From a bacterium SCSIO 12741 (GTDB lineage Bacteria; Bacteroidota; Bacteroidia; Flavobacteriales_G; Salibacteraceae), in the NCBI GenBank assembly GCA_024398055.1, contig CP073749.1, positions 2,046,594-2,110,593 on the forward strand: a stretch of DNA of 64,000 bases, given 5' to 3'. The position numbers were made by a program, and so were the translations under genes. Numbering within the stretch: the first letter of the stretch is position 1; each line of letters begins with the position of its first letter. The notes beneath the pieces are model-generated. The model worked only from the letters and a program-made list of their open reading frames with translations, was not told the DNA's origin and did no database searches. Below are positions 1 through 64,000 of the stretch, in pieces.

Positions 1-396
1 GGAAATCAGTACCACGTTATTCACAACAACAAAGGATATACCCTCGAAGTGGTGAAGGCGGATTACAAAAACCGGGAATTTGAGGTTTTGGTAAATGGAA
101 ACCATTATGCCTTTACCGCTCAGGACAAATTCGATGATCTTCTTCATCAACTTGGAATGGATGCTCAATTATCTTCCGCTGTAGAAGATGTGAAAGCGCC
201 AATGCCAGGTCTGGTTCTGGATATCAAAGTTGCCGTTGGCGACACCGTTGCCAAAGGAGATCCTGTACTCGTCTTGGAAGCCATGAAAATGGAAAACATT
301 ATCAAGTCCGCTTCAGACGGAGTAGTTGCTGCCATCGAAGTTCAATCCGGGCAGGCCGTAGAAAAAAATCAGGTACTGGTTTCGTTCGAAGGGTAA
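1..396 (+). CDS. Biotin carboxyl carrier protein, 5'-truncated
   Basis: This is the C-terminal part of a biotinyl carrier subunit of an acyl-CoA carboxylase or related decarboxylase. The frame is open from base 1, so the gene begins outside the window; the GTG at 49 is probably internal. The last 70 residues form a biotinyl domain that opens with an APMPG turn and carries the EAMKMEN biotinylation motif; the modified lysine is encoded at 286-288. In this phylum such carriers usually sit beside a biotin carboxylase and a carboxyltransferase, which would lie upstream and cannot be seen here. It converges with the response regulator gene 4 bases downstream. Which carboxylase it serves cannot be decided from this fragment. 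Confidence 0.9.
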   Translation, partial: GNQYHVIHNNKGYTLEVVKADYKNREFEVLVNGNHYAFTAQDKFDDLLHQLGMDAQLSSAVEDVKAPMPGLVLDIKVAVGDTVAKGDPVLVLEAMKMENIIKSASDGVVAAIEVQSGQAVEKNQVLVSFEG

Positions 397-400
397 TCCC

Positions 401-1096
401 TTACTTCACCAAAAGCTTAAATCCTTTACCGTGAACGTTGACGATTTCAATGTTCTCGTCCCCTTTCAGGTACTTACGCAGCTTGGTGATGTACACATCC
501 ATACTTCTTGAGTTGAAGTAAGAGTCATCGCCCCAAATCTGGTTCAATGCGTTGGATCGATCCGTCACCTCATTTAGGTTCAGCGCTAACAAACGAAGCA
601 ATTCATTTTCCTTCGATGTCAATTTTTGGGTTTCGCCGTTAATGGTCAATTCCTGAAGCTTGGAGTTAAATGAGAAGTTCCCAATTTCAAACTCTTCTTG
701 CTTTTGGTGATCACGTTCCTTTTTGGTTCGTCTCAAAATGGCTTGAACACGCATCAAAAGCTCTTCCATAGAAAAGGGCTTGGTGAGGTAGTCGTCTGCA
801 CCAATTTTGAAGCCTTCAATTTTATCTTCCTTCAGCGACTTGGCTGTTAGAAAAATGATCGGAATTTCAGGATTGATTTTGCGAACATCTTTGGCCAGGG
901 TAAAGCCATCCTTCTCAGGCATCATCACGTCGAAAATACACAGGTCATAGGTGCCGGTTCTAAAAGCATTAAGGGCTTCTTTTCCGTTTCTATGCAATTC
1001 ACTGTCAAATCCTTTGGCTTGCAAATACTCGTTCAACAAATCGCCTAAATTGTGGTCGTCTTCAGCTACGAGTAATTTGATAATTTCCTTCTCCAT
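401..1096 (-). CDS. OmpR-family response regulator (RprY-like)
   Basis: This is a DNA-binding response regulator of 231 residues. The receiver domain (about 7-120) has the acidic pair in VAEDD, the phospho-acceptor Asp56 in FDVMMP and Lys106 in LTKPF. A winged-helix effector domain of the Trans_reg_C type follows (about 135-230), including the usual D-Y-I-x-x-L-R-K-Y-L recognition segment. The ATG start lies 6 bases after the stop of the histidine kinase gene, so the two are co-transcribed and form a cognate pair. The resemblance is to Bacteroidota RprY regulators; the signal and the regulon are not visible. The direct repeats upstream of the kinase gene are a candidate binding site. Confidence 0.93.
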   Translation of the reverse strand: MEKEIIKLLVAEDDHNLGDLLNEYLQAKGFDSELHRNGKEALNAFRTGTYDLCIFDVMMPEKDGFTLAKDVRKINPEIPIIFLTAKSLKEDKIEGFKIGADDYLTKPFSMEELLMRVQAILRRTKKERDHQKQEEFEIGNFSFNSKLQELTINGETQKLTSKENELLRLLALNLNEVTDRSNALNQIWGDDSYFNSRSMDVYITKLRKYLKGDENIEIVNVHGKGFKLLVK

Positions 1097-1102
1097 GATG
1101 TC

Positions 1103-2728
1103 TTAATTATTAACGATATTGTTCATTGGCAAAGTGACAGTAAAAGTACTACCTTTATTTAACCTACTAGTCACTTTGATCGAGCCGTCATGCCGTTCTA
1201 CAACGGTTTTAACATAGTTTAGCCCTAGTCCAAATCCCTTTACGTCGTGTTGATTTCCGGTAGGTACCCGGTACAATTTATCAAAAATTTTCTTCTGGTT
1301 TTCTTTACTGATTCCAATTCCGTTATCCTGAACCGAGAATAGGAAGTTATCTTTCTCATTATAGGTGCGAATCAGAATTTGCGGATCTTCCTTCGAATAC
1401 TTAATAGCATTATCGATAAGGTTGTAAACGGCATTGGCCACATGAATCTGATCCCCTTCCAATATACTGGACTTGGCATCATGCTGCACCTGAATATTTC
1501 CGGACTTTTCACGCAATTGCATTTGAAATTTGGAAATAGCCGAGTCAATGATTTGCTGCATATCGATGCGCTCTTTATTCATTTTAAAGGCCTTACTTCC
1601 CCAAATGGCGCTCTTGAGCACGTTTTCTACCTGCACGCCTAAGCGCTTATTCTCCTCACCAATAATGCCAATATAGCGGGTGAGTAGGGCAGGGGTAGTT
1701 TGAATGTCTTTGTCACCCAGCGCCTCGCAAGCCAAAGAAATGGTTGAGATTGGCGTCTTGAGCTCGTGAGTCATATTATTGATGAAGTCATTTTTGATTT
1801 CAGAAAGTTTCTTCTGCCTCAAAATCATTTTTACGCTGTAGAAAAAAGCTGCTGAGATGAGGATGACCAGCACAATGGAGCTAAGCAGCAACCAGGAAAT
1901 AGATCCTACGATATAAGAAATGCGGTGCGGGAAAAATACCTTGAGTGAGCTATCATGCCGAATTAAATCTTCGGGAAAAAGAGTCACTTCGTAAATTCCT
2001 TTATTTACTTCTTCAGCATTGGTGAAACTGCCCAATCGGTAATTGCCTTCCTTGTCATATACCCCAAAGGCAAAATCGGCTTCAATGCCCTCTTGCCTCA
2101 ATTCATTTTGAATCAAGTCGCGAAGTTGCATGGCATCGATTCTGTCCTCAATTTTTTCGGAAAGGTCTACCTCCACCAAGCTTCTAACAATATCGCTAAC
2201 CAATACCGTTTGATTCACCAGTCGATTTTTTACGGCAGAATCCAGGTGCATATCCAGATGAGCTCCTGTGTAGGTACTTCCGTCGTTGGCCCCAACCGAA
2301 CCGTAGTTCAGTGGATCGGCACCATCGGTAAATGGAGCTTCGTGTTGGCCTCGGGTAATGATGTCTGTCACCGTACGTTTACCATCTTGCTCCTCAACCA
2401 ATCGAATTTCGATTCCCTCATCCTTCTTTTCGAGTTCCTTATAAATAAGGTATTGGTAAGATGTATCGTTGATCGATTCCTCTAAACTTTGGGGGTAAGC
2501 ATCGCTAGTAAATAGGAAGCGACCCTGCTTATGAGTCTTAATTCGGCGGATGGTTTCTTCCTTGGCGAGCTTTTCTACCACCCTTTCCAAGGCATTGTAT
2601 ACCAAGGGGCTGAACTCGTCTTTTTTCAGGTCAATGGCCTTGCGAACCCAAAAAAGTTGAATGCTGATCAGGGCCACTAACGTGAATGCGATTCCAACTA
2701 TGAGCCCATGGATTAATTTGTTGTTCAA
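1103..2728 (-). CDS. Sensor histidine kinase (RprX-like)
   Basis: This is a membrane sensor kinase of 541 residues. One membrane segment lies at about 7-27, a periplasmic sensor region of about 240 residues follows, and a second segment lies at about 272-297. The H-box NNMTHELKTP carries the phospho-accepting His321. The ATPase part has the N-box (NLIDNAIKYS), the G1 box (DNGIGI) and the G2 box (GFGLGLNYVK). No HAMP domain is evident between membrane and H-box. The only workable start is a TTG at 2728, 17 bases downstream of a convincing -7 box. It leads the operon with the response regulator. The periplasmic ligand is unknown. Confidence 0.93.
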   Translation of the reverse strand: MNNKLIHGLIVGIAFTLVALISIQLFWVRKAIDLKKDEFSPLVYNALERVVEKLAKEETIRRIKTHKQGRFLFTSDAYPQSLEESINDTSYQYLIYKELEKKDEGIEIRLVEEQDGKRTVTDIITRGQHEAPFTDGADPLNYGSVGANDGSTYTGAHLDMHLDSAVKNRLVNQTVLVSDIVRSLVEVDLSEKIEDRIDAMQLRDLIQNELRQEGIEADFAFGVYDKEGNYRLGSFTNAEEVNKGIYEVTLFPEDLIRHDSSLKVFFPHRISYIVGSISWLLLSSIVLVILISAAFFYSVKMILRQKKLSEIKNDFINNMTHELKTPISTISLACEALGDKDIQTTPALLTRYIGIIGEENKRLGVQVENVLKSAIWGSKAFKMNKERIDMQQIIDSAISKFQMQLREKSGNIQVQHDAKSSILEGDQIHVANAVYNLIDNAIKYSKEDPQILIRTYNEKDNFLFSVQDNGIGISKENQKKIFDKLYRVPTGNQHDVKGFGLGLNYVKTVVERHDGSIKVTSRLNKGSTFTVTLPMNNIVNN

Positions 2729-2744
2729 AGGAAAATATTTGCTG

Positions 2745-2775
2745 CAAAAATAGAGGCTAACTTGTAGATAATCAA
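2745..2775 (-). promoter_or_regulatory. Bacteroidota-type promoter of the rprXY-like operon
   Basis: On the minus strand a TTG (2775-2773) is followed after exactly 20 bases by TATTTTTG (2752-2745). This fits the TTG-N17-23-TAnnTTTG consensus of the main sigma factor in Flavobacteria. The kinase start codon lies 17 bases further on. Confidence 0.7.
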
Positions 2776-2778
2776 TAC

Positions 2779-2813
2779 TTAACAGTAATTAACAGGCGTT
2801 AAGTCCCGTTAAC
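2779..2813. promoter_or_regulatory. Four tandem TTAA(C/G) boxes at 10-bp spacing, candidate operator
   Basis: TTAAC, TTAAC, TTAAG and TTAAC begin at 2779, 2789, 2799 and 2809, each exactly 10 bases apart. They lie just upstream of the -33 box of the rprXY-like promoter. Direct repeats on one helix face are how OmpR-family regulators usually bind, so autoregulation by the neighbouring response regulator is a reasonable inference. There is no direct proof. Confidence 0.55.
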
Positions 2814-2902
2814 AAGACAAGCGTTTGACAATGAATAAGTTTGCTAAGAATTTCTGAATTACTTAACACTTGTTTGATTAAATTCATACAGAAGCGAAGC
2901 GA

Positions 2903-2936
2903 AAAGAGGAACCACCCGGTTCCTCTTTCTTTTTTA
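2903..2936 (+). terminator. Rho-independent terminator without an upstream gene
   Basis: Perfect 11-base arms AAAGAGGAACC (2903-2913) and GGTTCCTCTTT (2918-2928) enclose a 4-base loop and are followed by a T-rich run. No plus-strand coding sequence ends here, because the gene to the left is divergent. The rest of the 317-base gap (2729-3045) holds the promoters and boxes listed separately and no convincing small gene. Confidence 0.75.
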
Positions 2937-2963
2937 CCGTTTATTAGTCGAAAAATACCCTTT

Positions 2964-2994
2964 TTGGATTATATGCCCAAAGTGCATAGTTTTG
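2964..2994 (+). promoter_or_regulatory. Promoter of the T9SS cargo gene
   Basis: A TTG (2964-2966) and TAGTTTTG (2987-2994) are separated by 20 bases, fitting the Flavobacteria consensus. The box overlaps an ATG at 2992 and so argues that translation starts downstream, at 3046 or 3022. Confidence 0.65.
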
Positions 2995-3045
2995 GAGGTT
3001 TCAAAATTAGATGGAATCTACATGACGCAATCAAAGACTTATCGT

Positions 3046-4575
3046 ATGAAAAATAAAGGAGTTTGGGGAGTGATGCTCGCTGTAGGGATGATGTTTTTCT
3101 CCTTTTCAGGAATGGCGCAAACCACGGTATCGGCCATTGGATCTGATACTATTTGTAGTGGCGATACAGTATCGCTAGTGGCTACTGGTGCTACCACCTA
3201 TGCCTGGACTGATACAACAGGTAACAATACTTTGTCTGCTTCTTCAGGAGACACGGTTAAGGCCTATCCGACGATGACCACTACCTATATGATTGAAGGA
3301 ACAACGGGTTCCACTAAAGACACAACGTATTTTAAGGTTACGGTTCGCGCCGATCCGAACGTTAAGATCACCTTGAGTGCCCCTGCGGTATGTTTGGCTG
3401 ATACACTTTACCTCTATGGTTCTGGAGCCAGCACTTATGAGTGGAGTTCTACAGGTACACTTCCTGTAACTACTGGAGATACGGTTTATGATAACCCACT
3501 TACTCCTAAAACCTATTATGTAAAAGGTACTGACATGCACGGTTGTGTTGGACGCGATACCATCGGTGGACAAGTTAAGCCTCTTCCAAGAGAGAACTTT
3601 AGAACCACTGTTGACGGGTTTGAAACGCCTAACCGTGTTTGTGCTAACGAAACGCTTACTTTGACTGCGACCCACGGAAATAACCTTTCTTATACTTGGG
3701 CTCCTGCGAATGTGTTGAGTGGTACTACTGGTCCTCAGGTTACTGCAAACTTGACTCAAAACGAAACTATTTTCTTAACCATCGATAGCGCTAACGGATG
3801 TTCTCGTACCGTTCAGAAGTTGGTTACTTTGAATAGCCAAGTTCCTAAAGTGAACGTTCAACGTGATGAAGAAGCGATCTGCTTGGGTCAAACTTCTCAA
3901 ATCACCATTCTTGGTGCCGTTGATGTGCGTTGGTCTCCGACCACTGGATTGGACAATCCTAATTCTAACGTGGTGAATGCTAACCCAACAGCTACTACCA
4001 CATACAATGTTAAGGGACACACCGATGGATGTATCGATGATACTTCAATTACGGTTACTGTTCACCCACTTCCAACACTTTCTTTGTCTTCTTCTTCAGG
4101 AGGAACTGCTCAATGTGCTGGTGTAGCTGATACCATTACAGCTAACTCAAACGGTATTTTGTTTGATTGGGGATTTGGTGTGATTTCCACTAAAAAGGTA
4201 AAAGCATTTAACACGTATGAAACTACTGTGATTACGGTAATAGCTTTCTCTGATAAAAACTGTGAGAATTCAGCAAACATTCAAATTCGTGTAGATACTA
4301 CTTGTGGTACTCCATTGAATGTTGAAGAGAATAACTACTTGCAGTCAGTTCGTGCATGGGTTAACGGCCAAGATCAGTTGATTTTGGAAGGAAATCCTAC
4401 ACAAGATTTGAACTGGAGCTTAGTAGATATGAATGGTCGTCAGGTAGGACAAGGTATCTGGTCTGCAGAAACTACCGAAGTTACTTACGACTTAAGCGAA
4501 CTTGAACAAGGCATTTACGTGGTGCGTCTTCTACAAGGTTCTGAGCAATTTCATCAAAAGATTGTTAAGCAGTAG
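3046..4575 (+). CDS. Secreted T9SS cargo protein with Ig-like/PKD-type repeats
   Basis: This is a secreted protein of 509 residues. The chosen ATG gives a clean signal peptide (MKNKGVWG, hydrophobic core, cleavage near GMAQ); an in-frame ATG at 3022 is possible. The body holds several roughly 80-residue beta modules with a recurring pattern of Cys, GDT(V/L)xL, YxW and TTYxVKG, as in the Ig-like/PKD-type repeats of Bacteroidota surface proteins. The last 80 residues look like a type A T9SS sorting domain: W-x-L-V-D-M-N-G-R, then L-E-Q-G-I-Y-V-V-R-L and a final KIVKQ. It has its own promoter and a strong terminator, so it is probably monocistronic. Ligand and function are unknown; adhesion or a structural surface role is a guess. 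Confidence 0.85.
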   Translation: MKNKGVWGVMLAVGMMFFSFSGMAQTTVSAIGSDTICSGDTVSLVATGATTYAWTDTTGNNTLSASSGDTVKAYPTMTTTYMIEGTTGSTKDTTYFKVTVRADPNVKITLSAPAVCLADTLYLYGSGASTYEWSSTGTLPVTTGDTVYDNPLTPKTYYVKGTDMHGCVGRDTIGGQVKPLPRENFRTTVDGFETPNRVCANETLTLTATHGNNLSYTWAPANVLSGTTGPQVTANLTQNETIFLTIDSANGCSRTVQKLVTLNSQVPKVNVQRDEEAICLGQTSQITILGAVDVRWSPTTGLDNPNSNVVNANPTATTTYNVKGHTDGCIDDTSITVTVHPLPTLSLSSSSGGTAQCAGVADTITANSNGILFDWGFGVISTKKVKAFNTYETTVITVIAFSDKNCENSANIQIRVDTTCGTPLNVEENNYLQSVRAWVNGQDQLILEGNPTQDLNWSLVDMNGRQVGQGIWSAETTEVTYDLSELEQGIYVVRLLQGSEQFHQKIVKQ

Positions 4576-4598
4576 TAGATTTAACCTATAATTTACAG

Positions 4599-4656
4599 GA
4601 AAAGCCTTTCCTTTGACTTCTTTTTTGAAAGAGCTCAGAGGAAAGGCTTTTTTTTA
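4599..4656 (+). terminator. Terminator of the T9SS cargo gene
   Basis: The inverted repeat AAAAGCCTTTCCT (from 4600) / AGGAAAGGCTTTT (from 4639) is followed by a T run. It lies 25 bases after the stop codon and isolates the cargo gene from the isomerase gene at 4674. Confidence 0.85.
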
Positions 4657-4673
4657 GAACATATTTTAACTTC

Positions 4674-5660
4674 ATGGATAAACTTGTCGCAGCATTCCCC
4701 GATCAATTGGAAGAAGCCATCCAAATTGGCGAGGCGGCCAACTTAAACCCTGCCACCAGGGAGATTAAAAATTTAGTGATTTCCGGCTTGGGCGGATCTG
4801 GAATTGGAGGAACTATCGTTTCTCAAATTCTTGCTTCTGACCTGTCAGTGCCGGTTGTGGTAAATAAGGACTACAATATCCCCGCCTTTGTTGGGGAAGA
4901 CACCTTGTTTATCGCTTGTTCCTACTCGGGCAATACCGAGGAAACCTTAATGGCTCTTGAAGAGGCTCAAAAGGCAGGTGCTGAAATTGCTTGCATTACG
5001 TCAGGAGGAAAGCTGCTCGACCTGGCTCGGGATAATAACTTTAATCACATTGTGATTCCGGCAGGAATGCCTCCACGTGCGGCTTTCGCTTACCCATCAG
5101 TTCAGTTGTTTTACCTGATTCGTCACTACGAATTGTTTACTTCAGACCAATTCAAAGCAGATTTGAAATCGGCGTTAAGCCTGTTGCGTTCTGATCAAGA
5201 AGACATCCGTAAAGAAGCTCGTGTAATTGCCGAATCCTTCTACGGAAAGATTCCAATTATCTATTCAGAAGCCAGCTTTGAAGGAATTGGAGTTCGTTTG
5301 AGACAACAGATCAACGAAAACTCGAAGGCGCTTTGCTGGCACCATGTTTTGCCTGAAATGAACCACAATGAACTGGTTGGCTGGGCATCAAATTATGATC
5401 AAGTGTCCGTTTTGGTTATGCGCAATGAATCCGATTTTTACCGGACCCAGGAGCGTATGAACTTCTGTGAATCCATAATTCGCCCTAAGGCAGGAGCTTA
5501 CCGCGTATTGAATTCGCGCGGATCTTCCATCATCGAACGTGCCTATTACCTGATTCATACAGGCGATTGGGCATCGGTTTATCTGGCTGAAATGAAAGCA
5601 GTAGACCCTGTAGAGGTGGACGTAATTACGGATCTAAAAAATCGTTTGGCTGAAATCTGA
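4674..5660 (+). CDS. Bifunctional phosphoglucose/phosphomannose isomerase
   Basis: This is a cytoplasmic sugar isomerase of 328 residues that interconverts fructose 6-phosphate with glucose 6-phosphate and mannose 6-phosphate. It has the double SIS fold of the family: GGSGIGGT near residue 40 and SYSGNTEET near 83 are the phosphosugar-binding loops, and MNHNELVGW near 227 is the conserved family segment with the catalytic histidine. Length matches the bifunctional PGI/PMI family, which is shorter than classical Pgi. The lipB gene follows after 7 bases, suggesting co-transcription. No signal peptide is present. The family call is firm; the balance between the two activities cannot be read from sequence. 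Confidence 0.9.
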   Translation: MDKLVAAFPDQLEEAIQIGEAANLNPATREIKNLVISGLGGSGIGGTIVSQILASDLSVPVVVNKDYNIPAFVGEDTLFIACSYSGNTEETLMALEEAQKAGAEIACITSGGKLLDLARDNNFNHIVIPAGMPPRAAFAYPSVQLFYLIRHYELFTSDQFKADLKSALSLLRSDQEDIRKEARVIAESFYGKIPIIYSEASFEGIGVRLRQQINENSKALCWHHVLPEMNHNELVGWASNYDQVSVLVMRNESDFYRTQERMNFCESIIRPKAGAYRVLNSRGSSIIERAYYLIHTGDWASVYLAEMKAVDPVEVDVITDLKNRLAEI

Positions 5661-5667
5661 TTGCACC

Positions 5668-6369
5668 TTGGAAAAAGTACACGTTGAGCATTTAGGATTA
5701 ATTGACTATCAAAAAGCCTGGGATTACCAGGAAGAGCTCAACAAGGATAATGTTCAGATCAAACTAAACAATCGCCTTCCTGAAACGAAAGAAATTCGGG
5801 AAACGCATCACCATCTTTTGTTTTGTGAGCACCCCATTACCTACACCCTAGGTAAGAGCGGAAGCATGGATAACCTGCTCTTGTCAGAACAGCAATTGGA
5901 TGCCATTGGTGGAAAGTTTTACAAAATCAATCGAGGGGGAGATATTACCCATCACGGCCCAGGCCAATTGGTTATGTACCCCATTTTTGATCTGGAAAAG
6001 TTCTTTACCGATATCCATAAGTTTCTCAGGTACATGGAGGAGGCGGTTATACAAACGCTCGCTTACTATGGAATAAAGGGCGAACGCTACCCTGGCTATA
6101 CCGGAGTTTGGTTGGATGCCGATGACGATGAAAAAGCCCGTAAAATTTGTGCTATGGGTATTCGGTGTTCTCGCTGGGTAACCATGCACGGCATAGCTTT
6201 CAATATCAATAACGATCTCGACTATTTTAACCACATTGTTCCCTGTGGAATCGATGATAAAGCAGTGACTTCTTTAGCCAAGGAACTGGGGCACGAGGTA
6301 GATATAAACGAGGTTCGATCACATTTGCTCGATAAAATGGCTGATCTTTTTAAGTTTGAGTCAGCCTAA
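5668..6369 (+). CDS. lipB: Octanoyltransferase LipB
   Basis: LipB transfers octanoyl groups from acyl carrier protein to lipoyl domains, the first step of lipoate synthesis. The 233-residue protein has the RGGDITHHGPGQ motif, Lys159 in KICAMGIR and the catalytic Cys193 in VPCGIDDKAVTSL, all at the expected places. The start is a TTG at 5668; a stop codon lies 3 codons upstream and no ATG occurs before the conserved N-terminus. It sits 7 bases behind the isomerase gene and 10 bases before the hydrolase gene. Its likely clients include the SucB E2 lipoyl domain encoded at 26661. Confidence 0.95.
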   Translation: MEKVHVEHLGLIDYQKAWDYQEELNKDNVQIKLNNRLPETKEIRETHHHLLFCEHPITYTLGKSGSMDNLLLSEQQLDAIGGKFYKINRGGDITHHGPGQLVMYPIFDLEKFFTDIHKFLRYMEEAVIQTLAYYGIKGERYPGYTGVWLDADDDEKARKICAMGIRCSRWVTMHGIAFNINNDLDYFNHIVPCGIDDKAVTSLAKELGHEVDINEVRSHLLDKMADLFKFESA

Positions 6370-6379
6370 GCGTTGACCC

Positions 6380-7545
6380 ATGAAAAAAAGGATTAAACCC
6401 ATCATCATTCTTCTGGTTGTTTTGCTATCCGCTCATTTACTCATTGTAATGACGGGCAACGATCACTTATACCCCACTCTTCAAAATACGGTATTCAAAG
6501 GTCGGTTTGGGCCCGAAATTGATGAATTTCCGGTGTTTGCCAACCGCGAAGTAAAAGCAGGTGCGCACCAGCCGTGGAGCAAGAGTTCTCGCTATAACGA
6601 GGTAGCCCTATCGGAAGAAGAGCTGACCTTGCATGATGAATTGAAATCGGTGGCATTTGTTGTGATACATCAGGATTCTGTGGTAGCCGAACAGTATTGG
6701 GAAGATTACAATCAAGACAGCCGAAGCAATTCCTTTTCCATGGCCAAAAGTTTGGTTAGCATTGCCATTGGTTCGGCGCTAAAGGAGGGGCTATTCAATC
6801 GTTGGATCAAAAAGTAAGCGAGTTTCTTCCCGATTTTCAGGGACTGCCAGAGGGTGAAACCACGATTAGAGATCTTTTGAAAATGAGTTCTGGAATCAAT
6901 TTTGACGAACATTATGTCAATCCCTTTGCTTATCCGGCTCGTGCCAATTATGGAGATGATTTGGTCGGTTTGACCATGAGCTACCAACAAACTGAGAAGC
7001 CGGCAAACACCTTCAGCTACCTGAGCGGAAATACCCAGTTGCTTTCCATGATCGTTCGTGAGGCTACCGGCATGTCCGTGTCAGAATATTTTTCAAGCCG
7101 TATTTGGCAGCCCGTTGGGGCCAAGAATACGGCTCTCTGGAGTATGGATCATGAAGATGGCTATGAAAAAGCTTTTTGCTGTTTCAATAGCAATGCCTTG
7201 GATTTTGCTCGGATCGGAAAGCTCTACCTCCAGCAAGGGGTTTGGATGGGAGATACCTTGATTGATCCGGCTTACGTTATGGAATCTACGCATCCTGTGG
7301 GGATGAAGGAAAAGGATGGATCAGATTGCACGAGATACGGCTATCAATGGTGGCTGACTGATTTTGAAGGAAAGCCAGTATTCTATGCCCGTGGTATCTT
7401 GGGGCAGTACATACTCGTTTGCCCTGACATGGATCTTATTGTCGTCCGATTAGGCCACAAAAGAATCAAACCTCAAGGGTATGAACCTCCTGAAGAGATT
7501 GAAAAATACCTGAAAAGTGCTCAGCGAATTATTTCAGCGAAGTAG
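6380..7545 (+). pseudogene. Serine beta-lactamase-fold hydrolase, one frameshift
   Basis: Two overlapping frames together encode one class C beta-lactamase-family hydrolase (DUF/EstB/6-aminohexanoate hydrolase type). Frame one (6380-6817) supplies an N-terminal membrane or signal segment (residues about 5-25) and the SxxK catalytic motif S120-M-A-K123. Frame two continues seamlessly as a normal family C-terminus to 7545, with SYLSGNTQ near the expected Tyr motif. The switch is a -1 shift at the G run 6787-6790: adding one G restores KEGAIQSLDQKV. There is no canonical slippery heptamer, so a base lost in assembly or a real null allele is likelier than programmed shifting. It overlaps the convergent protease gene by 17 bases. 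The substrate is unknown; antibiotic resistance should not be assumed. Confidence 0.8.
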
Positions 7546-9165
7546 CCTGGCTAAATTGGGCCGAGGAATCCAAAACCCGAACCGCCTCTTCCACCGTACG
7601 ATCGATTTCATTCAAGAAGGGATAGTACCCCTCATTGCCCCAAATATTGCGAGCAATGCCTGCCTTAATCCGGGATTGAATAATTTCTCGGGAGGCGCTT
7701 AGTCCTTCATTGTCTCTTGGAATGCCGGATTCGCTCGCAAAAGTCACAAACTCCTCTTCTAATCCCGGTGAGATAGTGAACTTCTTAATGAAGTTTTCTA
7801 CCGATCCATACACGTTCAATTCCTTTCGGTGCTTGTCGGCATAATCGAAAGAGAATTGATAGAACAAGCCCCGATAAAACAAACGGGTCAGATACATACT
7901 TGAACCTGTAGTGTCAAGAGGAATAAAACGATCGGGCATGATGCCCCACCTCCATATACAACCTTTCCACCTGGAGTGGTAAACTTGAGGGAGTCATTGA
8001 ATTCAAATACCGTTGAATCGTTTAATTCGCCAGATTCCATTCGGCTGTAATAGTCCTCGTGATACTCATCCTGATTTTCTCCGTAAGGCTTTTGAATGCA
8101 GCGACCTGTTGGAGTGTAATAACGAGCAATGGTCAGCCGGGAAGCACTTCCGTCGGCCCATTTTCGCTGCTCTTGAACCAGTCCTTTCCCAAAGGAGCGA
8201 CGCCCCATGATTGTACCGCGATCGTTATCCTGAATGGCGCCGGCAAGAATTTCACTGGCTGATGCAGATCCCTCGTCGATCAATACGACTAAGCCAACAT
8301 CTTCCAGCGATCCGCGATCTGTAGCAAAATATTTCTGAGCGCTCCGGGCTCTACCCTCGGTGTAAACAATCAATTTATCTTCAGGCAAAAATTCGTCCGC
8401 TATGTTGATGGCTCCGTCCATAAATCCACCACCATTGTTGCGTAAATCCAACACCAGATTTTCCATGCCTTGTCTAAGCAGGTGACGGCTGATGTCTACA
8501 AATTCTTCGTAAGTGGTTTTAGAAAAACGGCTGATTTTGATGTAAGCCGTATTGTCATCGATCATATAACCCACATCCACACTGTAGATCGGAATTTTGT
8601 CTCGGATAATTTCAACTTCAATCAATTCATCCATTCCAGGACGTTTGATTTGAAGGTCAACCTGGGTTCCGCCCTTGCCCTTAAGCAACTTCATGACCCG
8701 GCTGTTTGAGATATTTACACCGGCCACCGGCACAGTGTCTACCCCAACGATGCGATCACCGGCCATGATGCCCTTTTTCTCTGAAGGGCCTCCTGAAATG
8801 GGAGTGATAACAACAATGGTGTCTTTTTGAATGCTGAACTGAATGCCGATCCCTTCAAAGCTTCCTTCAAGGGGTTCGCTCATACGTTCCAATTCCGACG
8901 CTGAAATGTAGTAGCTATGCGGGTCCAGTTTTTGAAGCATCATCTGAATGGTTTCATCCACCAGATGCTCACGATCTGTGCTGTCCACATATTCCTGTTC
9001 CACGTAATCCAGAATTTGATTGATCTTGTTTCTGGAACTCGTCATTTGGTGATAAGCCGAGCTGTAGGAAGCATCGCCACCGTTAAATGATCCCAACATA
9101 AACCCTCCAACAAAAAACAGAGAGATCACGATGGGCCATATTGCATTTGATCTGTTAATTCCCAT
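7529..9165 (-). pseudogene. S41 C-terminal processing peptidase, one frameshift
   Basis: This is a CtpA-type serine protease split over two frames. The first (9165 down to 7888) has a single N-terminal membrane anchor (about 9-26), a PDZ domain (about 95-185) and the S41 core with LVLDLRNNGGG, the nucleophile motif GSASASE (300-306) and Lys327 in SFGKG. The second frame (ending 7529) resumes at MPDRFIPLDT and carries the usual C-terminal tail. The -1 shift lies in the C run 7944-7947 (G on the coding strand): one extra base gives YGGGGIMPD, as expected for the family. The active-site part is intact even if the shift is real. A TAnnTTTG box lies upstream. Substrates are probably envelope proteins. 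Confidence 0.85.
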
Positions 9166-9181
9166 GGTTTCTTTAGTCCCT

Positions 9182-9189
9182 CAAAAATA
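9182..9189 (-). promoter_or_regulatory. TATTTTTG -7 box upstream of the S41 peptidase gene
   Basis: TATTTTTG on the minus strand lies 16 bases before the ATG at 9165 and matches TAnnTTTG. No good -33 TTG was found at the expected distance. The rest of the 9166-9388 gap holds a short hairpin (AGTTGG 9247 / CCAACT 9259) with no clear role. Confidence 0.4.
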
Positions 9190-9388
9190 CGAAATCCAAT
9201 CGCCCATTCGCTGTGTTAGGGGCTGTGAGATCATAATAAGTTAAAAAGTTGGCCTTTACCAACTAACGGATTCTCAAATCAATGGGGCTAAAGAGCTAGT
9301 GGTCATGCTAATTATACCCTCTATTTGCCTGTATTTTATACTTTTGCACCCAATTTTTTATCAACTTAAAAAGTTTTTAGCCGTGGGA

Positions 9389-10438
9389 ATGAAGTTGTCC
9401 GAATTCAGATTCGATTTGCCGGAAAATCTTGTTGCGCAGTACCCATCTAGAAATCGGGACGAGTCTCGATTGATGGTAATTCATAAGGAAACCGGGGAAA
9501 TCGAGCACCGTATGTTTAAAGATATTCTGGACTACTTTGATGACCGGGACACGATGGTAATGAATGATACCAAGGTGTTTCCAGCTCGTCTGTACGGTAA
9601 TAAGGAAAAGACCGGTGCACGTATCGAAGTGTTTTTGTTGCGTGAGTTAAATCGCGAAAGTCGCCTATGGGATGTGTTGGTAGATCCAGCTCGTAAAATC
9701 CGGATTGGTAACAAACTTTACTTCGGAGATGATGAAACACTCGTTGCTGAGGTAATTGACAATACCACTTCTCGTGGAAGAACCTTGCGATTCTTGTTTG
9801 ATGGTCCTTACGAAGAGTTTAAAAAGACTTTGTTTTCTTTAGGTGAAACTCCACTTCCAAAATACATTACCCGTGAGGTAGAGGAAGACGATGCCGATCG
9901 TTTTCAAACCATTTACGCGGCTAACGAAGGTGCTGTAGCGGTGCCAACAGCTGGCTTGCACTTTAGCCGTGAGTTGCTAAAGCGATTGGAGATTAAAGGA
10001 GTAGAATTCCCTACTTTGACCTTGCATGTTGGTTTAGGAACCTTCCGTCCGGTGGATGTAGAAGATTTGACCAAGCATAAAATGGACTCTGAGGAAATGT
10101 ACATTTCTTCCGAATGTTCAGATCGGGTAAATCTGGCCAAGAAAGAAAAAAGAAGAATTTGTGCGGTTGGTACCACCTCCTTGAGAGCAATGGAAACGTC
10201 AGTGTCAACGCTGGGTGATCTAAAGCCTTACGAAGGGTGGTCTAACAAATTTATTTTCCCTCCTTACAACTTTAAGGTAGCTGACTCTTTGGTAACCAAT
10301 TTCCATGAGCCTGAGTCTACTTTGTTGATGTTGGTTTGTGCCTTTGGTGGTTACGACTTGGTAATGGAGGCGTACAAAACTGCAATTAAAGAGAAATATC
10401 GCTTTTTGTCCTACGGTGACGCGATGCTGATCATCTGA
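9389..10438 (+). CDS. queA: tRNA preQ1(34) S-adenosylmethionine ribosyltransferase-isomerase QueA
   Basis: QueA builds epoxyqueuosine in the anticodon of tRNAs by adding the ribosyl part of SAM to 7-aminomethyl-7-deazaguanine. The protein of 349 residues has family motifs throughout: [17 protein letters not shown] at the N-terminus, [19 protein letters not shown] and TSLRAMET. I start it at ATG 9389, where homology begins; a longer GTG start at 9299 would add 30 non-conserved residues that overlap a TACTTTTG box (9339-9346), a likely promoter element. A terminator follows it, separating it from ispD. Confidence 0.95.
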
Positions 10439-10464
10439 TAAAAGCCGATTGAATATATTTTTAG

Positions 10465-10513
10465 AAGGGAGTACTTTTATGCTTGAACAGGGCATAGGAT
10501 TACTCCCTTTTTT
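10465..10513 (+). terminator. Terminator after queA
   Basis: The arms AAGGGAGTA (10465-10473) and TACTCCCTT (10501-10509) with a T run form a terminator with a long loop. It ends only 4 bases before the ispD start codon, so the ispD promoter probably lies within it or ispD depends on read-through. Confidence 0.6.
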
Positions 10514-10516
10514 GTG

Positions 10517-11212
10517 ATGACTTTTTTGAAACAAGTTGTGGTAGTTGCCGGAGGTTCTGGCAGTCGGATGAAGAGCGATCAGCCCAAGCAGTTTATTGCC
10601 GTGGCAGGCCGCCCCATCTTGATGCATACCCTGGAGTGTTTTTTGAATTTTGATCCGGCAACCCGGCTCATTTTGGTTTTGCCGAAAGATCATCACAGCA
10701 CCTGGAAAGACTTGTGCGCCAAACATGGATTTACCCATCCAGTGGAATTGGTTTCCGGTGGTGCTACCCGCTACCATTCAGTTCAGGCGGGTATGGCCTT
10801 GGCTCAATCAGAGGGGGTGATTGCCGTGCATGACGGGGTTCGTCCCATGGTATCCACAGCTACTCTTAAGCGTTGTTTTGAAACTGCCTGGAAAGAGGGC
10901 AATGCTATTCCTGCTTTGGCAGTGGTGGAGACTTTAAGAAAATTGGAAAACGACGGATCTTCTACTTGGGTCAATCGAGATGCTTTCCGATCGATTCAAA
11001 CACCGCAATGCTTCCGATACGATATTATCCAAACCGCCTACCAACAGGAATACAACGAAGAATTTACCGATGACGCTAGTGTAGTGGAACGGATGGGAGT
11101 ATCGATTAACTTGGTAGAGGGTAATCGGGAGAACCTGAAAATTACCACCCCTGAAGATTTGCACTGGGCGGAATATTGGCTTCAAAAAAAGAGCGGCGAT
11201 GGCAAAGATTGA
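10517..11212 (+). CDS. ispD: 2-C-methyl-D-erythritol 4-phosphate cytidylyltransferase IspD
   Basis: IspD joins CTP and methylerythritol phosphate, the third step of the MEP isoprenoid pathway. The 231-residue protein begins with the nucleotide-binding loop VVVAGGSGSRM followed by PKQF, and has VHDGVRP, AVVETLR and TQTPQCF-like segments (here SIQTPQCF) plus the TDDASV motif near residue 180. The usual A-A-G-x-G is V-A-G-G here, a mild change. An in-frame GTG lies directly before the ATG. Its 3' end overlaps rlmN by 14 bases, so the two are coupled. The polyprenyl synthetase two genes downstream consumes products of this pathway. Confidence 0.93.
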   Translation: MTFLKQVVVVAGGSGSRMKSDQPKQFIAVAGRPILMHTLECFLNFDPATRLILVLPKDHHSTWKDLCAKHGFTHPVELVSGGATRYHSVQAGMALAQSEGVIAVHDGVRPMVSTATLKRCFETAWKEGNAIPALAVVETLRKLENDGSSTWVNRDAFRSIQTPQCFRYDIIQTAYQQEYNEEFTDDASVVERMGVSINLVEGNRENLKITTPEDLHWAEYWLQKKSGDGKD

Positions 11213-12257
11213 TATCCGGAAATTTTCGCAGGAAGAGCTGATTGAGCACTTAGTTGGGATGGGTGAAAAGAAATTTAGAGCCCGTCAGATTGATGAATGG
11301 CTTTGGAAAAAGTCAGCCCGGTCGTTTGATGAAATGACCAACCTTTCGCTGGATCTTCGGGCCCGGTTGAAGGAATCTTTTACCATTGAGACTTTAACGG
11401 TGTCGGAAGTGCAGCAAAGCGATGATGGTACTTTGAAGATTGCCTTTTCTACGCACGACGGTAAGGTAATTGAAGGCGTTCTTATTCCAACCGAAAAACG
11501 GATGACTGCTTGTATCTCCTCTCAAGTAGGATGCAGCTTGACCTGCAAGTTCTGCGCTACGGGACGATTAAAGCGAATGAGAAACCTGCAGGCCCATGAA
11601 GTGGTGGATCAGGTCGTAGAAATCAACCGATTGGCTGAGCAGTATTACCAGAAATCCCTGACCAACATTGTGATGATGGGAATGGGGGAACCTCTCTTAA
11701 ATTACGCCGAAGTAAATCGGGGAATCGATCGAATCACTTCTGAGGATGGTCTTGGAATGGCCGCCAGACGAATTACGCTTTCCACTGCAGGAATTGCAAA
11801 AATGATTCGAAAGCTGGGTGAGGATAAGGTTCGGTTTAACCTGGCACTCTCTCTACATGCTGCCAATGATGAAAAAAGAGATTTCATCATGCCGATTAAC
11901 GAACAGAATAACCTGGACGTATTGGCTGATGCACTGAATTTCTATTACCGCGAAACGGGGAACCCTGTAACCTTTGAATACATCATTTTCAAAGGATTTA
12001 ATGACGAAATATCCGATGCCCGAGAGCTGGCTCAGTTTTGCCGCAAGGTGCCGAGTAAGGTAAATATTATTGAATACAACCCCATAGATGACGGAGAATT
12101 TGAACAGGCCGATCCAGATAAAGTGGATGCCTTTGTAGCTTATTTGGAGCGCAATGGAGTCACTGCAAAAGTGCGTCGGAGTAGAGGGAAGGATATCGAT
12201 GCGGCCTGCGGTCAATTGGCCAATAAAAACAAAGCCGGTTTTAATCTGTCTTCCTAA
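11199..12257 (+). CDS. rlmN: 23S rRNA/tRNA adenine-C2 methyltransferase RlmN
   Basis: RlmN is a radical SAM enzyme that methylates C2 of A2503 in 23S rRNA and of A37 in some tRNAs. The 352-residue protein has the 4Fe-4S motif CSLTCKFCATG near residue 115, the GMGEPLLNY motif, the SLHA segment and the C-terminal Cys of DAACGQL that forms the protein-RNA intermediate. The ATG overlaps the end of ispD by 14 bases, a typical sign of translational coupling. Gene order queA, ispD, rlmN, polyprenyl synthetase resembles that of other Bacteroidota. Confidence 0.95.
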   Translation: MAKIDIRKFSQEELIEHLVGMGEKKFRARQIDEWLWKKSARSFDEMTNLSLDLRARLKESFTIETLTVSEVQQSDDGTLKIAFSTHDGKVIEGVLIPTEKRMTACISSQVGCSLTCKFCATGRLKRMRNLQAHEVVDQVVEINRLAEQYYQKSLTNIVMMGMGEPLLNYAEVNRGIDRITSEDGLGMAARRITLSTAGIAKMIRKLGEDKVRFNLALSLHAANDEKRDFIMPINEQNNLDVLADALNFYYRETGNPVTFEYIIFKGFNDEISDARELAQFCRKVPSKVNIIEYNPIDDGEFEQADPDKVDAFVAYLERNGVTAKVRRSRGKDIDAACGQLANKNKAGFNLSS

Positions 12258-12282
12258 GTGCTGGTATCACCATAAAACGATA

Positions 12283-12290
12283 CTTTTGAA
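12283..12290 (+). promoter_or_regulatory. TACTTTTG -7 box upstream of the polyprenyl synthetase gene
   Basis: TACTTTTG lies 23 bases before the TTG start at 12313 and matches TAnnTTTG. No clear -33 element was seen. Its position supports the short TTG-initiated reading of the gene. Confidence 0.4.
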
Positions 12291-12312
12291 CTCCTGAAGT
12301 AGCAGCCGAATA

Positions 12313-13287
12313 TTGTCTGTAGTCAACGAAATAAAGAAACCCATCCGTCAGGAGATGGAGGAATTTGAAGGCAAGTTCAGAGAGTCGATGAAAAGTTCGG
12401 TTCCACTGCTCGACAAAATCACCCATTACATCATCAAGCGGAAAGGCAAGCAAATGCGACCCATGTTTGTTTTTCTTTCGGCAAAACTCAACGGCACCAT
12501 CAACGAGTCGACCTACCATGCCGCCTCACTAATTGAGCTGTTGCATACCGCAACCCTGGTGCACGACGATGTGGTGGACGACGCCAATCAGCGAAGAGGA
12601 TTCTTTTCGTTAAATGCCCTTTGGAAAAACAAGATTGCGGTACTTGTAGGTGACTACCTCCTTTCGCGAGGATTGATGCTTGCGATTGACAATAAGGAAT
12701 ACAGCTTACTTCATATCGTATCAGGGGCCGTTCGCCAGATGAGCGAAGGGGAATTGCTTCAAATTGAGAAGACCCGTACCCTGAACCTCGACGAAAAAAT
12801 CTACTTCGATATCATTAAAGCCAAAACGGCTACCCTCATCGCGGCCTGCTGCGAAGCTGGAACGGCTTCTACTGGAGTGGGTGAAGAGAAGTCGGCCAGA
12901 ATGAAAGAGTTTGGCGAAAAGGTGGGGATTGCCTTCCAAATTAAAGATGACCTTTTTGATTATGGAAGCGGAGAAGATATTGGAAAGCCTACGGGAATCG
13001 ATATCAAAGAAAAGAAAACGACTCTACCTTTGATTTATGCCTTAAATAAGGCCGATAAATCCACCCGTAAGAAAATCATAAACCTGGTAAAGAACCACAA
13101 CGATAAGCCGTCTAAAGTGCGCCAGGTCATCGATTTTGTGATTCAGAGTGGTGGCATCGAATATGCTCGTCACGTGATGCTTCAGTATGTAGCCGAGGCT
13201 CGTGAGATTTTGGCCGAGTTTGAAGACAATGAAGCCCGCAAGTCTTTGGAGCGATTGGTAGAATATACGATCGAACGCAAAAAATAA
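12313..13287 (+). CDS. Trans-polyprenyl diphosphate synthase (long chain)
   Basis: The enzyme condenses isopentenyl diphosphate units into a long prenyl chain, most likely the side chain of menaquinone. The 324-residue protein has the two aspartate-rich motifs, HDDVVDDANQRRG near 93 and KDDLFDYGSG near 211, together with GKQMRP and the GDYLLSR segment. The start is a TTG at 12313: the N-terminus from here (an IKKPI-x-x-EM pattern) matches relatives, and the first ATG at 12355 would cut off conserved residues. Chain length cannot be fixed from sequence; octaprenyl or heptaprenyl is likely. A bidirectional terminator follows. Confidence 0.92.
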   Translation: MSVVNEIKKPIRQEMEEFEGKFRESMKSSVPLLDKITHYIIKRKGKQMRPMFVFLSAKLNGTINESTYHAASLIELLHTATLVHDDVVDDANQRRGFFSLNALWKNKIAVLVGDYLLSRGLMLAIDNKEYSLLHIVSGAVRQMSEGELLQIEKTRTLNLDEKIYFDIIKAKTATLIAACCEAGTASTGVGEEKSARMKEFGEKVGIAFQIKDDLFDYGSGEDIGKPTGIDIKEKKTTLPLIYALNKADKSTRKKIINLVKNHNDKPSKVRQVIDFVIQSGGIEYARHVMLQYVAEAREILAEFEDNEARKSLERLVEYTIERKK

Positions 13288-13320
13288 AGCCGACCCCTTT
13301 CGAAGTCGGCTTCTTTATTT
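13287..13320. terminator. Terminator between convergent genes
   Basis: AAGCCGAC (13287-13294) and GTCGGCTT (13305-13312) form a hairpin that starts at the polyprenyl synthetase stop codon and is flanked by A- and T-rich runs on both sides. It can serve that gene and the acyl-CoA dehydrogenase gene, whose stop lies at 13337. Confidence 0.8.
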
Positions 13321-13336
13321 CCGTATTTGTTTTTGC

Positions 13337-14512
13337 CTATTTGAAAGCTGGAATTCCAGTCACATCAGCACCTGTGATCAACAAGTGGATATCGTGGGTT
13401 CCTTCGTAGGTAATAACTGACTCTAGGTTGGCCATGTGACGCATGATGGAGTATTCATTGGTGATTCCCATTCCGCCGTGAATCTGACGAGCTTCACGGG
13501 CAATGTTGATCGCCATGTCCACATTGTTTCTTTTGGCCATAGAAATCTGAGCAGTAGTAGCTCTTCCTTCGTTTCTCAATTCTCCCAACCGGAAAGTAAG
13601 CAACTGAGCCTTGGTGATCTCAGTGATCATTTCTGCCAATTTTTTCTGAGTCAATTGGAAGGCTCCAATCGGCTTGTCAAATTGAATTCTCTCCATCGAA
13701 TAACGCAAAGCCGAATCGTAGCAGTCCATAGCTGCACCAATGGCACCCCAGGCAATTCCAAATCGAGCTGAATCCAAACAAGAAAGAGGTCCGCCCAATC
13801 CTGATCGTCCAGGAAGAAGGTTTTCTTTAGGAACCTTAACGTTGTCAAAAATCAATTCTCCAGTAATGGAAGCTCTAAGGGAGTGTTTCCCTTTGATTTC
13901 AGGAGCGGTAAAACCTTCCATTCCTTTTTCTACTAAAAGTCCATGGATGCGGCCTTCCTCATTCTTAGCCCAAACCACTGCTACCTGAGCGATTGGAGAA
14001 TTTGAAATCCACATTTTGCTACCATTCAACAAGTAGTGATCTCCCATGTCTTTGAAGTTGGTGAGCATGCCACCTGGGTTAGAACCAAAATCAGGTTCGG
14101 TCAACCCAAAACAACCGATCCACTCGCCGGAAGCAAGCTTAGGAAGGAACTTTTGCTTTTGCTCTTCTGAGCCATATTTCCAGATAGGGTACATCACCAA
14201 CGAACTCTGAACCGAAGCCGTAGAGCGAATTCCTGAATCCACACGCTCCAACTCCTGCATGATCAAACCGTAGGAAATCTGATCCAGCCCAGCACCACCA
14301 TATTCTACGGGGATGTATGGACCAAAGGCACCGATAGAAGCCAAGCCGGGAACAATCTGCTCCGGGAACTTTGCATCCTCAAAGGCATCTTCAATAATCG
14401 GAGATACTTCCGCTTTCAACCACTCTCTTGCTGCATCACGGATCATTTTTTGTTCATCCGTAAGCATTTCGTCCATCAAATAGTAATCATGTCCTTGGAA
14501 CCGATCAGCCAT
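13337..14512 (-). CDS. Acyl-CoA dehydrogenase, glutaryl-CoA dehydrogenase-like
   Basis: This is an FAD-dependent acyl-CoA dehydrogenase of 391 residues. Segments such as TASVQSSLVMYPI, GCFGLTEPDFGSNPG and RQIHGGMGITNEYS track the glutaryl-CoA dehydrogenase branch, and the catalytic glutamate sits in TYEGTHDIH with the GCDH-like ending ITGADVTGIPAF. Glutaryl-CoA dehydrogenase oxidises and decarboxylates glutaryl-CoA to crotonyl-CoA in lysine and tryptophan breakdown. No other gene of that pathway is nearby, so the substrate rests on resemblance alone. A TACTTTTG box lies 28 bases before the ATG. It is divergent from the cytochrome gene. Confidence 0.85.
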   Translation of the reverse strand: MADRFQGHDYYLMDEMLTDEQKMIRDAAREWLKAEVSPIIEDAFEDAKFPEQIVPGLASIGAFGPYIPVEYGGAGLDQISYGLIMQELERVDSGIRSTASVQSSLVMYPIWKYGSEEQKQKFLPKLASGEWIGCFGLTEPDFGSNPGGMLTNFKDMGDHYLLNGSKMWISNSPIAQVAVVWAKNEEGRIHGLLVEKGMEGFTAPEIKGKHSLRASITGELIFDNVKVPKENLLPGRSGLGGPLSCLDSARFGIAWGAIGAAMDCYDSALRYSMERIQFDKPIGAFQLTQKKLAEMITEITKAQLLTFRLGELRNEGRATTAQISMAKRNNVDMAINIAREARQIHGGMGITNEYSIMRHMANLESVITYEGTHDIHLLITGADVTGIPAFK

Positions 14513-14525
14513 ATCTTTAAATTTC

Positions 14526-14533
14526 TAAATTTG
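14526..14533 (+). promoter_or_regulatory. TAAATTTG -7 box upstream of the cytochrome gene
   Basis: TAAATTTG matches TAnnTTTG and lies 44 bases before the ATG of the diheme cytochrome gene. No TTG was found at the -33 distance, so this is tentative. It lies 6 bases from the opposite-strand box of the dehydrogenase gene. Confidence 0.35.
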
Positions 14534-14539
14534 AGAGGG

Positions 14540-14547
14540 CAAAAGTA
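14540..14547 (-). promoter_or_regulatory. TACTTTTG -7 box upstream of the acyl-CoA dehydrogenase gene
   Basis: On the minus strand TACTTTTG lies 27 bases before the ATG at 14512. It matches TAnnTTTG, with no clear -33 element. Confidence 0.4.
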
Positions 14548-14577
14548 GTTATTCTCCATCACGCTACATACGATATT

Positions 14578-15207
14578 ATGAAACAGATATTCTCTTGGAT
14601 GGCACCTGCCGTCATGATTTTTTCTATTGCTTTTTCGAGTCTTTTTGGAGGTTGTGCAAAGAACACCTTTGATACTGTTCCACCAGAGGACTCCACGGCT
14701 AACACGGTGTGTGATACCTTGGATTACAACCGGTATATCAGGCCAATTATTGATGCCAAATGTGTGACTTGTCATTACAATGGTGGGAATCTTCCGGATC
14801 TTTCCGTTCCTGCTAACGTGACGGCCAACAAGGATAAAATCATCGATCAGGTTTATGTGAAGCAGGCTATGCCACCAGATGGAAGTCCTGATTTAACCCA
14901 AGCCGAATCCGATTTACTTCGGGCTTGGCTGGATTGCGGTGCTGACGTTTCGGCCAAGGTGGTTTTGTCTTATCAATCGGATGTGGTACCTATTTTGCAA
15001 AGCAAGTGTATCATTTGCCATACTTCGGGTGGAACCGGACCTGGCGATTTTAATGATTATAACGTAGTAAAGGATAAAATCGATAATAATAACCTGAGGT
15101 CGCTGGTCAATGATGATATTATGCCCAAATCGGGAGCTACTGCATTAACAGCCGGTGAAAAAGAGACCTTACTAAAATGGATTGACGATGGCGCAAATCA
15201 AAACTAA
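14578..15207 (+). CDS. Diheme cytochrome c-like lipoprotein
   Basis: This is an exported electron-transfer protein of 209 residues. The N-terminal signal ends in the lipobox LFGGC, so Cys26 should be lipidated. Two c-type heme sites follow, C62-V-T-C65-H66 and C144-I-I-C147-H148, each in a short domain with a methionine (QAMPP at 98, DIMPK near 181) as likely distal ligand. The two halves look like an internal duplication. Its 3' end overlaps the YceI-family gene by 20 bases and a DUF5777 beta-barrel gene follows, so the three form one unit. The partner oxidoreductase is not visible. The heme call is firm; the role is open. Confidence 0.85.
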   Translation: MKQIFSWMAPAVMIFSIAFSSLFGGCAKNTFDTVPPEDSTANTVCDTLDYNRYIRPIIDAKCVTCHYNGGNLPDLSVPANVTANKDKIIDQVYVKQAMPPDGSPDLTQAESDLLRAWLDCGADVSAKVVLSYQSDVVPILQSKCIICHTSGGTGPGDFNDYNVVKDKIDNNNLRSLVNDDIMPKSGATALTAGEKETLLKWIDDGANQN

Positions 15208-15757
15208 TACCCCGGCCTTCCTGGGCCTTCTGATCATAATTCTTGGATTAGGAACATTTGGTCAAGTAAATGCTCAAGGTGTTTGGAAAACAGATTCCAG
15301 TCACATTAAGTTCTTTTCGGAAGCTCCTTTGGAAAATATTGAAGCCGAAAACGTAAAGGCTCGTGGAGCAATCAACACGGAGAAGAACATGATTGCGATT
15401 AGTGTTCCAATTACCGGTTTCAAATTCGAAAAGGAATTGATGGAGGAGCACTTTAATGAAAACTACCTCGAGTCTGAGAAGTTTCCAAAGGGTACCTTTC
15501 AAGGTACATTCAATGAGAAAATTGATTGGAAAAAAGATGGAACTTATCCAGCTACGGCTAAAGGTTCTTTGACCATTCACGGTGTAAAACGAGAGACTAC
15601 ACTTAAGGGAACCGTGAACATTAAGAATGGTAAAATCTATGTCAACGCTGAGTTTACAGTTCGATTGGAAGATCATGATATTGAAATTCCTCAGATCGTA
15701 TTTCAGAACATTGCCGAAGAAATTTTGGTTACCTGCTATTTCAGCTTCAAACAATAA
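15188..15757 (+). CDS. YceI-family periplasmic protein
   Basis: This is a secreted lipocalin-like protein of 189 residues. YceI-family members bind polyisoprenoids or other amphiphiles in the periplasm. The signal peptide runs to about VNAQ (residue 31) and the mature part begins with the typical GVWKTDSSHIKF pattern; the family's ESEKFPKGTFQG and GSLTIHGVKR segments follow. I use ATG 15188; a TTG two codons upstream is less likely. It overlaps the end of the cytochrome gene by 20 bases and precedes the DUF5777 gene by 20 bases. Linkage to a cytochrome suggests a quinone- or isoprenoid-related job, which is inference. Confidence 0.9.
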   Translation: MAQIKTNTPAFLGLLIIILGLGTFGQVNAQGVWKTDSSHIKFFSEAPLENIEAENVKARGAINTEKNMIAISVPITGFKFEKELMEEHFNENYLESEKFPKGTFQGTFNEKIDWKKDGTYPATAKGSLTIHGVKRETTLKGTVNIKNGKIYVNAEFTVRLEDHDIEIPQIVFQNIAEEILVTCYFSFKQ

Positions 15758-15777
15758 CCCCCTCATCGTAAACACCC

Positions 15778-16695
15778 ATGAAGTATTTCTATTCTTTTTT
15801 ATTCCTCCTTTTAATGGCGCCGGCAATTCATGCACAGGATGATTTGCTTGATATGTTGGAGTCAGAAGATGAGGCTACCGCTGAACCCCTACCCGTAAAA
15901 TCTACCTGGAAAACCATGAAGTTGGTGAATCTTCACACCACCGAAATGGTCAAACACAAAGGATTGGATTTTCGCGTTACTCACCGATTTGGCAATATTG
16001 GAGAACCCAGCGGTGGCGGACCTCACAACCTGTGGGGATTGGATAACTCTGCCGATATCCGAATTTCTTTCGATTACGGTATTACCGATGACCTTCAGAT
16101 TGGAATTGGTCGAAGCAAGTACAACGAATTGATTGATGCTTCCGTTAAATGGCGAATCCTTTCCCAAAAGACGAAAGGCATGCCGGTTTCGGTGGTTTTT
16201 TATGCCAATGGAGCCATCACTCCAGAAAGAGATCCGGATAACCGTTACGATGATTGGAGGAACCGAATGTCTTATTTCACTCAAATCCTCATCGCCCGTA
16301 AATTCAGCGATCGTTTGTCGTTTGAAGTGGCTCCGGGTATGTTGTACCGAAATATGGTGGAGCGTGTGGTTGATGGTGAAGGAAATACCTTGACCGATGA
16401 GCACACCAATTTCGTGGTTGGACTCGGAGGTCGATTTATGATTACCAAGCGATTTGGAATCATGGCCGATTACGTACAGGTATTCTCTGAGTTTAGACAA
16501 AACTACAAGCCGAAAAACTATTACCCACCTTTAGGTTTGGGTATGGTTGTGGAAACTGGAGGTCACGTTTTTCATCTGACCCTTACCAATGCACCTGGTA
16601 TTGTGGCTAACAACTATATTCCGGAAACTACAGACTCCTGGATGGACGGCGGTATGAAACTTGGGTTCAATATTTCCCGGGTCTTCCACTTTTAG
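15778..16695 (+). CDS. DUF5777-like beta-barrel protein
   Basis: This is a predicted outer-membrane beta-barrel of 305 residues with a signal peptide ending near IHAQ. Alternating hydrophobic strands with aromatic ends (for example VVFYANGAI, YFTQILIARKF, MIVKRFGIMADYVQVFSEF-like stretches) and a terminal FNISRVFHF ending in Phe support a barrel. The pattern VTHRFGNIG, DNSADIRISFDYGITDDLQIGIG is what I associate with DUF5777. It is the last gene of the cytochrome/YceI unit; a promoter box follows immediately. No function is established for the family to my knowledge. Confidence 0.75.
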   Translation: MKYFYSFLFLLLMAPAIHAQDDLLDMLESEDEATAEPLPVKSTWKTMKLVNLHTTEMVKHKGLDFRVTHRFGNIGEPSGGGPHNLWGLDNSADIRISFDYGITDDLQIGIGRSKYNELIDASVKWRILSQKTKGMPVSVVFYANGAITPERDPDNRYDDWRNRMSYFTQILIARKFSDRLSFEVAPGMLYRNMVERVVDGEGNTLTDEHTNFVVGLGGRFMITKRFGIMADYVQVFSEFRQNYKPKNYYPPLGLGMVVETGGHVFHLTLTNAPGIVANNYIPETTDSWMDGGMKLGFNISRVFHF

Positions 16696-16709
16696 TGAAG
16701 TGAGGGAAC

Positions 16710-16717
16710 TACCTTTG
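16710..16717 (+). promoter_or_regulatory. TACCTTTG -7 box upstream of the DUF4271 gene
   Basis: TACCTTTG followed by C, the commonest form of the Bacteroidota -7 box, lies 21 bases before the ATG at 16739. No -33 TTG was found at the expected spacing. Confidence 0.45.
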
Positions 16718-16738
16718 CAAAAAGATTCCTAATTGCCG

Positions 16739-17442
16739 ATGGGACCACAATTTGTTCCCAATACTTCTTCTGCTATTGAATACATCCCTTTAACCGGGCA
16801 GGTGCCTGCATGGCTTATTGCCTTGTTGTTTCTGGTAGTGGTGTTGTTTGCCTGGATTCGCATATACCAACCCAAGCGGATTAAGCTGCTATTTAACTCC
16901 TTTATGAGTAATCAGCATGCGGGAGAATTGTCCCGGGAGGAGCGTCAATCCTCAGGTTTGGGCAATCCGGTATTTGAGGTGATTTACTTTTTTGGATCCA
17001 GCCTCATGATTCATTTCTGTGTGCAGTTCTACAAGCCAGATCTGTTTGGATTGTCTCCTGGAGAAACCTATTTGATCCTTACTGCGGGCATTTTGGTTTT
17101 TGTTTTAGTGAAGAATTTGATGATTCATTTGCTCTCCTGGATTTTTGATTTGAAGGAGCTTTTTGCGGATATTTTGTTTTTTCGCTTCGTTAGTCATGCC
17201 TTACTTGGAATCCTGTTGATCCCCATTTTACTCCTCATAACATTCCCCCCCGATTCCAGCTTTTCTTCTTCTGGACTGGGGTTGCATTAATTTCCGGCTT
17301 TTTTAGTTACCGCCTAATCCGTTCGTTGGCAAAGGCAATGGGAGGAAATTTATTTTCTCTTAAGTACATTATTTTGTACATTTGCGCGCTCGAAATTTTG
17401 CCCGTTCTGATTCTCTCTAAATTCTTGCAGGAGAATTTATAA
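16739..17442 (+). pseudogene. DUF4271 membrane protein, one frameshift
   Basis: This is a polytopic membrane protein of unknown function. The first frame (to 17290) gives four to five membrane segments, for example at residues about 24-40 and 85-102, then runs into Ser-rich nonsense. A second frame picks up with FFFWTG, YRLIRSLAKAMGG and YICALEILPVLIL and ends at the TAA 17440-17442, giving a complete DUF4271 C-terminus. The switch is a -1 shift at the run of seven C at 17245-17251; eight C would restore one frame. The gene precedes hemD, an order seen in other Flavobacteria. Either an assembly error or a real null allele. Confidence 0.75.
17377..17384 (+). promoter_or_regulatory. TACATTTG -7 box upstream of hemD
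   Basis: TACATTTG followed by CG lies inside the 3' end of the DUF4271 gene, 114 bases before the hemD start. It suggests a separate hemD transcript with a leader of about 105 bases. A -33 TTG is not obvious. Confidence 0.35.
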
Positions 17443-17497
17443 GGCAAAGAATCAGGGAGTTAAAAATTCGATTTAGAACAACTAAAAAGGAAGTAAA

Positions 17498-18253
17498 TTG
17501 AAGGATTTGAAAGTTAAAACCATTTTGGTGTCGCAGCCAAGGCCTGAAAACGAAAAATCACCTTATTTCGATTTAGCGGACAAATTCAAATTGAACGTAG
17601 ACTTCCGTTCGTTTATCCACGTTGAAGGTTTTCCGGCTCAGGAGTTTCGCAAGCAAAAAGTGAATCTGTTGGATCATTCGGCAGTCATTTTTACCAGTCG
17701 AAACGCAGTTGACCACTACTTTAGAATGGCGGAAGAAATGCGTCTGACCATTCCAGATTCAATGAAGTATTTCTGTACTTCGGAGTCAACGGCTTATTAC
17801 TTGCAGAAGTATGTGGTGTACCGCAAAAGAAAAATCTTTCACGGCAAACAGCGAATTACCGATTTGGTTCCTTTGCTGAAAAAGCATGCCGATGAAAACT
17901 TCCTTTTGCCTACATCGGATCAATTGAAGCCAATTATTCCTGAAACCCTGGAGAAGAACGGTATCAACTATACCCGAGGTATGTTCTACCGCACGGTATG
18001 CAGCGACCTGTCTGATTTGGCCGACGTGTACTACGACGTGCTGGTATTCTTTAGTCCATCTGGAATTAAGTCTTTGTACCAAAACTTCCCGGACTTCAAA
18101 CAAAACGATACCCGTATTGCCTGCTTTGGTCCTACCACGCGTAAGGCTGCCGAAGATCAGGGATTGGTGGTTAATATTCCGGCTCCTACAGCTGGTGCGC
18201 CGAGTATGACCATGGCTATTGAGAATTACATCAAAGAGGTTAACAAGAAGTAA
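17498..18253 (+). CDS. hemD: Uroporphyrinogen-III synthase family protein
   Basis: HemD closes hydroxymethylbilane to uroporphyrinogen III in tetrapyrrole synthesis. The 251-residue protein has the two-lobed HemD pattern: VKTILVSQP at the start, IFTSRNAVDHYF near 66, CTSESTAYYL near 93, VFFSPSGIKS near 184 and IACFGPTTRKAAEDQGL near 206. The start is TTG at 17498, in front of which there is no in-frame ATG close by. HemD sequences diverge strongly, so the call rests on pattern and on neighbours (DUF4271 upstream, rnpA downstream), as in other Flavobacteria. A terminator follows. Confidence 0.85.
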   Translation: MKDLKVKTILVSQPRPENEKSPYFDLADKFKLNVDFRSFIHVEGFPAQEFRKQKVNLLDHSAVIFTSRNAVDHYFRMAEEMRLTIPDSMKYFCTSESTAYYLQKYVVYRKRKIFHGKQRITDLVPLLKKHADENFLLPTSDQLKPIIPETLEKNGINYTRGMFYRTVCSDLSDLADVYYDVLVFFSPSGIKSLYQNFPDFKQNDTRIACFGPTTRKAAEDQGLVVNIPAPTAGAPSMTMAIENYIKEVNKK

Positions 18254-18300
18254 ACCTTCATTGGGATTGAAGAATTATCCCTTCAATCTGTATAAAATAC

Positions 18301-18345
18301 AACCCCCATTTTGCGGATGGAATGAAGCAAAAGGGGGTTTTTTAC
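18301..18345 (+). terminator. Terminator after hemD
   Basis: AACCCCCATTTTGC (18301-18314) pairs with GCAAAAGGGGGTT (from 18326) and is followed by a T run. It ends shortly before the rnpA start at 18356; a TACTTTTA sequence right behind it may be the rnpA -7 box. Confidence 0.8.
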
Positions 18346-18355
18346 TTTTACACCC

Positions 18356-18766
18356 ATGACAACGCCACACTCCAGAATGACTTTAGGAGCCTCGGAACGA
18401 TTGAAATCGAGGAAGCAGATTGGTTTGTTGTTTGCTAAAGGCAAGTCTATTTCCAGGTTTCCGGTTAAGGTCATCTATCGATTGGCACCTTTGGAGGAGG
18501 GGCAGGATGACTCCCTCAAATTTATGGTAACGGTTCCCAAACGGAAGTTCAAAAGAGCGGTGGATCGTAACCTTCTAAAAAGAAGGGTAAGGGAAGCCTA
18601 TCGGCAGGAAAATCAGGGATTGAAAAACAAGATTCCTGCAGGTTATGGCATGGATTTAGTAGTGCTTTACCTGGCCCCGGAGATAAGAGAATTTAACGAA
18701 ATCCGGGAAAAATTAGTCCTATCTTTACAAAAGCTTGAAAGAGCGCTGGATTCAGAAAATAAGTGA
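18356..18766 (+). CDS. rnpA: Ribonuclease P protein component
   Basis: RnpA is the protein subunit of RNase P, which trims tRNA 5' leaders with the RNA subunit. The 136-residue basic protein has the family start LKSRKQIGLLFAKGK, the FMVTVPKRKFKRAVDRN core and the RNR signature RNLLKRRVREAYR. An internal ATG at 18377 is an alternative start that would fit homologues equally well. No rpmH lies upstream, which is unusual compared with many bacteria but common in this phylum. The S41 protease gene begins 4 bases after the stop. Confidence 0.95.
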   Translation: MTTPHSRMTLGASERLKSRKQIGLLFAKGKSISRFPVKVIYRLAPLEEGQDDSLKFMVTVPKRKFKRAVDRNLLKRRVREAYRQENQGLKNKIPAGYGMDLVVLYLAPEIREFNEIREKLVLSLQKLERALDSENK

Positions 18767-18770
18767 GCAG

Positions 18771-20435
18771 ATGAACAAGAGAATGCGAATTGGATTAGTA
18801 GCAGTTTTAGGGGTTTCCTTTTTCTTTTACTCGTCCAAACTGGCTGATGATTACTTCGAGATTTCCAAAAACCTCGACATTTTCGCCAACATTTACAAGC
18901 AACTAAATATCTACTACGTCGACGACACTCAGCCAGGTCAGTTGATGAAAACAGGGATTGACGCTATGCTCGAGTCCCTGGATCCTTACACCGTTTATTA
19001 CCCCGAGTCAGAAATTGAAGACTATCGATTTATGACCACCGGAGAGTATGGAGGAATTGGTGCCCTGATTCGCCGTAGAGGTGATCGGGTTATGGTGGCT
19101 GAGCCTTACGAAGGATTTCCGGCTCAAAAGAATGGCCTCATGGCAGGTGACATTTTACTGAAAATCGACGGAAAGGACCTAACTGGAAAGAACACTTCTC
19201 AAATAAGCAGCTTGCTTAAAGGTCAAGCCAAAACGGATGTTGAAGTAGTCTATTCCAGAGATGGAGAAGAGAGTACGGCTACACTTGCCCGAGAAAACAT
19301 TAAGATCAAGGATGTACCTTACTACGGCATGTTGACTGATAAAGTAGGTTATATCAAGCTGACTGGATTTACTGAAACGGCCAGTTCTGAGTTTGTGGCA
19401 GCCTTCAAAGATTTGAAAAACAATCAAGGCATGGAATCGCTTGTGTTTGACTTACGTGGAAATGGTGGAGGGCTTTTGAATGAAGCAGTGAACATTGTAA
19501 ATGTTTTCGTAGATCGTGGACAGGAAGTGGTGTATACCCGAGGAAAATTGAAGGAATGGGATCGCAGTCACAGAGCGTTGAATAATGCCATTGATAAGGA
19601 CATTCCGATCGTAGTTTTGATCAACGGATCATCTGCTTCTGCCTCGGAAATCGTGAGTGGTACTATTCAGGATTTGGATCGTGGCGTTTTGGTAGGGGAG
19701 CGTTCTTTCGGAAAAGGACTCGTTCAACAGACCAAGCCTTTGAGTTATAATTCTCAGCTTAAGGTAACCGTGGCCAAGTATTACATTCCAAGTGGTCGTT
19801 GTATCCAGAAGTTGGATTATTCCAAGAAAAGTAACGGTAAAGCTACTGAGGTTCCGGATTCTTTGCGTCAAACCTTCTATACCAAAGGAGGTCGTCCCGT
19901 AAAAGATGGAAAAGGAATTGAGCCTGATGTGGAAGTGGAATTGCCCGATGCGGCAAACATCACTGCCAGTTTGGTAGGAAAAGATTTCATTTTTGATTTT
20001 GCCACTGAGTACCGTCGTTCCCATGATACCCTTATTCCGGCCAATAAATTTGTGGTTGGTGATGATCTATATGGAGAGTTTGTTCAGTACCTGGATGGAA
20101 AAGACTACGACTACACGACCCGAAGCGAGAGACTGTTGGAGCAATTCAAAGAGGCCTCTGAAAAGGATCACTACTTCGAGCAGTTGAAAGAAGAATACGA
20201 GGAACTTCATAGTAAGATGAGCCACAACAAGTCAGAAGATTTGCAGCTTCATCAGGAAGAGATTCGTGAGATATTAGCGAACGAAATTGTATCCCGTTAT
20301 TTCTATCAAACCGGTCGAATTGAAAATAGCTTATCCTTAGATATTCAGGTGAATAAAGCCATTGAAGTGCTTGAGTCTCCGGAAGAGTACAAGCAAATTC
20401 TAACCGCCAAGAAATCCGGTGGTAAGGAAAAATAA
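18771..20435 (+). CDS. S41 C-terminal processing peptidase
   Basis: This is a Prc/CtpA-like serine protease of 554 residues, larger than the frameshifted one at 7529. It has an N-terminal signal anchor (about 5-22), a PDZ domain (about 90-175) and the S41 core with LVFDLRGNGGG, GSSASASEI and the Lys of SFGKG, then a long alpha-helical C-terminal extension of about 150 residues rich in Glu and Lys. The ATG at 18771 lies 4 bases behind rnpA; the earlier TTG at 18735 would overlap rnpA and is less likely. Envelope protein processing is the family role; the substrate is unknown. Confidence 0.92.
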   Translation: MNKRMRIGLVAVLGVSFFFYSSKLADDYFEISKNLDIFANIYKQLNIYYVDDTQPGQLMKTGIDAMLESLDPYTVYYPESEIEDYRFMTTGEYGGIGALIRRRGDRVMVAEPYEGFPAQKNGLMAGDILLKIDGKDLTGKNTSQISSLLKGQAKTDVEVVYSRDGEESTATLARENIKIKDVPYYGMLTDKVGYIKLTGFTETASSEFVAAFKDLKNNQGMESLVFDLRGNGGGLLNEAVNIVNVFVDRGQEVVYTRGKLKEWDRSHRALNNAIDKDIPIVVLINGSSASASEIVSGTIQDLDRGVLVGERSFGKGLVQQTKPLSYNSQLKVTVAKYYIPSGRCIQKLDYSKKSNGKATEVPDSLRQTFYTKGGRPVKDGKGIEPDVEVELPDAANITASLVGKDFIFDFATEYRRSHDTLIPANKFVVGDDLYGEFVQYLDGKDYDYTTRSERLLEQFKEASEKDHYFEQLKEEYEELHSKMSHNKSEDLQLHQEEIREILANEIVSRYFYQTGRIENSLSLDIQVNKAIEVLESPEEYKQILTAKKSGGKEK

Positions 20436-20484
20436 ATACAATCCAATTTTTAGATATATCTTTCGTTCAGCTTCCTGATCAGGT

Positions 20485-22071
20485 ATGCTTGACCGGATAT
20501 TAAACTACAGAAACGCTTATCTGCTGGGGCTCTGCGGAGTTTTTTTCAGCCTTTCTGTATCCGTTTTTGTCATCAGTACAGCGGAGATTTTTCTCGCACT
20601 TATTTGGATTGCCGAAGGCGACTACGCCAACAAGTGGAAACGATTAAAGTCTAATCGCTTTGCCTGGTTGTTCATGTCTCTGTTTCTGATGCTTGTTTTG
20701 GGCCTGTCGGTTACCCAGAATTTCGATTATGCCCTCAATGATATTCGGATCAAACTTCCCTTATTAATCCTGCCGTTGTTTATGGCGTCTTACCCTCCAC
20801 TTAAGCGGGGCGAGCAGGCCGTGGTTGGAGGATTTTTCCTTTTGGGGCTGTTGATTTCAACCATCTTCTCCTATTTCCGATTTCTGGATCTTAGCCAGGA
20901 ACTAACCATGGATGTAAGGGAATCTTCGGCCTTCATTAGCCATGTTCGTCTTTCCCTCATGCTGGCCTTGGCCATTATTGGATTGGTTATTACCTGGTTC
21001 CGAAACCTACGGGTAACCTGGGCTTTTCCGCCTATCATCCTTTTGATTACCTGGTTCTTATTTATCCTTTTTAGGTTGCAAATGATAACCGGGTTGGCAC
21101 TGTTAGGCACTGCAGCCTTTGCTTGTATCATTTGGATGGTTTTGCGCTCTTCCCGGCCTGCGGTGCGCTGGGTTGGCGGTGGACTTTTGGCCTTTACCCT
21201 TATTAGTTCTGGATTCTATGTTCATCAAGTGGTTGGGAGTTTTATTCATCCCGATCCTTCTCCGCCCAAGAACCTGGTAGACCGGGAGCCGACTTGTAAA
21301 TTCAGGCATTCACCCGAGAGAACCCAAGTGGAAAACGGACACCTCGTATGGGCTTATATGTGTGATTTTGAAGCCGAAGCTTCCTGGGAGGCGAGGAGTG
21401 AGTACTCCTTCAGTGGCAAAGGGAAAACTGGTGAATACATTCAGGCCACCTTGTATCGATTTCTGGCCTCATTGAATCTAACCAAAGACTCGGCCGGAAT
21501 TGCTCAATTGAGTGATAAGGACATTCGGGCGATTGAAGACGGGGAAACGAATTACCTCTATGCCTACAAAGAATCTTTGGCTAAGCGGATCTATGGAATA
21601 GCATGGGAATTGTATGGTTTTGCCGACGAAAAGTACAACCCCGAAGGGACGTCCGTGGGGCAGCGATTAGAGTTTTGGAAGGCTGCCAGACACGTTATTC
21701 AAAATCACTTTTGGATGGGCGTAGGTACCGGAGATGTAGTGGACGAAATGCGGGGTGGTTATGAGGCTACTGGCTCAAGAATGTCAAAGGAGTATTGGCT
21801 CAAGCCCCACAATCAATACTTAACAACCTGGGTGTGCTTCGGAATAATTGGGTTAATCTGGTTTGTCTTGGTTTTTGCCTATCCCCTGAAATCGGCTTTT
21901 AAGGATCCCTTGATCCTGGCCTTTTGGCTTATCGTTATTGGTTCTATGCTTACGGAGGATACGCTGGAAACACAAGTGGGAGTCACTTTTGTGACAGCCT
22001 TTTTCGGTTTGTTGGTAATGGCCAATCCTAAAGTAAATCCAAAAGAGTTGCCTTCACCCGATCAGGAGTAA
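20485..22071 (+). CDS. O-antigen ligase/polymerase-family membrane protein
   Basis: This is an integral membrane protein of 528 residues with about ten hydrophobic segments and one large periplasmic loop (about 255-425). The conserved Wzy_C-type end is visible: GVGTGD near 413 and LKPHNQYLTTW near 432, before the last two or three membrane spans. Such proteins join or polymerise O-antigen or other surface glycans. Two LPS-type glycosyltransferase genes converge on it and overlap its 3' end by 44 bases, which supports a lipopolysaccharide role. Ligase and polymerase cannot be told apart here. Confidence 0.8.
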   Translation: MLDRILNYRNAYLLGLCGVFFSLSVSVFVISTAEIFLALIWIAEGDYANKWKRLKSNRFAWLFMSLFLMLVLGLSVTQNFDYALNDIRIKLPLLILPLFMASYPPLKRGEQAVVGGFFLLGLLISTIFSYFRFLDLSQELTMDVRESSAFISHVRLSLMLALAIIGLVITWFRNLRVTWAFPPIILLITWFLFILFRLQMITGLALLGTAAFACIIWMVLRSSRPAVRWVGGGLLAFTLISSGFYVHQVVGSFIHPDPSPPKNLVDREPTCKFRHSPERTQVENGHLVWAYMCDFEAEASWEARSEYSFSGKGKTGEYIQATLYRFLASLNLTKDSAGIAQLSDKDIRAIEDGETNYLYAYKESLAKRIYGIAWELYGFADEKYNPEGTSVGQRLEFWKAARHVIQNHFWMGVGTGDVVDEMRGGYEATGSRMSKEYWLKPHNQYLTTWVCFGIIGLIWFVLVFAYPLKSAFKDPLILAFWLIVIGSMLTEDTLETQVGVTFVTAFFGLLVMANPKVNPKELPSPDQE

Positions 22072-23038
22072 TCTCTTCAATAGATCGGTCATTTTTGGCT
22101 GTAGCCGATTTGGCAATTTCACCGTCATAAGTAAGAGCGATAGCTTTCTTTCCCAATGGGGCCCAGCGCCCTGGATGAATAGGGCGAATAGGAGAATACA
22201 ATCCGATGGTGGCTTTGCCTAAGGCCGCGGCAATGTGCAGAGGTCCTGTACTTGCAGCAATCAAAGCATCCGATTGATCAATAAAATCAATGAGCTCCAA
22301 TAAGGTCATTTGCCCGGTAACATCACTTACCTGATTCAATTCAAGCGGTAGACTTTCTCGAATGGCAGCGCCTTCTTTTTCGGTTCCGGTAATCCAGATT
22401 TGAAAATCTGAGGCTGGAAGCAACTCCATGAGTTTGGAGAAATTACCCAATCCCCATTCACGTGCACTTCCCTGGGATCTCGGGTGCACAATAATTTGCT
22501 TCTTCGAAGGGTCTTTTTGGTTTTGAAACGTGCCAGGTTGATTATTGGGAGCCACGAAGCCATAAAGCTTTGAAATGGCACTCATTTCCGGAATCGGTGT
22601 CGCAATGAAAGGTTCCATAAGCTTCAAATTCAATTGAGCTTCATGCAAATCGCTTTTGCGTCGGCTAAAGGTGGGCCTTACGTTGCAATAGATTTTGTGA
22701 AACCATCGACGGCTTACTCCAACGCGCTTTGAAATACCGGCTCTCTTGGCGGCACGGGCCAGGAATTTATTCGGTAGGGCAAAGAAAATGATATCCGCTT
22801 GGAGGGCTTTTAACTCAACAGAGCAGCCTTGAACTCCTTTTTGCTCCCAATTTGAAACGTCAATAAATCGATCTACAAACTGGCAGCAGGAAACCACATC
22901 ACGGGTATAAGTCTTTCCGATAAAAATGACCTCTGCTTCCGGCCAGTGTTTCTTGGCCCATCCAGCCATGGGTAGGGTAAGCATTACATCGCCAATGCTA
23001 TCCGTTCGGCTAATGATGATCCGATTAGGCTTTTTCAC
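22028..23038 (-). CDS. Glycosyltransferase family 9 (heptosyltransferase-like)
   Basis: This is an ADP-heptose:LPS heptosyltransferase-like enzyme of about 336 residues with the GT-B fold. The N-terminus IIISRTDSIGDVMLTLP and the C-terminal donor site with IAASTGPLHIAAALGK and GLYSPIRPIHPGRW are typical of GT9. I place the start at a GTG at 23038 because it fits the conserved N-terminus and overlaps the upstream glycosyltransferase gene by only 14 bases; a TTG at 23098 would give a longer overlap and an atypical tail. It acts with the GT2 gene upstream on the LPS core, by inference. Confidence 0.87.
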   Translation of the reverse strand: MKKPNRIIISRTDSIGDVMLTLPMAGWAKKHWPEAEVIFIGKTYTRDVVSCCQFVDRFIDVSNWEQKGVQGCSVELKALQADIIFFALPNKFLARAAKRAGISKRVGVSRRWFHKIYCNVRPTFSRRKSDLHEAQLNLKLMEPFIATPIPEMSAISKLYGFVAPNNQPGTFQNQKDPSKKQIIVHPRSQGSAREWGLGNFSKLMELLPASDFQIWITGTEKEGAAIRESLPLELNQVSDVTGQMTLLELIDFIDQSDALIAASTGPLHIAAALGKATIGLYSPIRPIHPGRWAPLGKKAIALTYDGEIAKSATAKNDRSIEEITPDRVKATLLDLL

Positions 23039-23783
23039 GGTGGAGGCGTTTGAGTTCGGTATACTTGAAGTGATTGGATTGCGCCGAAATCCAGGCAATC
23101 ATGAATCCCATTTTTCCATCCAGTATTCCTCCTTTGAAAAAATACATTCCCATAAAGCGAGCAAAGGCGCTTAGGAATGGTTTTAAGGGGCCTGCCTTTT
23201 TTCCTCGGGCAAACATTTTTTGAGCCGTCAATGCTGAATAATGATCGGCGCGTTCCCGGTGTTCGGAATAGTTGTAATAAGAATAGTGAAGCAGGTCTCC
23301 AGACAGGTGTGTATTCGATAGATCTTCTGAAAATTCGAGCGTTTCATGCACAAATTCTCCGGCCCAGGAAGTTTTGTCCTTGGGAAAGATTCGAACCTTC
23401 ACATCGGGGTACCAACCACCATGTTTAACCCAATGGCCACAATATTGGGTGAGTCGATTAAAAGAGTAGGTGCCTGCTAACCCGGAGGATTTTGCCTGGA
23501 TAATTTCCTTCTTCAATCGGTCCGACAAGGCTTCATCCGCATCGAGAGATAGAATGAAGGGATGCTTCGCCATCGAGTTGGCTTTGTTTTTCTGGCCACT
23601 GTATCCAAGCCATTTCTGCTGGTATACTTCGCATCCTAAGTCCTTGCATACCTGAACGGTATTGTCGGTGGAAAAGGAATCCATAATGACAATTTCATCC
23701 ACCACACCCTGCAAAGATTCAATTGCCCGGGCAATGTTTTTTTCCTCATTAAGGGTGATAATGACAGCCGAAAGTTTGCTCAT
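23025..23783 (-). CDS. Glycosyltransferase family 2 (WaaE/KdtX-like)
   Basis: This is a GT-A glycosyltransferase of 252 residues. It starts with LSAVIITLNEEKNIARAIESL, has VIMDSFSTDNT and the metal-binding LSLDADE motif, then KWLGYSGQKN and GGWYPDVKVRIFPK. The pattern is that of the WaaE/KdtX group that adds a sugar to the LPS inner core. A C-terminal hydrophobic stretch near 215-235 may tether it to the membrane. It is the first gene of a leftward pair with the GT9 gene. Confidence 0.87.
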   Translation of the reverse strand: MSKLSAVIITLNEEKNIARAIESLQGVVDEIVIMDSFSTDNTVQVCKDLGCEVYQQKWLGYSGQKNKANSMAKHPFILSLDADEALSDRLKKEIIQAKSSGLAGTYSFNRLTQYCGHWVKHGGWYPDVKVRIFPKDKTSWAGEFVHETLEFSEDLSNTHLSGDLLHYSYYNYSEHRERADHYSALTAQKMFARGKKAGPLKPFLSAFARFMGMYFFKGGILDGKMGFMIAWISAQSNHFKYTELKRLHREKA

Positions 23784-23872
23784 AAGTTCGGAAACAAAGA
23801 TGTTAATTTTCCAAGTTTTTGTCGGCTAAACGAAATTTCTGTTTGCCAAGGATTCTAATGTGAACTGCGCCC

Positions 23873-23901
23873 TTGTTAAAATGTAGAATGTTGTAGATTT
23901 G
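23873..23901 (+). promoter_or_regulatory. Promoter of the sucAB operon
   Basis: TTG at 23873-23875 and TAGATTTG at 23894-23901 are 18 bases apart, a full match to the Flavobacteria promoter consensus. The last G belongs to a GTG that has been open for translation, so the box favours the ATG at 23925 as the start of sucA. Confidence 0.7.
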
Positions 23902-23924
23902 TGGACCTTAATTTATCGGATCAA

Positions 23925-26633
23925 ATGGATCAGTTTTCATATCTGAGCAACGGCGACGTAAACGCCCTCGAAGAACTTTACGAACGATACAAGGAAAACC
24001 CGGAAAATGTAGACTACGGCTGGCAAAAATTTTTCCAGGGATTCGAGTTTAACCGGACCAGTTATGAAGATGGAGCAGGAGTGGTTCCTGAGCATGTTCA
24101 AAAGGAATTCAACGTAATCAACTTGATCAACGATTACCGTTCGAGAGGCCACCTGTTCACCAAAACCAATCCCGTTAGAACCCGTCGTACCTACAAGCCA
24201 TCACTCGACTTAATCAATTATGGATTGAGCGATGCGGATATGGATACTGAATTCGACGCCGGTGCTGATGTTGGCTTGGGTAAAGCCAAGTTAAAAGCGA
24301 TTATCGATCACTTGGAACAAACTTACTGTGCTTCTATTGGGGTGGAGTATATGTACATCCGTGATCCAGAGCGCGTCAATTGGTTGAAGGAGAAGTTGGA
24401 ACCTGTTCGAAACACTCCTGAGTTTAATGCCGACGAGAAAAAAGAGATTTTATATAAACTGAATCAAGCTGTAGGGTTTGAGCAGTTTTTGCATAAGAAG
24501 TTTGTAGGGCAAAAGCGATTCTCCCTGGAAGGAGGAGAGTCCCTGATTCCCGCTTTGAACGCCACGGTAGAGCATGGCGCTGAGTTGGGTATCGAAGAGT
24601 TTATTATCGGAATGGCTCACCGTGGAAGATTGAATGTGTTGGCCAACATCTTCAATAAATCGCACGCCGATATTTTCTCCGAATTTGAAGGAAAGGAATA
24701 CGAAGACAACCTTTTCGACGGAGATGTAAAATACCACTTGGGCTATTCTTGTGACGTAACTACCGACCGGGGCAAAAAGGTACACATGACCTTGGCTCCA
24801 AACCCGTCTCACCTCGAGGCTGTGGATCCGGTAGTAGAAGGAATTGCACGGGCTAAGATTGATGATTACCTGGAAGATGAAGGCAAGATCTGCCCGATTC
24901 TCATCCACGGTGATGCTTCCATCGCTGGACAAGGTGTGGTTTATGAAGTCATTCAGATGGCTGGATTGGATGGATACCGCACCGGTGGAACCGTTCATAT
25001 CGTAGTGAACAACCAAATTGGTTTTACCACCAATTACATCGATGGACGCTCCAGTACCTACTGTACCGATGTGGGTAAAGTGACGCTTTCTCCTGTGTTT
25101 CACGTAAACGGAGATGATGTAGAAGCTGTAGTGCACACTATTAAGCTGGCCCTGGAATACCGTCAAAAATTTAACCGGGATGTATTTATCGACTTGCTGT
25201 GTTACCGGAAGTACGGTCACAACGAAGGTGATGAGCCTCGATTCACACAGCCATTGTTGTACAAAATCATCTCCAAGCACCCGAACCCAAGAGATATCTA
25301 CCTGCAAAAGTTGATTTCGGAAGGAGTGGCCGATAAAGCCCTCGTTAAGCAAACCGAAGATCAGTTAAAAGCCATTATGCAGGCTGATTTGGATGAGTCC
25401 AAAAAGAGTAAACTGGCTGTAATTACCAGCTTTTTGGAGCACACTTGGGAAGGCGTTCGGGAAGCTGAATTAAAAGATTACGCCAGCTCTCCAGATACAG
25501 GAGTAGATAAAGCAACCTTGCAAAAGCTGGGTAAGCTTATCTCTGAATTGCCTGCTGATAAACCTTTCTTCAAGAAGATGCAAAGGTTGATGGGTGAGCG
25601 AGCCAAAATGGTGGATGAGGGCACAAAGCTCGACTGGGCCATGGGCGAATTGCTGGCTTATGCTACTTTGCTTAACGAAGGTCACGGAGTTAGAATTAGT
25701 GGTCAGGACGTGGAGCGAGGGACTTTCTCGCACCGCCATGCAGTGATCAAACTGGAAGACTCCGAGGAAGAATACGTTCCCCTCAGACAGGTTAATCAAG
25801 AAGGTAAGTTTGAAATTTACAACTCCCTGCTTTCCGAATATGGAGTGCTTGGATTTGAATATGGTTATGCGATGGCTTCGCCCAATGACCTCGTTGTTTG
25901 GGAAGCTCAGTTTGGCGACTTCTTCAATGGAGCCCAAATCATCATCGACCAGTTTTTGAGTGCCGCTGAAGACAAGTGGAAATTGATGAATGGATTGACC
26001 ATGCTTCTTCCTCACGGATATGAAGGTCAAGGTGCAGAACATTCTTCGGCTCGTTTGGAGCGTTTTCTGCAATTGAGCGCAGAGAACAACATGCAAATTG
26101 CCAACTGTACTACACCGGCCAGTTTCTTCCACATTCTTCGCCGACAGTTGAAACGCCCATTCAGAAAACCACTGATCGTATTTACCCCGAAAAAGTTGTT
26201 GCGCTATCCGAAGTGTGTTTCTACTTTGGATGATTTGGCCAACGGTGGCTTCAAAGAAGTATTGGACGATCCAGTCGCCGATCCTGCTAAAGTGGAGAAG
26301 GTGATGTTTATGAGTGGAAAGATCTACTACGATTTGCTTGAAGAGCGTGAGAAACGAGGTGCCGACAATGTAGCCTTTGTTCGCTTGGAGCAACTTTATC
26401 CAGTGCCTTACGAACAATTGGAGGCCGTTTTGGAGAAATATAATAAAGCCACGCGTACCGTTTGGATTCAGGAAGAACCTGAGAACATGGGTGCCTGGTC
26501 ATTCATCCTGAGACGCTTCCCGAAAGCGAATTTGGAATTGGTGAGCCGTAAAAGTAGTGCTTCACCAGCCACAGGGTCCAGCAAAAGACATGCTGCTCGT
26601 GTAGCTCATTTGATGGACGAAGCATTTAAATAG
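23925..26633 (+). CDS. sucA: 2-oxoglutarate dehydrogenase E1 component
   Basis: SucA is the thiamine-diphosphate E1 subunit that decarboxylates 2-oxoglutarate in the TCA cycle. The 902-residue protein has the N-terminal E2-interaction segment (FSYLSNGDVNALEELYERY), MAHRGRLNVL near 228, the ThDP/Mg site GDASIAGQGVVYEV near 336, NNQIGFTT and the C-terminal transketolase half with GHGVRISGQDVERGTFSHRHAV. ATG 23925 is chosen over GTG 23901 because the latter lies in the promoter. sucB follows after 27 bases. E3 is not encoded nearby and is presumably shared. Confidence 0.96.
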   Translation: MDQFSYLSNGDVNALEELYERYKENPENVDYGWQKFFQGFEFNRTSYEDGAGVVPEHVQKEFNVINLINDYRSRGHLFTKTNPVRTRRTYKPSLDLINYGLSDADMDTEFDAGADVGLGKAKLKAIIDHLEQTYCASIGVEYMYIRDPERVNWLKEKLEPVRNTPEFNADEKKEILYKLNQAVGFEQFLHKKFVGQKRFSLEGGESLIPALNATVEHGAELGIEEFIIGMAHRGRLNVLANIFNKSHADIFSEFEGKEYEDNLFDGDVKYHLGYSCDVTTDRGKKVHMTLAPNPSHLEAVDPVVEGIARAKIDDYLEDEGKICPILIHGDASIAGQGVVYEVIQMAGLDGYRTGGTVHIVVNNQIGFTTNYIDGRSSTYCTDVGKVTLSPVFHVNGDDVEAVVHTIKLALEYRQKFNRDVFIDLLCYRKYGHNEGDEPRFTQPLLYKIISKHPNPRDIYLQKLISEGVADKALVKQTEDQLKAIMQADLDESKKSKLAVITSFLEHTWEGVREAELKDYASSPDTGVDKATLQKLGKLISELPADKPFFKKMQRLMGERAKMVDEGTKLDWAMGELLAYATLLNEGHGVRISGQDVERGTFSHRHAVIKLEDSEEEYVPLRQVNQEGKFEIYNSLLSEYGVLGFEYGYAMASPNDLVVWEAQFGDFFNGAQIIIDQFLSAAEDKWKLMNGLTMLLPHGYEGQGAEHSSARLERFLQLSAENNMQIANCTTPASFFHILRRQLKRPFRKPLIVFTPKKLLRYPKCVSTLDDLANGGFKEVLDDPVADPAKVEKVMFMSGKIYYDLLEEREKRGADNVAFVRLEQLYPVPYEQLEAVLEKYNKATRTVWIQEEPENMGAWSFILRRFPKANLELVSRKSSASPATGSSKRHAARVAHLMDEAFK

Positions 26634-26660
26634 ACAAAAGAGAACAACAATAGCTGAATA

Positions 26661-27908
26661 ATGGCAGAAGAAATGAAAATCCCCAGCCCTGGGGAGTCAA
26701 TTACTGAAGTTGAAATCGCTTCCTGGTTAGTGGAAGATGGCGAATATGTAGAGGTAGATCAGGTGATCGCTGAAATCGATTCGGACAAAGCTACCCTGGA
26801 ATTAACCGCTGAATTTTCAGGCGGAATCAAGCTCTTAGTTGAAGAAGGGGAAACCGTTGAGGTAGGACAAGTTGTTTGCTCCATCGATACCTCGGTAAAA
26901 GGGGAACCCAAAAAGGCTCCAGCCGAAGCTGAAGCAGCCCCTGCTGCCAAAGCGGAAGCTGCTCCTGCCGCAAAGGCTGAGCCCGCCGCTGCTAAGCCAG
27001 ACCCAAATAGCGATGCAAAAGCATCTCCTTTGGCCAAGGAAATCATGAAACAAAATGATATCCGAGCTGATAAATTGGCTGGTTCAGGACCTAATGGCCG
27101 AATTGTTCGTTCTGACGTGGAAGCCTACATCTCAGGTGGTATCGATACGAGTCAAATCATGGCTGGTTGGGGTGGTACCCGTGATGAGGAGCGTAAAAAA
27201 ATGTCTTCTCTTCGTCGTAAAGTAGCTCAGCGTTTGGTTTCTGTAAAACAGGAAACCGCCATGCTAACCACCTTCAATGAGGTGGATATGAGTTACGTGA
27301 TGGACGTTCGCAAGAAATACAAAGACGCTTTTAAAGAGAAGCATGGTGTTGGTTTAGGATTTATGTCCTTCTTTACCAAAGCTTGTACCGAAGCCCTTCG
27401 TTTGTATCCTACGGTGAATGGAATGATTGACGGTAACGAAATCATTACCCACGATTATGCCGATGTGGGGATTGCTGTTAGTTCTCCTAAAGGTTTGATG
27501 GTTCCTGTAGTTCGCAATGCCGAGCAAATGAGTCTGGCTGAAATTGAGGCGGAAATCAAACGTTTGGCGATTAAAGCCCGGGACGGTAAACTGAGCATCG
27601 ACGAGATGACAGGAGGTACCTTTACCATTACCAATGGTGGTGTTTTCGGTTCTATGTTGAGTACTCCGATTATCAATCCTCCACAATCTGCTATTTTGGG
27701 TATGCACAACATTGTTGAGCGTCCAATCGCGGTAAACGGAAAGGTTGAAATTCGTCCAATCATGTATGTAGCGTTGTCCTACGATCACCGTATTATTGAT
27801 GGTAAGGAATCCGTATCCTTCTTGTACAAGGTGAAAGAAATGATTGAGAATCCATTGAAGCTGATGTTCGGAGCTAAGTCTCCTGAAGAAGTTTTACTGG
27901 GACTATAA
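26661..27908 (+). CDS. sucB: 2-oxoglutarate dehydrogenase E2, dihydrolipoyl succinyltransferase
   Basis: SucB transfers succinyl from lipoate to CoA in the 2-oxoglutarate dehydrogenase complex. The 415-residue protein has one lipoyl domain with Lys43 in [11 protein letters not shown], an Ala/Pro/Lys linker (about 78-110), a peripheral subunit-binding domain ([14 protein letters not shown], about 114-148) and the catalytic domain ending with His376 and Asp380 of [11 protein letters not shown]. Lys43 would be lipoylated through the LipB route encoded at 5668. It is the second gene of the sucAB operon and a small secreted-protein gene follows after 9 bases. Confidence 0.96.
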
Positions 27909-27917
27909 TTTCCTTTC

Positions 27918-28472
27918 ATGTTTATTAGTCGACTGTGGCTTGCATTCTTGGGAGTGATTCTCTTGAATGGGCTATGGTTCACGACTGCCTGTGCTCAATC
28001 AGGTAGCAGCTATTACGATCAGTATACAGCGCAGGGGAAGTATCGTTTCTTTGGGCAAATCCACGATCACTTTGAGGTTACTCAATATTTAAAAGGAGCT
28101 ACCATCCGCATTCGATCCGAATACGGTGGAGAATTGGTGCTGCAAGCTGATGAGCAAGGTGAATTTGAAACCACGCTTGATTTTGGGGTGAACTACGTGG
28201 TCTTTTTCGAAGATTCGGGCTATGTAACCAAATATTTGGCCGTAGAGCTTCAAGACGCAGAGGAAAAGTACCTGGACCCAAATTGCACCCCTTATCCCAT
28301 TCGGGTATCCATGCTTGAAGATGTGGATGGAGTGGATTATCACCTTTTTGAAAACCCGGTAGGAAGCATTGTTCTCGACCCTGATAACCGTTGTTTTGAT
28401 TGGGTTATCGGAATGTCTGAAAAAGATTACTCCCGCTTAATTCGAACCGTGAGAAAAAAGAGTTCCCGTTGA
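27918..28472 (+). CDS. Predicted secreted protein of unknown function
   Basis: I do not recognise a named family. The 184-residue protein has a signal peptide (hydrophobic 8-25, cleavage near TACAQ). The mature part begins with YYDQYTAQGKYRFFG and has a beta-rich middle (LKGATIRIRSEYGGE, LQADEQGEFETTLDFG, YVVFFEDSGYVTKYL) that resembles the carboxypeptidase-regulatory-like beta sandwich found before OmpA domains in Bacteroidota, but no OmpA domain follows. Two Cys remain in the mature chain (CTPYP, DNRCFDW). It starts 9 bases after sucB, so it may be co-transcribed with the TCA genes, which is odd for a secreted protein. Confidence 0.65.
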   Translation: MFISRLWLAFLGVILLNGLWFTTACAQSGSSYYDQYTAQGKYRFFGQIHDHFEVTQYLKGATIRIRSEYGGELVLQADEQGEFETTLDFGVNYVVFFEDSGYVTKYLAVELQDAEEKYLDPNCTPYPIRVSMLEDVDGVDYHLFENPVGSIVLDPDNRCFDWVIGMSEKDYSRLIRTVRKKSSR

Positions 28473-28553
28473 TTTAACGAGGTTTTTTTGAGCGGATTCC
28501 TTCCCCTTTTTGCAGGTCATTACGGAAGAATTTTACCAGGACTGAGGATTGGC

Positions 28554-28561
28554 TATATTTG
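28554..28561 (+). promoter_or_regulatory. TATATTTG -7 box upstream of the propeller histidine kinase gene
   Basis: TATATTTG matches TAnnTTTG and ends 22 bases before the ATG at 28584. No -33 TTG is present at the right distance. Confidence 0.4.
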
Positions 28562-28583
28562 GGTTCAATTACCAGTCTAAACT

Positions 28584-31514
28584 ATGGGAATTCGAGTAGC
28601 CCTTCTGCTCCTTACCTTTCTCTTATGCCATGTGGCCAAGGGGCAGATTCCAGGAATGATTGTGTATTCAAATGAACAGGGGTTTCCTGGGGCTACCCCC
28701 TATTTGGTTACCCAGGATTCCAGAGGGTTTATTTGGGTAGGGACCGACCACGGAGCCGTACGTTTCGATGGAAATTCATTTCAGGTTTATGACGAACAAG
28801 ATGGCTTGGAGGATAAAGAAATTCTTCATGTGCTGCCCGATGATTCCGGTCGTGTCTTTTTTATACCCATTCTCAATCAAATCCAAATTTTGGATGGCGG
28901 AAAAACCTATCCTCTTCGGGGGTTAAATAACCGGGATGTCAATCAGGTTTATCGAGATTCGAGAACCGGAAGAATCTGGATTTTCGATGCTGAAAATTCG
29001 GGGCAGATTCAATGTGTTCAGGGTGATTCATTGAAACAGGTCGAAGTGCTGATGAACCGTCCTTACCGTGTGTTTGGTGTGCATAATAATAAGATGTTGC
29101 TTTCCGAAATTTGGATGGATACAACTGATTTTCAACTGGGAATTTACGACCTGAATGCGAAGCAATTTTTACCCTTTAGAAAGCAGGGTGTATTTGTTGA
29201 CGCCTCCTTTCTTCGATGGTACGATGAAGCGGAGATTCTGGTGGCTAAGGGAGAGTCTCGAAATGAGGTGGAGATGTTTGCCATGCATCAGGATACTCCC
29301 GTTTTCAAGGCCCGTTTTCCATTACAGAATCGTTTTAGAGAACTTCATGTAGATGTGGCAGGAAATATTTGGATATGGTATCAAGGAGGAGGGCTTCAAT
29401 TCTGGGCAGAATCTGACCCGGGAAGAGTACCAGTGAATTTGTTTCCAGATCAAGAGGTGCAGGGATTGTGTACCGATCGAGATCACAATCTGTGGCTGAC
29501 CATTAAGGATGTTGGGCTGGTTTTTATCTCCCAAAGTCATTGGCAGAACGCAGTGCGTTTGCAGCAAAAAGGATTGCTTGAGTTACAGGCTAAATCCATT
29601 TTTGTAGACAGTTCAGGTAGGTTTCTTTGGGGGCATCTTAAGGAGTCTAAAATTACCGAGAGCTATCACGGAAGGTTAAACGTTCACTCCTTTTCCGGAG
29701 ACGCTGCAAATGGAATAAAATCTATCCATCGTTTTGGAGAACACCTGATTGCCGTAAATCAAAGCAACCTGATATTTATTGAAGGTCCTCTTAAGGGGCA
29801 AATTCTGGACGTTGGCGGATCGATAAAAGATGTTGCTTATTGGGCGGCAGATACCATTTTGGTTGCTACACATCACGCTTTGATTCAGCTGAGTTCCTCT
29901 GATGAAGATTTGAAGTTAACCGAACTTAATTTCGGTCGGGGAACATGTCTTGAAAAAACGCAGGATGGAATCCTATGGCTGGGAACACCCAATGGTTTGT
30001 TTCGAATGGCAAATCTTCAAACTCCAAAGGAGCGGGTCAGTGAATCCTCCATTGCCCATGCTTCGATAACCGATATGATCTCGATGCCTGGTGGTGAACT
30101 TTTGGTTGGAACTGCGTTTGGAGGTTTATTTCTTCACGGTGGAGATACCCGTGAATTTGAAACGGTGGAAAACTCAGATTCTTTGCGCCCGGGATACATT
30201 CGAAAGCTTGTAGTTCGAAACGATTCTGCAATTTGGATAGCCAGCGATCGGGGAATATTTCGGTTATTATTAACCAAGAATCAATCCTGGACTCTACAAC
30301 CTTTTGAATTTCAGAATGATCTCCCTTCAGAGTATATTTCAGATTTGGTAGAATGGCAGGACACCCTCTATTTTATTACTCCTGAAGGAGTAGGGATTGC
30401 TCCCATTCAAATCCAATCGACTCGGCGGTCTCAGAACAAAAAGGTTTGGATTAGTAGAATAAGTTCTTCGGGGCAACAAAAGGTTTTTCCTCAACAATGG
30501 GAGAGTCAATCGCCCGTTGGGCAGTTGGATTTAGAGCTTAGTTCCCTATCATTCGGTGGTTTGAAAGATCGGAAAATTGCCTACCGTTTGGATTCGGACG
30601 AGTCCTGGAAGTATACGACAACAACTTCTTTAACCTTTTCCAGATTACCACCCGATTCGTATGAATTTCAAACCCAATTGGTGGATCGCCATAAGATGCC
30701 TCTTGGTCCGATATCATCAATGCCAATAACTATTCATCCCGCTTTTTGGCAGACCTATTGGTTTATAGGATTGGTGCTTTTGTTTTCCATAGGAGTGCTT
30801 GCCACGATTGCGATTTGGGCGATTTCTTTTACCCGAAGAAAAAAGTGGAATCAGTTACAACAGAAACGAAAATTGGCCGAGTTAGAACTCGAAGCCATCA
30901 AGGCTCAAATTAATCCCCACTTTATCTACAACTGCCTCAATTCCATTCAGTATTTCGTGTATCAAGGAAAAGTAGAGGAGGTGCGTTTGAGTTTAGAACG
31001 ATTTGCTCAGCTCATTCGTCATACACTTCAGTTTTCGCAGCAAAACTTTGTGACTTTGGAAGAGGAGTTGGAGTATTTGCAAAATTACATGGAGCTGGAG
31101 CGAATGAGGTTCGGCGAACAACTCAAGGTTCAAATTGATGTTGACCCAGATCTCCATTTACAGCGCTTAATTCCGGCCATGGTCGTTCAGCCTTACTTGG
31201 AAAATGCCATTAAACATGGTGTCTCAGCTCAGGGGGAGTCCTTAACTATTCAGGTCAAGTTTAAGGTAAAAGGGGAGTCCTTAACTATTTTGGTTGAAGA
31301 TGATGGTCCAGGAATAATACCCGCTCAGAGCGACGGTCGCCGCAAGAAATTAGGACACCGCATATCTGGTTCCAGGCTCAAGAGTTATCACCAACTATAC
31401 CAACTTGATTTAGAAGTGCAATTTTCCGACCTGAAATCCTCAAGCTCCGGTAGGAGTGGAGCTCGGGTCACCCTATTAATTCCACCTATTAGCTATGAAA
31501 ACATCCGAATTTAA
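28584..31514 (+). CDS. Propeller-sensor histidine kinase of the LytS type
   Basis: This is a membrane sensor of 976 residues. A signal peptide (ending near AKGQ) is followed by about 600 residues of two-component regulator propeller repeats (DSRGFIWVGTDHGAVRFDG, DHNLWLTIKD, DGILWLGTPNGLFRM, and others), then a Y_Y_Y-like beta domain (about 625-715), one membrane span (about 722-750) and a cytoplasmic His_kinase domain with His779 in INPHFIYNCLNS and an ATPase domain (VVQPYLENAIKHG, VEDDGPGI). Family members sense extracytoplasmic ligands with the propeller. It overlaps the LytTR regulator gene by 20 bases. No polysaccharide utilisation genes are adjacent, so the ligand is unknown. Confidence 0.9.
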   Translation: MGIRVALLLLTFLLCHVAKGQIPGMIVYSNEQGFPGATPYLVTQDSRGFIWVGTDHGAVRFDGNSFQVYDEQDGLEDKEILHVLPDDSGRVFFIPILNQIQILDGGKTYPLRGLNNRDVNQVYRDSRTGRIWIFDAENSGQIQCVQGDSLKQVEVLMNRPYRVFGVHNNKMLLSEIWMDTTDFQLGIYDLNAKQFLPFRKQGVFVDASFLRWYDEAEILVAKGESRNEVEMFAMHQDTPVFKARFPLQNRFRELHVDVAGNIWIWYQGGGLQFWAESDPGRVPVNLFPDQEVQGLCTDRDHNLWLTIKDVGLVFISQSHWQNAVRLQQKGLLELQAKSIFVDSSGRFLWGHLKESKITESYHGRLNVHSFSGDAANGIKSIHRFGEHLIAVNQSNLIFIEGPLKGQILDVGGSIKDVAYWAADTILVATHHALIQLSSSDEDLKLTELNFGRGTCLEKTQDGILWLGTPNGLFRMANLQTPKERVSESSIAHASITDMISMPGGELLVGTAFGGLFLHGGDTREFETVENSDSLRPGYIRKLVVRNDSAIWIASDRGIFRLLLTKNQSWTLQPFEFQNDLPSEYISDLVEWQDTLYFITPEGVGIAPIQIQSTRRSQNKKVWISRISSSGQQKVFPQQWESQSPVGQLDLELSSLSFGGLKDRKIAYRLDSDESWKYTTTTSLTFSRLPPDSYEFQTQLVDRHKMPLGPISSMPITIHPAFWQTYWFIGLVLLFSIGVLATIAIWAISFTRRKKWNQLQQKRKLAELELEAIKAQINPHFIYNCLNSIQYFVYQGKVEEVRLSLERFAQLIRHTLQFSQQNFVTLEEELEYLQNYMELERMRFGEQLKVQIDVDPDLHLQRLIPAMVVQPYLENAIKHGVSAQGESLTIQVKFKVKGESLTILVEDDGPGIIPAQSDGRRKKLGHRISGSRLKSYHQLYQLDLEVQFSDLKSSSSGRSGARVTLLIPPISYENIRI

Positions 31515-32259
31515 AGTCCTTATTGTAGACGATGAAGCTCCAGCTCGGGACATGATGGAGTTGCTCATCCAAAATCATTTTCCAGAAATTGGCCAGGTGC
31601 AGAAAGCGAATGGTGTGGAAATGGCTAAGGAGGTCCTGAATCAGTTTGACCCCGATCTGATTTTTCTGGATGTAGAAATGGGGGACCAAAGCGGGTTTGA
31701 ATTGTTGGATCAAATTCAGGCTAAATCTTGTCAAGTCATTTTCGTTACTGCCCATGATCAATATGCTATTCGTGCCCTTCGAGCATCGGCCGTAGATTAT
31801 CTATTGAAACCTGTAGTTCTGGAAGATTTTAAAAGAGCAGTTAACAAGGCCTTAAAGCATTCTGTTGCGCCAACATCTGAAATCATTCCTGCCGATTTAA
31901 AAGGTTTAATGAGTCAAATGAACCAAAAGGAGTTAACCAAAATTGGTGTGCCAGATATTCATGGGCTTCAAATGGTAGAAATTGATGACATCGTGAGGTG
32001 CAAGGCCGATGATAATTATACCTACCTCTATTTGAAGGATGGAAACCGGATCACAGCTTCGCGTTCATTGAGCCATTATGAGAAGGAATTGAAAAATCAT
32101 GGATTCCTCCGGGTTCACCATCGGCACCTGGTCAACTTAAATTACATCGTTCGTTATCAAAAAGGAAAAGGAGGAGGGGAGCTTGAAATGCGAGATCATT
32201 CTTGTGTTGAGGTCTCTACCCGTAAGAAGCCCGAGTTAATGAAGGTGCTACGAGTTTAG
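31495..32259 (+). CDS. LytTR-family response regulator
   Basis: This is the cognate regulator of the propeller kinase, 254 residues. The receiver domain (about 6-122) has VDDEAPA, the phospho-acceptor Asp59 in IFLDVEM, and Lys in YLLKPV. The LytTR DNA-binding domain follows (about 150-253) with IVRCKADDNYTYLYL, FLRVHHRHLVNLNYI and a typical end. The ATG lies within the kinase gene, 20 bases before its stop, so translation is probably coupled. Target promoters cannot be named. It converges with the OmpA-family gene 18 bases away. Confidence 0.93.
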   Translation: MKTSEFKVLIVDDEAPARDMMELLIQNHFPEIGQVQKANGVEMAKEVLNQFDPDLIFLDVEMGDQSGFELLDQIQAKSCQVIFVTAHDQYAIRALRASAVDYLLKPVVLEDFKRAVNKALKHSVAPTSEIIPADLKGLMSQMNQKELTKIGVPDIHGLQMVEIDDIVRCKADDNYTYLYLKDGNRITASRSLSHYEKELKNHGFLRVHHRHLVNLNYIVRYQKGKGGGELEMRDHSCVEVSTRKKPELMKVLRV

Positions 32260-32277
32260 CTCAGAGTCCAGATTAAT

Positions 32278-34191
32278 TTATAGCACCGTAAACTCCACCC
32301 GACGGTTTTGCTTCCTTCCTTCAGGGGTATCATTGGTAGCAATAGGTTTGGCCTCCCCATACCCAACGCCCACCATACGATTGGCAGGAATTCCCTTATC
32401 AACGAGGTATTTTTTTACGGCTTCAACCCGTTTTTTCGAAAGCGTTTCATTGACCTGTTCACTACCCGTATTGTCCGTATGTCCGCCCAATTCGATTTTC
32501 AAAGTGGGGTTCCGTTTCATCAACTTGTACAGCTTATCCAATTCAACCCGACTCTTGCTGAGAAGAGCTGCTTTGCCGGTTTGAAAGTAGATGTTATTAA
32601 GCTGCACGGTAACGCCCTTAATAATGGGATCGAGGTAGATGTCCATCTCAATAGGATCAAACTGGCTTCTTTCCTGGTATTCGAAGGATACACTCTTAAA
32701 CAAGTAACCTGGAGTTTCTGCGTAAAAGGCATAATCGCTCCCTTCGGTCAAAATCATGAGGTACTTACCCGTGCCTGGTTCGGAATGAACAAATCCCACA
32801 GTTTCTTTGGTTTCAAGATCTACCAATTTTAACTCGGCCTGGATCGGCTTTTTGGTTTGGCTGTCAAATACTTTGCCTCGTACGTAATTACTTCGGTGTC
32901 CCAGCTTTAACTCCGGTGGAACCTGAAAACGATAAATAAGGGATGCCGTCGGAATCGGATTTTCGGTGGCGTAGGTTTCGCGACTGTAGTATCCCGTGCG
33001 CCCATCGGCGGTGACGAATAGTGCAGTTTGGTTTCTTTGGTCGTTAATGGGAAAGCCCAGGTTGCGAGGTTCGGTCCAGTTTCCAGCTTCTTTTTCGGAA
33101 AGGAAAAGATCATATCCACCCAGTCCTGGCCAGCCCTGTGAGGTGAAGAAAAGAGAATAGCCATTAGCATGTAAAAATGGCGAACCTTCATTTTTCTCTG
33201 TATTTATCCAGCTTCCCGCATTTTGTGCATTCGACCACGTTCCAGATTCATCCTGATGACTGTAATAGATATCCAAGCCTCCTGTTCCGCCTTCTCTATC
33301 CGATACGAAATACAAGGTTCTTCCATCTGCTGAAAGACTCGGCTGTGCTTCATAGGCTTCTGTGTTGATCGCTGCTCCCAGGTTTTTAAGAGTACTCCAT
33401 TGGCCATTTTTTTCCTTGTGACTCACATAGAGATCGCATTGTCCGAAATTCTCTCGTTCAGAGCCGCAGTAGCTAAGCACCATCACCATGCCATCTGCCG
33501 ACATACAGGCCGTTCCCTCAGATTCGTGACTATTGATCGAAGAGGGTAGGGCGCTCGGTTCTTGCCAATCGCCATAAAATTCAGCCAGAAAAACATCTTC
33601 ATTTTGAGAGCCCTTATGTCTACGAGTAAACATCAGCTTTTCGCCATCACCAGTGAGTATAGGAAAGTACTGCATCGCCCCTGGCCGATTGATTCGTTCA
33701 TTCAATGCTTCAGGTTCGATGTTTAGTGGATGACTAGAAAGTTCAACGGCCAACTTCAATTGCTCCTTCTTTTCCTCGGCTTTTTCTTTTTCCCGGGCTG
33801 GAAACCTGGGGTGGTTCATGTAGCTGCTATAAAAAGTAAGAGCCGTATCAAAATGCCCTTCATTAAGGTAAAGAGTGCTCAAGGCTGTAAAAGACCTTAA
33901 CGCCGATACCGAAGTGCTGTCTTCTTGCACCACTTTTAGGTAGCCCATTTTTTGGCGATCCGGATGCATTCCGTTGCGGGTGTACAATTGAGCTAATTGA
34001 TACCAGGCCTTGGTAAATGTGGGGTCTGCTTTACAAGCAGCTTCGTATTTCTTAGCAGCTCCCTCTGCATCAAATCCACTTTCGAGTAGAGTTCCCTCCT
34101 GGAGGTAACGCTCTGCTTTGAGTCGTTTTTTAGACTGTCCAAATGAGGAGAAACTAATCAGAAGAAATACAAATAACAGAAACCGTGGCAT
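32278..34191 (-). CDS. TPR-PD40-OmpA protein, PorE-like
   Basis: This is an envelope protein of 637 residues with the domain order seen in the T9SS component PorE: signal peptide (to about FGQ, residue 19), TPR-like helices (about 25-135), a WD40-like PD40 propeller (about 160-410, with LSADGRTLYFVSDREGG as a clear blade), a carboxypeptidase-regulatory-like domain (about 430-510) and a C-terminal OmpA peptidoglycan-binding domain (LGGHTDNTGSEQVNETLS, RMVGVGYGE, NRRVEF). PorE of Porphyromonas is a lipoprotein; I see no lipobox here. Many Bacteroidota encode several such proteins, so a T9SS role is plausible but not proven. It appears monocistronic. Confidence 0.82.
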   Translation of the reverse strand: MPRFLLFVFLLISFSSFGQSKKRLKAERYLQEGTLLESGFDAEGAAKKYEAACKADPTFTKAWYQLAQLYTRNGMHPDRQKMGYLKVVQEDSTSVSALRSFTALSTLYLNEGHFDTALTFYSSYMNHPRFPAREKEKAEEKKEQLKLAVELSSHPLNIEPEALNERINRPGAMQYFPILTGDGEKLMFTRRHKGSQNEDVFLAEFYGDWQEPSALPSSINSHESEGTACMSADGMVMVLSYCGSERENFGQCDLYVSHKEKNGQWSTLKNLGAAINTEAYEAQPSLSADGRTLYFVSDREGGTGGLDIYYSHQDESGTWSNAQNAGSWINTEKNEGSPFLHANGYSLFFTSQGWPGLGGYDLFLSEKEAGNWTEPRNLGFPINDQRNQTALFVTADGRTGYYSRETYATENPIPTASLIYRFQVPPELKLGHRSNYVRGKVFDSQTKKPIQAELKLVDLETKETVGFVHSEPGTGKYLMILTEGSDYAFYAETPGYLFKSVSFEYQERSQFDPIEMDIYLDPIIKGVTVQLNNIYFQTGKAALLSKSRVELDKLYKLMKRNPTLKIELGGHTDNTGSEQVNETLSKKRVEAVKKYLVDKGIPANRMVGVGYGEAKPIATNDTPEGRKQNRRVEFTVL

Positions 34192-34400
34192 ACCGAGGAT
34201 TTGGGGGTAAAATTATTCGGACTGCGCATGCCTCAATGGAGGTATTTGAAATAATAATTGATAGCTAATTGTTAATTGGTTTAAATAGGGATTACGCAAA
34301 TTTCGCCCATAGATTGTTGGTATTCTGGAATAAAGACCGTAAACTTGATTGTTAGAATGATGACCGGAATTAGAGCTCCGGGATGCGAAAACCTTAGACG

Positions 34401-34604
34401 ATGTCTGATATTTTTTTAATGGATCTGGTGGAATACCTTTTCAAAGGTTTAAGCCCGATCGAAGCAAGGATCTATTCCCTGCATTTGCAAGGAGAACGGT
34501 CCCAACGAATTTCCAGGACGCTTCGTATGCCCGTTACCCACGTGGCGCAGAAGTTGGAAAAAATTAAAGCCAAGGGCAAAAACAGGCTGCAGCAATGCGC
34601 CTAA
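34401..34604 (+). CDS. Small HTH protein resembling sigma-70 region 4
   Basis: This is a 67-residue basic protein without a recognised name. Residues about 17-60 follow the pattern of a sigma-70 region 4 or LuxR-like helix-turn-helix: L-S-P-I-E-A-R-I-Y, a turn at G-E-R-S, a helix Q-R-I-S-R-T-L and a recognition helix M-P-V-T-H-V-A-Q-K-L, ending in K-x-K-x-K-N-R-L. There is no region 2, so it is not a full sigma factor. It is convergent with the cyclase gene, the stop codons being adjacent. No clear promoter or ribosome site was seen. It could be a stand-alone regulator or a chance ORF; I favour a real gene. Confidence 0.5.
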   Translation: MSDIFLMDLVEYLFKGLSPIEARIYSLHLQGERSQRISRTLRMPVTHVAQKLEKIKAKGKNRLQQCA

Positions 34605-35354
34605 TCAAGCTTTAATTTCAAACAATAGGGGTCTTGAGGGCGATGCGTCGTTCTCAAACGGTGCAAACCCCAAATTGAGTAGGTAAGCTCCGTCGGCTAC
34701 GGAGTTTGGTACGTAGATGAGCTCGGTAATGGTAGCTTCCATTCTCGGGTTTTCAGGTACGTTCCAAAATGCGTGGTGCGTGAGCAGGAGGCCACCGTCC
34801 TCTTCGCGATCTACGCTGGGTGTGTCTATCAATAAATGATTGACTCCCATTTCGCGTAGGTACACGCCTATGGCTTCTTCCAAATAAGGAGGATTGGTGC
34901 TCGAATAATGCCTTTGCAACTTATCATCCTCATTAGGTAGGGTACGGATAATCACTGCCTCAGGTTTCGTATTCTCCAATTTTTTACGAACCTGCTCCAA
35001 CGAAATGACCTGATCTTCCCCTCTTTTTTCGGGCTCTATGGTGATGAGCTCTGCCCAATGAAAATAGTTTTTTACACAACGATTCACTGAGTAAATCTCA
35101 TTGGTGATGTGGCCCAAGCTTTCGGTGTGAGTGCCATGTCCATGTGGGTTGAAGGAGATGGTTCGGAAATTAACGGATCCGCCTTGTTTTACTTCTCCCA
35201 CAAAACCGTCGCCCCTGACAGGCTCAATGGTCAAGGGGTCAAGGTACCAAGCCAGCACGGCGTCTGATCTTGGATGCATGGGAATGGATAAGTCAATGGC
35301 TTCGTTCAGATTTACCGTAACCGTTTTTCCCCGGAATGTAAGTTGTGCATTCAT
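34605..35354 (-). CDS. Cyclase-family (KynB-like fold) metal hydrolase
   Basis: This is a 249-residue cytoplasmic protein of the cyclase family, which includes kynurenine formamidase. The metal-binding signature reads HGHGTHTESLGH, with Glu where the family usually has Asp (HxGTHxD), and VIIRTLPNEDDK, HLLIDTPSVDRE and LTHHAFW supply other active-site segments. The start ATG at 35354 has a TATATTTG box 6 bases upstream. Substrate is unknown: no tryptophan-degradation gene is beside it. It ends directly against the small HTH gene. Confidence 0.82.
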   Translation of the reverse strand: MNAQLTFRGKTVTVNLNEAIDLSIPMHPRSDAVLAWYLDPLTIEPVRGDGFVGEVKQGGSVNFRTISFNPHGHGTHTESLGHITNEIYSVNRCVKNYFHWAELITIEPEKRGEDQVISLEQVRKKLENTKPEAVIIRTLPNEDDKLQRHYSSTNPPYLEEAIGVYLREMGVNHLLIDTPSVDREEDGGLLLTHHAFWNVPENPRMEATITELIYVPNSVADGAYLLNLGFAPFENDASPSRPLLFEIKA

Positions 35355-35359
35355 GGAGT

Positions 35360-35367
35360 CAAATATA
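35360..35367 (-). promoter_or_regulatory. TATATTTG -7 box upstream of the cyclase gene
   Basis: On the minus strand TATATTTG ends 5 bases before the ATG at 35354, so the transcript would be nearly leaderless if this box is used. No -33 TTG is evident. Confidence 0.3.
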
Positions 35368-35399
35368 GAATTACGACGAAATCTAAGCGTGGGCTAGGT

Positions 35400-36614
35400 T
35401 TATCTGGGTGAAATCAGCAGTCGCTCCTGTACGTGGCCTTCTTCAAAAGTTAGGTCAATGAAGTAAACCCCTGAAGCCAGGTGAGAAAGGTCTAAATGGT
35501 GAGTGCCTTCGTGACTTGCTTCGGAAAGCTTTTCGGAGTGCCAGACTTTTCCAAGTGCGTCCACCAATTCTACGCGATTAGGAGCCGACTGACTACCAGA
35601 CCAGGATACGGTGATATTTCCGGTGCTTGGATTGGGGTAAACCTTAAAGTTAACCTGTAGCTTAGGGGTAGGAGAAATACTATTGATGCCTCCATAGCGC
35701 AACATCGTCCCATTGTTGCCTACTGCGAATCCTACACGGGCACTTGGAAAATGAACCCCATTCAAATTGTTTTCAGTTGGGCTGACCATACTGTTCCAGG
35801 CCGATCCCCCCGTTTGAGAAAAGTAAATGAGCCCATCGTCGCAAACGGCAAAGATGGAGTCAGTGCCAAGCAATTCTGTTCCGTTAACGTCTTGATGATT
35901 TGGGGTGATAAATCCACCTACATTCCAATTGGCCGAATGATCGTAAGTGTAAAGAGTGAGTCCAGCGCCGCCTACAGCAATACCTACTCGACCTGTTGGG
36001 TCAAAATCCATTGAAAGAATCCAGTCAACAGTATTGAAAGTTTGGTTTAAGGCCCAAGTTTGGCCTCCATCTGAAGTGCGATGTAGTTTGGTTCCACCGC
36101 CAACCCATGCGGTATCGGCATTAGCGAAATGAACGGCCATCAAAGGGTTGTTGGATTCGGGAACAGAAAGCGTGGAGTGGTTCCAGTTTTGTCCGCCATC
36201 ATGGGTAGTAGCGATTTGCATCAAGGTGCCAGAGGCGCCCCCATGTTGTCCATCGTAGAAGTGAATGTCGTTGTAAGTGGTTCCGTTAGCCGCCAATTGC
36301 AAATTCCAAGTGGCTCCTCCATCCGTGGTTTTGTGGATGCCACAGCTGCCCGAAATCCATCCCGTATCTGAATCCATAAAATGAACACTGAGCAGGTTGC
36401 AGCCAGGAATTTTGTTTTGCACGGTCCAGGTGGCGCCTTGATCTGTAGTGGTAAGTATCCGGCCATTTTCGCCTACGGCCATTCCATTTTGGTCCGAGGT
36501 AAAGAACACGTCGTTAAGGTGATAGGGGGTAAGGCTGTCTAAACGTTCCCAGTTTTGGGCAAAGATTTGAGTAGTGATAAACAGGCTGATGAATAGAAGT
36601 GTAACGGTTTTCAT
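35400..36614 (-). CDS. T9SS cargo with Ycf48/BNR-type propeller repeats
   Basis: This is a secreted protein of 404 residues. After a signal peptide (to about IFAQ) come six or seven propeller repeats with the pattern TTDQGATWTVQ, D-S-D-T-G-W-I-S-G, K-T-T-D-G-G-A-T-W, R-T-S-D-G-G-Q-T-W, as in Ycf48-like and BNR proteins. The last 80 residues are a type A sorting domain with FKVYPNPSTGNITVSW and LASGVYFIDLTF. Such proteins are exported by the T9SS and anchored to or released from the surface. No neighbouring gene suggests a ligand. It appears monocistronic. Confidence 0.88.
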   Translation of the reverse strand: MKTVTLLFISLFITTQIFAQNWERLDSLTPYHLNDVFFTSDQNGMAVGENGRILTTTDQGATWTVQNKIPGCNLLSVHFMDSDTGWISGSCGIHKTTDGGATWNLQLAANGTTYNDIHFYDGQHGGASGTLMQIATTHDGGQNWNHSTLSVPESNNPLMAVHFANADTAWVGGGTKLHRTSDGGQTWALNQTFNTVDWILSMDFDPTGRVGIAVGGAGLTLYTYDHSANWNVGGFITPNHQDVNGTELLGTDSIFAVCDDGLIYFSQTGGSAWNSMVSPTENNLNGVHFPSARVGFAVGNNGTMLRYGGINSISPTPKLQVNFKVYPNPSTGNITVSWSGSQSAPNRVELVDALGKVWHSEKLSEASHEGTHHLDLSHLASGVYFIDLTFEEGHVQERLLISPR

Positions 36615-36758
36615 AATTAGTAGGTTTTAGCAATTGCAAGTTAAAGAATTATGAGAAGATGGTCTCAAGTGGCTGAGCAAGTGGCAAGTGAGGTGCTTTG
36701 AAGAGGTCTTCTGGCCAACATAAAACCAGAAGGCATCCTATTAAACAAGTGAAAAACC

Positions 36759-36766
36759 TACCTTTG
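36759..36766 (+). promoter_or_regulatory. TACCTTTG -7 box upstream of purF
   Basis: TACCTTTG followed by C is the preferred Bacteroidota -7 form and lies 29 bases before the purF ATG. No -33 TTG was found. The remaining bases between the divergent T9SS gene and purF hold nothing else I can support. Confidence 0.45.
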
Positions 36767-36795
36767 CATGCTCATCAGAGCAAGGGACAGACATT

Positions 36796-38697
36796 ATGAG
36801 TGACTTCATTAAACACGAATGCGGGGTAGCCCTCATTCGTCTGCTCAAACCCCTCGATTTCTACGTTAAAAAATACGGAACACCTTTCTACGCCCAAAAC
36901 AAGCTTTACCTATTGATGGAAAAGCAGCATAACCGTGGTCAGGATGGTGTTGGGGTAGCGAGTATCAAATTTGACATTGAACCTGGGCATCGATACATTA
37001 GTCGTTACCGTTCTATCGACAGTAAACCGATACAGGACGTGTTCTCCAGAGTTTATGGCGGCATTGATGAAGCGTTGTCTAAGTCCCCGGAGATGGCTAA
37101 TGACCCAGAGTGGCTAAAGCGCAACGCACCCTTTACCGGGGAGCTCTTTTTGGGACATCTTAGGTATGGTACTTATGGTAAGAATTCCATAGAAGCTTGT
37201 CACCCATTTCTCAGACAAAACAACTGGAAAACTCGAAACTTGGTAGTTGCTGGTAACTTCAACATGACCAATGTGGATGAGCAGTTTGACCTTCTCGTGA
37301 ATTTGGGTCAGAATCCAAAAGAAAAAGCGGATACAGTAACCGTATTGGAAAAAATTGGCCACTTCTTGGATGTGGAGAACGAGAGTCTGTTTTTGAAATA
37401 CAAAACACTTGGGTACTCCAACCGGGAAATTACAGCCAAAATTTCAAGCCAACTAAATGTAGCCAACATCCTTCGTCACGCCGCCGAGGACTTCGATGGT
37501 GGTTATGTAATGTGTGGATTGATCGGACATGGTGACGCCTTCGTGTTGCGTGATCCAAATGGCATTCGTCCTGCCTACTACTACCAGGATGATGAGGTAG
37601 TTGTGGTGGCTTCCGAGCGCCCAGCTATTCAAACGGCCTTCAATGTGCCTATCGATACCATTCAAGAGGTGGATCCGGGACATGCTTTGATTGTTAAGAA
37701 AGACGGAAAAACGGAGTTGTCTCAAATCCTGGATGACGAAGAGAAATTGTCCTGTTCCTTTGAGCGAATTTATTTCTCAAGAGGTTCAGACCGAGATATT
37801 TATAAAGAGCGTAAAGCGCTCGGGAGTCAGCTGGTGCCTGAAGTAGTTAGGGCAGTAGATAATGACTTGGATCGTGCGGTATTTTCGTTTATTCCAAACA
37901 CGGCTGAAACTTCATTTTACGGTTTGGTCGAGGGGTTGGATAAATACCTCAATGAAGAGAAGCACAAAGAAATTGTAGCTCTCGGATCGGACTTGAACGA
38001 AGAAAAACTTCAGGAAATTCTTTCCCGTAAGGCAAGGGTGGAGAAGATCGCGATCAAAGATGCCAAGCTACGCACCTTCATTACTCAAGATGACGACCGA
38101 GATGATCTCGTGGCTCACGTTTACGACATTACCTACGGAACGGTAAGAGCCAAAGAGGACAACCTTGTAGTGATTGACGATTCCATCGTTCGAGGTACTA
38201 CTTTGAAGAAGAGTATCATCCGCATGTTGGATCGCCTGCAGCCGAAAAAGATAATTGTGGTGTCTTCAGCGCCACAAATTCGCTACCCTGACTGCTACGG
38301 TATCGATATGGCTAAGATGGGTGACTTTATCGCCTTTAGAGCGGCCATTGAGCTATGGAAAGATGCAGGGCAGGAAAAAGAGATTGAACGCATTTACAAG
38401 CGAGCTAAGGCTCAACTCGAACTTCCCAAGGAAGAGCAGATCAATGTGGTTAAGGAAATCTACGATCCCTTTACTCCTGAGCAGATCTCAGCTAAAATTG
38501 CTGAATTGGTGACACCTGAGGGTTGTAATTCGAAAGTAGAAGTGATTTTCCAAAGCATCGAAGGCTTGCACCGAGCTTGCCCAGGCAATAAAGGAGATTG
38601 GTACTTTACCGGAGACTTCCCAACACCGGGTGGAATACGGGTCGCAAACAAATCTTTCGTCTATTATTTCGAAGGACGAAATGAGCGGGCCTATTGA
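36796..38697 (+). CDS. purF: Amidophosphoribosyltransferase
   Basis: PurF makes phosphoribosylamine from PRPP and glutamine, the first step of purine synthesis. The 633-residue protein is of the long Bacteroidota type. The glutaminase half has Cys9 (HECGVALI), QHNRGQDGVG and GHLRYGTYG; if Cys9 is the nucleophile, an 8-residue propeptide must be removed. The phosphoribosyltransferase half has the PRPP loop LVVIDDSIVRGTTLKK near 455 and FSRGSDRDIY near 330. It precedes purH by 222 bases on the same strand. The extra length compared with Escherichia coli PurF is typical of this group. Confidence 0.9.
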   Translation: MSDFIKHECGVALIRLLKPLDFYVKKYGTPFYAQNKLYLLMEKQHNRGQDGVGVASIKFDIEPGHRYISRYRSIDSKPIQDVFSRVYGGIDEALSKSPEMANDPEWLKRNAPFTGELFLGHLRYGTYGKNSIEACHPFLRQNNWKTRNLVVAGNFNMTNVDEQFDLLVNLGQNPKEKADTVTVLEKIGHFLDVENESLFLKYKTLGYSNREITAKISSQLNVANILRHAAEDFDGGYVMCGLIGHGDAFVLRDPNGIRPAYYYQDDEVVVVASERPAIQTAFNVPIDTIQEVDPGHALIVKKDGKTELSQILDDEEKLSCSFERIYFSRGSDRDIYKERKALGSQLVPEVVRAVDNDLDRAVFSFIPNTAETSFYGLVEGLDKYLNEEKHKEIVALGSDLNEEKLQEILSRKARVEKIAIKDAKLRTFITQDDDRDDLVAHVYDITYGTVRAKEDNLVVIDDSIVRGTTLKKSIIRMLDRLQPKKIIVVSSAPQIRYPDCYGIDMAKMGDFIAFRAAIELWKDAGQEKEIERIYKRAKAQLELPKEEQINVVKEIYDPFTPEQISAKIAELVTPEGCNSKVEVIFQSIEGLHRACPGNKGDWYFTGDFPTPGGIRVANKSFVYYFEGRNERAY

Positions 38698-38919
38698 TCT
38701 GGTTTTGAACAATTTTTCTCTTTTATCAACATTCTTGATATTCTGCAATTTGGCCATTGAAAAAGGCCGATAGATTTACTAAAATTGCATAGGACATCCT
38801 TATCCGGGGCGACTACTTTTATCTTTCTTGTAAGAGGTTGATTATCATTTTGTTAAGTTGTGTCGTAGTGATAAGTTGTGGCAGCAGATTTTTAGTGGCT
38901 TAAGCGATAATTACCGAAA

Positions 38920-40449
38920 GTGGAAACGAAAAAAATTAAAAACGCCCTTATCTCCGTTTTTTACAAGGACGGATTAGAACCCATCGTTAAGAAATTAGAC
39001 GAACTTGGAGTGAAGATTTACTCCACGGGCGGGACCCAAAAATTTATTGAGGGTCATGGTATTGAAGTGGAGCGTGTAGAGGATCTTACTAGCTATCCTT
39101 CCATTTTGGGAGGTCGGGTAAAAACTTTGCACCCTAAGGTATTTGGTGGTATCCTGGCTCGTCGTCCTTTGGCGGACGATCAGGCGCAGTTGGCTGAATA
39201 CGAAATTCCAGAAATTGACTTGGTTATTGTGGACTTGTATCCGTTTGAGCAAACTGTTGCTGAAACCGATAATGAGTCTGATATCATTGAAAAAATTGAC
39301 ATCGGAGGTATTTCGCTCATCCGTGCAGCGGCGAAAAACTTCAATGATGTAGTTATTGTTCCATCCGTTCACCAATACGGTGATTTGTTGGGCATGCTTG
39401 AATCTCAAGAGGGTGGTACTACCCGGGATCAACGAAAAAAATTGGCGCTTGAAGCTTTCAAAGTGAGTTCGGCCTATGATACGGCTATCTCTGGATACTT
39501 CAAACGTGACGTAGATGACGACTTTTTGAAATTGAGCGAGCACCAGGCCAGCACTTTGCGCTATGGAGAAAACCCTCATCAGAAAGGAACGTTCTACGGT
39601 AACCTGGAAGAACTGTTTGATAAACTTCATGGCAAAGAGTTATCGTACAACAACCTGTTGGACGTAGACGCAGCGGTTATGCTGATGAATGAATTCCAGG
39701 AAGCGGGACCCACGTTTGCGATTCTAAAACACAACAACGCTTGTGGGTTGGCTACTCGCGATACCTTGAAGGAAGCGTGGACCGATGCATTGGCAGGAGA
39801 TCCTGTTTCTGCCTTTGGTGGAATCCTGATCACCAACAAGACGGTAGATGCTGCTACAGCTGAGGAAATTCACAAACTGTTCTTCGAAGTAATCATTGCC
39901 CCCGGTTATGATGCCGATGCCTTAGAAATTCTCAAAGGCAAAAAGAACCGCATCATCCTGATTCAAAAAGAATGTGCCTTCCCAGAGCAATTGTACCGTT
40001 CTGCCTTGAATGGAATTTTGGCTCAGGATAGAGACAACAAAACCGAATCAGCGGAGAATATGGAGACCGTGACTAAGGTTGCTCCAAACGCTAAGCAGGT
40101 AGAGGACATGATTTTTGCGAATAAGCTGGTTAAGCACACCAAGAGCAACACGATTGTTTTGGCTAAAGGCAATCAGCTGTTGGCCAGCGGAACCGGACAG
40201 ACGAGTCGCGTAGATGCCCTAAGACAAGCGATTATTAAAGCCAAGGCTTTCAACTTTGATTTGAACGGTGCGGTAATGGCCTCCGATGCCTTCTTCCCTT
40301 TCCCCGACTGTGTGGAAATTGCGGATGAAGCTGGAATTAAAGCCGTTATTCAGCCCGGTGGATCAATTCGGGATAAGGATTCAGTGGAATATTGCGATGA
40401 GCATGGCATGGCAATGGTGATCACTGGAACCCGACATTTTAAACATTAA
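38920..40449 (+). CDS. purH: Bifunctional AICAR formyltransferase/IMP cyclohydrolase
   Basis: PurH carries out the last two steps of IMP synthesis. The 509-residue protein has the N-terminal cyclohydrolase domain ([44 protein letters not shown]) and the C-terminal transformylase with Lys270-His271 in ILKHNNACG and FPFPDCVE near the end. The start is a GTG at 38920; no ATG precedes the conserved N-terminus. The 222-base gap after purF holds no recognised riboswitch. The mreB operon begins 22 bases after the stop, so read-through is likely. Confidence 0.96.
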
Positions 40450-40471
40450 GAAACAAAAAGACTTATAGCCT

Positions 40472-41497
40472 ATGGGCTTGTTTGATTTTTTTACTCAGGA
40501 AATTGCGATTGACCTTGGTACGGCCAACACCCTGATTATTCACAATGACAAAGTGGTTGTAGATGAACCCAGTATTGTGGCTCAGGATCGTATTTCCGGG
40601 AAATTTATTGCCGTTGGAAAGCAGGCCATGCAGATGCACGGTAAAACCCATGAAAACATTCGAACCATTCGACCTCTGAAAGATGGTGTGATCGCAGACT
40701 TTCACGCAGCCGAGCACATGATCAAAGGGATGATTAAGATGATCAACCCGGGCCGAAGGTTAATTCGTCCGTCTTTAAAAATGGTGATTTGTATCCCTTC
40801 AGGAATTACTGAAGTGGAGAAACGTGCGGTAAAGGATTCAGCTGAGCACGCACTCGCCAAAGACGTTTACTTGATTTACGAACCTATGGCAGCAGCTATC
40901 GGTATCGGAATCGACGTGGAAGAACCAATGGGTAACATGATTATCGATATCGGAGGAGGTACCTCTGAGATTGCGGTAATCGCCTTAGGAGGAATTGTTT
41001 GTGATAAGTCTATCCGTGTTGCGGGAGACGAATTCACCTCAGATATTGAAGATTACCTGCGCCGCCAGCACAACATCCTTATTGGAGAGCGTACTGCTGA
41101 GCGTATTAAAATCGAAGTAGGAGCCGCTCTGCCTGAGTTGGATAATCCACCAGAAGATTACGCCGTACATGGTCGTGATATGATGACGGGTATCCCCAAA
41201 GAGATTTATGTTTCTTATGTGGAAATTGCCCACGCTCTTGACAAGTCCATTTCAAAAATCGAAGAAGCGATTCTTTCGGCCCTGGAGATGACTCCGCCGG
41301 AACTATCTGCGGATATCTACAAAACCGGAATTTACTTGGCCGGTGGTGGATCCATGCTTCGTGGATTGGACAAGCGTATCAGCATGAAAACCAAATTGCC
41401 TGTACACGTTGCCGAAGATCCACTTCGTGCCGTGGCCCGGGGTACTGGTATTGCGCTGAAAAACGCCGATAACTTCAATTTCTTGATTAAAAACTAA
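40472..41497 (+). CDS. mreB: Rod shape-determining protein MreB
   Basis: MreB is the bacterial actin that guides cell wall elongation. The 341-residue protein has the actin-fold nucleotide motifs: IDLGTANTLI near 11, IYEPMAAAIG and IIDIGGGTSEIAVI near 155, and YLAGGGSMLRG near 287. The N-terminal MGLFDFF forms the usual membrane-binding helix. It is the first gene of the complete mreB-mreC-mreD-mrdA-rodA order, 20 bases before mreC. A membrane-proximal filament with the downstream products is expected. Confidence 0.97.
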   Translation: MGLFDFFTQEIAIDLGTANTLIIHNDKVVVDEPSIVAQDRISGKFIAVGKQAMQMHGKTHENIRTIRPLKDGVIADFHAAEHMIKGMIKMINPGRRLIRPSLKMVICIPSGITEVEKRAVKDSAEHALAKDVYLIYEPMAAAIGIGIDVEEPMGNMIIDIGGGTSEIAVIALGGIVCDKSIRVAGDEFTSDIEDYLRRQHNILIGERTAERIKIEVGAALPELDNPPEDYAVHGRDMMTGIPKEIYVSYVEIAHALDKSISKIEEAILSALEMTPPELSADIYKTGIYLAGGGSMLRGLDKRISMKTKLPVHVAEDPLRAVARGTGIALKNADNFNFLIKN

Positions 41498-41517
41498 AAG
41501 CATCTGAAGGGTTCTAA

Positions 41518-42357
41518 GTGCGCAATCTGATACAATTTCTCTGGAGACATCACTTCACCATACTGTTTGTCTTAGCAGAAGCACTTGCCTTTTCCATTTT
41601 AGTCCAGTACAATTCCTTTCAGAAAGCGAATTTTCTGGGGTATGCCAATGAGCTAACCGGAGGTGCCTTTAACCTGGTTAATGAAACCACCGAATACCTC
41701 GAACTCAAAGAGGTAAATGAACAACTGGCTCAGGAAAATGCGGAGCTACGGTCGCAGCTGAAAACGGCTTATTATTCAATGAATCCGGAGATTCGGATTA
41801 TTGATGATTCCACCTACTTGATGCAGTATGAATACATCGCTGCCAAAGTGGTGAACAGCACCGTGAGCAAACGCAACAACTACCTGACCCTAAACGTGGG
41901 CTCTCGTTTTGGAATTGAACCCGATATGGGAGTAGTTACTTCGGATGGTGTGGTTGGAATCGTCAAAAACTGCTCGGCCAACTATTGCACTGTCCTTTCC
42001 TTGTTACACAAAAACTCTCAAGTGAGTGTCCGCCTGAAGGATTTGGGTTATCAGGGATTGCTTTCCTGGAACGGGCGGAATGCTCAGGTTGCTCAATTGA
42101 AAGATATTCCGCAGCACGTGAATTTGAGCGTGGGAGATTCGGTAGTAACTCACGGAGGTAACTCCTTGTTTCCCGCCAACATTATCATTGGAACGGTGCG
42201 GTCATTTGACCCTCAGGAAGGGACTGACTTTTACGACATCGATGTCGATTTGACACTCGATTTTCGCAAACTGTCCCATGTCTACGTGATTCGTAATCGA
42301 TTGAAAATCGAACAGCAGGAATTGGAACAACAAACCGAGGAGGAAGGAAATGATTAG
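41518..42357 (+). CDS. mreC: Rod shape-determining protein MreC
   Basis: MreC is a bitopic periplasmic scaffold of the elongasome, 279 residues. One membrane segment lies at about 13-30, a coiled coil at about 60-85 (LELKEVNEQLAQENAELRSQL) and the beta-barrel periplasmic domain at about 105-265, with KRNNYLTLNVGSRFGIEPDMGV and GVVGIV as family marks. The start is GTG at 41518. The gene overlaps mreD by 8 bases. Confidence 0.94.
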   Translation: MRNLIQFLWRHHFTILFVLAEALAFSILVQYNSFQKANFLGYANELTGGAFNLVNETTEYLELKEVNEQLAQENAELRSQLKTAYYSMNPEIRIIDDSTYLMQYEYIAAKVVNSTVSKRNNYLTLNVGSRFGIEPDMGVVTSDGVVGIVKNCSANYCTVLSLLHKNSQVSVRLKDLGYQGLLSWNGRNAQVAQLKDIPQHVNLSVGDSVVTHGGNSLFPANIIIGTVRSFDPQEGTDFYDIDVDLTLDFRKLSHVYVIRNRLKIEQQELEQQTEEEGND

Positions 42358-42856
42358 TTCTGTTTGGTCACACGCAGCCCGGTTTGTCTTTTTGGTCTTG
42401 TTGCAAGGACTTATCCTCAACAACGTGAGCCTTTTTGGCTTTGTTAGCCCCTACTTGTACATCCTGTTTATCCTCTTGTTGCCGGTGGATTCATCACCTT
42501 CGTTGGTTTTGATTCTTTCCCTCGTTCTTGGACTATCGGTAGATATGTTCTCAGCTACATGGGGAATGCACATGGCGGCTTGTATTTTCATTGCCTATCT
42601 AAGGCCCTTTGTGTTGCAATTGTTGTCTCCTCGAGACGGCTACGAATTTGGCGCTACGCCGGATTTTAATCAAATGGGGATCAACCGATTTCTGACCTAC
42701 GCGGTGCTGCTAACCGTGATGCATCACCTGGCTTTGTACCTAATCGAAGTATTTCGTTTTGGAGAAATCCTCTTCACCATTGGCCGGGCTATGGCCAGTG
42801 CGACCTTTACCATTGTATTGATTTTATTGGCCCAGGTACTAACCTACAGACGATAG
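42350..42856 (+). CDS. mreD: Rod shape-determining protein MreD
   Basis: MreD is a small integral membrane protein of the elongasome, 168 residues with five or six hydrophobic segments. Sequence is poorly conserved in the family; GLSVDMFSATWGMHMAACIFIAYLRPFVL fits the MreD core and position between mreC and the PBP2 gene is decisive. It overlaps mreC by 8 bases and mrdA starts 3 bases after its stop. Confidence 0.9.
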   Translation: MISSVWSHAARFVFLVLLQGLILNNVSLFGFVSPYLYILFILLLPVDSSPSLVLILSLVLGLSVDMFSATWGMHMAACIFIAYLRPFVLQLLSPRDGYEFGATPDFNQMGINRFLTYAVLLTVMHHLALYLIEVFRFGEILFTIGRAMASATFTIVLILLAQVLTYRR

Positions 42857-42859
42857 GCA

Positions 42860-44695
42860 ATGAATCCATTTGAAGATCGGAAGTTTGTCATACTGGGTAT
42901 ATTCTTTACCGTTGTCCTCATCTTTATTGGGCGGCTCTTCTACATTCAAATTGTAGACGATTCTTACGCTCTTTCTGCCCGAAACCAGGCCGTTCGTTAC
43001 GTTACCCAATATCCGGTAAGAGGATTAATCTACGATAGGCATGGTGAGCTTTTGGTGTACAACGAAGCGGCTTACGATCTCATGGTTATTCCCCGCCGGG
43101 TGAAGGACCTTGATACCTTGGGATTTTGCGAATTGGTTGGTATTACTGACTCCACTTTCGTGGCCAAAATGGAAAAGGCCAAAGACTACAGTACGTATAA
43201 GGCCTCCATTTTACTCAAGCAAATACCGGCCGGTCACTGGGCGAAGATCTCGGAGCGCCTGTACAAGTACAAAGGCTTTTTTGGCCAGAAACGTACATTG
43301 AGAAAATATCCCGCTGCCGCCGCTGGACATACCCTCGGATACATCAGCGAGGTAAACTACAACGATCTCGAAAAAGACCCATACTACCTGAAAGGGGATT
43401 ACATCGGTAAACGTGGACTGGAGCGGGAATACGAAGCTGAACTTCGCGGAAAGCGGGGTAAAAAAGTATTGATGGTTGACGTGCACAACCGGGTAAAGGG
43501 AAGCTATATGAACGGGAAGTATGATACCCTTCCGGTTAGTGGCTTTAACTTAATCTCTACCCTCGATCGCGAACTTCAGGTTTATGGTGAAAAACTGATG
43601 CAAGGCAAGCGGGGAAGTATTGTGGCTATCGAACCCTCTTCGGGTGAAATTCTGGCCATGGTCTCGGCTCCAGGCTATGATCCCAACCTTTTGGTGGGAA
43701 GGCCAAGGTCTGAGAACTACAATCGACTTCAGGCCAATGACAGTTTGAATCCCTTGTTTAACCGAGCCATCAGTGCTGAATACCGACCAGGATCTATTTT
43801 TAAGCTGGTGCAAAGCCTTATCGCCCTGGAGAGCGGAGTTATTCGCCCGGAAACTCGGTTCGTTTGTAACCGATCCATTATCGGCTGTCACGGAGCTCAT
43901 ACCAACGATGATTTGATGAATGCCATCAAGCATTCGTGCAACCCTTATTTCTACCAGGTATACAAGCGAATGATCCAGCCCGGTGAAAAATCCAATTTGA
44001 TTGATGATGCCCATATTGGTTTGGCTCGGTGGCAGAAGAAAGTCAGAAAATTTGGCTTTGGCGTCCGCCTTCAAACCGACTTACCAGGGGTTCACCGAGG
44101 TTCGGTTCCAGGTGTCACACTCTACGATAAATGGTATCGGGGAAGTTGGAATTTCCGCACTATTTACTCCAACAGTATCGGGGAAGGGGAGCTACAGGTA
44201 ATTCCAATTCAAATGGCGAACCTGGCTTCGATTATTGCCAACAAGGGCTATTACTACACACCCCACTTCATTCGGTCCATTGGAGAAAATGATTCCATTC
44301 GTGAAGCGTATCGAGTACGTCACAACACCGATGTTTCAGAAGAGCATTTTGAACCGGTTATTGAAGCCATGTACCAGGTGGTTAACGAATCCGGAGGTAC
44401 CGCTCGGCGGGCACGAATGGATAGCGTGGTGGTTTGCGGAAAAACCGGAACCGTTCAGAATGATCCCTGGCCGGATCACTCCGTATTTATCGCATTTGCT
44501 CCACGGGAGAATCCGAAAATTGCTATTGCAGTTTATGTAGAATACTCTGATTTTGGAGGAACCTGGTCGGCACCGATCGCCAGCTTAATGATTGAAAAGT
44601 ACCTGTACGGGGAGGTTACCCGACTGGAAAAAGAAAAACGAATTCTCGACGCAGAATTCCTGGATATTTATGAGGGCAAGAAAAAGTCTGACTGA
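42860..44695 (+). CDS. mrdA: Penicillin-binding protein 2
   Basis: PBP2 is the class B transpeptidase that cross-links peptidoglycan during elongation. The 611-residue protein has an N-terminal membrane anchor (about 11-31), a dimerisation domain (about 50-215) and the transpeptidase with Ser312 in RPGSIFK, SCN in KHSCNPYFYQ near 356 and KTGT near 533. It works with the RodA glycosyltransferase encoded immediately downstream with a 26-base overlap. Confidence 0.95.
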   Translation: MNPFEDRKFVILGIFFTVVLIFIGRLFYIQIVDDSYALSARNQAVRYVTQYPVRGLIYDRHGELLVYNEAAYDLMVIPRRVKDLDTLGFCELVGITDSTFVAKMEKAKDYSTYKASILLKQIPAGHWAKISERLYKYKGFFGQKRTLRKYPAAAAGHTLGYISEVNYNDLEKDPYYLKGDYIGKRGLEREYEAELRGKRGKKVLMVDVHNRVKGSYMNGKYDTLPVSGFNLISTLDRELQVYGEKLMQGKRGSIVAIEPSSGEILAMVSAPGYDPNLLVGRPRSENYNRLQANDSLNPLFNRAISAEYRPGSIFKLVQSLIALESGVIRPETRFVCNRSIIGCHGAHTNDDLMNAIKHSCNPYFYQVYKRMIQPGEKSNLIDDAHIGLARWQKKVRKFGFGVRLQTDLPGVHRGSVPGVTLYDKWYRGSWNFRTIYSNSIGEGELQVIPIQMANLASIIANKGYYYTPHFIRSIGENDSIREAYRVRHNTDVSEEHFEPVIEAMYQVVNESGGTARRARMDSVVVCGKTGTVQNDPWPDHSVFIAFAPRENPKIAIAVYVEYSDFGGTWSAPIASLMIEKYLYGEVTRLEKEKRILDAEFLDIYEGKKKSD

Positions 44696-45974
44696 AAATA
44701 TTGACTGGCTGTTGGTCTGGTTGTATGTGCTTCTGGTCATTATGGGCTGGGTCAATATCTATGCGGCTACCTACAACGAGGAGTTTCCTTCTATTTTCTC
44801 CCTGCAGCAATCTTATGGAAAGCAGTTTCTTTTCATTGGGGTGTCTCTGGTTTTGGGTTGGATTATCCTCATGCTCGATCCGCGATTCTTTTCCCGGTTG
44901 GCCTATCCCATTTATATATGGTGCCTGTTGCTGCTCGTTGGTGTGCTCCTAATTGGTAAGGAAATCAACGGGGCCAAGTCCTGGTACATCATTGGTTCCT
45001 TCTCATTTCAGCCCTCAGAGTTAGCCAAGTTTGGTACGGCCCTGGCGTTGACCCAATACCTATCCTCTTTGGGAAAAAAGTTTCAAGGAGTTATTACCCG
45101 TTTCCAATCCATTCTCATCATGGCCTTGCCGGCCGTATTGATTTTACTTCAGCCGGATACGGGTTCTGTGCTGGTTTTTGGTGCCTTCATTTTTGTGCTG
45201 TATCGCGAAGGGTTAAGTGGTAACATTTTACTCCTCGGTTTTGGTGCGGTAGTGCTGTTTATCCTGGCTCTATTGCTCAACCAGACAACCATTTCCTTAC
45301 CCTTCGATTTGCAGATGAGTGGTCAGGCTATGATGATTTTGGTAATTGCCTTGATTTGCGGCGTACTCTATTATTTGTTCAAAAGGATTAAAGGCGTTCG
45401 CTGGGTTTTGTTGGGGGCTTTTGTGGTTTGTTCCGGTTACATTTTTGGTGTAAATCACTTGTTCAACAATGTGCTCAAGGAGCACCACCAAGCTCGGATA
45501 AACGAACTTCTGGGTATTGAGCATGACCCAACAGGAGCCGGGTACAACGTTCACCAGTCCAAAATTGCCATTGGATCAGGTGGTGCCTTTGGAAAGGGAT
45601 TTCTTCAGGGAACTCAAACCAAATACGACTTCGTTCCCGAGCAAAGTACCGATTTCATTTTCTGCACCGTTGGTGAAGAATGGGGATTTGCGGGAAGCTT
45701 TGTAGTGGTGGTGCTTTTCCTGATCTTGTTGTTCAGACTGGTCACTGCAGCCGAACGACAGCGAAGTAAGTTTTCGCGAATTTATGGATACTGTGTTGCA
45801 TCCATATTCTTTTTTCACCTCTCCATTAACGTGGGAATGACCATTGGATTGGCTCCGGTAATTGGAATTCCGTTGCCCTTCTTTTCATACGGAGGGTCTA
45901 GCCTGTTGGCTTTCACCTTGTTGCTGTTTAGCTTTATCAAAATGGACTCAGAACGCATGCATATCCTGCGTTAA
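44670..45974 (+). CDS. rodA: Peptidoglycan glycosyltransferase RodA
   Basis: RodA is the SEDS-family polymerase of the elongasome. The 434-residue protein has about ten membrane spans and the SEDS landmarks: SFQPSELAKFG near 112, LQPDTGSVLVF near 160 and FVPEQSTDFIFCTVGEEWGF near 315, then GIPLPFFSYGGSSLL near the end. I start it at ATG 44670, overlapping mrdA by 26 bases; an earlier in-frame ATG at 44592 would give a polar tail not expected before the first span. The gene is convergent with nfu 9 bases away. Confidence 0.94.
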   Translation: MRARKSLTENIDWLLVWLYVLLVIMGWVNIYAATYNEEFPSIFSLQQSYGKQFLFIGVSLVLGWIILMLDPRFFSRLAYPIYIWCLLLLVGVLLIGKEINGAKSWYIIGSFSFQPSELAKFGTALALTQYLSSLGKKFQGVITRFQSILIMALPAVLILLQPDTGSVLVFGAFIFVLYREGLSGNILLLGFGAVVLFILALLLNQTTISLPFDLQMSGQAMMILVIALICGVLYYLFKRIKGVRWVLLGAFVVCSGYIFGVNHLFNNVLKEHHQARINELLGIEHDPTGAGYNVHQSKIAIGSGGAFGKGFLQGTQTKYDFVPEQSTDFIFCTVGEEWGFAGSFVVVVLFLILLFRLVTAAERQRSKFSRIYGYCVASIFFFHLSINVGMTIGLAPVIGIPLPFFSYGGSSLLAFTLLLFSFIKMDSERMHILR

Positions 45975-45983
45975 CGGCCCCTT

Positions 45984-46619
45984 TTAATCTTCTAAAGCTA
46001 CCACATCTTTTACTTCGGGTAGCATTTGATTAAACAGGTTTTGAATCCCATTTTTCAAAGTCACCGTAGAAGATGGGCAACCGCTACAAGCCCCTTTTAG
46101 AGTGAGTGTTAATTTGCCTTCGCTGTAGGAGTTAAACTCAATAGCACCTCCGTCACTGGCTACTGCCGGACGTACATAGTCTTCCAGAATTTCCATGATT
46201 TTTTCCTCCATTTCATTTTGAGGAATAACCGGCGCATTCTTGTCTACTTTTTGTTCTTCTTCCTTGGCGTTTGCCTCTGGCTGTGCTTCAGCTTCAACCG
46301 GCGTTTTGCTAAATACCGGATGATCCGTGGCCAGGTAATTCTGAATGTATTCTCTTACCTCACCAAAAACTTCCTGCCATTCTACCAAGTCGTTTTTGAT
46401 CACCGTAATGAAATTGGCAGTGATAAAAACACCCGTAACAAATGGGAAGGTAAATAAACGTTGAGCCAAAGGTGAATCTCCAGCCTCTTCCGGGCTATTG
46501 TATTCAACAGAAACCCCGTCATGAAGGAAGGTTCGGGTAGAAACAAATTTCATGGCTCCCGGATTGGGAGTACTTTCGGCGTAGATACTTACTGGTTTTC
46601 TTTTCTTTACTTCTTCCAT
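45984..46619 (-). CDS. NifU-like Fe-S cluster scaffold (Nfu)
   Basis: Nfu proteins carry and deliver iron-sulfur clusters. The protein from ATG 46619 has 211 residues: an Nfu_N domain (about 8-90, IYAESTPNPGAMKFV, SPLAQRLFTFPFVTGVFI), an acidic Lys/Glu/Ala linker and a NifU C-terminal domain with the cluster ligands C-x-x-C in GACSGCPSS. A longer reading from 46733 would add 38 unrelated residues and run through the promoter box at 46640-46647, so it is rejected. It is divergent from the HYC_CC_PP-like gene. Confidence 0.9.
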   Translation of the reverse strand: MEEVKKRKPVSIYAESTPNPGAMKFVSTRTFLHDGVSVEYNSPEEAGDSPLAQRLFTFPFVTGVFITANFITVIKNDLVEWQEVFGEVREYIQNYLATDHPVFSKTPVEAEAQPEANAKEEEQKVDKNAPVIPQNEMEEKIMEILEDYVRPAVASDGGAIEFNSYSEGKLTLTLKGACSGCPSSTVTLKNGIQNLFNQMLPEVKDVVALED

Positions 46620-46639
46620 GGAAAGCAATTTTGCGGCTA

Positions 46640-46647
46640 CAAATTTA
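46640..46647 (-). promoter_or_regulatory. TAAATTTG -7 box upstream of nfu
   Basis: On the minus strand TAAATTTG lies 20 bases before the ATG at 46619, which supports that start. On the plus strand TAATTTTG (46691-46698) lies only 6 bases before the ATG at 46705, a possible but very short-leader promoter for the divergent gene. Confidence 0.4.
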
Positions 46648-46704
46648 AGGTCTATTAAGATGCCGGAATGGAAAGGTTCGAGGAAATCAGTAATTTTGTA
46701 AGCC

Positions 46705-47100
46705 ATGAAACTTTGGAAGTCCATAGTATCCACCTTTTTAGCTGCCTTATTATTGGTAGCAGGATCGGGCTATTCACTCCATCGTATGGTGTGTCTGCAT
46801 AGCGGTAAAACGCAAACCAGCTTGTTTGAATTCAAGTGCTGTTCAGACAATCATGGTGAACCACAGGAGACCACCTTAAAAGGAAAATGCTGCGAGAAGG
46901 ATTCCATGAATCTTTCTGTAGATGAGTTTTCTTCCCAAAAAGACGAGACTCAGGCCCAATTAGCTTTTTGTACACTCTTTACCTGGGAGTCCAACGAATT
47001 TGACTTTACAACCCTACATAGGATTCTGGATTATGCAGATTCCTCCCCACCATTTGTACTGAAAAATAGGCATATACGCCACCAGGTATTCCTATGTTGA
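46705..47100 (+). CDS. Small Cys-rich secreted protein, HYC_CC_PP-like
   Basis: This is a 131-residue protein with a signal peptide or anchor (about 8-22). Its cysteine pattern is His26-x3-Cys30, Cys45-Cys46, Cys62-Cys63 and a C-terminal Cys131, with SPPFV before a polar tail. That matches the His/Cys, CC, CC, PP layout of the HYC_CC_PP group, which often precedes a TonB-dependent receptor; here one follows after 55 bases. The His/Cys richness suggests metal binding, which is inference. Function is not established. The first motif is H-R-M-V-C instead of H-Y-C, so membership is likely but not certain. Confidence 0.65.
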   Translation: MKLWKSIVSTFLAALLLVAGSGYSLHRMVCLHSGKTQTSLFEFKCCSDNHGEPQETTLKGKCCEKDSMNLSVDEFSSQKDETQAQLAFCTLFTWESNEFDFTTLHRILDYADSSPPFVLKNRHIRHQVFLC

Positions 47101-47155
47101 TTGTTTACTGATTGACCGGATTTAACCCGATTTTCAAACAGTAAGCAATTCTAAT

Positions 47156-49369
47156 ATGTACAAATCAAGTTTTATTTTATTCCTTCAACTTCTTCTAACG
47201 GTGCCCTTATTGGCTCAGGTGAAAGGAGTCGTTACCTCTCCCTCCGCCACCGGTGAAGAGGAGGCCCTGCCAGGGGTAAACATTGTTTGGGCGGGAACCA
47301 CAGAAGGAGGTTCTACCAATGCACAGGGTAAGTTTTCCCTAAAAGCCCCAGACCAATTACCGGCCAAGCTGGTGTTTTCTTATGTCGGATTCCAGTCCGA
47401 TACGATTAACGTTACAGCACCCAACCAAAAAATCAAATTGTCTTTAAAGTCCTCAGTAGTGCTGGAAGGAGTTACCGTTCAAGAGCGGAAACAATCTACC
47501 TCCCTCAATCTAATGAGCACTATTCAAGTGGAAGAACTCAACTCTGGCGAACTGGAGCGAGCCGCTTGTTGCAATCTTTCAGAAGCATTTGAAACCAATG
47601 CTTCCGTCGATGTGGTTGCGGCAGATGGCGTAACGGGCTCCAAAAAGATCCAGATGCTTGGTCTCGATGGTGTATACACCTCTATGCAGTTCGAGAACTT
47701 TCCTTTTGTCCGCGGATTAGCGGCGATGGATGGGTTGAGCAATGTGCCCGGAACTTGGGTAGAGAGCATCCAGATAAGCAAGGGGACAGGTTCTGTGCTT
47801 AATGGCTATGAGCCTATGACGGGCCAGATCAATATTGAGTTGATCAAGCCTGATGAATTGGATGAACGTGTTTTCGTAAACCTCTATGGGAACAACATGG
47901 GCCGTATGGAGGCCAACGTTCATGTCGGAGACAAGTTGAGTAAAAAATGGAGCACCTTGCTTTTGGTACATAGCAATACCAATCAAATTAAGATAGACAA
48001 CAACAACGATGGATTTATGGACCTTCCCATAAAAGAGCAGGTTAACGTAATGAACCGTTGGAAATACAAAGGTGACCGTTATAGAACCCAGTTTGGCGTT
48101 AGGGCCATGGCTGAAAACAAGTCAGGTGGACAGTTAGGCTATAACCCTGATTTTGATTACGGAACCACCAATCATTACGGTACCTCGGCAGAGGCTCAGC
48201 ATGTGGAAGCCTATTTCAAAAATGGTTTCCTTTTTAAGGATCATCCCAAGCGTACCATGGCTTTTTTCATTCGGGCCAACTACCACGATCAAAAGTATCA
48301 GGCAGGGTTAACGGAATACGATGGTACTGAAACCTATATCTACCTTAATTACATCTACGCGGATGCTTTCAAGAATTCTGATCATCGATACAAGGTTGGT
48401 GCAAGCTTCGTGTACGACGACTACGATGAGACCTTTCGGGGAACTTCTTATCAAAGAACGGAACAGGTGCCTGGTATTTTTGGAGAGTACACCTACAAGG
48501 GAAAGAAGTTTGGCGCAGTCGCTGGTTTGCGAGGCGATTTCCATAATCTCTATGGAAATCAGGTTTCCCCTAAATTGAATGTGAAATACAACTTCAACAA
48601 GCGTGGAGTTGTAAGGGGTACCCTTGGACGTGGATTTCGGGTAGCCAATATTTTTACCGACAATGTATCCACCTTCGTGAGTCAGCGTCAAATTCAAATA
48701 CAGCAAGACCTACAACCCGAAGTAGCCTGGAATACTGGCCTTTCTGCTACCCAGAAATTTCAGATCCAGAATCGGGATGTAACCGCTCATTTGGAGTATT
48801 TCTACACTCATTTTGAAAACCAGGTTTTGGTCGATCGGGAAACTCCGGGAATGTTGGCGTTTTACAACTTGGATGGCCAATCTTTTTCCCATGCCGTTCA
48901 AGCGGAGTTGAGCTATCAGCCCTGGAAGGTATTGGAATTGCGCGTTGCAGCTAAATATCTGGATGTAAAGGCAACTTATCAGGGAGATCTGAAGCAGGTT
49001 CCTTTGGTTCCCAATTGGAGAGGTCTTTTTTCCATTGGCTACCAGACTTTGAACAAAAAATGGCAGGCGGATTTAACGACCCAGTTTGTTGGAGAAGGAC
49101 GGATGCCATCTACTATCGGAAATGCGCCTGAAAATGTTCGACCAAATCATTCAGATGCTTACGCCTTGATCAATGCTCAGTTGACACGACGGTTTAGAAA
49201 GATTGAATTGTATGCAGGAGTAGAAAACCTGGGTAATTTTCAGCAACCCAGCGCCTTGATATCTGCCGATGATCCTTTTAATTCCGAATTTGACGCATCC
49301 TTGGTTTGGGGACCGCTTAATGGCCGGGTAATTTACGGTGGATTAAGATTGAAGTTGTTTAAGTCTTAA
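47156..49369 (+). CDS. TonB-dependent receptor with CarboxypepD_reg-like domain
   Basis: This is an outer-membrane transporter of 737 residues. After the signal peptide (to about LLAQ) comes a carboxypeptidase-regulatory-like domain (about 22-100, FSYVGFQSDTI), a plug domain (about 115-235) and a 22-strand-type barrel ending in YGGLRLKLFKS. The plug contains a vicinal Cys138-Cys139 in ERAACCNLSEAFETN, a feature of one Bacteroidota receptor subgroup. It follows the Cys-rich small protein gene and has no SusD partner, which argues against a glycan substrate. A metal or metal-complex substrate is a guess from the cysteines. Confidence 0.88.
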   Translation: MYKSSFILFLQLLLTVPLLAQVKGVVTSPSATGEEEALPGVNIVWAGTTEGGSTNAQGKFSLKAPDQLPAKLVFSYVGFQSDTINVTAPNQKIKLSLKSSVVLEGVTVQERKQSTSLNLMSTIQVEELNSGELERAACCNLSEAFETNASVDVVAADGVTGSKKIQMLGLDGVYTSMQFENFPFVRGLAAMDGLSNVPGTWVESIQISKGTGSVLNGYEPMTGQINIELIKPDELDERVFVNLYGNNMGRMEANVHVGDKLSKKWSTLLLVHSNTNQIKIDNNNDGFMDLPIKEQVNVMNRWKYKGDRYRTQFGVRAMAENKSGGQLGYNPDFDYGTTNHYGTSAEAQHVEAYFKNGFLFKDHPKRTMAFFIRANYHDQKYQAGLTEYDGTETYIYLNYIYADAFKNSDHRYKVGASFVYDDYDETFRGTSYQRTEQVPGIFGEYTYKGKKFGAVAGLRGDFHNLYGNQVSPKLNVKYNFNKRGVVRGTLGRGFRVANIFTDNVSTFVSQRQIQIQQDLQPEVAWNTGLSATQKFQIQNRDVTAHLEYFYTHFENQVLVDRETPGMLAFYNLDGQSFSHAVQAELSYQPWKVLELRVAAKYLDVKATYQGDLKQVPLVPNWRGLFSIGYQTLNKKWQADLTTQFVGEGRMPSTIGNAPENVRPNHSDAYALINAQLTRRFRKIELYAGVENLGNFQQPSALISADDPFNSEFDASLVWGPLNGRVIYGGLRLKLFKS

Positions 49370-49389
49370 TGGATTCAAAAGAATAGGGA

Positions 49390-51591
49390 CTATCGCACCA
49401 AGGTGAGGTAGCCACTAAGCCTATCACTATCTCCGAATATTGTGGTGTAGCTTACGATCCAAAAGTAGGTGCCATCAGTCATATCTGATCCATCCCATTC
49501 AATTCTTGGGTTGTTGGTCTCATAAACGAGCCTTCCCCATCGGTTGTAAATCAGGGTGTGCATTTCGGCAATACCTTCGTTGCCAATGGTGCTAAAGAGG
49601 TCGTTGTGGCCATCTCCGTTTGGTGTAAATACATTGGGAAATTCAAGCCTGGTTCTACAGGCTGTCATCTCGATGCTAATGGTATCGGATAAAGCGCACT
49701 GATTCACCCTGACGCGGGTCCAATACGTACCTGCCTGGGTGACGGCAAACCTGCTTTTGGTGGACTGGTCTTGCCATTGGTAAGTCGCTTGATCTGCCGA
49801 GGCATCGAGAAACAAGGTGTCGCCGTTACACAACACCGAGTCGTTGCCCAAATTTAACTTGGGCAGGGCAACATGGAGGATGCGAATAGTGTCTGTTGCG
49901 ATGCACTTTTTTTGGCGTACATCCACCCAATAGACGCCTGAGTCCGCTACCATCATGGTAGTCTTCGTCGACTGATCGGACCAGGTATAATCGTTTTGAT
50001 TCGGTCCGGCAAAAAGAAGGAGCGAATCACCTGGGCAAATGGTCGTGTCATTCCCTAAATGGATGTTAGGTTTTTGGTCGTAGTCCACCTGGATCGAATC
50101 GTTTACTTCGCAGCCTAATGAAAAAACTTTGACCCAAAACTTACCGGATTGAGTAACGCGTAAAGTTGAAAGGGTAGATTGATCCGACCAGGAATAGGTT
50201 GAATTTTGGGCCGACGCATCCAGAATTAACGTATCGCCTTCACATAGCGTAGTGTCTTCTCCCAATTGAACTGGATCGAGGGTAATAAATTGAACCAAAA
50301 CGGTATCTGAAGACTTGCATTTTCCCACATTCATATTTGCCCAATAACTACCGGATTGAAATACCCGATGGGTATTACCGGTCGAGCCATCTTGCCAGGT
50401 GTAGGAGGCATTGGGATCGGTGGGTTGAATGGTGAGCGTGTCACCGTCGCAAAGAGTCGTGTCGCGGCCTAAAAAATTCGAAGCCAATTGCAGCGGTTGA
50501 ATCACAATTGAATCGCGCAGGGAGCATTGATTAATCGTAATGTCTACCCAATAGGTACCTGTTTTATGAACTTTGATAGAGCCATTGGTGCTGCCATCTT
50601 TCCATACATAGGAGGCATTCGGCAAAGAGGCATTTAAAGTGAGCGTATCGCCTTGGCAAATGGACGTATCGTTGCCCAACAGAGACTGGGCAAAAGAATG
50701 AAATTGGATTTCGATAGAATCCCGGGTGGCACAGTTGTTTCGAGTGACATCTACCCAATAAATTCCGGGCTTAAAAACGCGATTTGTGCTCTGGGTTGCT
50801 CCACCCTTCCATTGATAAGTAGAATTGGCTGCAAAGGCATCCAGGGTGAGTGTGTCACCCGGGCAAAGAGTGGTATCATTACCAATGTTTACAGTGGGTC
50901 CGTTGGTGCAGGTGGAAATGTAGATACTGTCAATTCCCATTCGCAATCCACCCGCTGAATCCGTGGTGGATAGATCCTGGACGGGATCATCATCCATGGG
51001 AAGGAATTTGATGGAATGAGAGGCAGCGGTAGCCGTGAATGAAATGCTCCGAGCTTCCCAGGCAAAATTGTTGTGGTTATAATGGGTTCTACTCACCGTT
51101 GGAGTGGTTGTGCCGACGAGCGTATTATCGATGTATACAGCCCAAGAACCCGAGGTGTCAATGGCATTGGTTTGCTTTACCACCGATTGATGAAAATGTA
51201 CCGAGTAGGTAGCATTGGGCGTAAAACCTGAAACTGTTTGCATGATTCCCTCGTGCCAGTAACTATTGCCCAAATTGAGATGGAGTCCGCATAAAAAGGT
51301 ACTCCCTGAGTAGGGTATTCCACTGATGCCGGCGTTTGCGTTAGGGCCATTAATATCCGTAAGATCTGGAGTTGCACCATTGGTGGATGTGGCCTGGCTG
51401 TGAAGGTAGGTATTGGGTACAAATTGCCAATTGGTGGGCAGGGAAGAGGTGCCTGAGATGGTTCCGTTCAGATCGGGATTAACGAAGTTTTGCGCTTGGG
51501 ATTGGATGGTTAAACTCCCAAGAATCAGCAAAAGAACCCCTATGTTAATTCGGGTGCTTAAGACAAATGATATTAGCCTGGATGGATGCAT
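49390..51591 (-). CDS. Large T9SS type B cargo with six Ig-like repeats
   Basis: This is a secreted protein of about 733 residues. A signal peptide (to about QSQAQ) is followed by a jelly-roll-like domain (about 35-225), six repeats that each begin L-G-x-D-T-x-x-C-x-G-D-x-L and contain Y-x-W and a second Cys, and a gliding-motility-associated C-terminal domain (FTPNGDGHNDLF, IYNRWGRLVYE, WDGSDMTDGTYFW), the type B T9SS signal. ATG 51591 is preferred to a TTG at 51600. It is convergent with the receptor gene. Adhesion is a common role for this build, but nothing here proves it. Confidence 0.87.
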   Translation of the reverse strand: MHPSRLISFVLSTRINIGVLLLILGSLTIQSQAQNFVNPDLNGTISGTSSLPTNWQFVPNTYLHSQATSTNGATPDLTDINGPNANAGISGIPYSGSTFLCGLHLNLGNSYWHEGIMQTVSGFTPNATYSVHFHQSVVKQTNAIDTSGSWAVYIDNTLVGTTTPTVSRTHYNHNNFAWEARSISFTATAASHSIKFLPMDDDPVQDLSTTDSAGGLRMGIDSIYISTCTNGPTVNIGNDTTLCPGDTLTLDAFAANSTYQWKGGATQSTNRVFKPGIYWVDVTRNNCATRDSIEIQFHSFAQSLLGNDTSICQGDTLTLNASLPNASYVWKDGSTNGSIKVHKTGTYWVDITINQCSLRDSIVIQPLQLASNFLGRDTTLCDGDTLTIQPTDPNASYTWQDGSTGNTHRVFQSGSYWANMNVGKCKSSDTVLVQFITLDPVQLGEDTTLCEGDTLILDASAQNSTYSWSDQSTLSTLRVTQSGKFWVKVFSLGCEVNDSIQVDYDQKPNIHLGNDTTICPGDSLLLFAGPNQNDYTWSDQSTKTTMMVADSGVYWVDVRQKKCIATDTIRILHVALPKLNLGNDSVLCNGDTLFLDASADQATYQWQDQSTKSRFAVTQAGTYWTRVRVNQCALSDTISIEMTACRTRLEFPNVFTPNGDGHNDLFSTIGNEGIAEMHTLIYNRWGRLVYETNNPRIEWDGSDMTDGTYFWIVSYTTIFGDSDRLSGYLTLVR
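49680..50900 (-). repeat. Six tandem Ig-like protein repeats
   Basis: Six copies of a roughly 70-residue module lie head to tail. Their opening lines are LGNDTTLCPGD-like with the variants NIGNDTTLCPGD, LGNDTSICQGD, LGRDTTLCDGD, LGEDTTLCEGD, LGNDTTICPGD and LGNDSVLCNGD. Copies differ clearly at the DNA level, so the array looks old rather than recently expanded. Confidence 0.8.
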
Positions 51592-51837
51592 TAGGTTCAA
51601 TTAATTCGGTCAAATCAAGTTGGGATTTTCAATCGGCCTTTCCAAAGCATTTATGGACCTAATGAAGTGGATCCCAATAATTAGGGCTTCTTTAATCTGA
51701 CTTCTATCAAAGATACGAGCCTTGGACATTCGATTTAAAGGGCCAAAAAAATGATCCTTGGTTTCGATAAACTCAAGCCTTGGATTGAGCAATTTCATCT
51801 GCCAGAATCTCTTACCTTAGCCCTGAAAATCGGTCTT

Positions 51838-52188
51838 ATGAATATCGAAGAGTTTCGGGATTATTGCCTCGCCAAGAAAGGCGTGACAGAAGAGCTTCCT
51901 TTTGGCCCTCAAACCTTGGTGTTTAAGGTGAGTGGCAAGATGTTTACTGCCTGCAATATTGAAGATTTTGTGAGCTACAATGTAAAGTGCAATCCGGAAC
52001 GAGCTCTGGAATTGAGGGAAGAATATCACGGTATCAATCCAGGTTATCATATGAATAAGAAGCACTGGAATACGATTGAGATCGAATCGGATGTTTCGGA
52101 AGAATTGCATCAGGAAATGATCGATCATTCCTACGATTTAGTAGTCAAGAGTTTGCCGAAGAAAGATCGGGAGCTTCTCATGGATTGA
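51838..52188 (+). CDS. MmcQ/YjbR-family protein
   Basis: This is a small cytoplasmic protein of 116 residues with the CyaY-like fold of the MmcQ/YjbR family. Family features are the opening M-N-I-E-E-F-R-D-Y-C, E-L-P-F-G-P-x-T-L-V-F-K-V, C-N-P-E-R-A and the ending G-Y-H-M-N-K-K-H-W. I start it at ATG 51838; the longer frame from 51751 adds 29 residues that overlap a TACCTTAG sequence (51813-51820), a possible -7 box. Some members bind DNA; the role is unclear. DUF502 and transporter genes follow in close order. Confidence 0.85.
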   Translation: MNIEEFRDYCLAKKGVTEELPFGPQTLVFKVSGKMFTACNIEDFVSYNVKCNPERALELREEYHGINPGYHMNKKHWNTIEIESDVSEELHQEMIDHSYDLVVKSLPKKDRELLMD

Positions 52189-52189
52189 C

Positions 52190-52774
52190 ATGTTTAGAAA
52201 ACTTGCTTATTACCTGGTTCAGGGAATCTTGTTCACGGTTCCCATTGCAGTTACGGTATATGTAATTGTGGTGATGCTGCGTTTTATTGATCAGCTCCTT
52301 CCTGAAATTTTACCCGTTGAATTGAAGTTTCCCGGCCTCGGAATTCTAATTCTACTCACAGCCATCACCCTCATTGGATTTTTGGGGAATACTGTTATAG
52401 CAACACCCATTAATTATTGGTTCAACAAAATCCTTGATAAGGCGCCACTCATTAAAACCGTATATACAGCGCTCACCGATTTTACCCAAGCGATAGTAGG
52501 TGGAAAGAAACGAACCTTCACAGAGCCTGTGCTGGTCAAGTTAAGTGAGGATATCGAAAAGCCTGGATTTATCACCCAAAGCGACCTCACCGAGTGGGGG
52601 ATTTCGGAGGAAAAGGTGATGGTTTATTTGCCGCATTCTTACGGATTTACGGGTAACATCTTTGTGGTGCCTAAGAAAAACGTTCGGCCATTACCTATGA
52701 AAGGCTCGGAAATGATGAAGGTAATCCTTAGTGGAGGGGTGGCCTCAGGAAAATCAGAAGAGCATTCGGAATGA
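52190..52774 (+). CDS. DUF502 membrane protein
   Basis: This is a 194-residue protein with two membrane segments (about 9-30 and 47-68) and a soluble C-terminal part with FVVPKKNVRPLPM, as in DUF502. The TRAP-free F-L-G-N-T-V-I loop after the second span and TDFTQAIVGGKKRTF are typical. It starts 2 bases after the preceding stop and overlaps the next gene as ATGA. Function of the family is unknown to me. Confidence 0.85.
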   Translation: MFRKLAYYLVQGILFTVPIAVTVYVIVVMLRFIDQLLPEILPVELKFPGLGILILLTAITLIGFLGNTVIATPINYWFNKILDKAPLIKTVYTALTDFTQAIVGGKKRTFTEPVLVKLSEDIEKPGFITQSDLTEWGISEEKVMVYLPHSYGFTGNIFVVPKKNVRPLPMKGSEMMKVILSGGVASGKSEEHSE

Positions 52775-53679
52775 GTCAGGAAGGATTCTTTACCCGGTAT
52801 CAAAATCACATTGCCATTCACGTTATTGTTCTCATTTGGGGCTTTACCGGGATTTTGGGCAAGGTGATCTCCATTCCTTTTTATTCTTTGGTCTGGTTTC
52901 GTATGGCCATTGCTTTTTTGAGTTTGATCATTTACTTCAAGCTTTTTAGAAAAGGAGGTACAATCTCTTTACGGTACATTCCTCAAATTTTGGGCGTGGG
53001 TTTGCTGGTGGCAGCTCATTGGGCCGCTTTTTTTGAGGCACTCAAGGTATCCACAGTATCGGTTGTCCTTACTACATTGGCATCAACCTCTTTGTTTGTG
53101 GCTCTTATAGAGCCCCTGTTCTTTAAGCGCAGAGTCCGGTTGTATGAAGTGATTTTTGGAGTCATAGTCATTTCAGGCTTGTTTCTCATTTTTCAATTTG
53201 AAGCCGATTATCACCTGGGAATCATGTTGAGCCTTTTGGCTGCTTTGTTAGCCGCTCTATTTGGGGTGATCAATGGAAGGCTGGTAGAAAAAGCCCCTCC
53301 CGGACAAATCACCTTGTATGAAATGCTAGGAGGGGTCTTGGGGATTTCTATTTATACCGTACTCTTTGAAAACTGGTCCTGGGCCGATTTTCAGCCCACA
53401 TCACTCGATTGGATTTACCTGCTTGTTCTCGGAGTTATTTGCACCGCTGTGGCCTTTGTAGTGAGCGTTCAGGTGTTACGGGAACTTTCTCCATTTACGG
53501 TGAGCATGTCCATTAATATGGAGCCCATTTATGCCATCATTCTTGCCCTTATTTTCTTCGGAGATAGCGAAAGAATGACTCCAGGTTTTTATGCCGGAGC
53601 ACTACTTATTTTGGGAACCGTATTGGCCAATGGACTGGTAAAAGCCCGAATCAACCGTAAAAATCGCCGAGCCGATTAG
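52771..53679 (+). CDS. EamA-family (DMT) transporter
   Basis: This is a drug/metabolite transporter superfamily permease of 302 residues with ten predicted membrane spans in two EamA halves (about 12-140 and 152-290). The first half has LIWGFTGILGK and AHWAAFFEALKVSTVS, the second ends with MNMEPIYAIILALIFFGD-like text and a basic tail. Substrate cannot be predicted; efflux of amino acids or metabolites is common. It overlaps the DUF502 gene by 4 bases, so the two are coupled, and it overlaps the convergent lipoprotein gene by 4 bases. Confidence 0.88.
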   Translation: MSQEGFFTRYQNHIAIHVIVLIWGFTGILGKVISIPFYSLVWFRMAIAFLSLIIYFKLFRKGGTISLRYIPQILGVGLLVAAHWAAFFEALKVSTVSVVLTTLASTSLFVALIEPLFFKRRVRLYEVIFGVIVISGLFLIFQFEADYHLGIMLSLLAALLAALFGVINGRLVEKAPPGQITLYEMLGGVLGISIYTVLFENWSWADFQPTSLDWIYLLVLGVICTAVAFVVSVQVLRELSPFTVSMSINMEPIYAIILALIFFGDSERMTPGFYAGALLILGTVLANGLVKARINRKNRRAD

Positions 53680-54545
53680 GACTCTACCCGAATGGCTCCT
53701 GAAAGGTTTTTACTCATTTGATCGAAGGTGCTGTTTTTCCCTTCAAGAATCAAATTGTCTTTAATGTCCACTCCTTCCAGGATCTTGTCCCAATCAATTT
53801 CGATAGTAAGGAAAGCCGTTTTTCCTGATTCAATTTCAAAATGAACATCGTCTAGGTTGATTTCCTGATTGTAGGAATCGTGTCCCATTATATAGCTAAA
53901 TGTGCTATCATATATATAGTCACCATCGGTGTCCAATTCACCAGAAAAATGGAGATAAGCAAAACTCTTATAATCCGTTAAATAGGGCAGGAAATTCAGT
54001 AGCGCATTACTTTTTCGAGCTTCGCCAGGTTCAGCATTAATTTCAGGGTCTACACCAAAATTGAATTTAAGCCCCGTGTATTGACCAGCCTTGATATTGA
54101 ATTCCTGAATGTAGGCGTCATTTGAGGTTGCATAGGGAACCCTTGAAAGAAAGTAAGTGCCTTTTAAATCGGAATGGTGGGAAGGGGAAACATCTCCATG
54201 TAAGTGTAAGTTTGAAAAAAGTAGATCATGGGTATTAATTCGTGAGACTACATTTCCAGGTAACGTCTTGGGGTGAAATCCAGATTCATTATTCATTTTG
54301 TGCTTAAAGCATAAAAGCAGTTTTCCGTATTCATGATAAGTGTACTGGCAAGTTCCATCATCCAGGGTGGCATCGGCCGAGTAGTTGGCGGCTTTTTCAT
54401 CGGTGCAACCATTGATGTAGCAAGATCCGTCATCCTCGTTGGCATCGGGTGCATAGTTGTCTGCTTTGGGGTTTGTACATCCTTCTCGTTTACAAGAGGA
54501 TAGGAGTACGGCGAATAGGGTTAAACAAAAAAGTGCTGATTTCAT
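53676..54545 (-). CDS. MbnP-like lipoprotein with two Cys-loop repeats
   Basis: This is a lipoprotein of 289 residues: lipobox LLSSC with Cys18. Two short repeats follow, G-C-T-N-P-K-A-D-N-Y-A-P-D-A-N-E-D-D-G-S and a close copy, each with two Cys and many Asp, as in the Asp-rich Ca-binding-type loops of Bacteroidota surface proteins. The rest (about 65-289) resembles the MbnP-like domain, with KFNFGVDPEINAEPG and SYNQEINLDDVHF. MbnP of methanotrophs binds copper with a partner MbnH; no such partner is nearby and the residues that bind copper there are not obvious here. Family call is moderate and metal binding is inference. Confidence 0.65.
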   Translation of the reverse strand: MKSALFCLTLFAVLLSSCKREGCTNPKADNYAPDANEDDGSCYINGCTDEKAANYSADATLDDGTCQYTYHEYGKLLLCFKHKMNNESGFHPKTLPGNVVSRINTHDLLFSNLHLHGDVSPSHHSDLKGTYFLSRVPYATSNDAYIQEFNIKAGQYTGLKFNFGVDPEINAEPGEARKSNALLNFLPYLTDYKSFAYLHFSGELDTDGDYIYDSTFSYIMGHDSYNQEINLDDVHFEIESGKTAFLTIEIDWDKILEGVDIKDNLILEGKNSTFDQMSKNLSGAIRVES

Positions 54546-54650
54546 GATGTAGTGTTTTAGTTAGGGGGGCTTAACGAGCAGATTTTCAATTCTATTGCAG
54601 CAAACGAGCGAGAAAAACTAATTTTACCGTTCACTAAAAAATGGCGCACT

Positions 54651-55628
54651 TTGGCACAATCTCGCATACTATTCATCGACAGTGTTCACCCGATATTAAA
54701 AAATGAATTGGAATCCATGGGCTTTGAATGCCATTGGCATGTTGACCATAGCCAGGAACAGATACAAGCTGAAATTGCAGATTATGTGGGCGTTGTCATT
54801 CGTTCTAAGTTTCCGATGAATCGGGAAATGATCGATCGGGCGAAGCAACTTCGGTTTATTGCTCGTTCGGGAGCCGGAATGGAAAATATTGATGTCGAAT
54901 ATGCCCGGGAAAAGGGTATTCATTTGTTTAATTCGCCAGAAGGAAACCGCGATGCCGTGGGTGAGCAAGCCGTGGGAATGTTGCTAAGCTTGATGCAAAA
55001 TCTGCGTCAGGCCGATCAGCAGGTACGACAGGGTATTTGGGATCGGGAAGGCAACCGGGGAATTGAGCTCATGGGTCGTCATGTTGGATTAATTGGCTAC
55101 GGTAATATGGGGCAGGCCTTCGCTCGAAGACTGAGCGGATTTGGAGTGAAAACCTTGGCTTACGATAAGTACAAAAAAGAGTATTCCGATTCATTTGCGA
55201 CTGAAGCTACGCTCAACGAACTCTTTGTAAAGGCAGAGGTGATCAGTTTTCATGTACCCCAAACTGATGAAACCATTTATTACCTCGACGACGATTTTGT
55301 GAGTAGCATGGAAAATCCCTTTTTCCTAATCAATACGGCCCGGGGTAAGGTTGTTCAGACAGACGCCTTGGTTCGTGGGCTGCAATCGGGCAAAATTTTG
55401 GGAGCTTGTCTGGATGTGTTGGAATACGAAAGCTCTTCCTTCGGGGATATATTCCAGCTTGAAATGCCTGATGCCATGAAGTACTTGATTGAGTCAGATC
55501 GAGTGATTTTATCTCCCCATGTTGCGGGCTGGACTGTGGAGAGCTATGAGAAATTGTCCACCTTCCTGGCTGAAAAAGTAAGGAATGCGATAAAAGAAGA
55601 TCCAGATTGGATTCCCGGATTAGCGTAG
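54651..55628 (+). CDS. D-isomer-specific 2-hydroxyacid dehydrogenase
   Basis: This is an NAD-dependent dehydrogenase of 325 residues, similar to D-3-phosphoglycerate dehydrogenases but without an ACT domain. The NAD-binding loop is GLIGYGNMGQAFA near 145; the active-site Arg lies in NTARGKVV near 231, Glu in DVLEYESS and His in SPHVAGWT near 291. The start is a TTG at 54651; the ATG at 54641 is out of frame. TAATTTTA upstream (54619 onwards) may be a weak -7 box. Its 3' end overlaps the convergent glucosaminidase gene by 9 bases. Substrate is not certain. Confidence 0.85.
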   Translation: MAQSRILFIDSVHPILKNELESMGFECHWHVDHSQEQIQAEIADYVGVVIRSKFPMNREMIDRAKQLRFIARSGAGMENIDVEYAREKGIHLFNSPEGNRDAVGEQAVGMLLSLMQNLRQADQQVRQGIWDREGNRGIELMGRHVGLIGYGNMGQAFARRLSGFGVKTLAYDKYKKEYSDSFATEATLNELFVKAEVISFHVPQTDETIYYLDDDFVSSMENPFFLINTARGKVVQTDALVRGLQSGKILGACLDVLEYESSSFGDIFQLEMPDAMKYLIESDRVILSPHVAGWTVESYEKLSTFLAEKVRNAIKEDPDWIPGLA

Positions 55629-56651
55629 TTTTATTTTCTGACCCACTTTCAAAGAAGTCCCCGATTCTATCTGGTTGCGTTTGGCCAGCTTTTTTAGCTT
55701 AATTCCATACATCTGGGAGATATCCCAAAGTGATTGGCCTTTTTTGACCGTGTGCGTTTTCTGATCGCCTTTAAACTTAGATCGTTTGGGTTGCAAATAG
55801 ATGACCGTTCCAGCTTTTAGCGATGAGCCTTTTTTGAGCTCGTTGTAGCGCTTAATCTGCCAGTGCCCTAAGTCGTAGCGATCGGCAATCTTTTTCGGGG
55901 TATCCCCATTTTGAGCATAAACGAATCGAATTTTGTTTTTGGAAGTCCGAATTTGGGTATCCCATTTTTTCGGAGCCGAGGCCTGAGCAGTGCTCGATGA
56001 ACCGGATCCCGAGCCGGATGTTTTGTCTCCTTTCTTGGGTGCATCGGTATAGATGGAACGACCACTTGAGCTTTCACCCAGTTTCTTCAGGTCGTTTTTG
56101 TCCATTTTGTCAAACTTCCACAACTCATTTTCCTCAATAATCCGGATGAGCAAGTCGGGGTATTTGGGATTGGTGGCGTATCCTGCTTTCTTTAATCCCT
56201 TCGCCCAGCCTTTGTAATCGGTGCGTTTGAGGTCAAATAGGAAGGAGTAGCGACGGTTGCGTTTCAAGAAGTCCGAGTGATCTTGATAAGATTGGTAGAC
56301 GGAAGAGTAGACCCTAAAGCATTCGTCCTTCGCATCATCGTCCATGTAAAACCGTTTTCCAGTCCAGGAGGAGTGGCATTTGATCCCAAAATGGTTTTTA
56401 GCTTCCCGGGCCAATTTTGAGTTTCCGTAGTCACTCTCCAGCATGCCCTGAGCCAGGGTAATACTCGCAGGGACGCCACTTTTCAGCATTTCCGCTACGG
56501 CGTCTTGATCAAAAAACTCAATGTATTCTTTAGGAGAAATGCGGGCAAGTGCTAACTGACAGGTCAAAACCAGTCCAGTCACCCAGAGGTATTTTAAAAT
56601 GGACTTCCCCACAAAAACAAAATTATAGGCCCTAGGATGTGACTTGGGCAA
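55620..56651 (-). CDS. Glucosaminidase-LysM peptidoglycan hydrolase
   Basis: This is an exported cell-wall hydrolase of 330-343 residues. A signal peptide (VTGLVLTCQLALA) precedes a glucosaminidase domain (about 50-180) with TLAQGMLESDYGNSKLA, whose Glu is the likely catalytic acid, and KNHFGIKCH. A Ser/Lys/Gly-rich linker and two LysM modules follow (FVYAQNGDTPKKIADRY and HTVKKGQSLWDISQMYG). The start is uncertain: TTG 56651 or GTG 56612, since TAATTTTG (56618-56625, minus strand) sits between them. Autolysis or daughter-cell separation is the usual role. Confidence 0.88.
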   Translation of the reverse strand: MPKSHPRAYNFVFVGKSILKYLWVTGLVLTCQLALARISPKEYIEFFDQDAVAEMLKSGVPASITLAQGMLESDYGNSKLAREAKNHFGIKCHSSWTGKRFYMDDDAKDECFRVYSSVYQSYQDHSDFLKRNRRYSFLFDLKRTDYKGWAKGLKKAGYATNPKYPDLLIRIIEENELWKFDKMDKNDLKKLGESSSGRSIYTDAPKKGDKTSGSGSGSSSTAQASAPKKWDTQIRTSKNKIRFVYAQNGDTPKKIADRYDLGHWQIKRYNELKKGSSLKAGTVIYLQPKRSKFKGDQKTHTVKKGQSLWDISQMYGIKLKKLAKRNQIESGTSLKVGQKIKLR

Positions 56652-56689
56652 AAAGGATGCCGGTTTCGAACAGAGCGGTGTTGAACGTG

Positions 56690-56731
56690 TGAATTCTGAA
56701 TTTTGAATGTTGAATTTTGAAATCTGAATGG
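56690..56731. repeat. Six tandem copies of a TGAATTT-type heptamer
   Basis: From 56690 to 56731 the 7-base unit TGAATTT recurs six times in exact register (TGAATTC, TGAATTT, TGAATGT, TGAATTT, TGAAATC, TGAATGG). It lies in the gap upstream of the glucosaminidase gene and downstream of the ACC-deaminase-like gene. No function is evident. Confidence 0.7.
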
Positions 56732-56755
56732 GGGCGAGTTAATACCAATTAGAAT

Positions 56756-57667
56756 TCAATACTCCAACAGAACTCCATGCCTTTGTTTCATGCCTGCATT
56801 GCCCTGCAAACCTCCGGTATGAACTACTACGATGCTCGAACCCTCTGGAAAATAATCGGTTTCGAGGCGCTGAATCAAGCCAAAGAAAAGCTTTGCGGTA
56901 TAAACCAGGTCTAATGGAATGTGGTGCTCCCGGTAGAAGCTATTGGCGAAGGCAACCAAATCGTCTGTAATTCGAGCATACCCTCCAAAATGGAAATCCG
57001 TCCACAGCTCTGGAATGGTGGGTTTAGTCTCAAAAATTTTCCACAAAGCCGCTACTTCGTTGGTAATGAATTCACCCGATTTGAGAACGGGAACTCCAAT
57101 GGCTTGTTGATTTTTGGATAGGGCAGAAGCAATACCGGCTAATGTAGTGCCTGTACCGGATGCCGTAAGGATATAATCAAAGGGCTCTTCTATTTCGTTA
57201 ACCAATTCGGCGCAGCCTTGCATTCCTTGTACAGAATATCCACCCTCAGGAACCAAATGGACGGAACCGAACTGATCCCTTACCTGGTCAAGAAATTCGG
57301 TTGAATTTTTTTGGCGGTACTGTTCTCGGGAAATGAAATGCAGCTCCATACCGTGATCTTCGGCAAATTGCAGGGTAGGATTTAGCGGAGAGATGCGTTC
57401 CCCTCGAACCAGGGCGATGGTTTTGATTCCGGATAAATGTCCTGCGGCAGCTGTTGCCGCCAAGTGGTTGGAATAGGCTCCGCCAAAAGTGAGAATGGGT
57501 CGATTTTGTTGTTGGGCCTCTTGGAGGTGGTACTTCAGTTTACGCCATTTGTTCCCCGATATTTCTGGATGGATGAGATCATCCCGCTTGATCCATACCT
57601 GAATGTTTCGCCCATGAGCCTCAGGCAGGTTAAGTGATTGAACCGGAGAAGGAATTGTAAGATTCAT
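56756..57667 (-). CDS. ACC deaminase/D-cysteine desulfhydrase-like PLP enzyme
   Basis: This is a fold-type II PLP enzyme of 303 residues. The PLP lysine is in ISGNKWRKLKYHL near 39, the substrate loop in GGAYSNHLAATAAAG near 63 and the phosphate-binding Gly/Thr loop in ASGTGTTLAG near 170. The family covers 1-aminocyclopropane-1-carboxylate deaminases and D-cysteine desulfhydrases, which are not easily separated; D-cysteine desulfhydrase-like activity is commoner in marine bacteria. A terminator lies right before its ATG, so it has its own promoter inside or just after that hairpin. Confidence 0.85.
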   Translation of the reverse strand: MNLTIPSPVQSLNLPEAHGRNIQVWIKRDDLIHPEISGNKWRKLKYHLQEAQQQNRPILTFGGAYSNHLAATAAAGHLSGIKTIALVRGERISPLNPTLQFAEDHGMELHFISREQYRQKNSTEFLDQVRDQFGSVHLVPEGGYSVQGMQGCAELVNEIEEPFDYILTASGTGTTLAGIASALSKNQQAIGVPVLKSGEFITNEVAALWKIFETKPTIPELWTDFHFGGYARITDDLVAFANSFYREHHIPLDLVYTAKLFFGLIQRLETDYFPEGSSIVVVHTGGLQGNAGMKQRHGVLLEY

Positions 57668-57670
57668 GCA

Positions 57671-57703
57671 AAAAAAAGCCCCGAATTTTTAAAGACGGGG
57701 GCC
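57671..57703 (-). terminator. Terminator after the SRPBCC-GyrI gene
   Basis: Read on the minus strand, GCCCCC pairs with CGGGGC around a loop of about 12 bases and is followed by a run of T. It lies 20 bases after the stop of the SRPBCC-GyrI gene and 4 bases before the ATG of the next gene. Confidence 0.8.
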
Positions 57704-57722
57704 AAAATTAAGTGTTGTTCAA

Positions 57723-58766
57723 TTATTTAACCGGGTAGTAAATTTCGATAATCCATTTGCTCGGATCTTCTTCCTGCGTTGGATCGGTTACGTAAACTTC
57801 CCACGGTGCACCGGTAATTTCGATGTCATTGTCATCAGCGTATTTGGCAATGGAAAGGTGAGCGGTTTCCGTTTCCTCATAAGGGCCGGTAAAAACCACT
57901 TTCAGTACATTTCCTGCGTAAGACTCCATAGCGTCTACTTTGCGCTTGCCTTTGTCTACTGGAATACCCGCTTCAACGGTCGTATTCTTTCCATCCCAGT
58001 TGTGGTAAATGGCGAATGGATATCCAGTAGGAGCTACTTTTTTCTCATCCAAGATTTGCTTCACTTCGCCGTAGAGCATGCCCAATGTTTGAGACAATTC
58101 TTCTACCGAACAACTGTCAACCGAAGAAACATAGAAGAAAGAAGAAGTTGTGGTTTCTTCCACCGGTAGCATTTCGAAGTCTTCAGGATACTCCATACTT
58201 GGGGCTTCTTCTTTCATGACACTGGCCTTAGCCGCTCGAGCTTCAGCAATTTCTTTGATCGCCTTTAGTCCCTGCTCGAACTTAGGGCCAATCATATCGT
58301 CGATCATTTTACCCACCGGGCGCATTTCGAAAGGAAGATCTGCTTTGTCGTACCAGGTAAGTAGCGATCCGCTATCGGTTGCAACGCAGTTGAAACCTCC
58401 GTCAGAAACCATTTGCCAGGGGTGTTCGAAAATGATGGTGTAGCGAATAGAATCGTCGCCATAAATTTGGTTCATGGTCATCGTTCCGATTCCAACCGTA
58501 TCCGCCTTGCTGTCCCATCGCATGCTGGATCCCACCGTGCCATCTTCGCCTTCATAGGTGAATTTTGCTTCCGGATCAGCCTTTTGCCAAGGAGACCAGT
58601 TTTTCCAGTTTTTGAAAGATTTGGTGCTCGCCATAATTTGAGCTGGAGTAGCCTTAATTGATATTCGGCGCTCCACGTAGTAGTTATCCGCAAGCGTGGC
58701 CCACCAAAATGCGATTAGGATTAACACCACGAAAAGGATTCCGAGAATTAATTTAAAAACTTTCAT
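57723..58766 (-). CDS. SRPBCC-GyrI-like fusion protein with membrane anchor
   Basis: This is a 347-residue protein. One N-terminal hydrophobic segment (about 5-25) is followed by an SRPBCC/polyketide-cyclase domain (about 30-175, YVERRISIKATPAQI and NWKNWSPW) and a GyrI-like effector-binding domain (about 205-347, VFTGPYEETETAHLSIAKY and PWEVYVTDP). The first fold binds hydrophobic ligands and the second binds small molecules in transcription regulators, but no DNA-binding part exists here. The predicted anchor puts both domains outside the cytoplasm or at the membrane. Function is unknown. Confidence 0.8.
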   Translation of the reverse strand: MKVFKLILGILFVVLILIAFWWATLADNYYVERRISIKATPAQIMASTKSFKNWKNWSPWQKADPEAKFTYEGEDGTVGSSMRWDSKADTVGIGTMTMNQIYGDDSIRYTIIFEHPWQMVSDGGFNCVATDSGSLLTWYDKADLPFEMRPVGKMIDDMIGPKFEQGLKAIKEIAEARAAKASVMKEEAPSMEYPEDFEMLPVEETTTSSFFYVSSVDSCSVEELSQTLGMLYGEVKQILDEKKVAPTGYPFAIYHNWDGKNTTVEAGIPVDKGKRKVDAMESYAGNVLKVVFTGPYEETETAHLSIAKYADDNDIEITGAPWEVYVTDPTQEEDPSKWIIEIYYPVK

Positions 58767-58850
58767 ATGTAGTCAATTTGGGTATTGTCGTTACCAATTC
58801 TAAAAGTATATAATTTGGCAAAGGTGGTCCATAAAACCCAGTTTTTCTGC

Positions 58851-58881
58851 TTGATCGAGGAAGTAAAATTTTCGATCTTTG
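58851..58881 (+). promoter_or_regulatory. Promoter of the DUF5522-hutU pair
   Basis: TTG (58851-58853) is followed after 20 bases by GATCTTTG (58874-58881), one mismatch from TAnnTTTG. The spacing is ideal and the ATG at 58896 lies 14 bases downstream. It argues against the longer frame starting at 58785. Confidence 0.55.
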
Positions 58882-58895
58882 CACCGCGCAAAGCC

Positions 58896-59099
58896 ATGTT
58901 TAATCAGTATAAGAATTTAGATCCGGAAGATTACTACCACCATGAGAATGGGTACCTGGTATTTACCGAAAAGTATCACCTCAAACGTGGCTACTGTTGC
59001 GAAAGTGGTTGTAGGCATTGCCCCTACGGCTACAAGGAAAAGCTTAAGAAAAAGAAATTAGATGAACTTCAAAGACGAAATAAGACAAGGAATTCCTGA
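58896..59099 (+). CDS. DUF5522 small cysteine-rich protein
   Basis: This is a 67-residue cytoplasmic protein. Its core reads H-H-E-N-G-Y-L-V-F-T-E-x-Y-H followed by R-G-Y-C-C-E-S-G-C-R-H-C-P-Y-G-Y, the DUF5522 signature with four cysteines close together, which looks like a metal site. A Lys-rich helical tail follows. I start it at ATG 58896, after the promoter box. The gene overlaps hutU by 38 bases, so translation is probably coupled. Metal binding is inference; the family has no known function. Confidence 0.8.
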   Translation: MFNQYKNLDPEDYYHHENGYLVFTEKYHLKRGYCCESGCRHCPYGYKEKLKKKKLDELQRRNKTRNS

Positions 59100-61062
59100 C
59101 GTTTTACCCGTACCGGCGAGCTACGATCCTACTGTGAATCATGCTCCCAATCGGAAAGACATTTTATCGAAAGAAGAAAAGGAGTTGGCATTGGCCAACG
59201 CTCTGCGCTATTTTGACAAAAAGCACCATGCAGAACTTGCCCCTGAATTCGCTGAGGAGTTAAAAGAATACGGACGTATTTACATGTACCGGTTCCGTCC
59301 GGAGTACCGCATGTATGCCCGGCCAATTGAAGAGTACCCGGCTAAAACGCCTCAGGCAGCTGCCATTATGCTCATGATCCAGAACAACCTGGACTATGCC
59401 GTGGCTCAGCACCCCCATGAATTGATCACTTATGGCGGAAATGGAGCGGTTTTCCAAAACTGGGCGCAGTACCTGTTGACCATGAAATACCTGTCTGAGA
59501 TGACTGAGGAGCAAACCTTGGTGATGTATTCAGGACATCCTATGGGCTTGTTTCCATCTCATACGGATGCGCCACGTGTGGTGGTGACCAACGGAATGAT
59601 GATTCCCAACTACTCCAAGCCCGATGATTGGGAGAAATTCAATGCCCTTGGAGTTACCCAGTACGGACAAATGACGGCCGGTTCTTATATGTACATCGGA
59701 CCACAAGGAATTGTACATGGAACAACCATTACGGTTTTGAATGCTGGTCGAAAAATCGCCAAAGATGGTGAAGGGTTGGCTGGTAAGCTATTTGTGACCG
59801 CTGGATTAGGCGGAATGAGTGGAGCTCAACCAAAGGCAGGAAACATAGCCGGCTGTGTAACGGTGTGTGCCGAGGTAAATCCAAAAGCTACAAAAACCCG
59901 CCACGAACAAGGATGGGTTGATGAGGTGATTGAAGATATTGATGAACTGGTGACTCGGGTTCGCCAGGCAAAAGAAAATAAGGAAGTGGTTTCCATCGCC
60001 TACCAGGGTAATGTGGTAGATGTTTGGGAGCGCTTTGATGAAGAGAATGTATATATCGACTTAGGTTCTGATCAAACGTCGCTTCACAATCCTTGGGCTG
60101 GTGGTTACTATCCCGTGGGAATGTCGTTTGAAGCGGCCAATGAGATGATGGCTGAGAATCCGGCAGAGTTTAAGGAAGCGATTCAGTCCACTTTGAGAAG
60201 ACATGCTGCAGCTGTGAATAATCATACCGCCAAGGGGACCTACTTCTTTGATTATGGGAATGCCTTCCTTTTGGAAGCCTCTCGAGCCGGAGCAGATATC
60301 ATGGCCGAAGATGGCATTCGTTTCCGCTACCCATCCTACGTACAGGATATTATGGGGCCGATGTGTTTTGACTTTGGTTTTGGACCTTTCCGCTGGGTGT
60401 GTGCCTCTGGTGATCCAGCTGACTTACAGAAAACCGATGATATTGCTTGTGCTGTTCTGGAAGAAATTCGTCAAAATTCACCGGAAGAAATTCAGCAACA
60501 AATGGCGGATAACATCCAGTGGATTCAGGGTGCTCAGGAAAATAAACTGGTCGTTGGTTCTCAGGCCCGTATTCTTTACGCCGATGCTGAAGGCCGGATG
60601 AAGATTGCCGAAGCTTTTAACAAAGCCATTGCCAATGGTGAGCTATCCGGACCCGTAGTTTTGGGACGGGATCACCACGATGTTTCCGGTACCGATTCGC
60701 CTTACCGCGAAACGAGCAACATATATGATGGGTCTCAATTCACAGCCGATATGGCGGTACAAAACTTTGTGGGAGATTCCTTCCGCGGGGCAACCTGGAT
60801 TTCTCTGCACAACGGCGGTGGCGTTGGATGGGGTGAAGTAATCAACGGAGGATTTGGAATGGTGCTCGATGGAAGTGATGAAGCCGATCGCCGATTGAAA
60901 ATGATGCTGCACTGGGATGTGAACAACGGAATTGCTCGTAGAAGTTGGGCCCGTAATGAGGGCGCTGTTTTCGCTATTAAAAGAGCGATGGAGCAAGAAA
61001 AACGATTGAAGGTTACCTTGCCAAATAGCATCGACCCTTCGGTGGTTCAGGATCTGTTTTAA
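59062..61062 (+). CDS. hutU: Urocanate hydratase
   Basis: HutU converts urocanate to imidazolone propionate in histidine breakdown, using NAD as an electrophilic cofactor. The 666-residue protein is of the long urocanase type. Visible landmarks are ITYGGNGAVFQNWAQY, MYSGHPMGLFPSH, GLGGMSGAQPKAGNIAG for NAD binding, IAYQGNVVD and LHNGGGVGWGEVINGG. No hutH, hutI or hutG lies in the window. The start overlaps the DUF5522 gene by 38 bases. A terminator follows. Confidence 0.95.
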   Translation: MNFKDEIRQGIPDVLPVPASYDPTVNHAPNRKDILSKEEKELALANALRYFDKKHHAELAPEFAEELKEYGRIYMYRFRPEYRMYARPIEEYPAKTPQAAAIMLMIQNNLDYAVAQHPHELITYGGNGAVFQNWAQYLLTMKYLSEMTEEQTLVMYSGHPMGLFPSHTDAPRVVVTNGMMIPNYSKPDDWEKFNALGVTQYGQMTAGSYMYIGPQGIVHGTTITVLNAGRKIAKDGEGLAGKLFVTAGLGGMSGAQPKAGNIAGCVTVCAEVNPKATKTRHEQGWVDEVIEDIDELVTRVRQAKENKEVVSIAYQGNVVDVWERFDEENVYIDLGSDQTSLHNPWAGGYYPVGMSFEAANEMMAENPAEFKEAIQSTLRRHAAAVNNHTAKGTYFFDYGNAFLLEASRAGADIMAEDGIRFRYPSYVQDIMGPMCFDFGFGPFRWVCASGDPADLQKTDDIACAVLEEIRQNSPEEIQQQMADNIQWIQGAQENKLVVGSQARILYADAEGRMKIAEAFNKAIANGELSGPVVLGRDHHDVSGTDSPYRETSNIYDGSQFTADMAVQNFVGDSFRGATWISLHNGGGVGWGEVINGGFGMVLDGSDEADRRLKMMLHWDVNNGIARRSWARNEGAVFAIKRAMEQEKRLKVTLPNSIDPSVVQDLF

Positions 61063-61084
61063 GCATAATCAGAAATCCCAAAAA

Positions 61085-61120
61085 ACGAAAAGCCGCTTTT
61101 TCGCAAAAACGGCTTTTCAT
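61085..61120 (+). terminator. Terminator after hutU
   Basis: AAAAGCCG (61088-61095) pairs with CGGCTTTT (61110-61117). The hairpin ends the hutU transcript and, with its A- and T-rich flanks, can also serve the convergent gene at 61142. Confidence 0.8.
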
Positions 61121-61141
61121 AGAGTTTAAAGAAATAGTAGT

Positions 61142-61561
61142 CTATTCCCTCTTCTTTGCATCAGACTTGAGCTCGCAAGCTGTGCAATAAACGGTTACTG
61201 AAATGTACTTGGGGAAAACCCATCCCGAATCCTCATCGTCGTACGTGGGCTCAGGAACGTCTTTTACTTGTAAAATGCAGCCAGGAATTCCCTCGGAGCA
61301 TCCTTTGCATTTGTACTTTCCGGATGCCACAACTTTTGCCAGTGCACGGGCAGTGATGGTCTTAATAGCCACCGTTTTCATGCTATCCGTTTGCGGGCCG
61401 GGAACCACTACATCAGAGTTGGCCAATCTTACGCGGGCTTGATCTTCAGCAGATTCTTCGCACTCAATTTTTTCTGGCCCTTTGTCAGAGGTTTGTCCAT
61501 AAGCCGTCCAGCTGAACAACAACAGGCCTATAAAGGCAACTTTAAAAAGAATCGTTTTCAT
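61142..61561 (-). CDS. Secreted Cys-rich protein, short paralogue
   Basis: I do not recognise a named family. The 139-residue protein has a signal peptide (to about TAYGQ) and six Cys in the mature part: one in IECEES, C-K-G-C, one in P-G-C, and Y-C-T-A-C near the end. It is clearly paralogous to the product of the gene 26 bases upstream: both share GP-x-T-D-S-M-K-x-V-A-I, the C-x-x-C, P-x-C and E/D-P-T-Y-D-D segments, W-V-x-P and a final C-x-x-C. This copy has no T9SS sorting domain, so it should stay in the periplasm. Metal or disulfide chemistry is possible. Confidence 0.7.
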   Translation of the reverse strand: MKTILFKVAFIGLLLFSWTAYGQTSDKGPEKIECEESAEDQARVRLANSDVVVPGPQTDSMKTVAIKTITARALAKVVASGKYKCKGCSEGIPGCILQVKDVPEPTYDDEDSGWVFPKYISVTVYCTACELKSDAKKRE

Positions 61562-61587
61562 AGTTTTTTGTTTTTAAGGACTTAGAA

Positions 61588-62358
61588 TTAGTGTTTGCTT
61601 ACCGAAATCTTGCTGGTACCTGCCAGTTGATTATTGACTCTAACGTTTAAGATGTAAGTGCCATTAGGTACTTCCTGTAGATTGTGACTGCTGATGGAGA
61701 GGCTCTCAGGTACATCCTGTAGGCTTTCCTGATATACTTTTTTACCCGTCAAATCATAAAGCTCGATTTGGATGGTACTGTGATCTTGGGCAACGTTGAT
61801 TTCGAGCGTTACCTTGTCCTGAACCGGATTTGGATAGATTCGCTGAATCATCGGAGTTTCATTTCCTGCCATGGCAACGGGCATATCAGAAACTTTTAAG
61901 GAGGTTGAGGAGGATTGCTCCAGGTGACTGTGATCATCGCCACGTGTTCCGCCTTCACTCGAGTCAGAATCGCTTCCGTCTACCGGTTTTACCGGACAAC
62001 GGCGGCATCGAATGGTAATTTCGATTTTACCTCCTGGATATACCCAGGCTCCGGCATCATCATCGTAGGTAGGATCTGGAAAGGTTTTTACGTACATCTC
62101 ACAATCTGGAAGATCGTCGTCACACTCTCCACATTTAAAGCGCTCCTTGGCACGTTCAAGGGCAATGGCTTTTGCTTTTTCGATAGCCACGTTTTTCATG
62201 CTATCGGTTTCCGGGCCATAAATCAAAACGCGAACTCGGTTCAGAATAACCTTGGTGGTTTTCTCCTTGTTGCATTGAATGGTGGTGATGGCCTGTGCCT
62301 CGGAGAAGCCCAAAAGGCATAGCATGGCCATGACCAAAAGAAATCTTGGATTAATCAT
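61588..62358 (-). CDS. T9SS cargo with the same Cys-rich domain, long paralogue
   Basis: This is a secreted protein of 256 residues. A signal peptide (to about SEAQA) is followed by a Cys-rich domain (about 28-132) with the same six-Cys layout as the downstream paralogue: Q-C-N, K-C-G-E-C, P-D-C and R-C-R-R-C. An Asp/Ser/Gly-rich linker leads to a type A T9SS sorting domain (IQRIYPNPVQDKVTLEI, PNGTYILNVRV, KISVSKH). So one copy is exported to the surface and the other is not. The two genes lie in one leftward unit. Function is unknown. Confidence 0.78.
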   Translation of the reverse strand: MINPRFLLVMAMLCLLGFSEAQAITTIQCNKEKTTKVILNRVRVLIYGPETDSMKNVAIEKAKAIALERAKERFKCGECDDDLPDCEMYVKTFPDPTYDDDAGAWVYPGGKIEITIRCRRCPVKPVDGSDSDSSEGGTRGDDHSHLEQSSSTSLKVSDMPVAMAGNETPMIQRIYPNPVQDKVTLEINVAQDHSTIQIELYDLTGKKVYQESLQDVPESLSISSHNLQEVPNGTYILNVRVNNQLAGTSKISVSKH

Positions 62359-62681
62359 TGAATTATAGTTTAGTATAAGTGCCTACTGGATAGAGGGTTT
62401 CGGCATTCCCTTGGCTACCAAACGATCCCCGATGCTAAACAAAAGTTGGGGTTGAAAATCATTGCCGAAATCTGGTGTCGCTCAATAGTCAGGATAAAAC
62501 TATAATGGGTTCTGAATAAGGTCAAACGTAATTTTACGTGTTTTAAATCAGGTAGTTATACCTGTTGTTGCACGGCGCAAAAAAAACAGGCGCACAATCT
62601 GCACGCCTGTTTCTTCCCGGTGAATCCGGGATTGGGTTATGATGAGCACCCATGGAGCAATAGCTCCTCAATAGAACGTCT
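62359..62681. other. Gap with hairpins but no gene
   Basis: This 323-base gap has no convincing ORF. Besides the terminator at 62584-62612 it holds two small hairpins: TCCCGG/CCGGGA (62615-62632) and GGAGCAATAGCTCC (62653-62666). The promoter of the leftward Cys-rich pair must lie in the left half, but no clear TAnnTTTG box was recognised. Confidence 0.5.
62584..62612 (-). terminator. Terminator of the coiled-coil gene
   Basis: AAACAGGCG (62584-62592) and CGCCTGTTT (62604-62612) form a 9-base stem. Read on the minus strand the stem is followed by a run of eight T, so it ends the leftward transcript of the coiled-coil gene. Confidence 0.82.
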
Positions 62682-63077
62682 TTACATCCACTTGGCCAGA
62701 AAGCGGCGGAAGTCTTGTTTTAATTCGTTGTACACCTTGTGGAAGCCTTCCATGTTGTCACGCATGGCTCCATGGTCTTCAAAGTGAACGTGATCTACCG
62801 CAACGGGATGTTCTTTGGCAAATTCTGCCAATTCGTGTTCCTTCATTTTGATGCCGTGTAAGAACTCATCAATGTTTTGATTTTGAACAATAAACTGATT
62901 CTGAAAATGCTCCACCTCACGAAGGAAGTCGTGGTCGGTATTCTTGGCGGTTACTTCTTCCAATCGGTTTTGCAGAAAGATTAATTCATCTTTACAAAAC
63001 TTGAGTTCTCGATTCCACATTTCATGTTCGAAATGAAGGTCTCCGATATATATGTTTTTCTTAACTGCAGTTTTCAT
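62682..63077 (-). CDS. Predicted coiled-coil protein of unknown function
   Basis: I do not recognise a named family. The 131-residue protein is almost wholly helical and rich in Glu, Lys, His and Phe, with heptad-like spacing through about 18-85 (E-L-x-F-C-K-D-E-L-I-F-L-Q-N-R-L) and again near 105-130. There is no signal peptide or membrane segment, so it should be cytoplasmic. The start ATG at 63077 lies in an AT-rich stretch and a strong terminator follows, so it is probably transcribed alone. The solitary regulation and compact size would suit a stress or small-regulatory protein, but that is only a guess. Confidence 0.7.
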   Translation of the reverse strand: MKTAVKKNIYIGDLHFEHEMWNRELKFCKDELIFLQNRLEEVTAKNTDHDFLREVEHFQNQFIVQNQNIDEFLHGIKMKEHELAEFAKEHPVAVDHVHFEDHGAMRDNMEGFHKVYNELKQDFRRFLAKWM

Positions 63078-63492
63078 GATGTGTTTTTTTAAATGGATTT
63101 TTTAGCAATAAATGGACTATTAAAAAAAGGGTGGTTAGGCTGGTTTTAGCAGCTGCCCGATCGCTCAGGCTTCGTTGTCAATCGCTGATTATATATGGCT
63201 TTCATGACTTTGAATTGAACTTTGTATACCCAAATTTACGAGGTATTGGCTTCAGGAAATATGACTTCTGTCAGGATGGATAACGATTGATGTTGGCTTC
63301 CTGAATTAGGAGAAAATCAGGCCGATGACCTAGCTCCGTAACCCTGGAAGAGCCAAGCGCAAATCGGCCTGCAGAAGGGGTTAAATCACCTTCCTTTTCC
63401 TACAAGATAGATAGCCTGTTGTTGGATCTCAATATGGACTTAGAAAGAAGTGGGCTTAGCTTAGGATTTGGTCAGATTTCCCAAGAATTTGG
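63078..63492. other. Gap without a gene
   Basis: No ORF of note lies in these 415 bases. The left part is the upstream region of the coiled-coil gene and the right part is the 3' region of the truncated membrane-protein gene. The inverted repeat at 63318-63371 is listed separately. Confidence 0.6.
63318..63371. repeat. Perfect 9-bp inverted repeat with a structured 36-base loop
   Basis: CAGGCCGAT (63318-63326) is the exact reverse complement of ATCGGCCTG (63363-63371). The loop can form an inner GCTC/GAGC pairing. On the minus strand the outer stem is followed by a modest T-rich stretch, so it may end the leftward gene at 63493 after a long 3' region; it may also be an RNA of its own. Confidence 0.5.
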
Positions 63493-64000
63493 TTATTGTC
63501 CCGACCGGCGATAAAGTCGGTTGCCCGTATTTGAATATTCCTTGATCAATTGCACTTCTCGAGGAAGTCCAACGGTGTCTCCTGGAATGACGTAAAAATA
63601 GTTTTGCTTAGCCGATAAGCCATCGCGATTGAAGGGAGAAGTAATGGCTTCAGGATCGGCTACACGGTAGAAGTTTAGGGAGGGTTCAAATAGCCAGGTG
63701 ATTCCAACATGTAAAGGAACAGGATCGTTGTATTGAGTCTGAAGTTCCTTAAAGGATTGGTAGACTTCCCGACTGTTCTCTTCGTACTTCCATTCCCGAG
63801 CCGAATGGGTATTTACCTGTAATGCAAAATTGAAAATCAAGCCGAACGCGATGATGACCGGTGGCCATTCTACAAGACGCTTAAACCGCTCGGGTAGAAC
63901 CGGCAGCACTTCATCCAAAAACAAGGCAATGAAGTAAAAGAAAAGGGGGTAGAAGTACAAAGCCGTTCGAAAACTCAATAGATTTCGGTCAAACAGGGCT
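63493..64000 (-). CDS. C-terminal part of an integral membrane protein, truncated by the window
   Basis: The minus-strand frame is open to base 64000, so the N-terminus lies outside; the TTG at 63978 is probably internal. The visible 169 residues start with LLSFRTALYFYPLFFYFIALFLDEV, one membrane span, then a second span (about residues 40-55, PPVIIAFGLIFNFALQVN) and a soluble periplasmic tail of about 110 residues. The layout, spans followed by a small exported tail, is like ArnT/PMT-type glycosyltransferases of this phylum, but the diagnostic N-terminal part is missing, so I do not assign a function. Confidence 0.6.
   Translation of the reverse strand, partial: ALFDRNLLSFRTALYFYPLFFYFIALFLDEVLPVLPERFKRLVEWPPVIIAFGLIFNFALQVNTHSAREWKYEENSREVYQSFKELQTQYNDPVPLHVGITWLFEPSLNFYRVADPEAITSPFNRDGLSAKQNYFYVIPGDTVGLPREVQLIKEYSNTGNRLYRRSGQ

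Follow-up and report, generated by a model that had tools for sequence, protein, structure and literature searches.

The four phased TTAA boxes upstream of the histidine kinase gene described here are, very likely, the autoregulatory operator of an RprXY-like two-component system, whose RprY-like regulator is predicted to bind GTTAA half-sites and to control (most likely activate) its own kinase-regulator operon (hk-rr). The site is real and conserved, and very probably functional. Its kind is known, namely a direct-repeat operator through which an OmpR-type regulator controls its own operon, and the moxR-bat operon is a known target in one species. What is new is the fixed geometry of the site, its spread and depth, the recurrence of the site at degP, and a shift between 10-bp and 11-bp spacing. 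The features concerned lie near one end of the window (the whole 64-kb stretch of DNA that was analyzed):

401..1096, minus strand: response regulator, RprY-like, OmpR/PhoB type, 231 aa (ORF; Response_reg and Trans_reg_C)
1103..2728, minus strand: histidine kinase, RprX-like, 541 aa, listed start codon TTG (ORF; HisKA and HATPase_c)
2745..2752, minus strand: -7 element TATTTTTG, 26 bp to the proximal TTAA (from sequence)
2773..2775, minus strand: -33 element TTG (from sequence; presumed Bacteroidetes promoter form)
2779..2813, minus strand: candidate operator, four boxes at 10-bp steps (from sequence and conservation in related operons)
2903-2935, plus strand: terminator-like hairpin between the boxes and the rightward gene; stem of 11 pairs, T-rich tail, z -3.19
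2987-2994: promoter-like -7 box TAGTTTTG of the rightward gene, ~170 bp from the boxes
2992-4575, plus strand: rightward gene, divergent from the kinase; encodes Ig-like (CHU_C-associated) and T9SS sorting domains

The four-box site and its operon

A first-pass annotation of this DNA had placed four phased TTAA boxes upstream of an rprXY-like promoter, and the sequence confirms them. TTAA starts at 2779, 2789, 2799, and 2809, that is, in exact 10-bp steps, and the forward strand reads TTAAC-AGTAA-TTAAC-AGGCG-TTAAG-TCCCG-TTAAC. Read on the minus strand, as for the kinase gene, this becomes GTTAA-N5-CTTAA-N5-GTTAA-N5-GTTAA, followed by TTG-N20-TATTTTTG, a layout consistent with a Bacteroidetes -33/-7 promoter. 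With up to two mismatches allowed, the four-box pattern matches twice in the window, once as the exact site and once as its own one-step-shifted copy; shuffled windows gave a mean of 0.08 matches, and 0 of 100 shuffles gave two. Exact phased TTAA triples occur at three loci in the whole 5.10-Mb genome (the window site, 4236544, and 4631335). Four phased TTAA also exist at 4631335, so that phasing by itself does not single out the window site.

The protein presumed to read the operator is the RprY-like regulator encoded at 401-1096. It is of OmpR/PhoB type, with Pfam matches to PF00072 (98.1 bits) and PF00486 (60.2 bits), both above the cut-offs. Its best NCBIfam model is RprY (NF051850, an equivalog) with 333.4 bits, and because the cut-off of 370 is not reached, we name it "RprY-like". 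That cut-off was reached in 0 of the 148 genomes of our phylum sample, where many proteins score >280 bits; the model may therefore be too narrow to name the family outside its core genera.

In the mechanism that we propose, the RprY-like protein would occupy GTTAA half-sites that follow one another in the same direction along a single DNA face, immediately before the -33 element. The proximal pair would be taken by a head-to-tail dimer, with extension to the distal pair where it is present, and from its place beside -33 the bound protein could contact RNA polymerase. Whether each promoter is activated or repressed is likewise a prediction. For hk-rr, activation is guessed from the position of the operator; for moxR, activation is suggested by analogy with Riemerella anatipestifer; and for degP, repression would follow from what the available text on R. 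anatipestifer PhoP suggests, if the proteins correspond (PMC9603813).

It had also been proposed that transcription in both directions may be controlled from the gap. For the rightward gene, this finds no support: its -7 box lies ~170 bp away from the boxes, behind the terminator-like hairpin. The hairpin could end a short rightward transcript; no promoter for one was found. Relatives of the rightward gene adjoin the kinase in several near relatives.

Conservation and spacing upstream of related operons

Relatives of the kinase were sought in 60 genomes and relatives of the regulator in named contigs, of which 80 of 83 loci were kept. The resulting 115 loci yielded 96 kinase upstream regions, 90 after removal of duplicates, and 87 of sufficient length and quality to be tested for spacing. 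A TTAA pair 10 bp apart is present in 61 of these 87 regions, against a mean of 3.8 and a maximum of 7 after shuffling. Spacings of 11 bp (20 regions), 20 and 21 bp (39 and 19), and 30 to 32 bp (16, 19, and 14) were raised as well, and the remaining spacings from 5 to 33 bp were found in 2 to 11 regions each. The conserved core consists of two boxes, GTTAA-N4-TGTTAA, and was found in loci titled Flavobacteriales, Bacteroidales, Sphingobacteriia, Chitinophaga, Zixibacteria, and Aminicenantes; these taxon-titled loci are metagenome bins, whose titles may err. Four of the Zixibacteria-titled loci (L060, L077, L097, and L107) have four boxes in 10-10-10 steps as in the window, one imperfect box being allowed.

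For a larger set, a further 55 loci and 20 same-family paralogues brought the number considered to 181, of which 25 were dropped (12 lacked a kinase or regulator hit, 7 were duplicates, 3 were short, 2 fell out by distance, and 1 contained N), leaving 156 operons. A strict label required a GTTAA pair matching at least 9 of 10 letters and, 23 to 33 bp away, a -7 box matching at least 5 of 6 letters. By this label, 82 operons are of the 10-bp kind, 38 of the 11-bp kind, and 36 have neither, whereas shuffled regions gave means of 0.27 and 0.33, respectively. The -7 box in the strict loci is TAnnTTTG-like, and its distance from the pair, within the 23 to 33 bp allowed, is 26 to 29 bp in 82/82 10-bp loci and 25 to 29 bp in 38/38 11-bp loci. 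Exact GTTAA pairs at 10 bp number 76 in 32,025 bp upstream of kinases versus 3 in 705,659 bp of neighboring DNA; at 11 bp, the corresponding counts are 38 and 3 in the same regions, and the remaining spacings from 6 to 16 bp occur 0 to 5 times each upstream of kinases. The combined operator and promoter pattern matched 82 times in the 60 genomes, versus 27 times for the reversed control; 40 of the matches, from 39 genomes, lie at kinase starts, and the other 42 do not. Conservation of the phased boxes upstream of orthologues, on which the first-pass annotation had staked its reading, is thus found, at a fixed promoter distance and in both Bacteroidota and Zixibacteria-titled contigs; an autoregulatory operator is expected to be conserved and to keep a constant position within the promoter of its regulator's operon, as the site does here.

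Counting against the operator reading, the 36 operons without a strict site include five loci from gut-type Bacteroidales and Porphyromonadaceae (L064, L065, L074, L092, and L111) that are closer to the organisms in which RprY was named. Where an RprY-like gene has no kinase next to it (six loci in family f23, plus L233), inspection by eye of ~420 bp before the regulator gave no 10- or 11-bp GTTAA pair.

The suggestion of two dimers on four half-sites stood in part. A matrix layout was possible for 79 of the 82 10-bp sites (three were too close to an edge); 29 of the 79 have four boxes, spaced 10-10-10 in 10 cases and 11-10-10 in 19, but the conserved core is only two boxes. We infer that the four-box form, together with its possible occupation by two dimers, is a lineage-dependent extension of the two-box core.

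The spacing follows the regulators. On a FastTree tree of the 156 regulators, the spacings of the 120 labeled tips can be explained by 6 switches between 10 and 11 bp, against 27 to 38 in 200 shuffles of the labels on the same tree; many forks of this tree have weak support, and several of its long branches join. This match shows an old, slowly changing partnership of promoter and regulator, although, because the two are inherited together, the agreement is not proof of binding. In the window's own family (f1), the best full-length kinase matches, with the short L028 left out, are of the 10-bp kind in 25 of 27 cases and unlabeled in 2. Under the same strict label, the 22 paralogues of that family, two of them from the genome of the window, are of the 11-bp kind in 13 cases and unlabeled in 9, with none at 10 bp; a looser label puts one (L244) at 10 bp. 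The two paralogous systems of the own genome, L239 (G000:C1:3360697-3362479) and L240 (2392577-2394281), each have a GTTAA-type pair with 11-bp spacing ahead of the kinase; that of L239 is GTTAA-N6-GTTAA and yet falls outside the strict label.

Recurrent sites at moxR-bat and degP

In ten family genomes (nine of genus g10 and one of g4), exact GTTAANNNNTGTTAA sites number 33 versus 23 for the reversed control, and by their coordinates, 19 lie at hk promoters, 10 beside moxR, and 4 elsewhere. These moxR sites were found from the sequence prior to comparison with PMC9603813. Among 30 relatives, 27 have an exact 10-bp pair upstream of moxR and pointing away from it; of the other three, L310 has the opposite orientation, L316 a 9/10 match, and L298 none. 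The divergent neighbor of moxR is a PRA-PH-like gene in 23 of the 30, as read from ORF starts, and something else or nothing clear in seven, five of which still have the site. In the genome of the window, the operon order is moxR-DUF58-hypothetical-batA-VWA-TPR-batD-TPR/SH3. Across 86 moxR-type regions, weaker paralogues included, 38 exact 10-bp and 14 exact 11-bp pairs point away from moxR, against at most 0.2 in shuffles. The best -7-like box (4 to 6 of 6 letters) lies 33 to 34 bp from the site in 24 of the 38 10-bp sites and 22 to 23 bp in 10 of the 14 11-bp sites, about one helical turn less. No exact pair was found before moxR in five genomes reached via Zixibacteria-titled loci, or in several others.

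Both loci were examined in 54 genomes, 36 of them readable at both (18 are unreadable at one or both), and the hk and moxR spacings agree in 32 of the 36, 20 being 10/10 and 12 being 11/11. The discordant cases are two of 10/11 (G145 and G164) and two of 11/10 (G210 and G211); the hk loci of G210 and G211 fall among paralogues in the tree, with L103 on a long branch. Since 11 of the 12 11/11 cases belong to family f25, the co-shift mainly reflects a single evolutionary event, and a Fisher test on these counts takes no account of relatedness.

An exact 10-bp pair is found upstream of degP in 20 of 30 relatives; it points away in 17 and towards in 4, one relative being counted in both. Another 6 of the 30 match 9 of 10 letters, and 4 have none. 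In family f25, 13 of 14 genomes have a GTTAA pair before degP, and the steps are of 10 bp, of 11 bp, or mixed. Because these steps are mixed, a strict spacing rule is disfavored, and degP was rejected as a second cleanly co-shifting target. No exact pair was found before degP in any of the six f33 genomes examined. As a separate observation, two kinase promoters of family f24 (L204 and L209) are without a clean GTTAA pair; in the same genomes, moxR (L365 and L366) has a 10-bp pair and degP (L421 and L423) an 11-bp pair.

A readable operator leads to a small, conserved target set (the own operon, moxR-bat, and degP) that suggests a system for envelope or oxidative stress. Furthermore, the shift between 10 and 11 bp is a natural experiment in how regulators of the OmpR type gauge half-site spacing and how paralogues stay separate. 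One base pair of spacing could serve as an address, keeping paralogous RprY-like regulators with a common GTTAA half-site apart by 10- versus 11-bp operators, and a change of period in the regulator could have taken its own and the moxR promoters along; we put this forward as a tentative and rather doubtful proposal. A search for regulator residues separating the 10-bp from the 11-bp lineages was set aside: several positions correlate, and relatedness explains them equally. In family f25, the fixed regulator differences lie mostly outside the C-terminal recognition part.

Comparison with known operators and alternative explanations

The boxes of PmrA/BasR, CpxR, PhoB, and Bacillus subtilis PhoP are direct repeats of 5- to 7-bp half-sites about one turn apart, and differ from the present site in half-site letters or in having 11-bp periods. 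The ArcA box of Escherichia coli, according to the available text, likewise belongs to an OmpR/PhoB-type regulator and has a core of two direct repeats, often three to five; these lie 11 bp apart, in contrast to the 10-bp steps of the window and of 82/120 strict loci (PMC3798270).

The nearest published parallel is R. anatipestifer PhoPR, like the present system an HK-RR operon with one promoter. The available text of PMC9603813 reports that PhoP binds its own promoter (a 35-nt stretch, -156 to -121; EMSA) and moxR of the Bat operon, so that autoregulation and the moxR link are known elsewhere and are targets shared with our system. Its DAP-seq motif has a conserved TTTAACA, reported as ArcA-like, which is the complement of TGTTAAA, and deletion of phoP lowers moxR, batA, and batC and raises a Do-family protease. 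The same text presents no 10/11-bp architecture, promoter distance, or cross-species comparison. A kinase and regulator under a common promoter are described in the accessible part of PMC5399024, and the moxR link is repeated in that of PMC11834572. RprY, the closest NCBIfam model, whose cut-off the window regulator does not reach, binds its own promoter in EMSA in Porphyromonas gingivalis, which is without the kinase, and also the ahpC, groES, clpB, and dnaK promoters (PMC3646045, available text). In Bacteroides fragilis, rprXY is reported to be the one essential two-component regulator (PMC4072883, available text). The operator letters matter here, as the available text of these RprY papers (PMC3646045, PMC4072883) gives no binding motif or operator sequence. 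In the open-access literature searched, no title or abstract retrieved dealt with the 10-bp architecture or its 10/11-bp shift.

The conserved phased boxes, together with the own-promoter binding of P. gingivalis RprY and R. anatipestifer PhoP (PMC3646045, PMC9603813, as far as their available text goes), uphold the autoregulated operator proposed at first pass. That a different transcription factor reads the boxes and controls hk-rr, moxR, and degP together seems improbable. It would suit three genomes (G066, G071, and G152) that have a 10- or 11-bp pair at moxR though their RprY-like gene is without an adjacent kinase or strict operator, and binding by the window regulator is a prediction. 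However, the spacing tracks the regulator tree and differs between paralogous systems of the same genomes, and in R. anatipestifer a similar regulator binds both moxR and the promoter of its own operon (PMC9603813, available text), which argues for the operon's own regulator as the probable binder.

A reading without any protein operator, in which phased TTAA is an intrinsic bend or an UP-like element for RNA polymerase, would explain the helical phasing and the location directly before -33. We consider it highly improbable, since the G of GTTAA is conserved at 86% and 100% and the T preceding the proximal box at 76%, letters that bending does not need; moreover, the moxR element lies in the opposite orientation, and an 11-bp version exists. 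Phased TTAA triples at two other places in the genome might recall a chance repeat in A+T-rich intergenic DNA, but the shuffle and real-DNA controls speak against it, and the conservation already refutes it, leaving chance a negligible probability.

The 583 peaks of R. anatipestifer PhoP (PMC9603813, available text) far exceed the few sites singled out here. In the genome of the window, the bare TTAANNNNTGTTAA pattern is not enriched (11 sites versus 22 in the reversed control), so a large regulon is not readable from it. One of these sites adjoins degP, as seen from the flanking ORFs. Other 10-bp sites of this genome precede a histidine-rich, cation-efflux-like gene (L117, G000:C1:1975689), an outer-membrane-like gene (L116, 158796), and an exonuclease-like gene (L125, 3718763), the gene names being guessed from the ORF starts.
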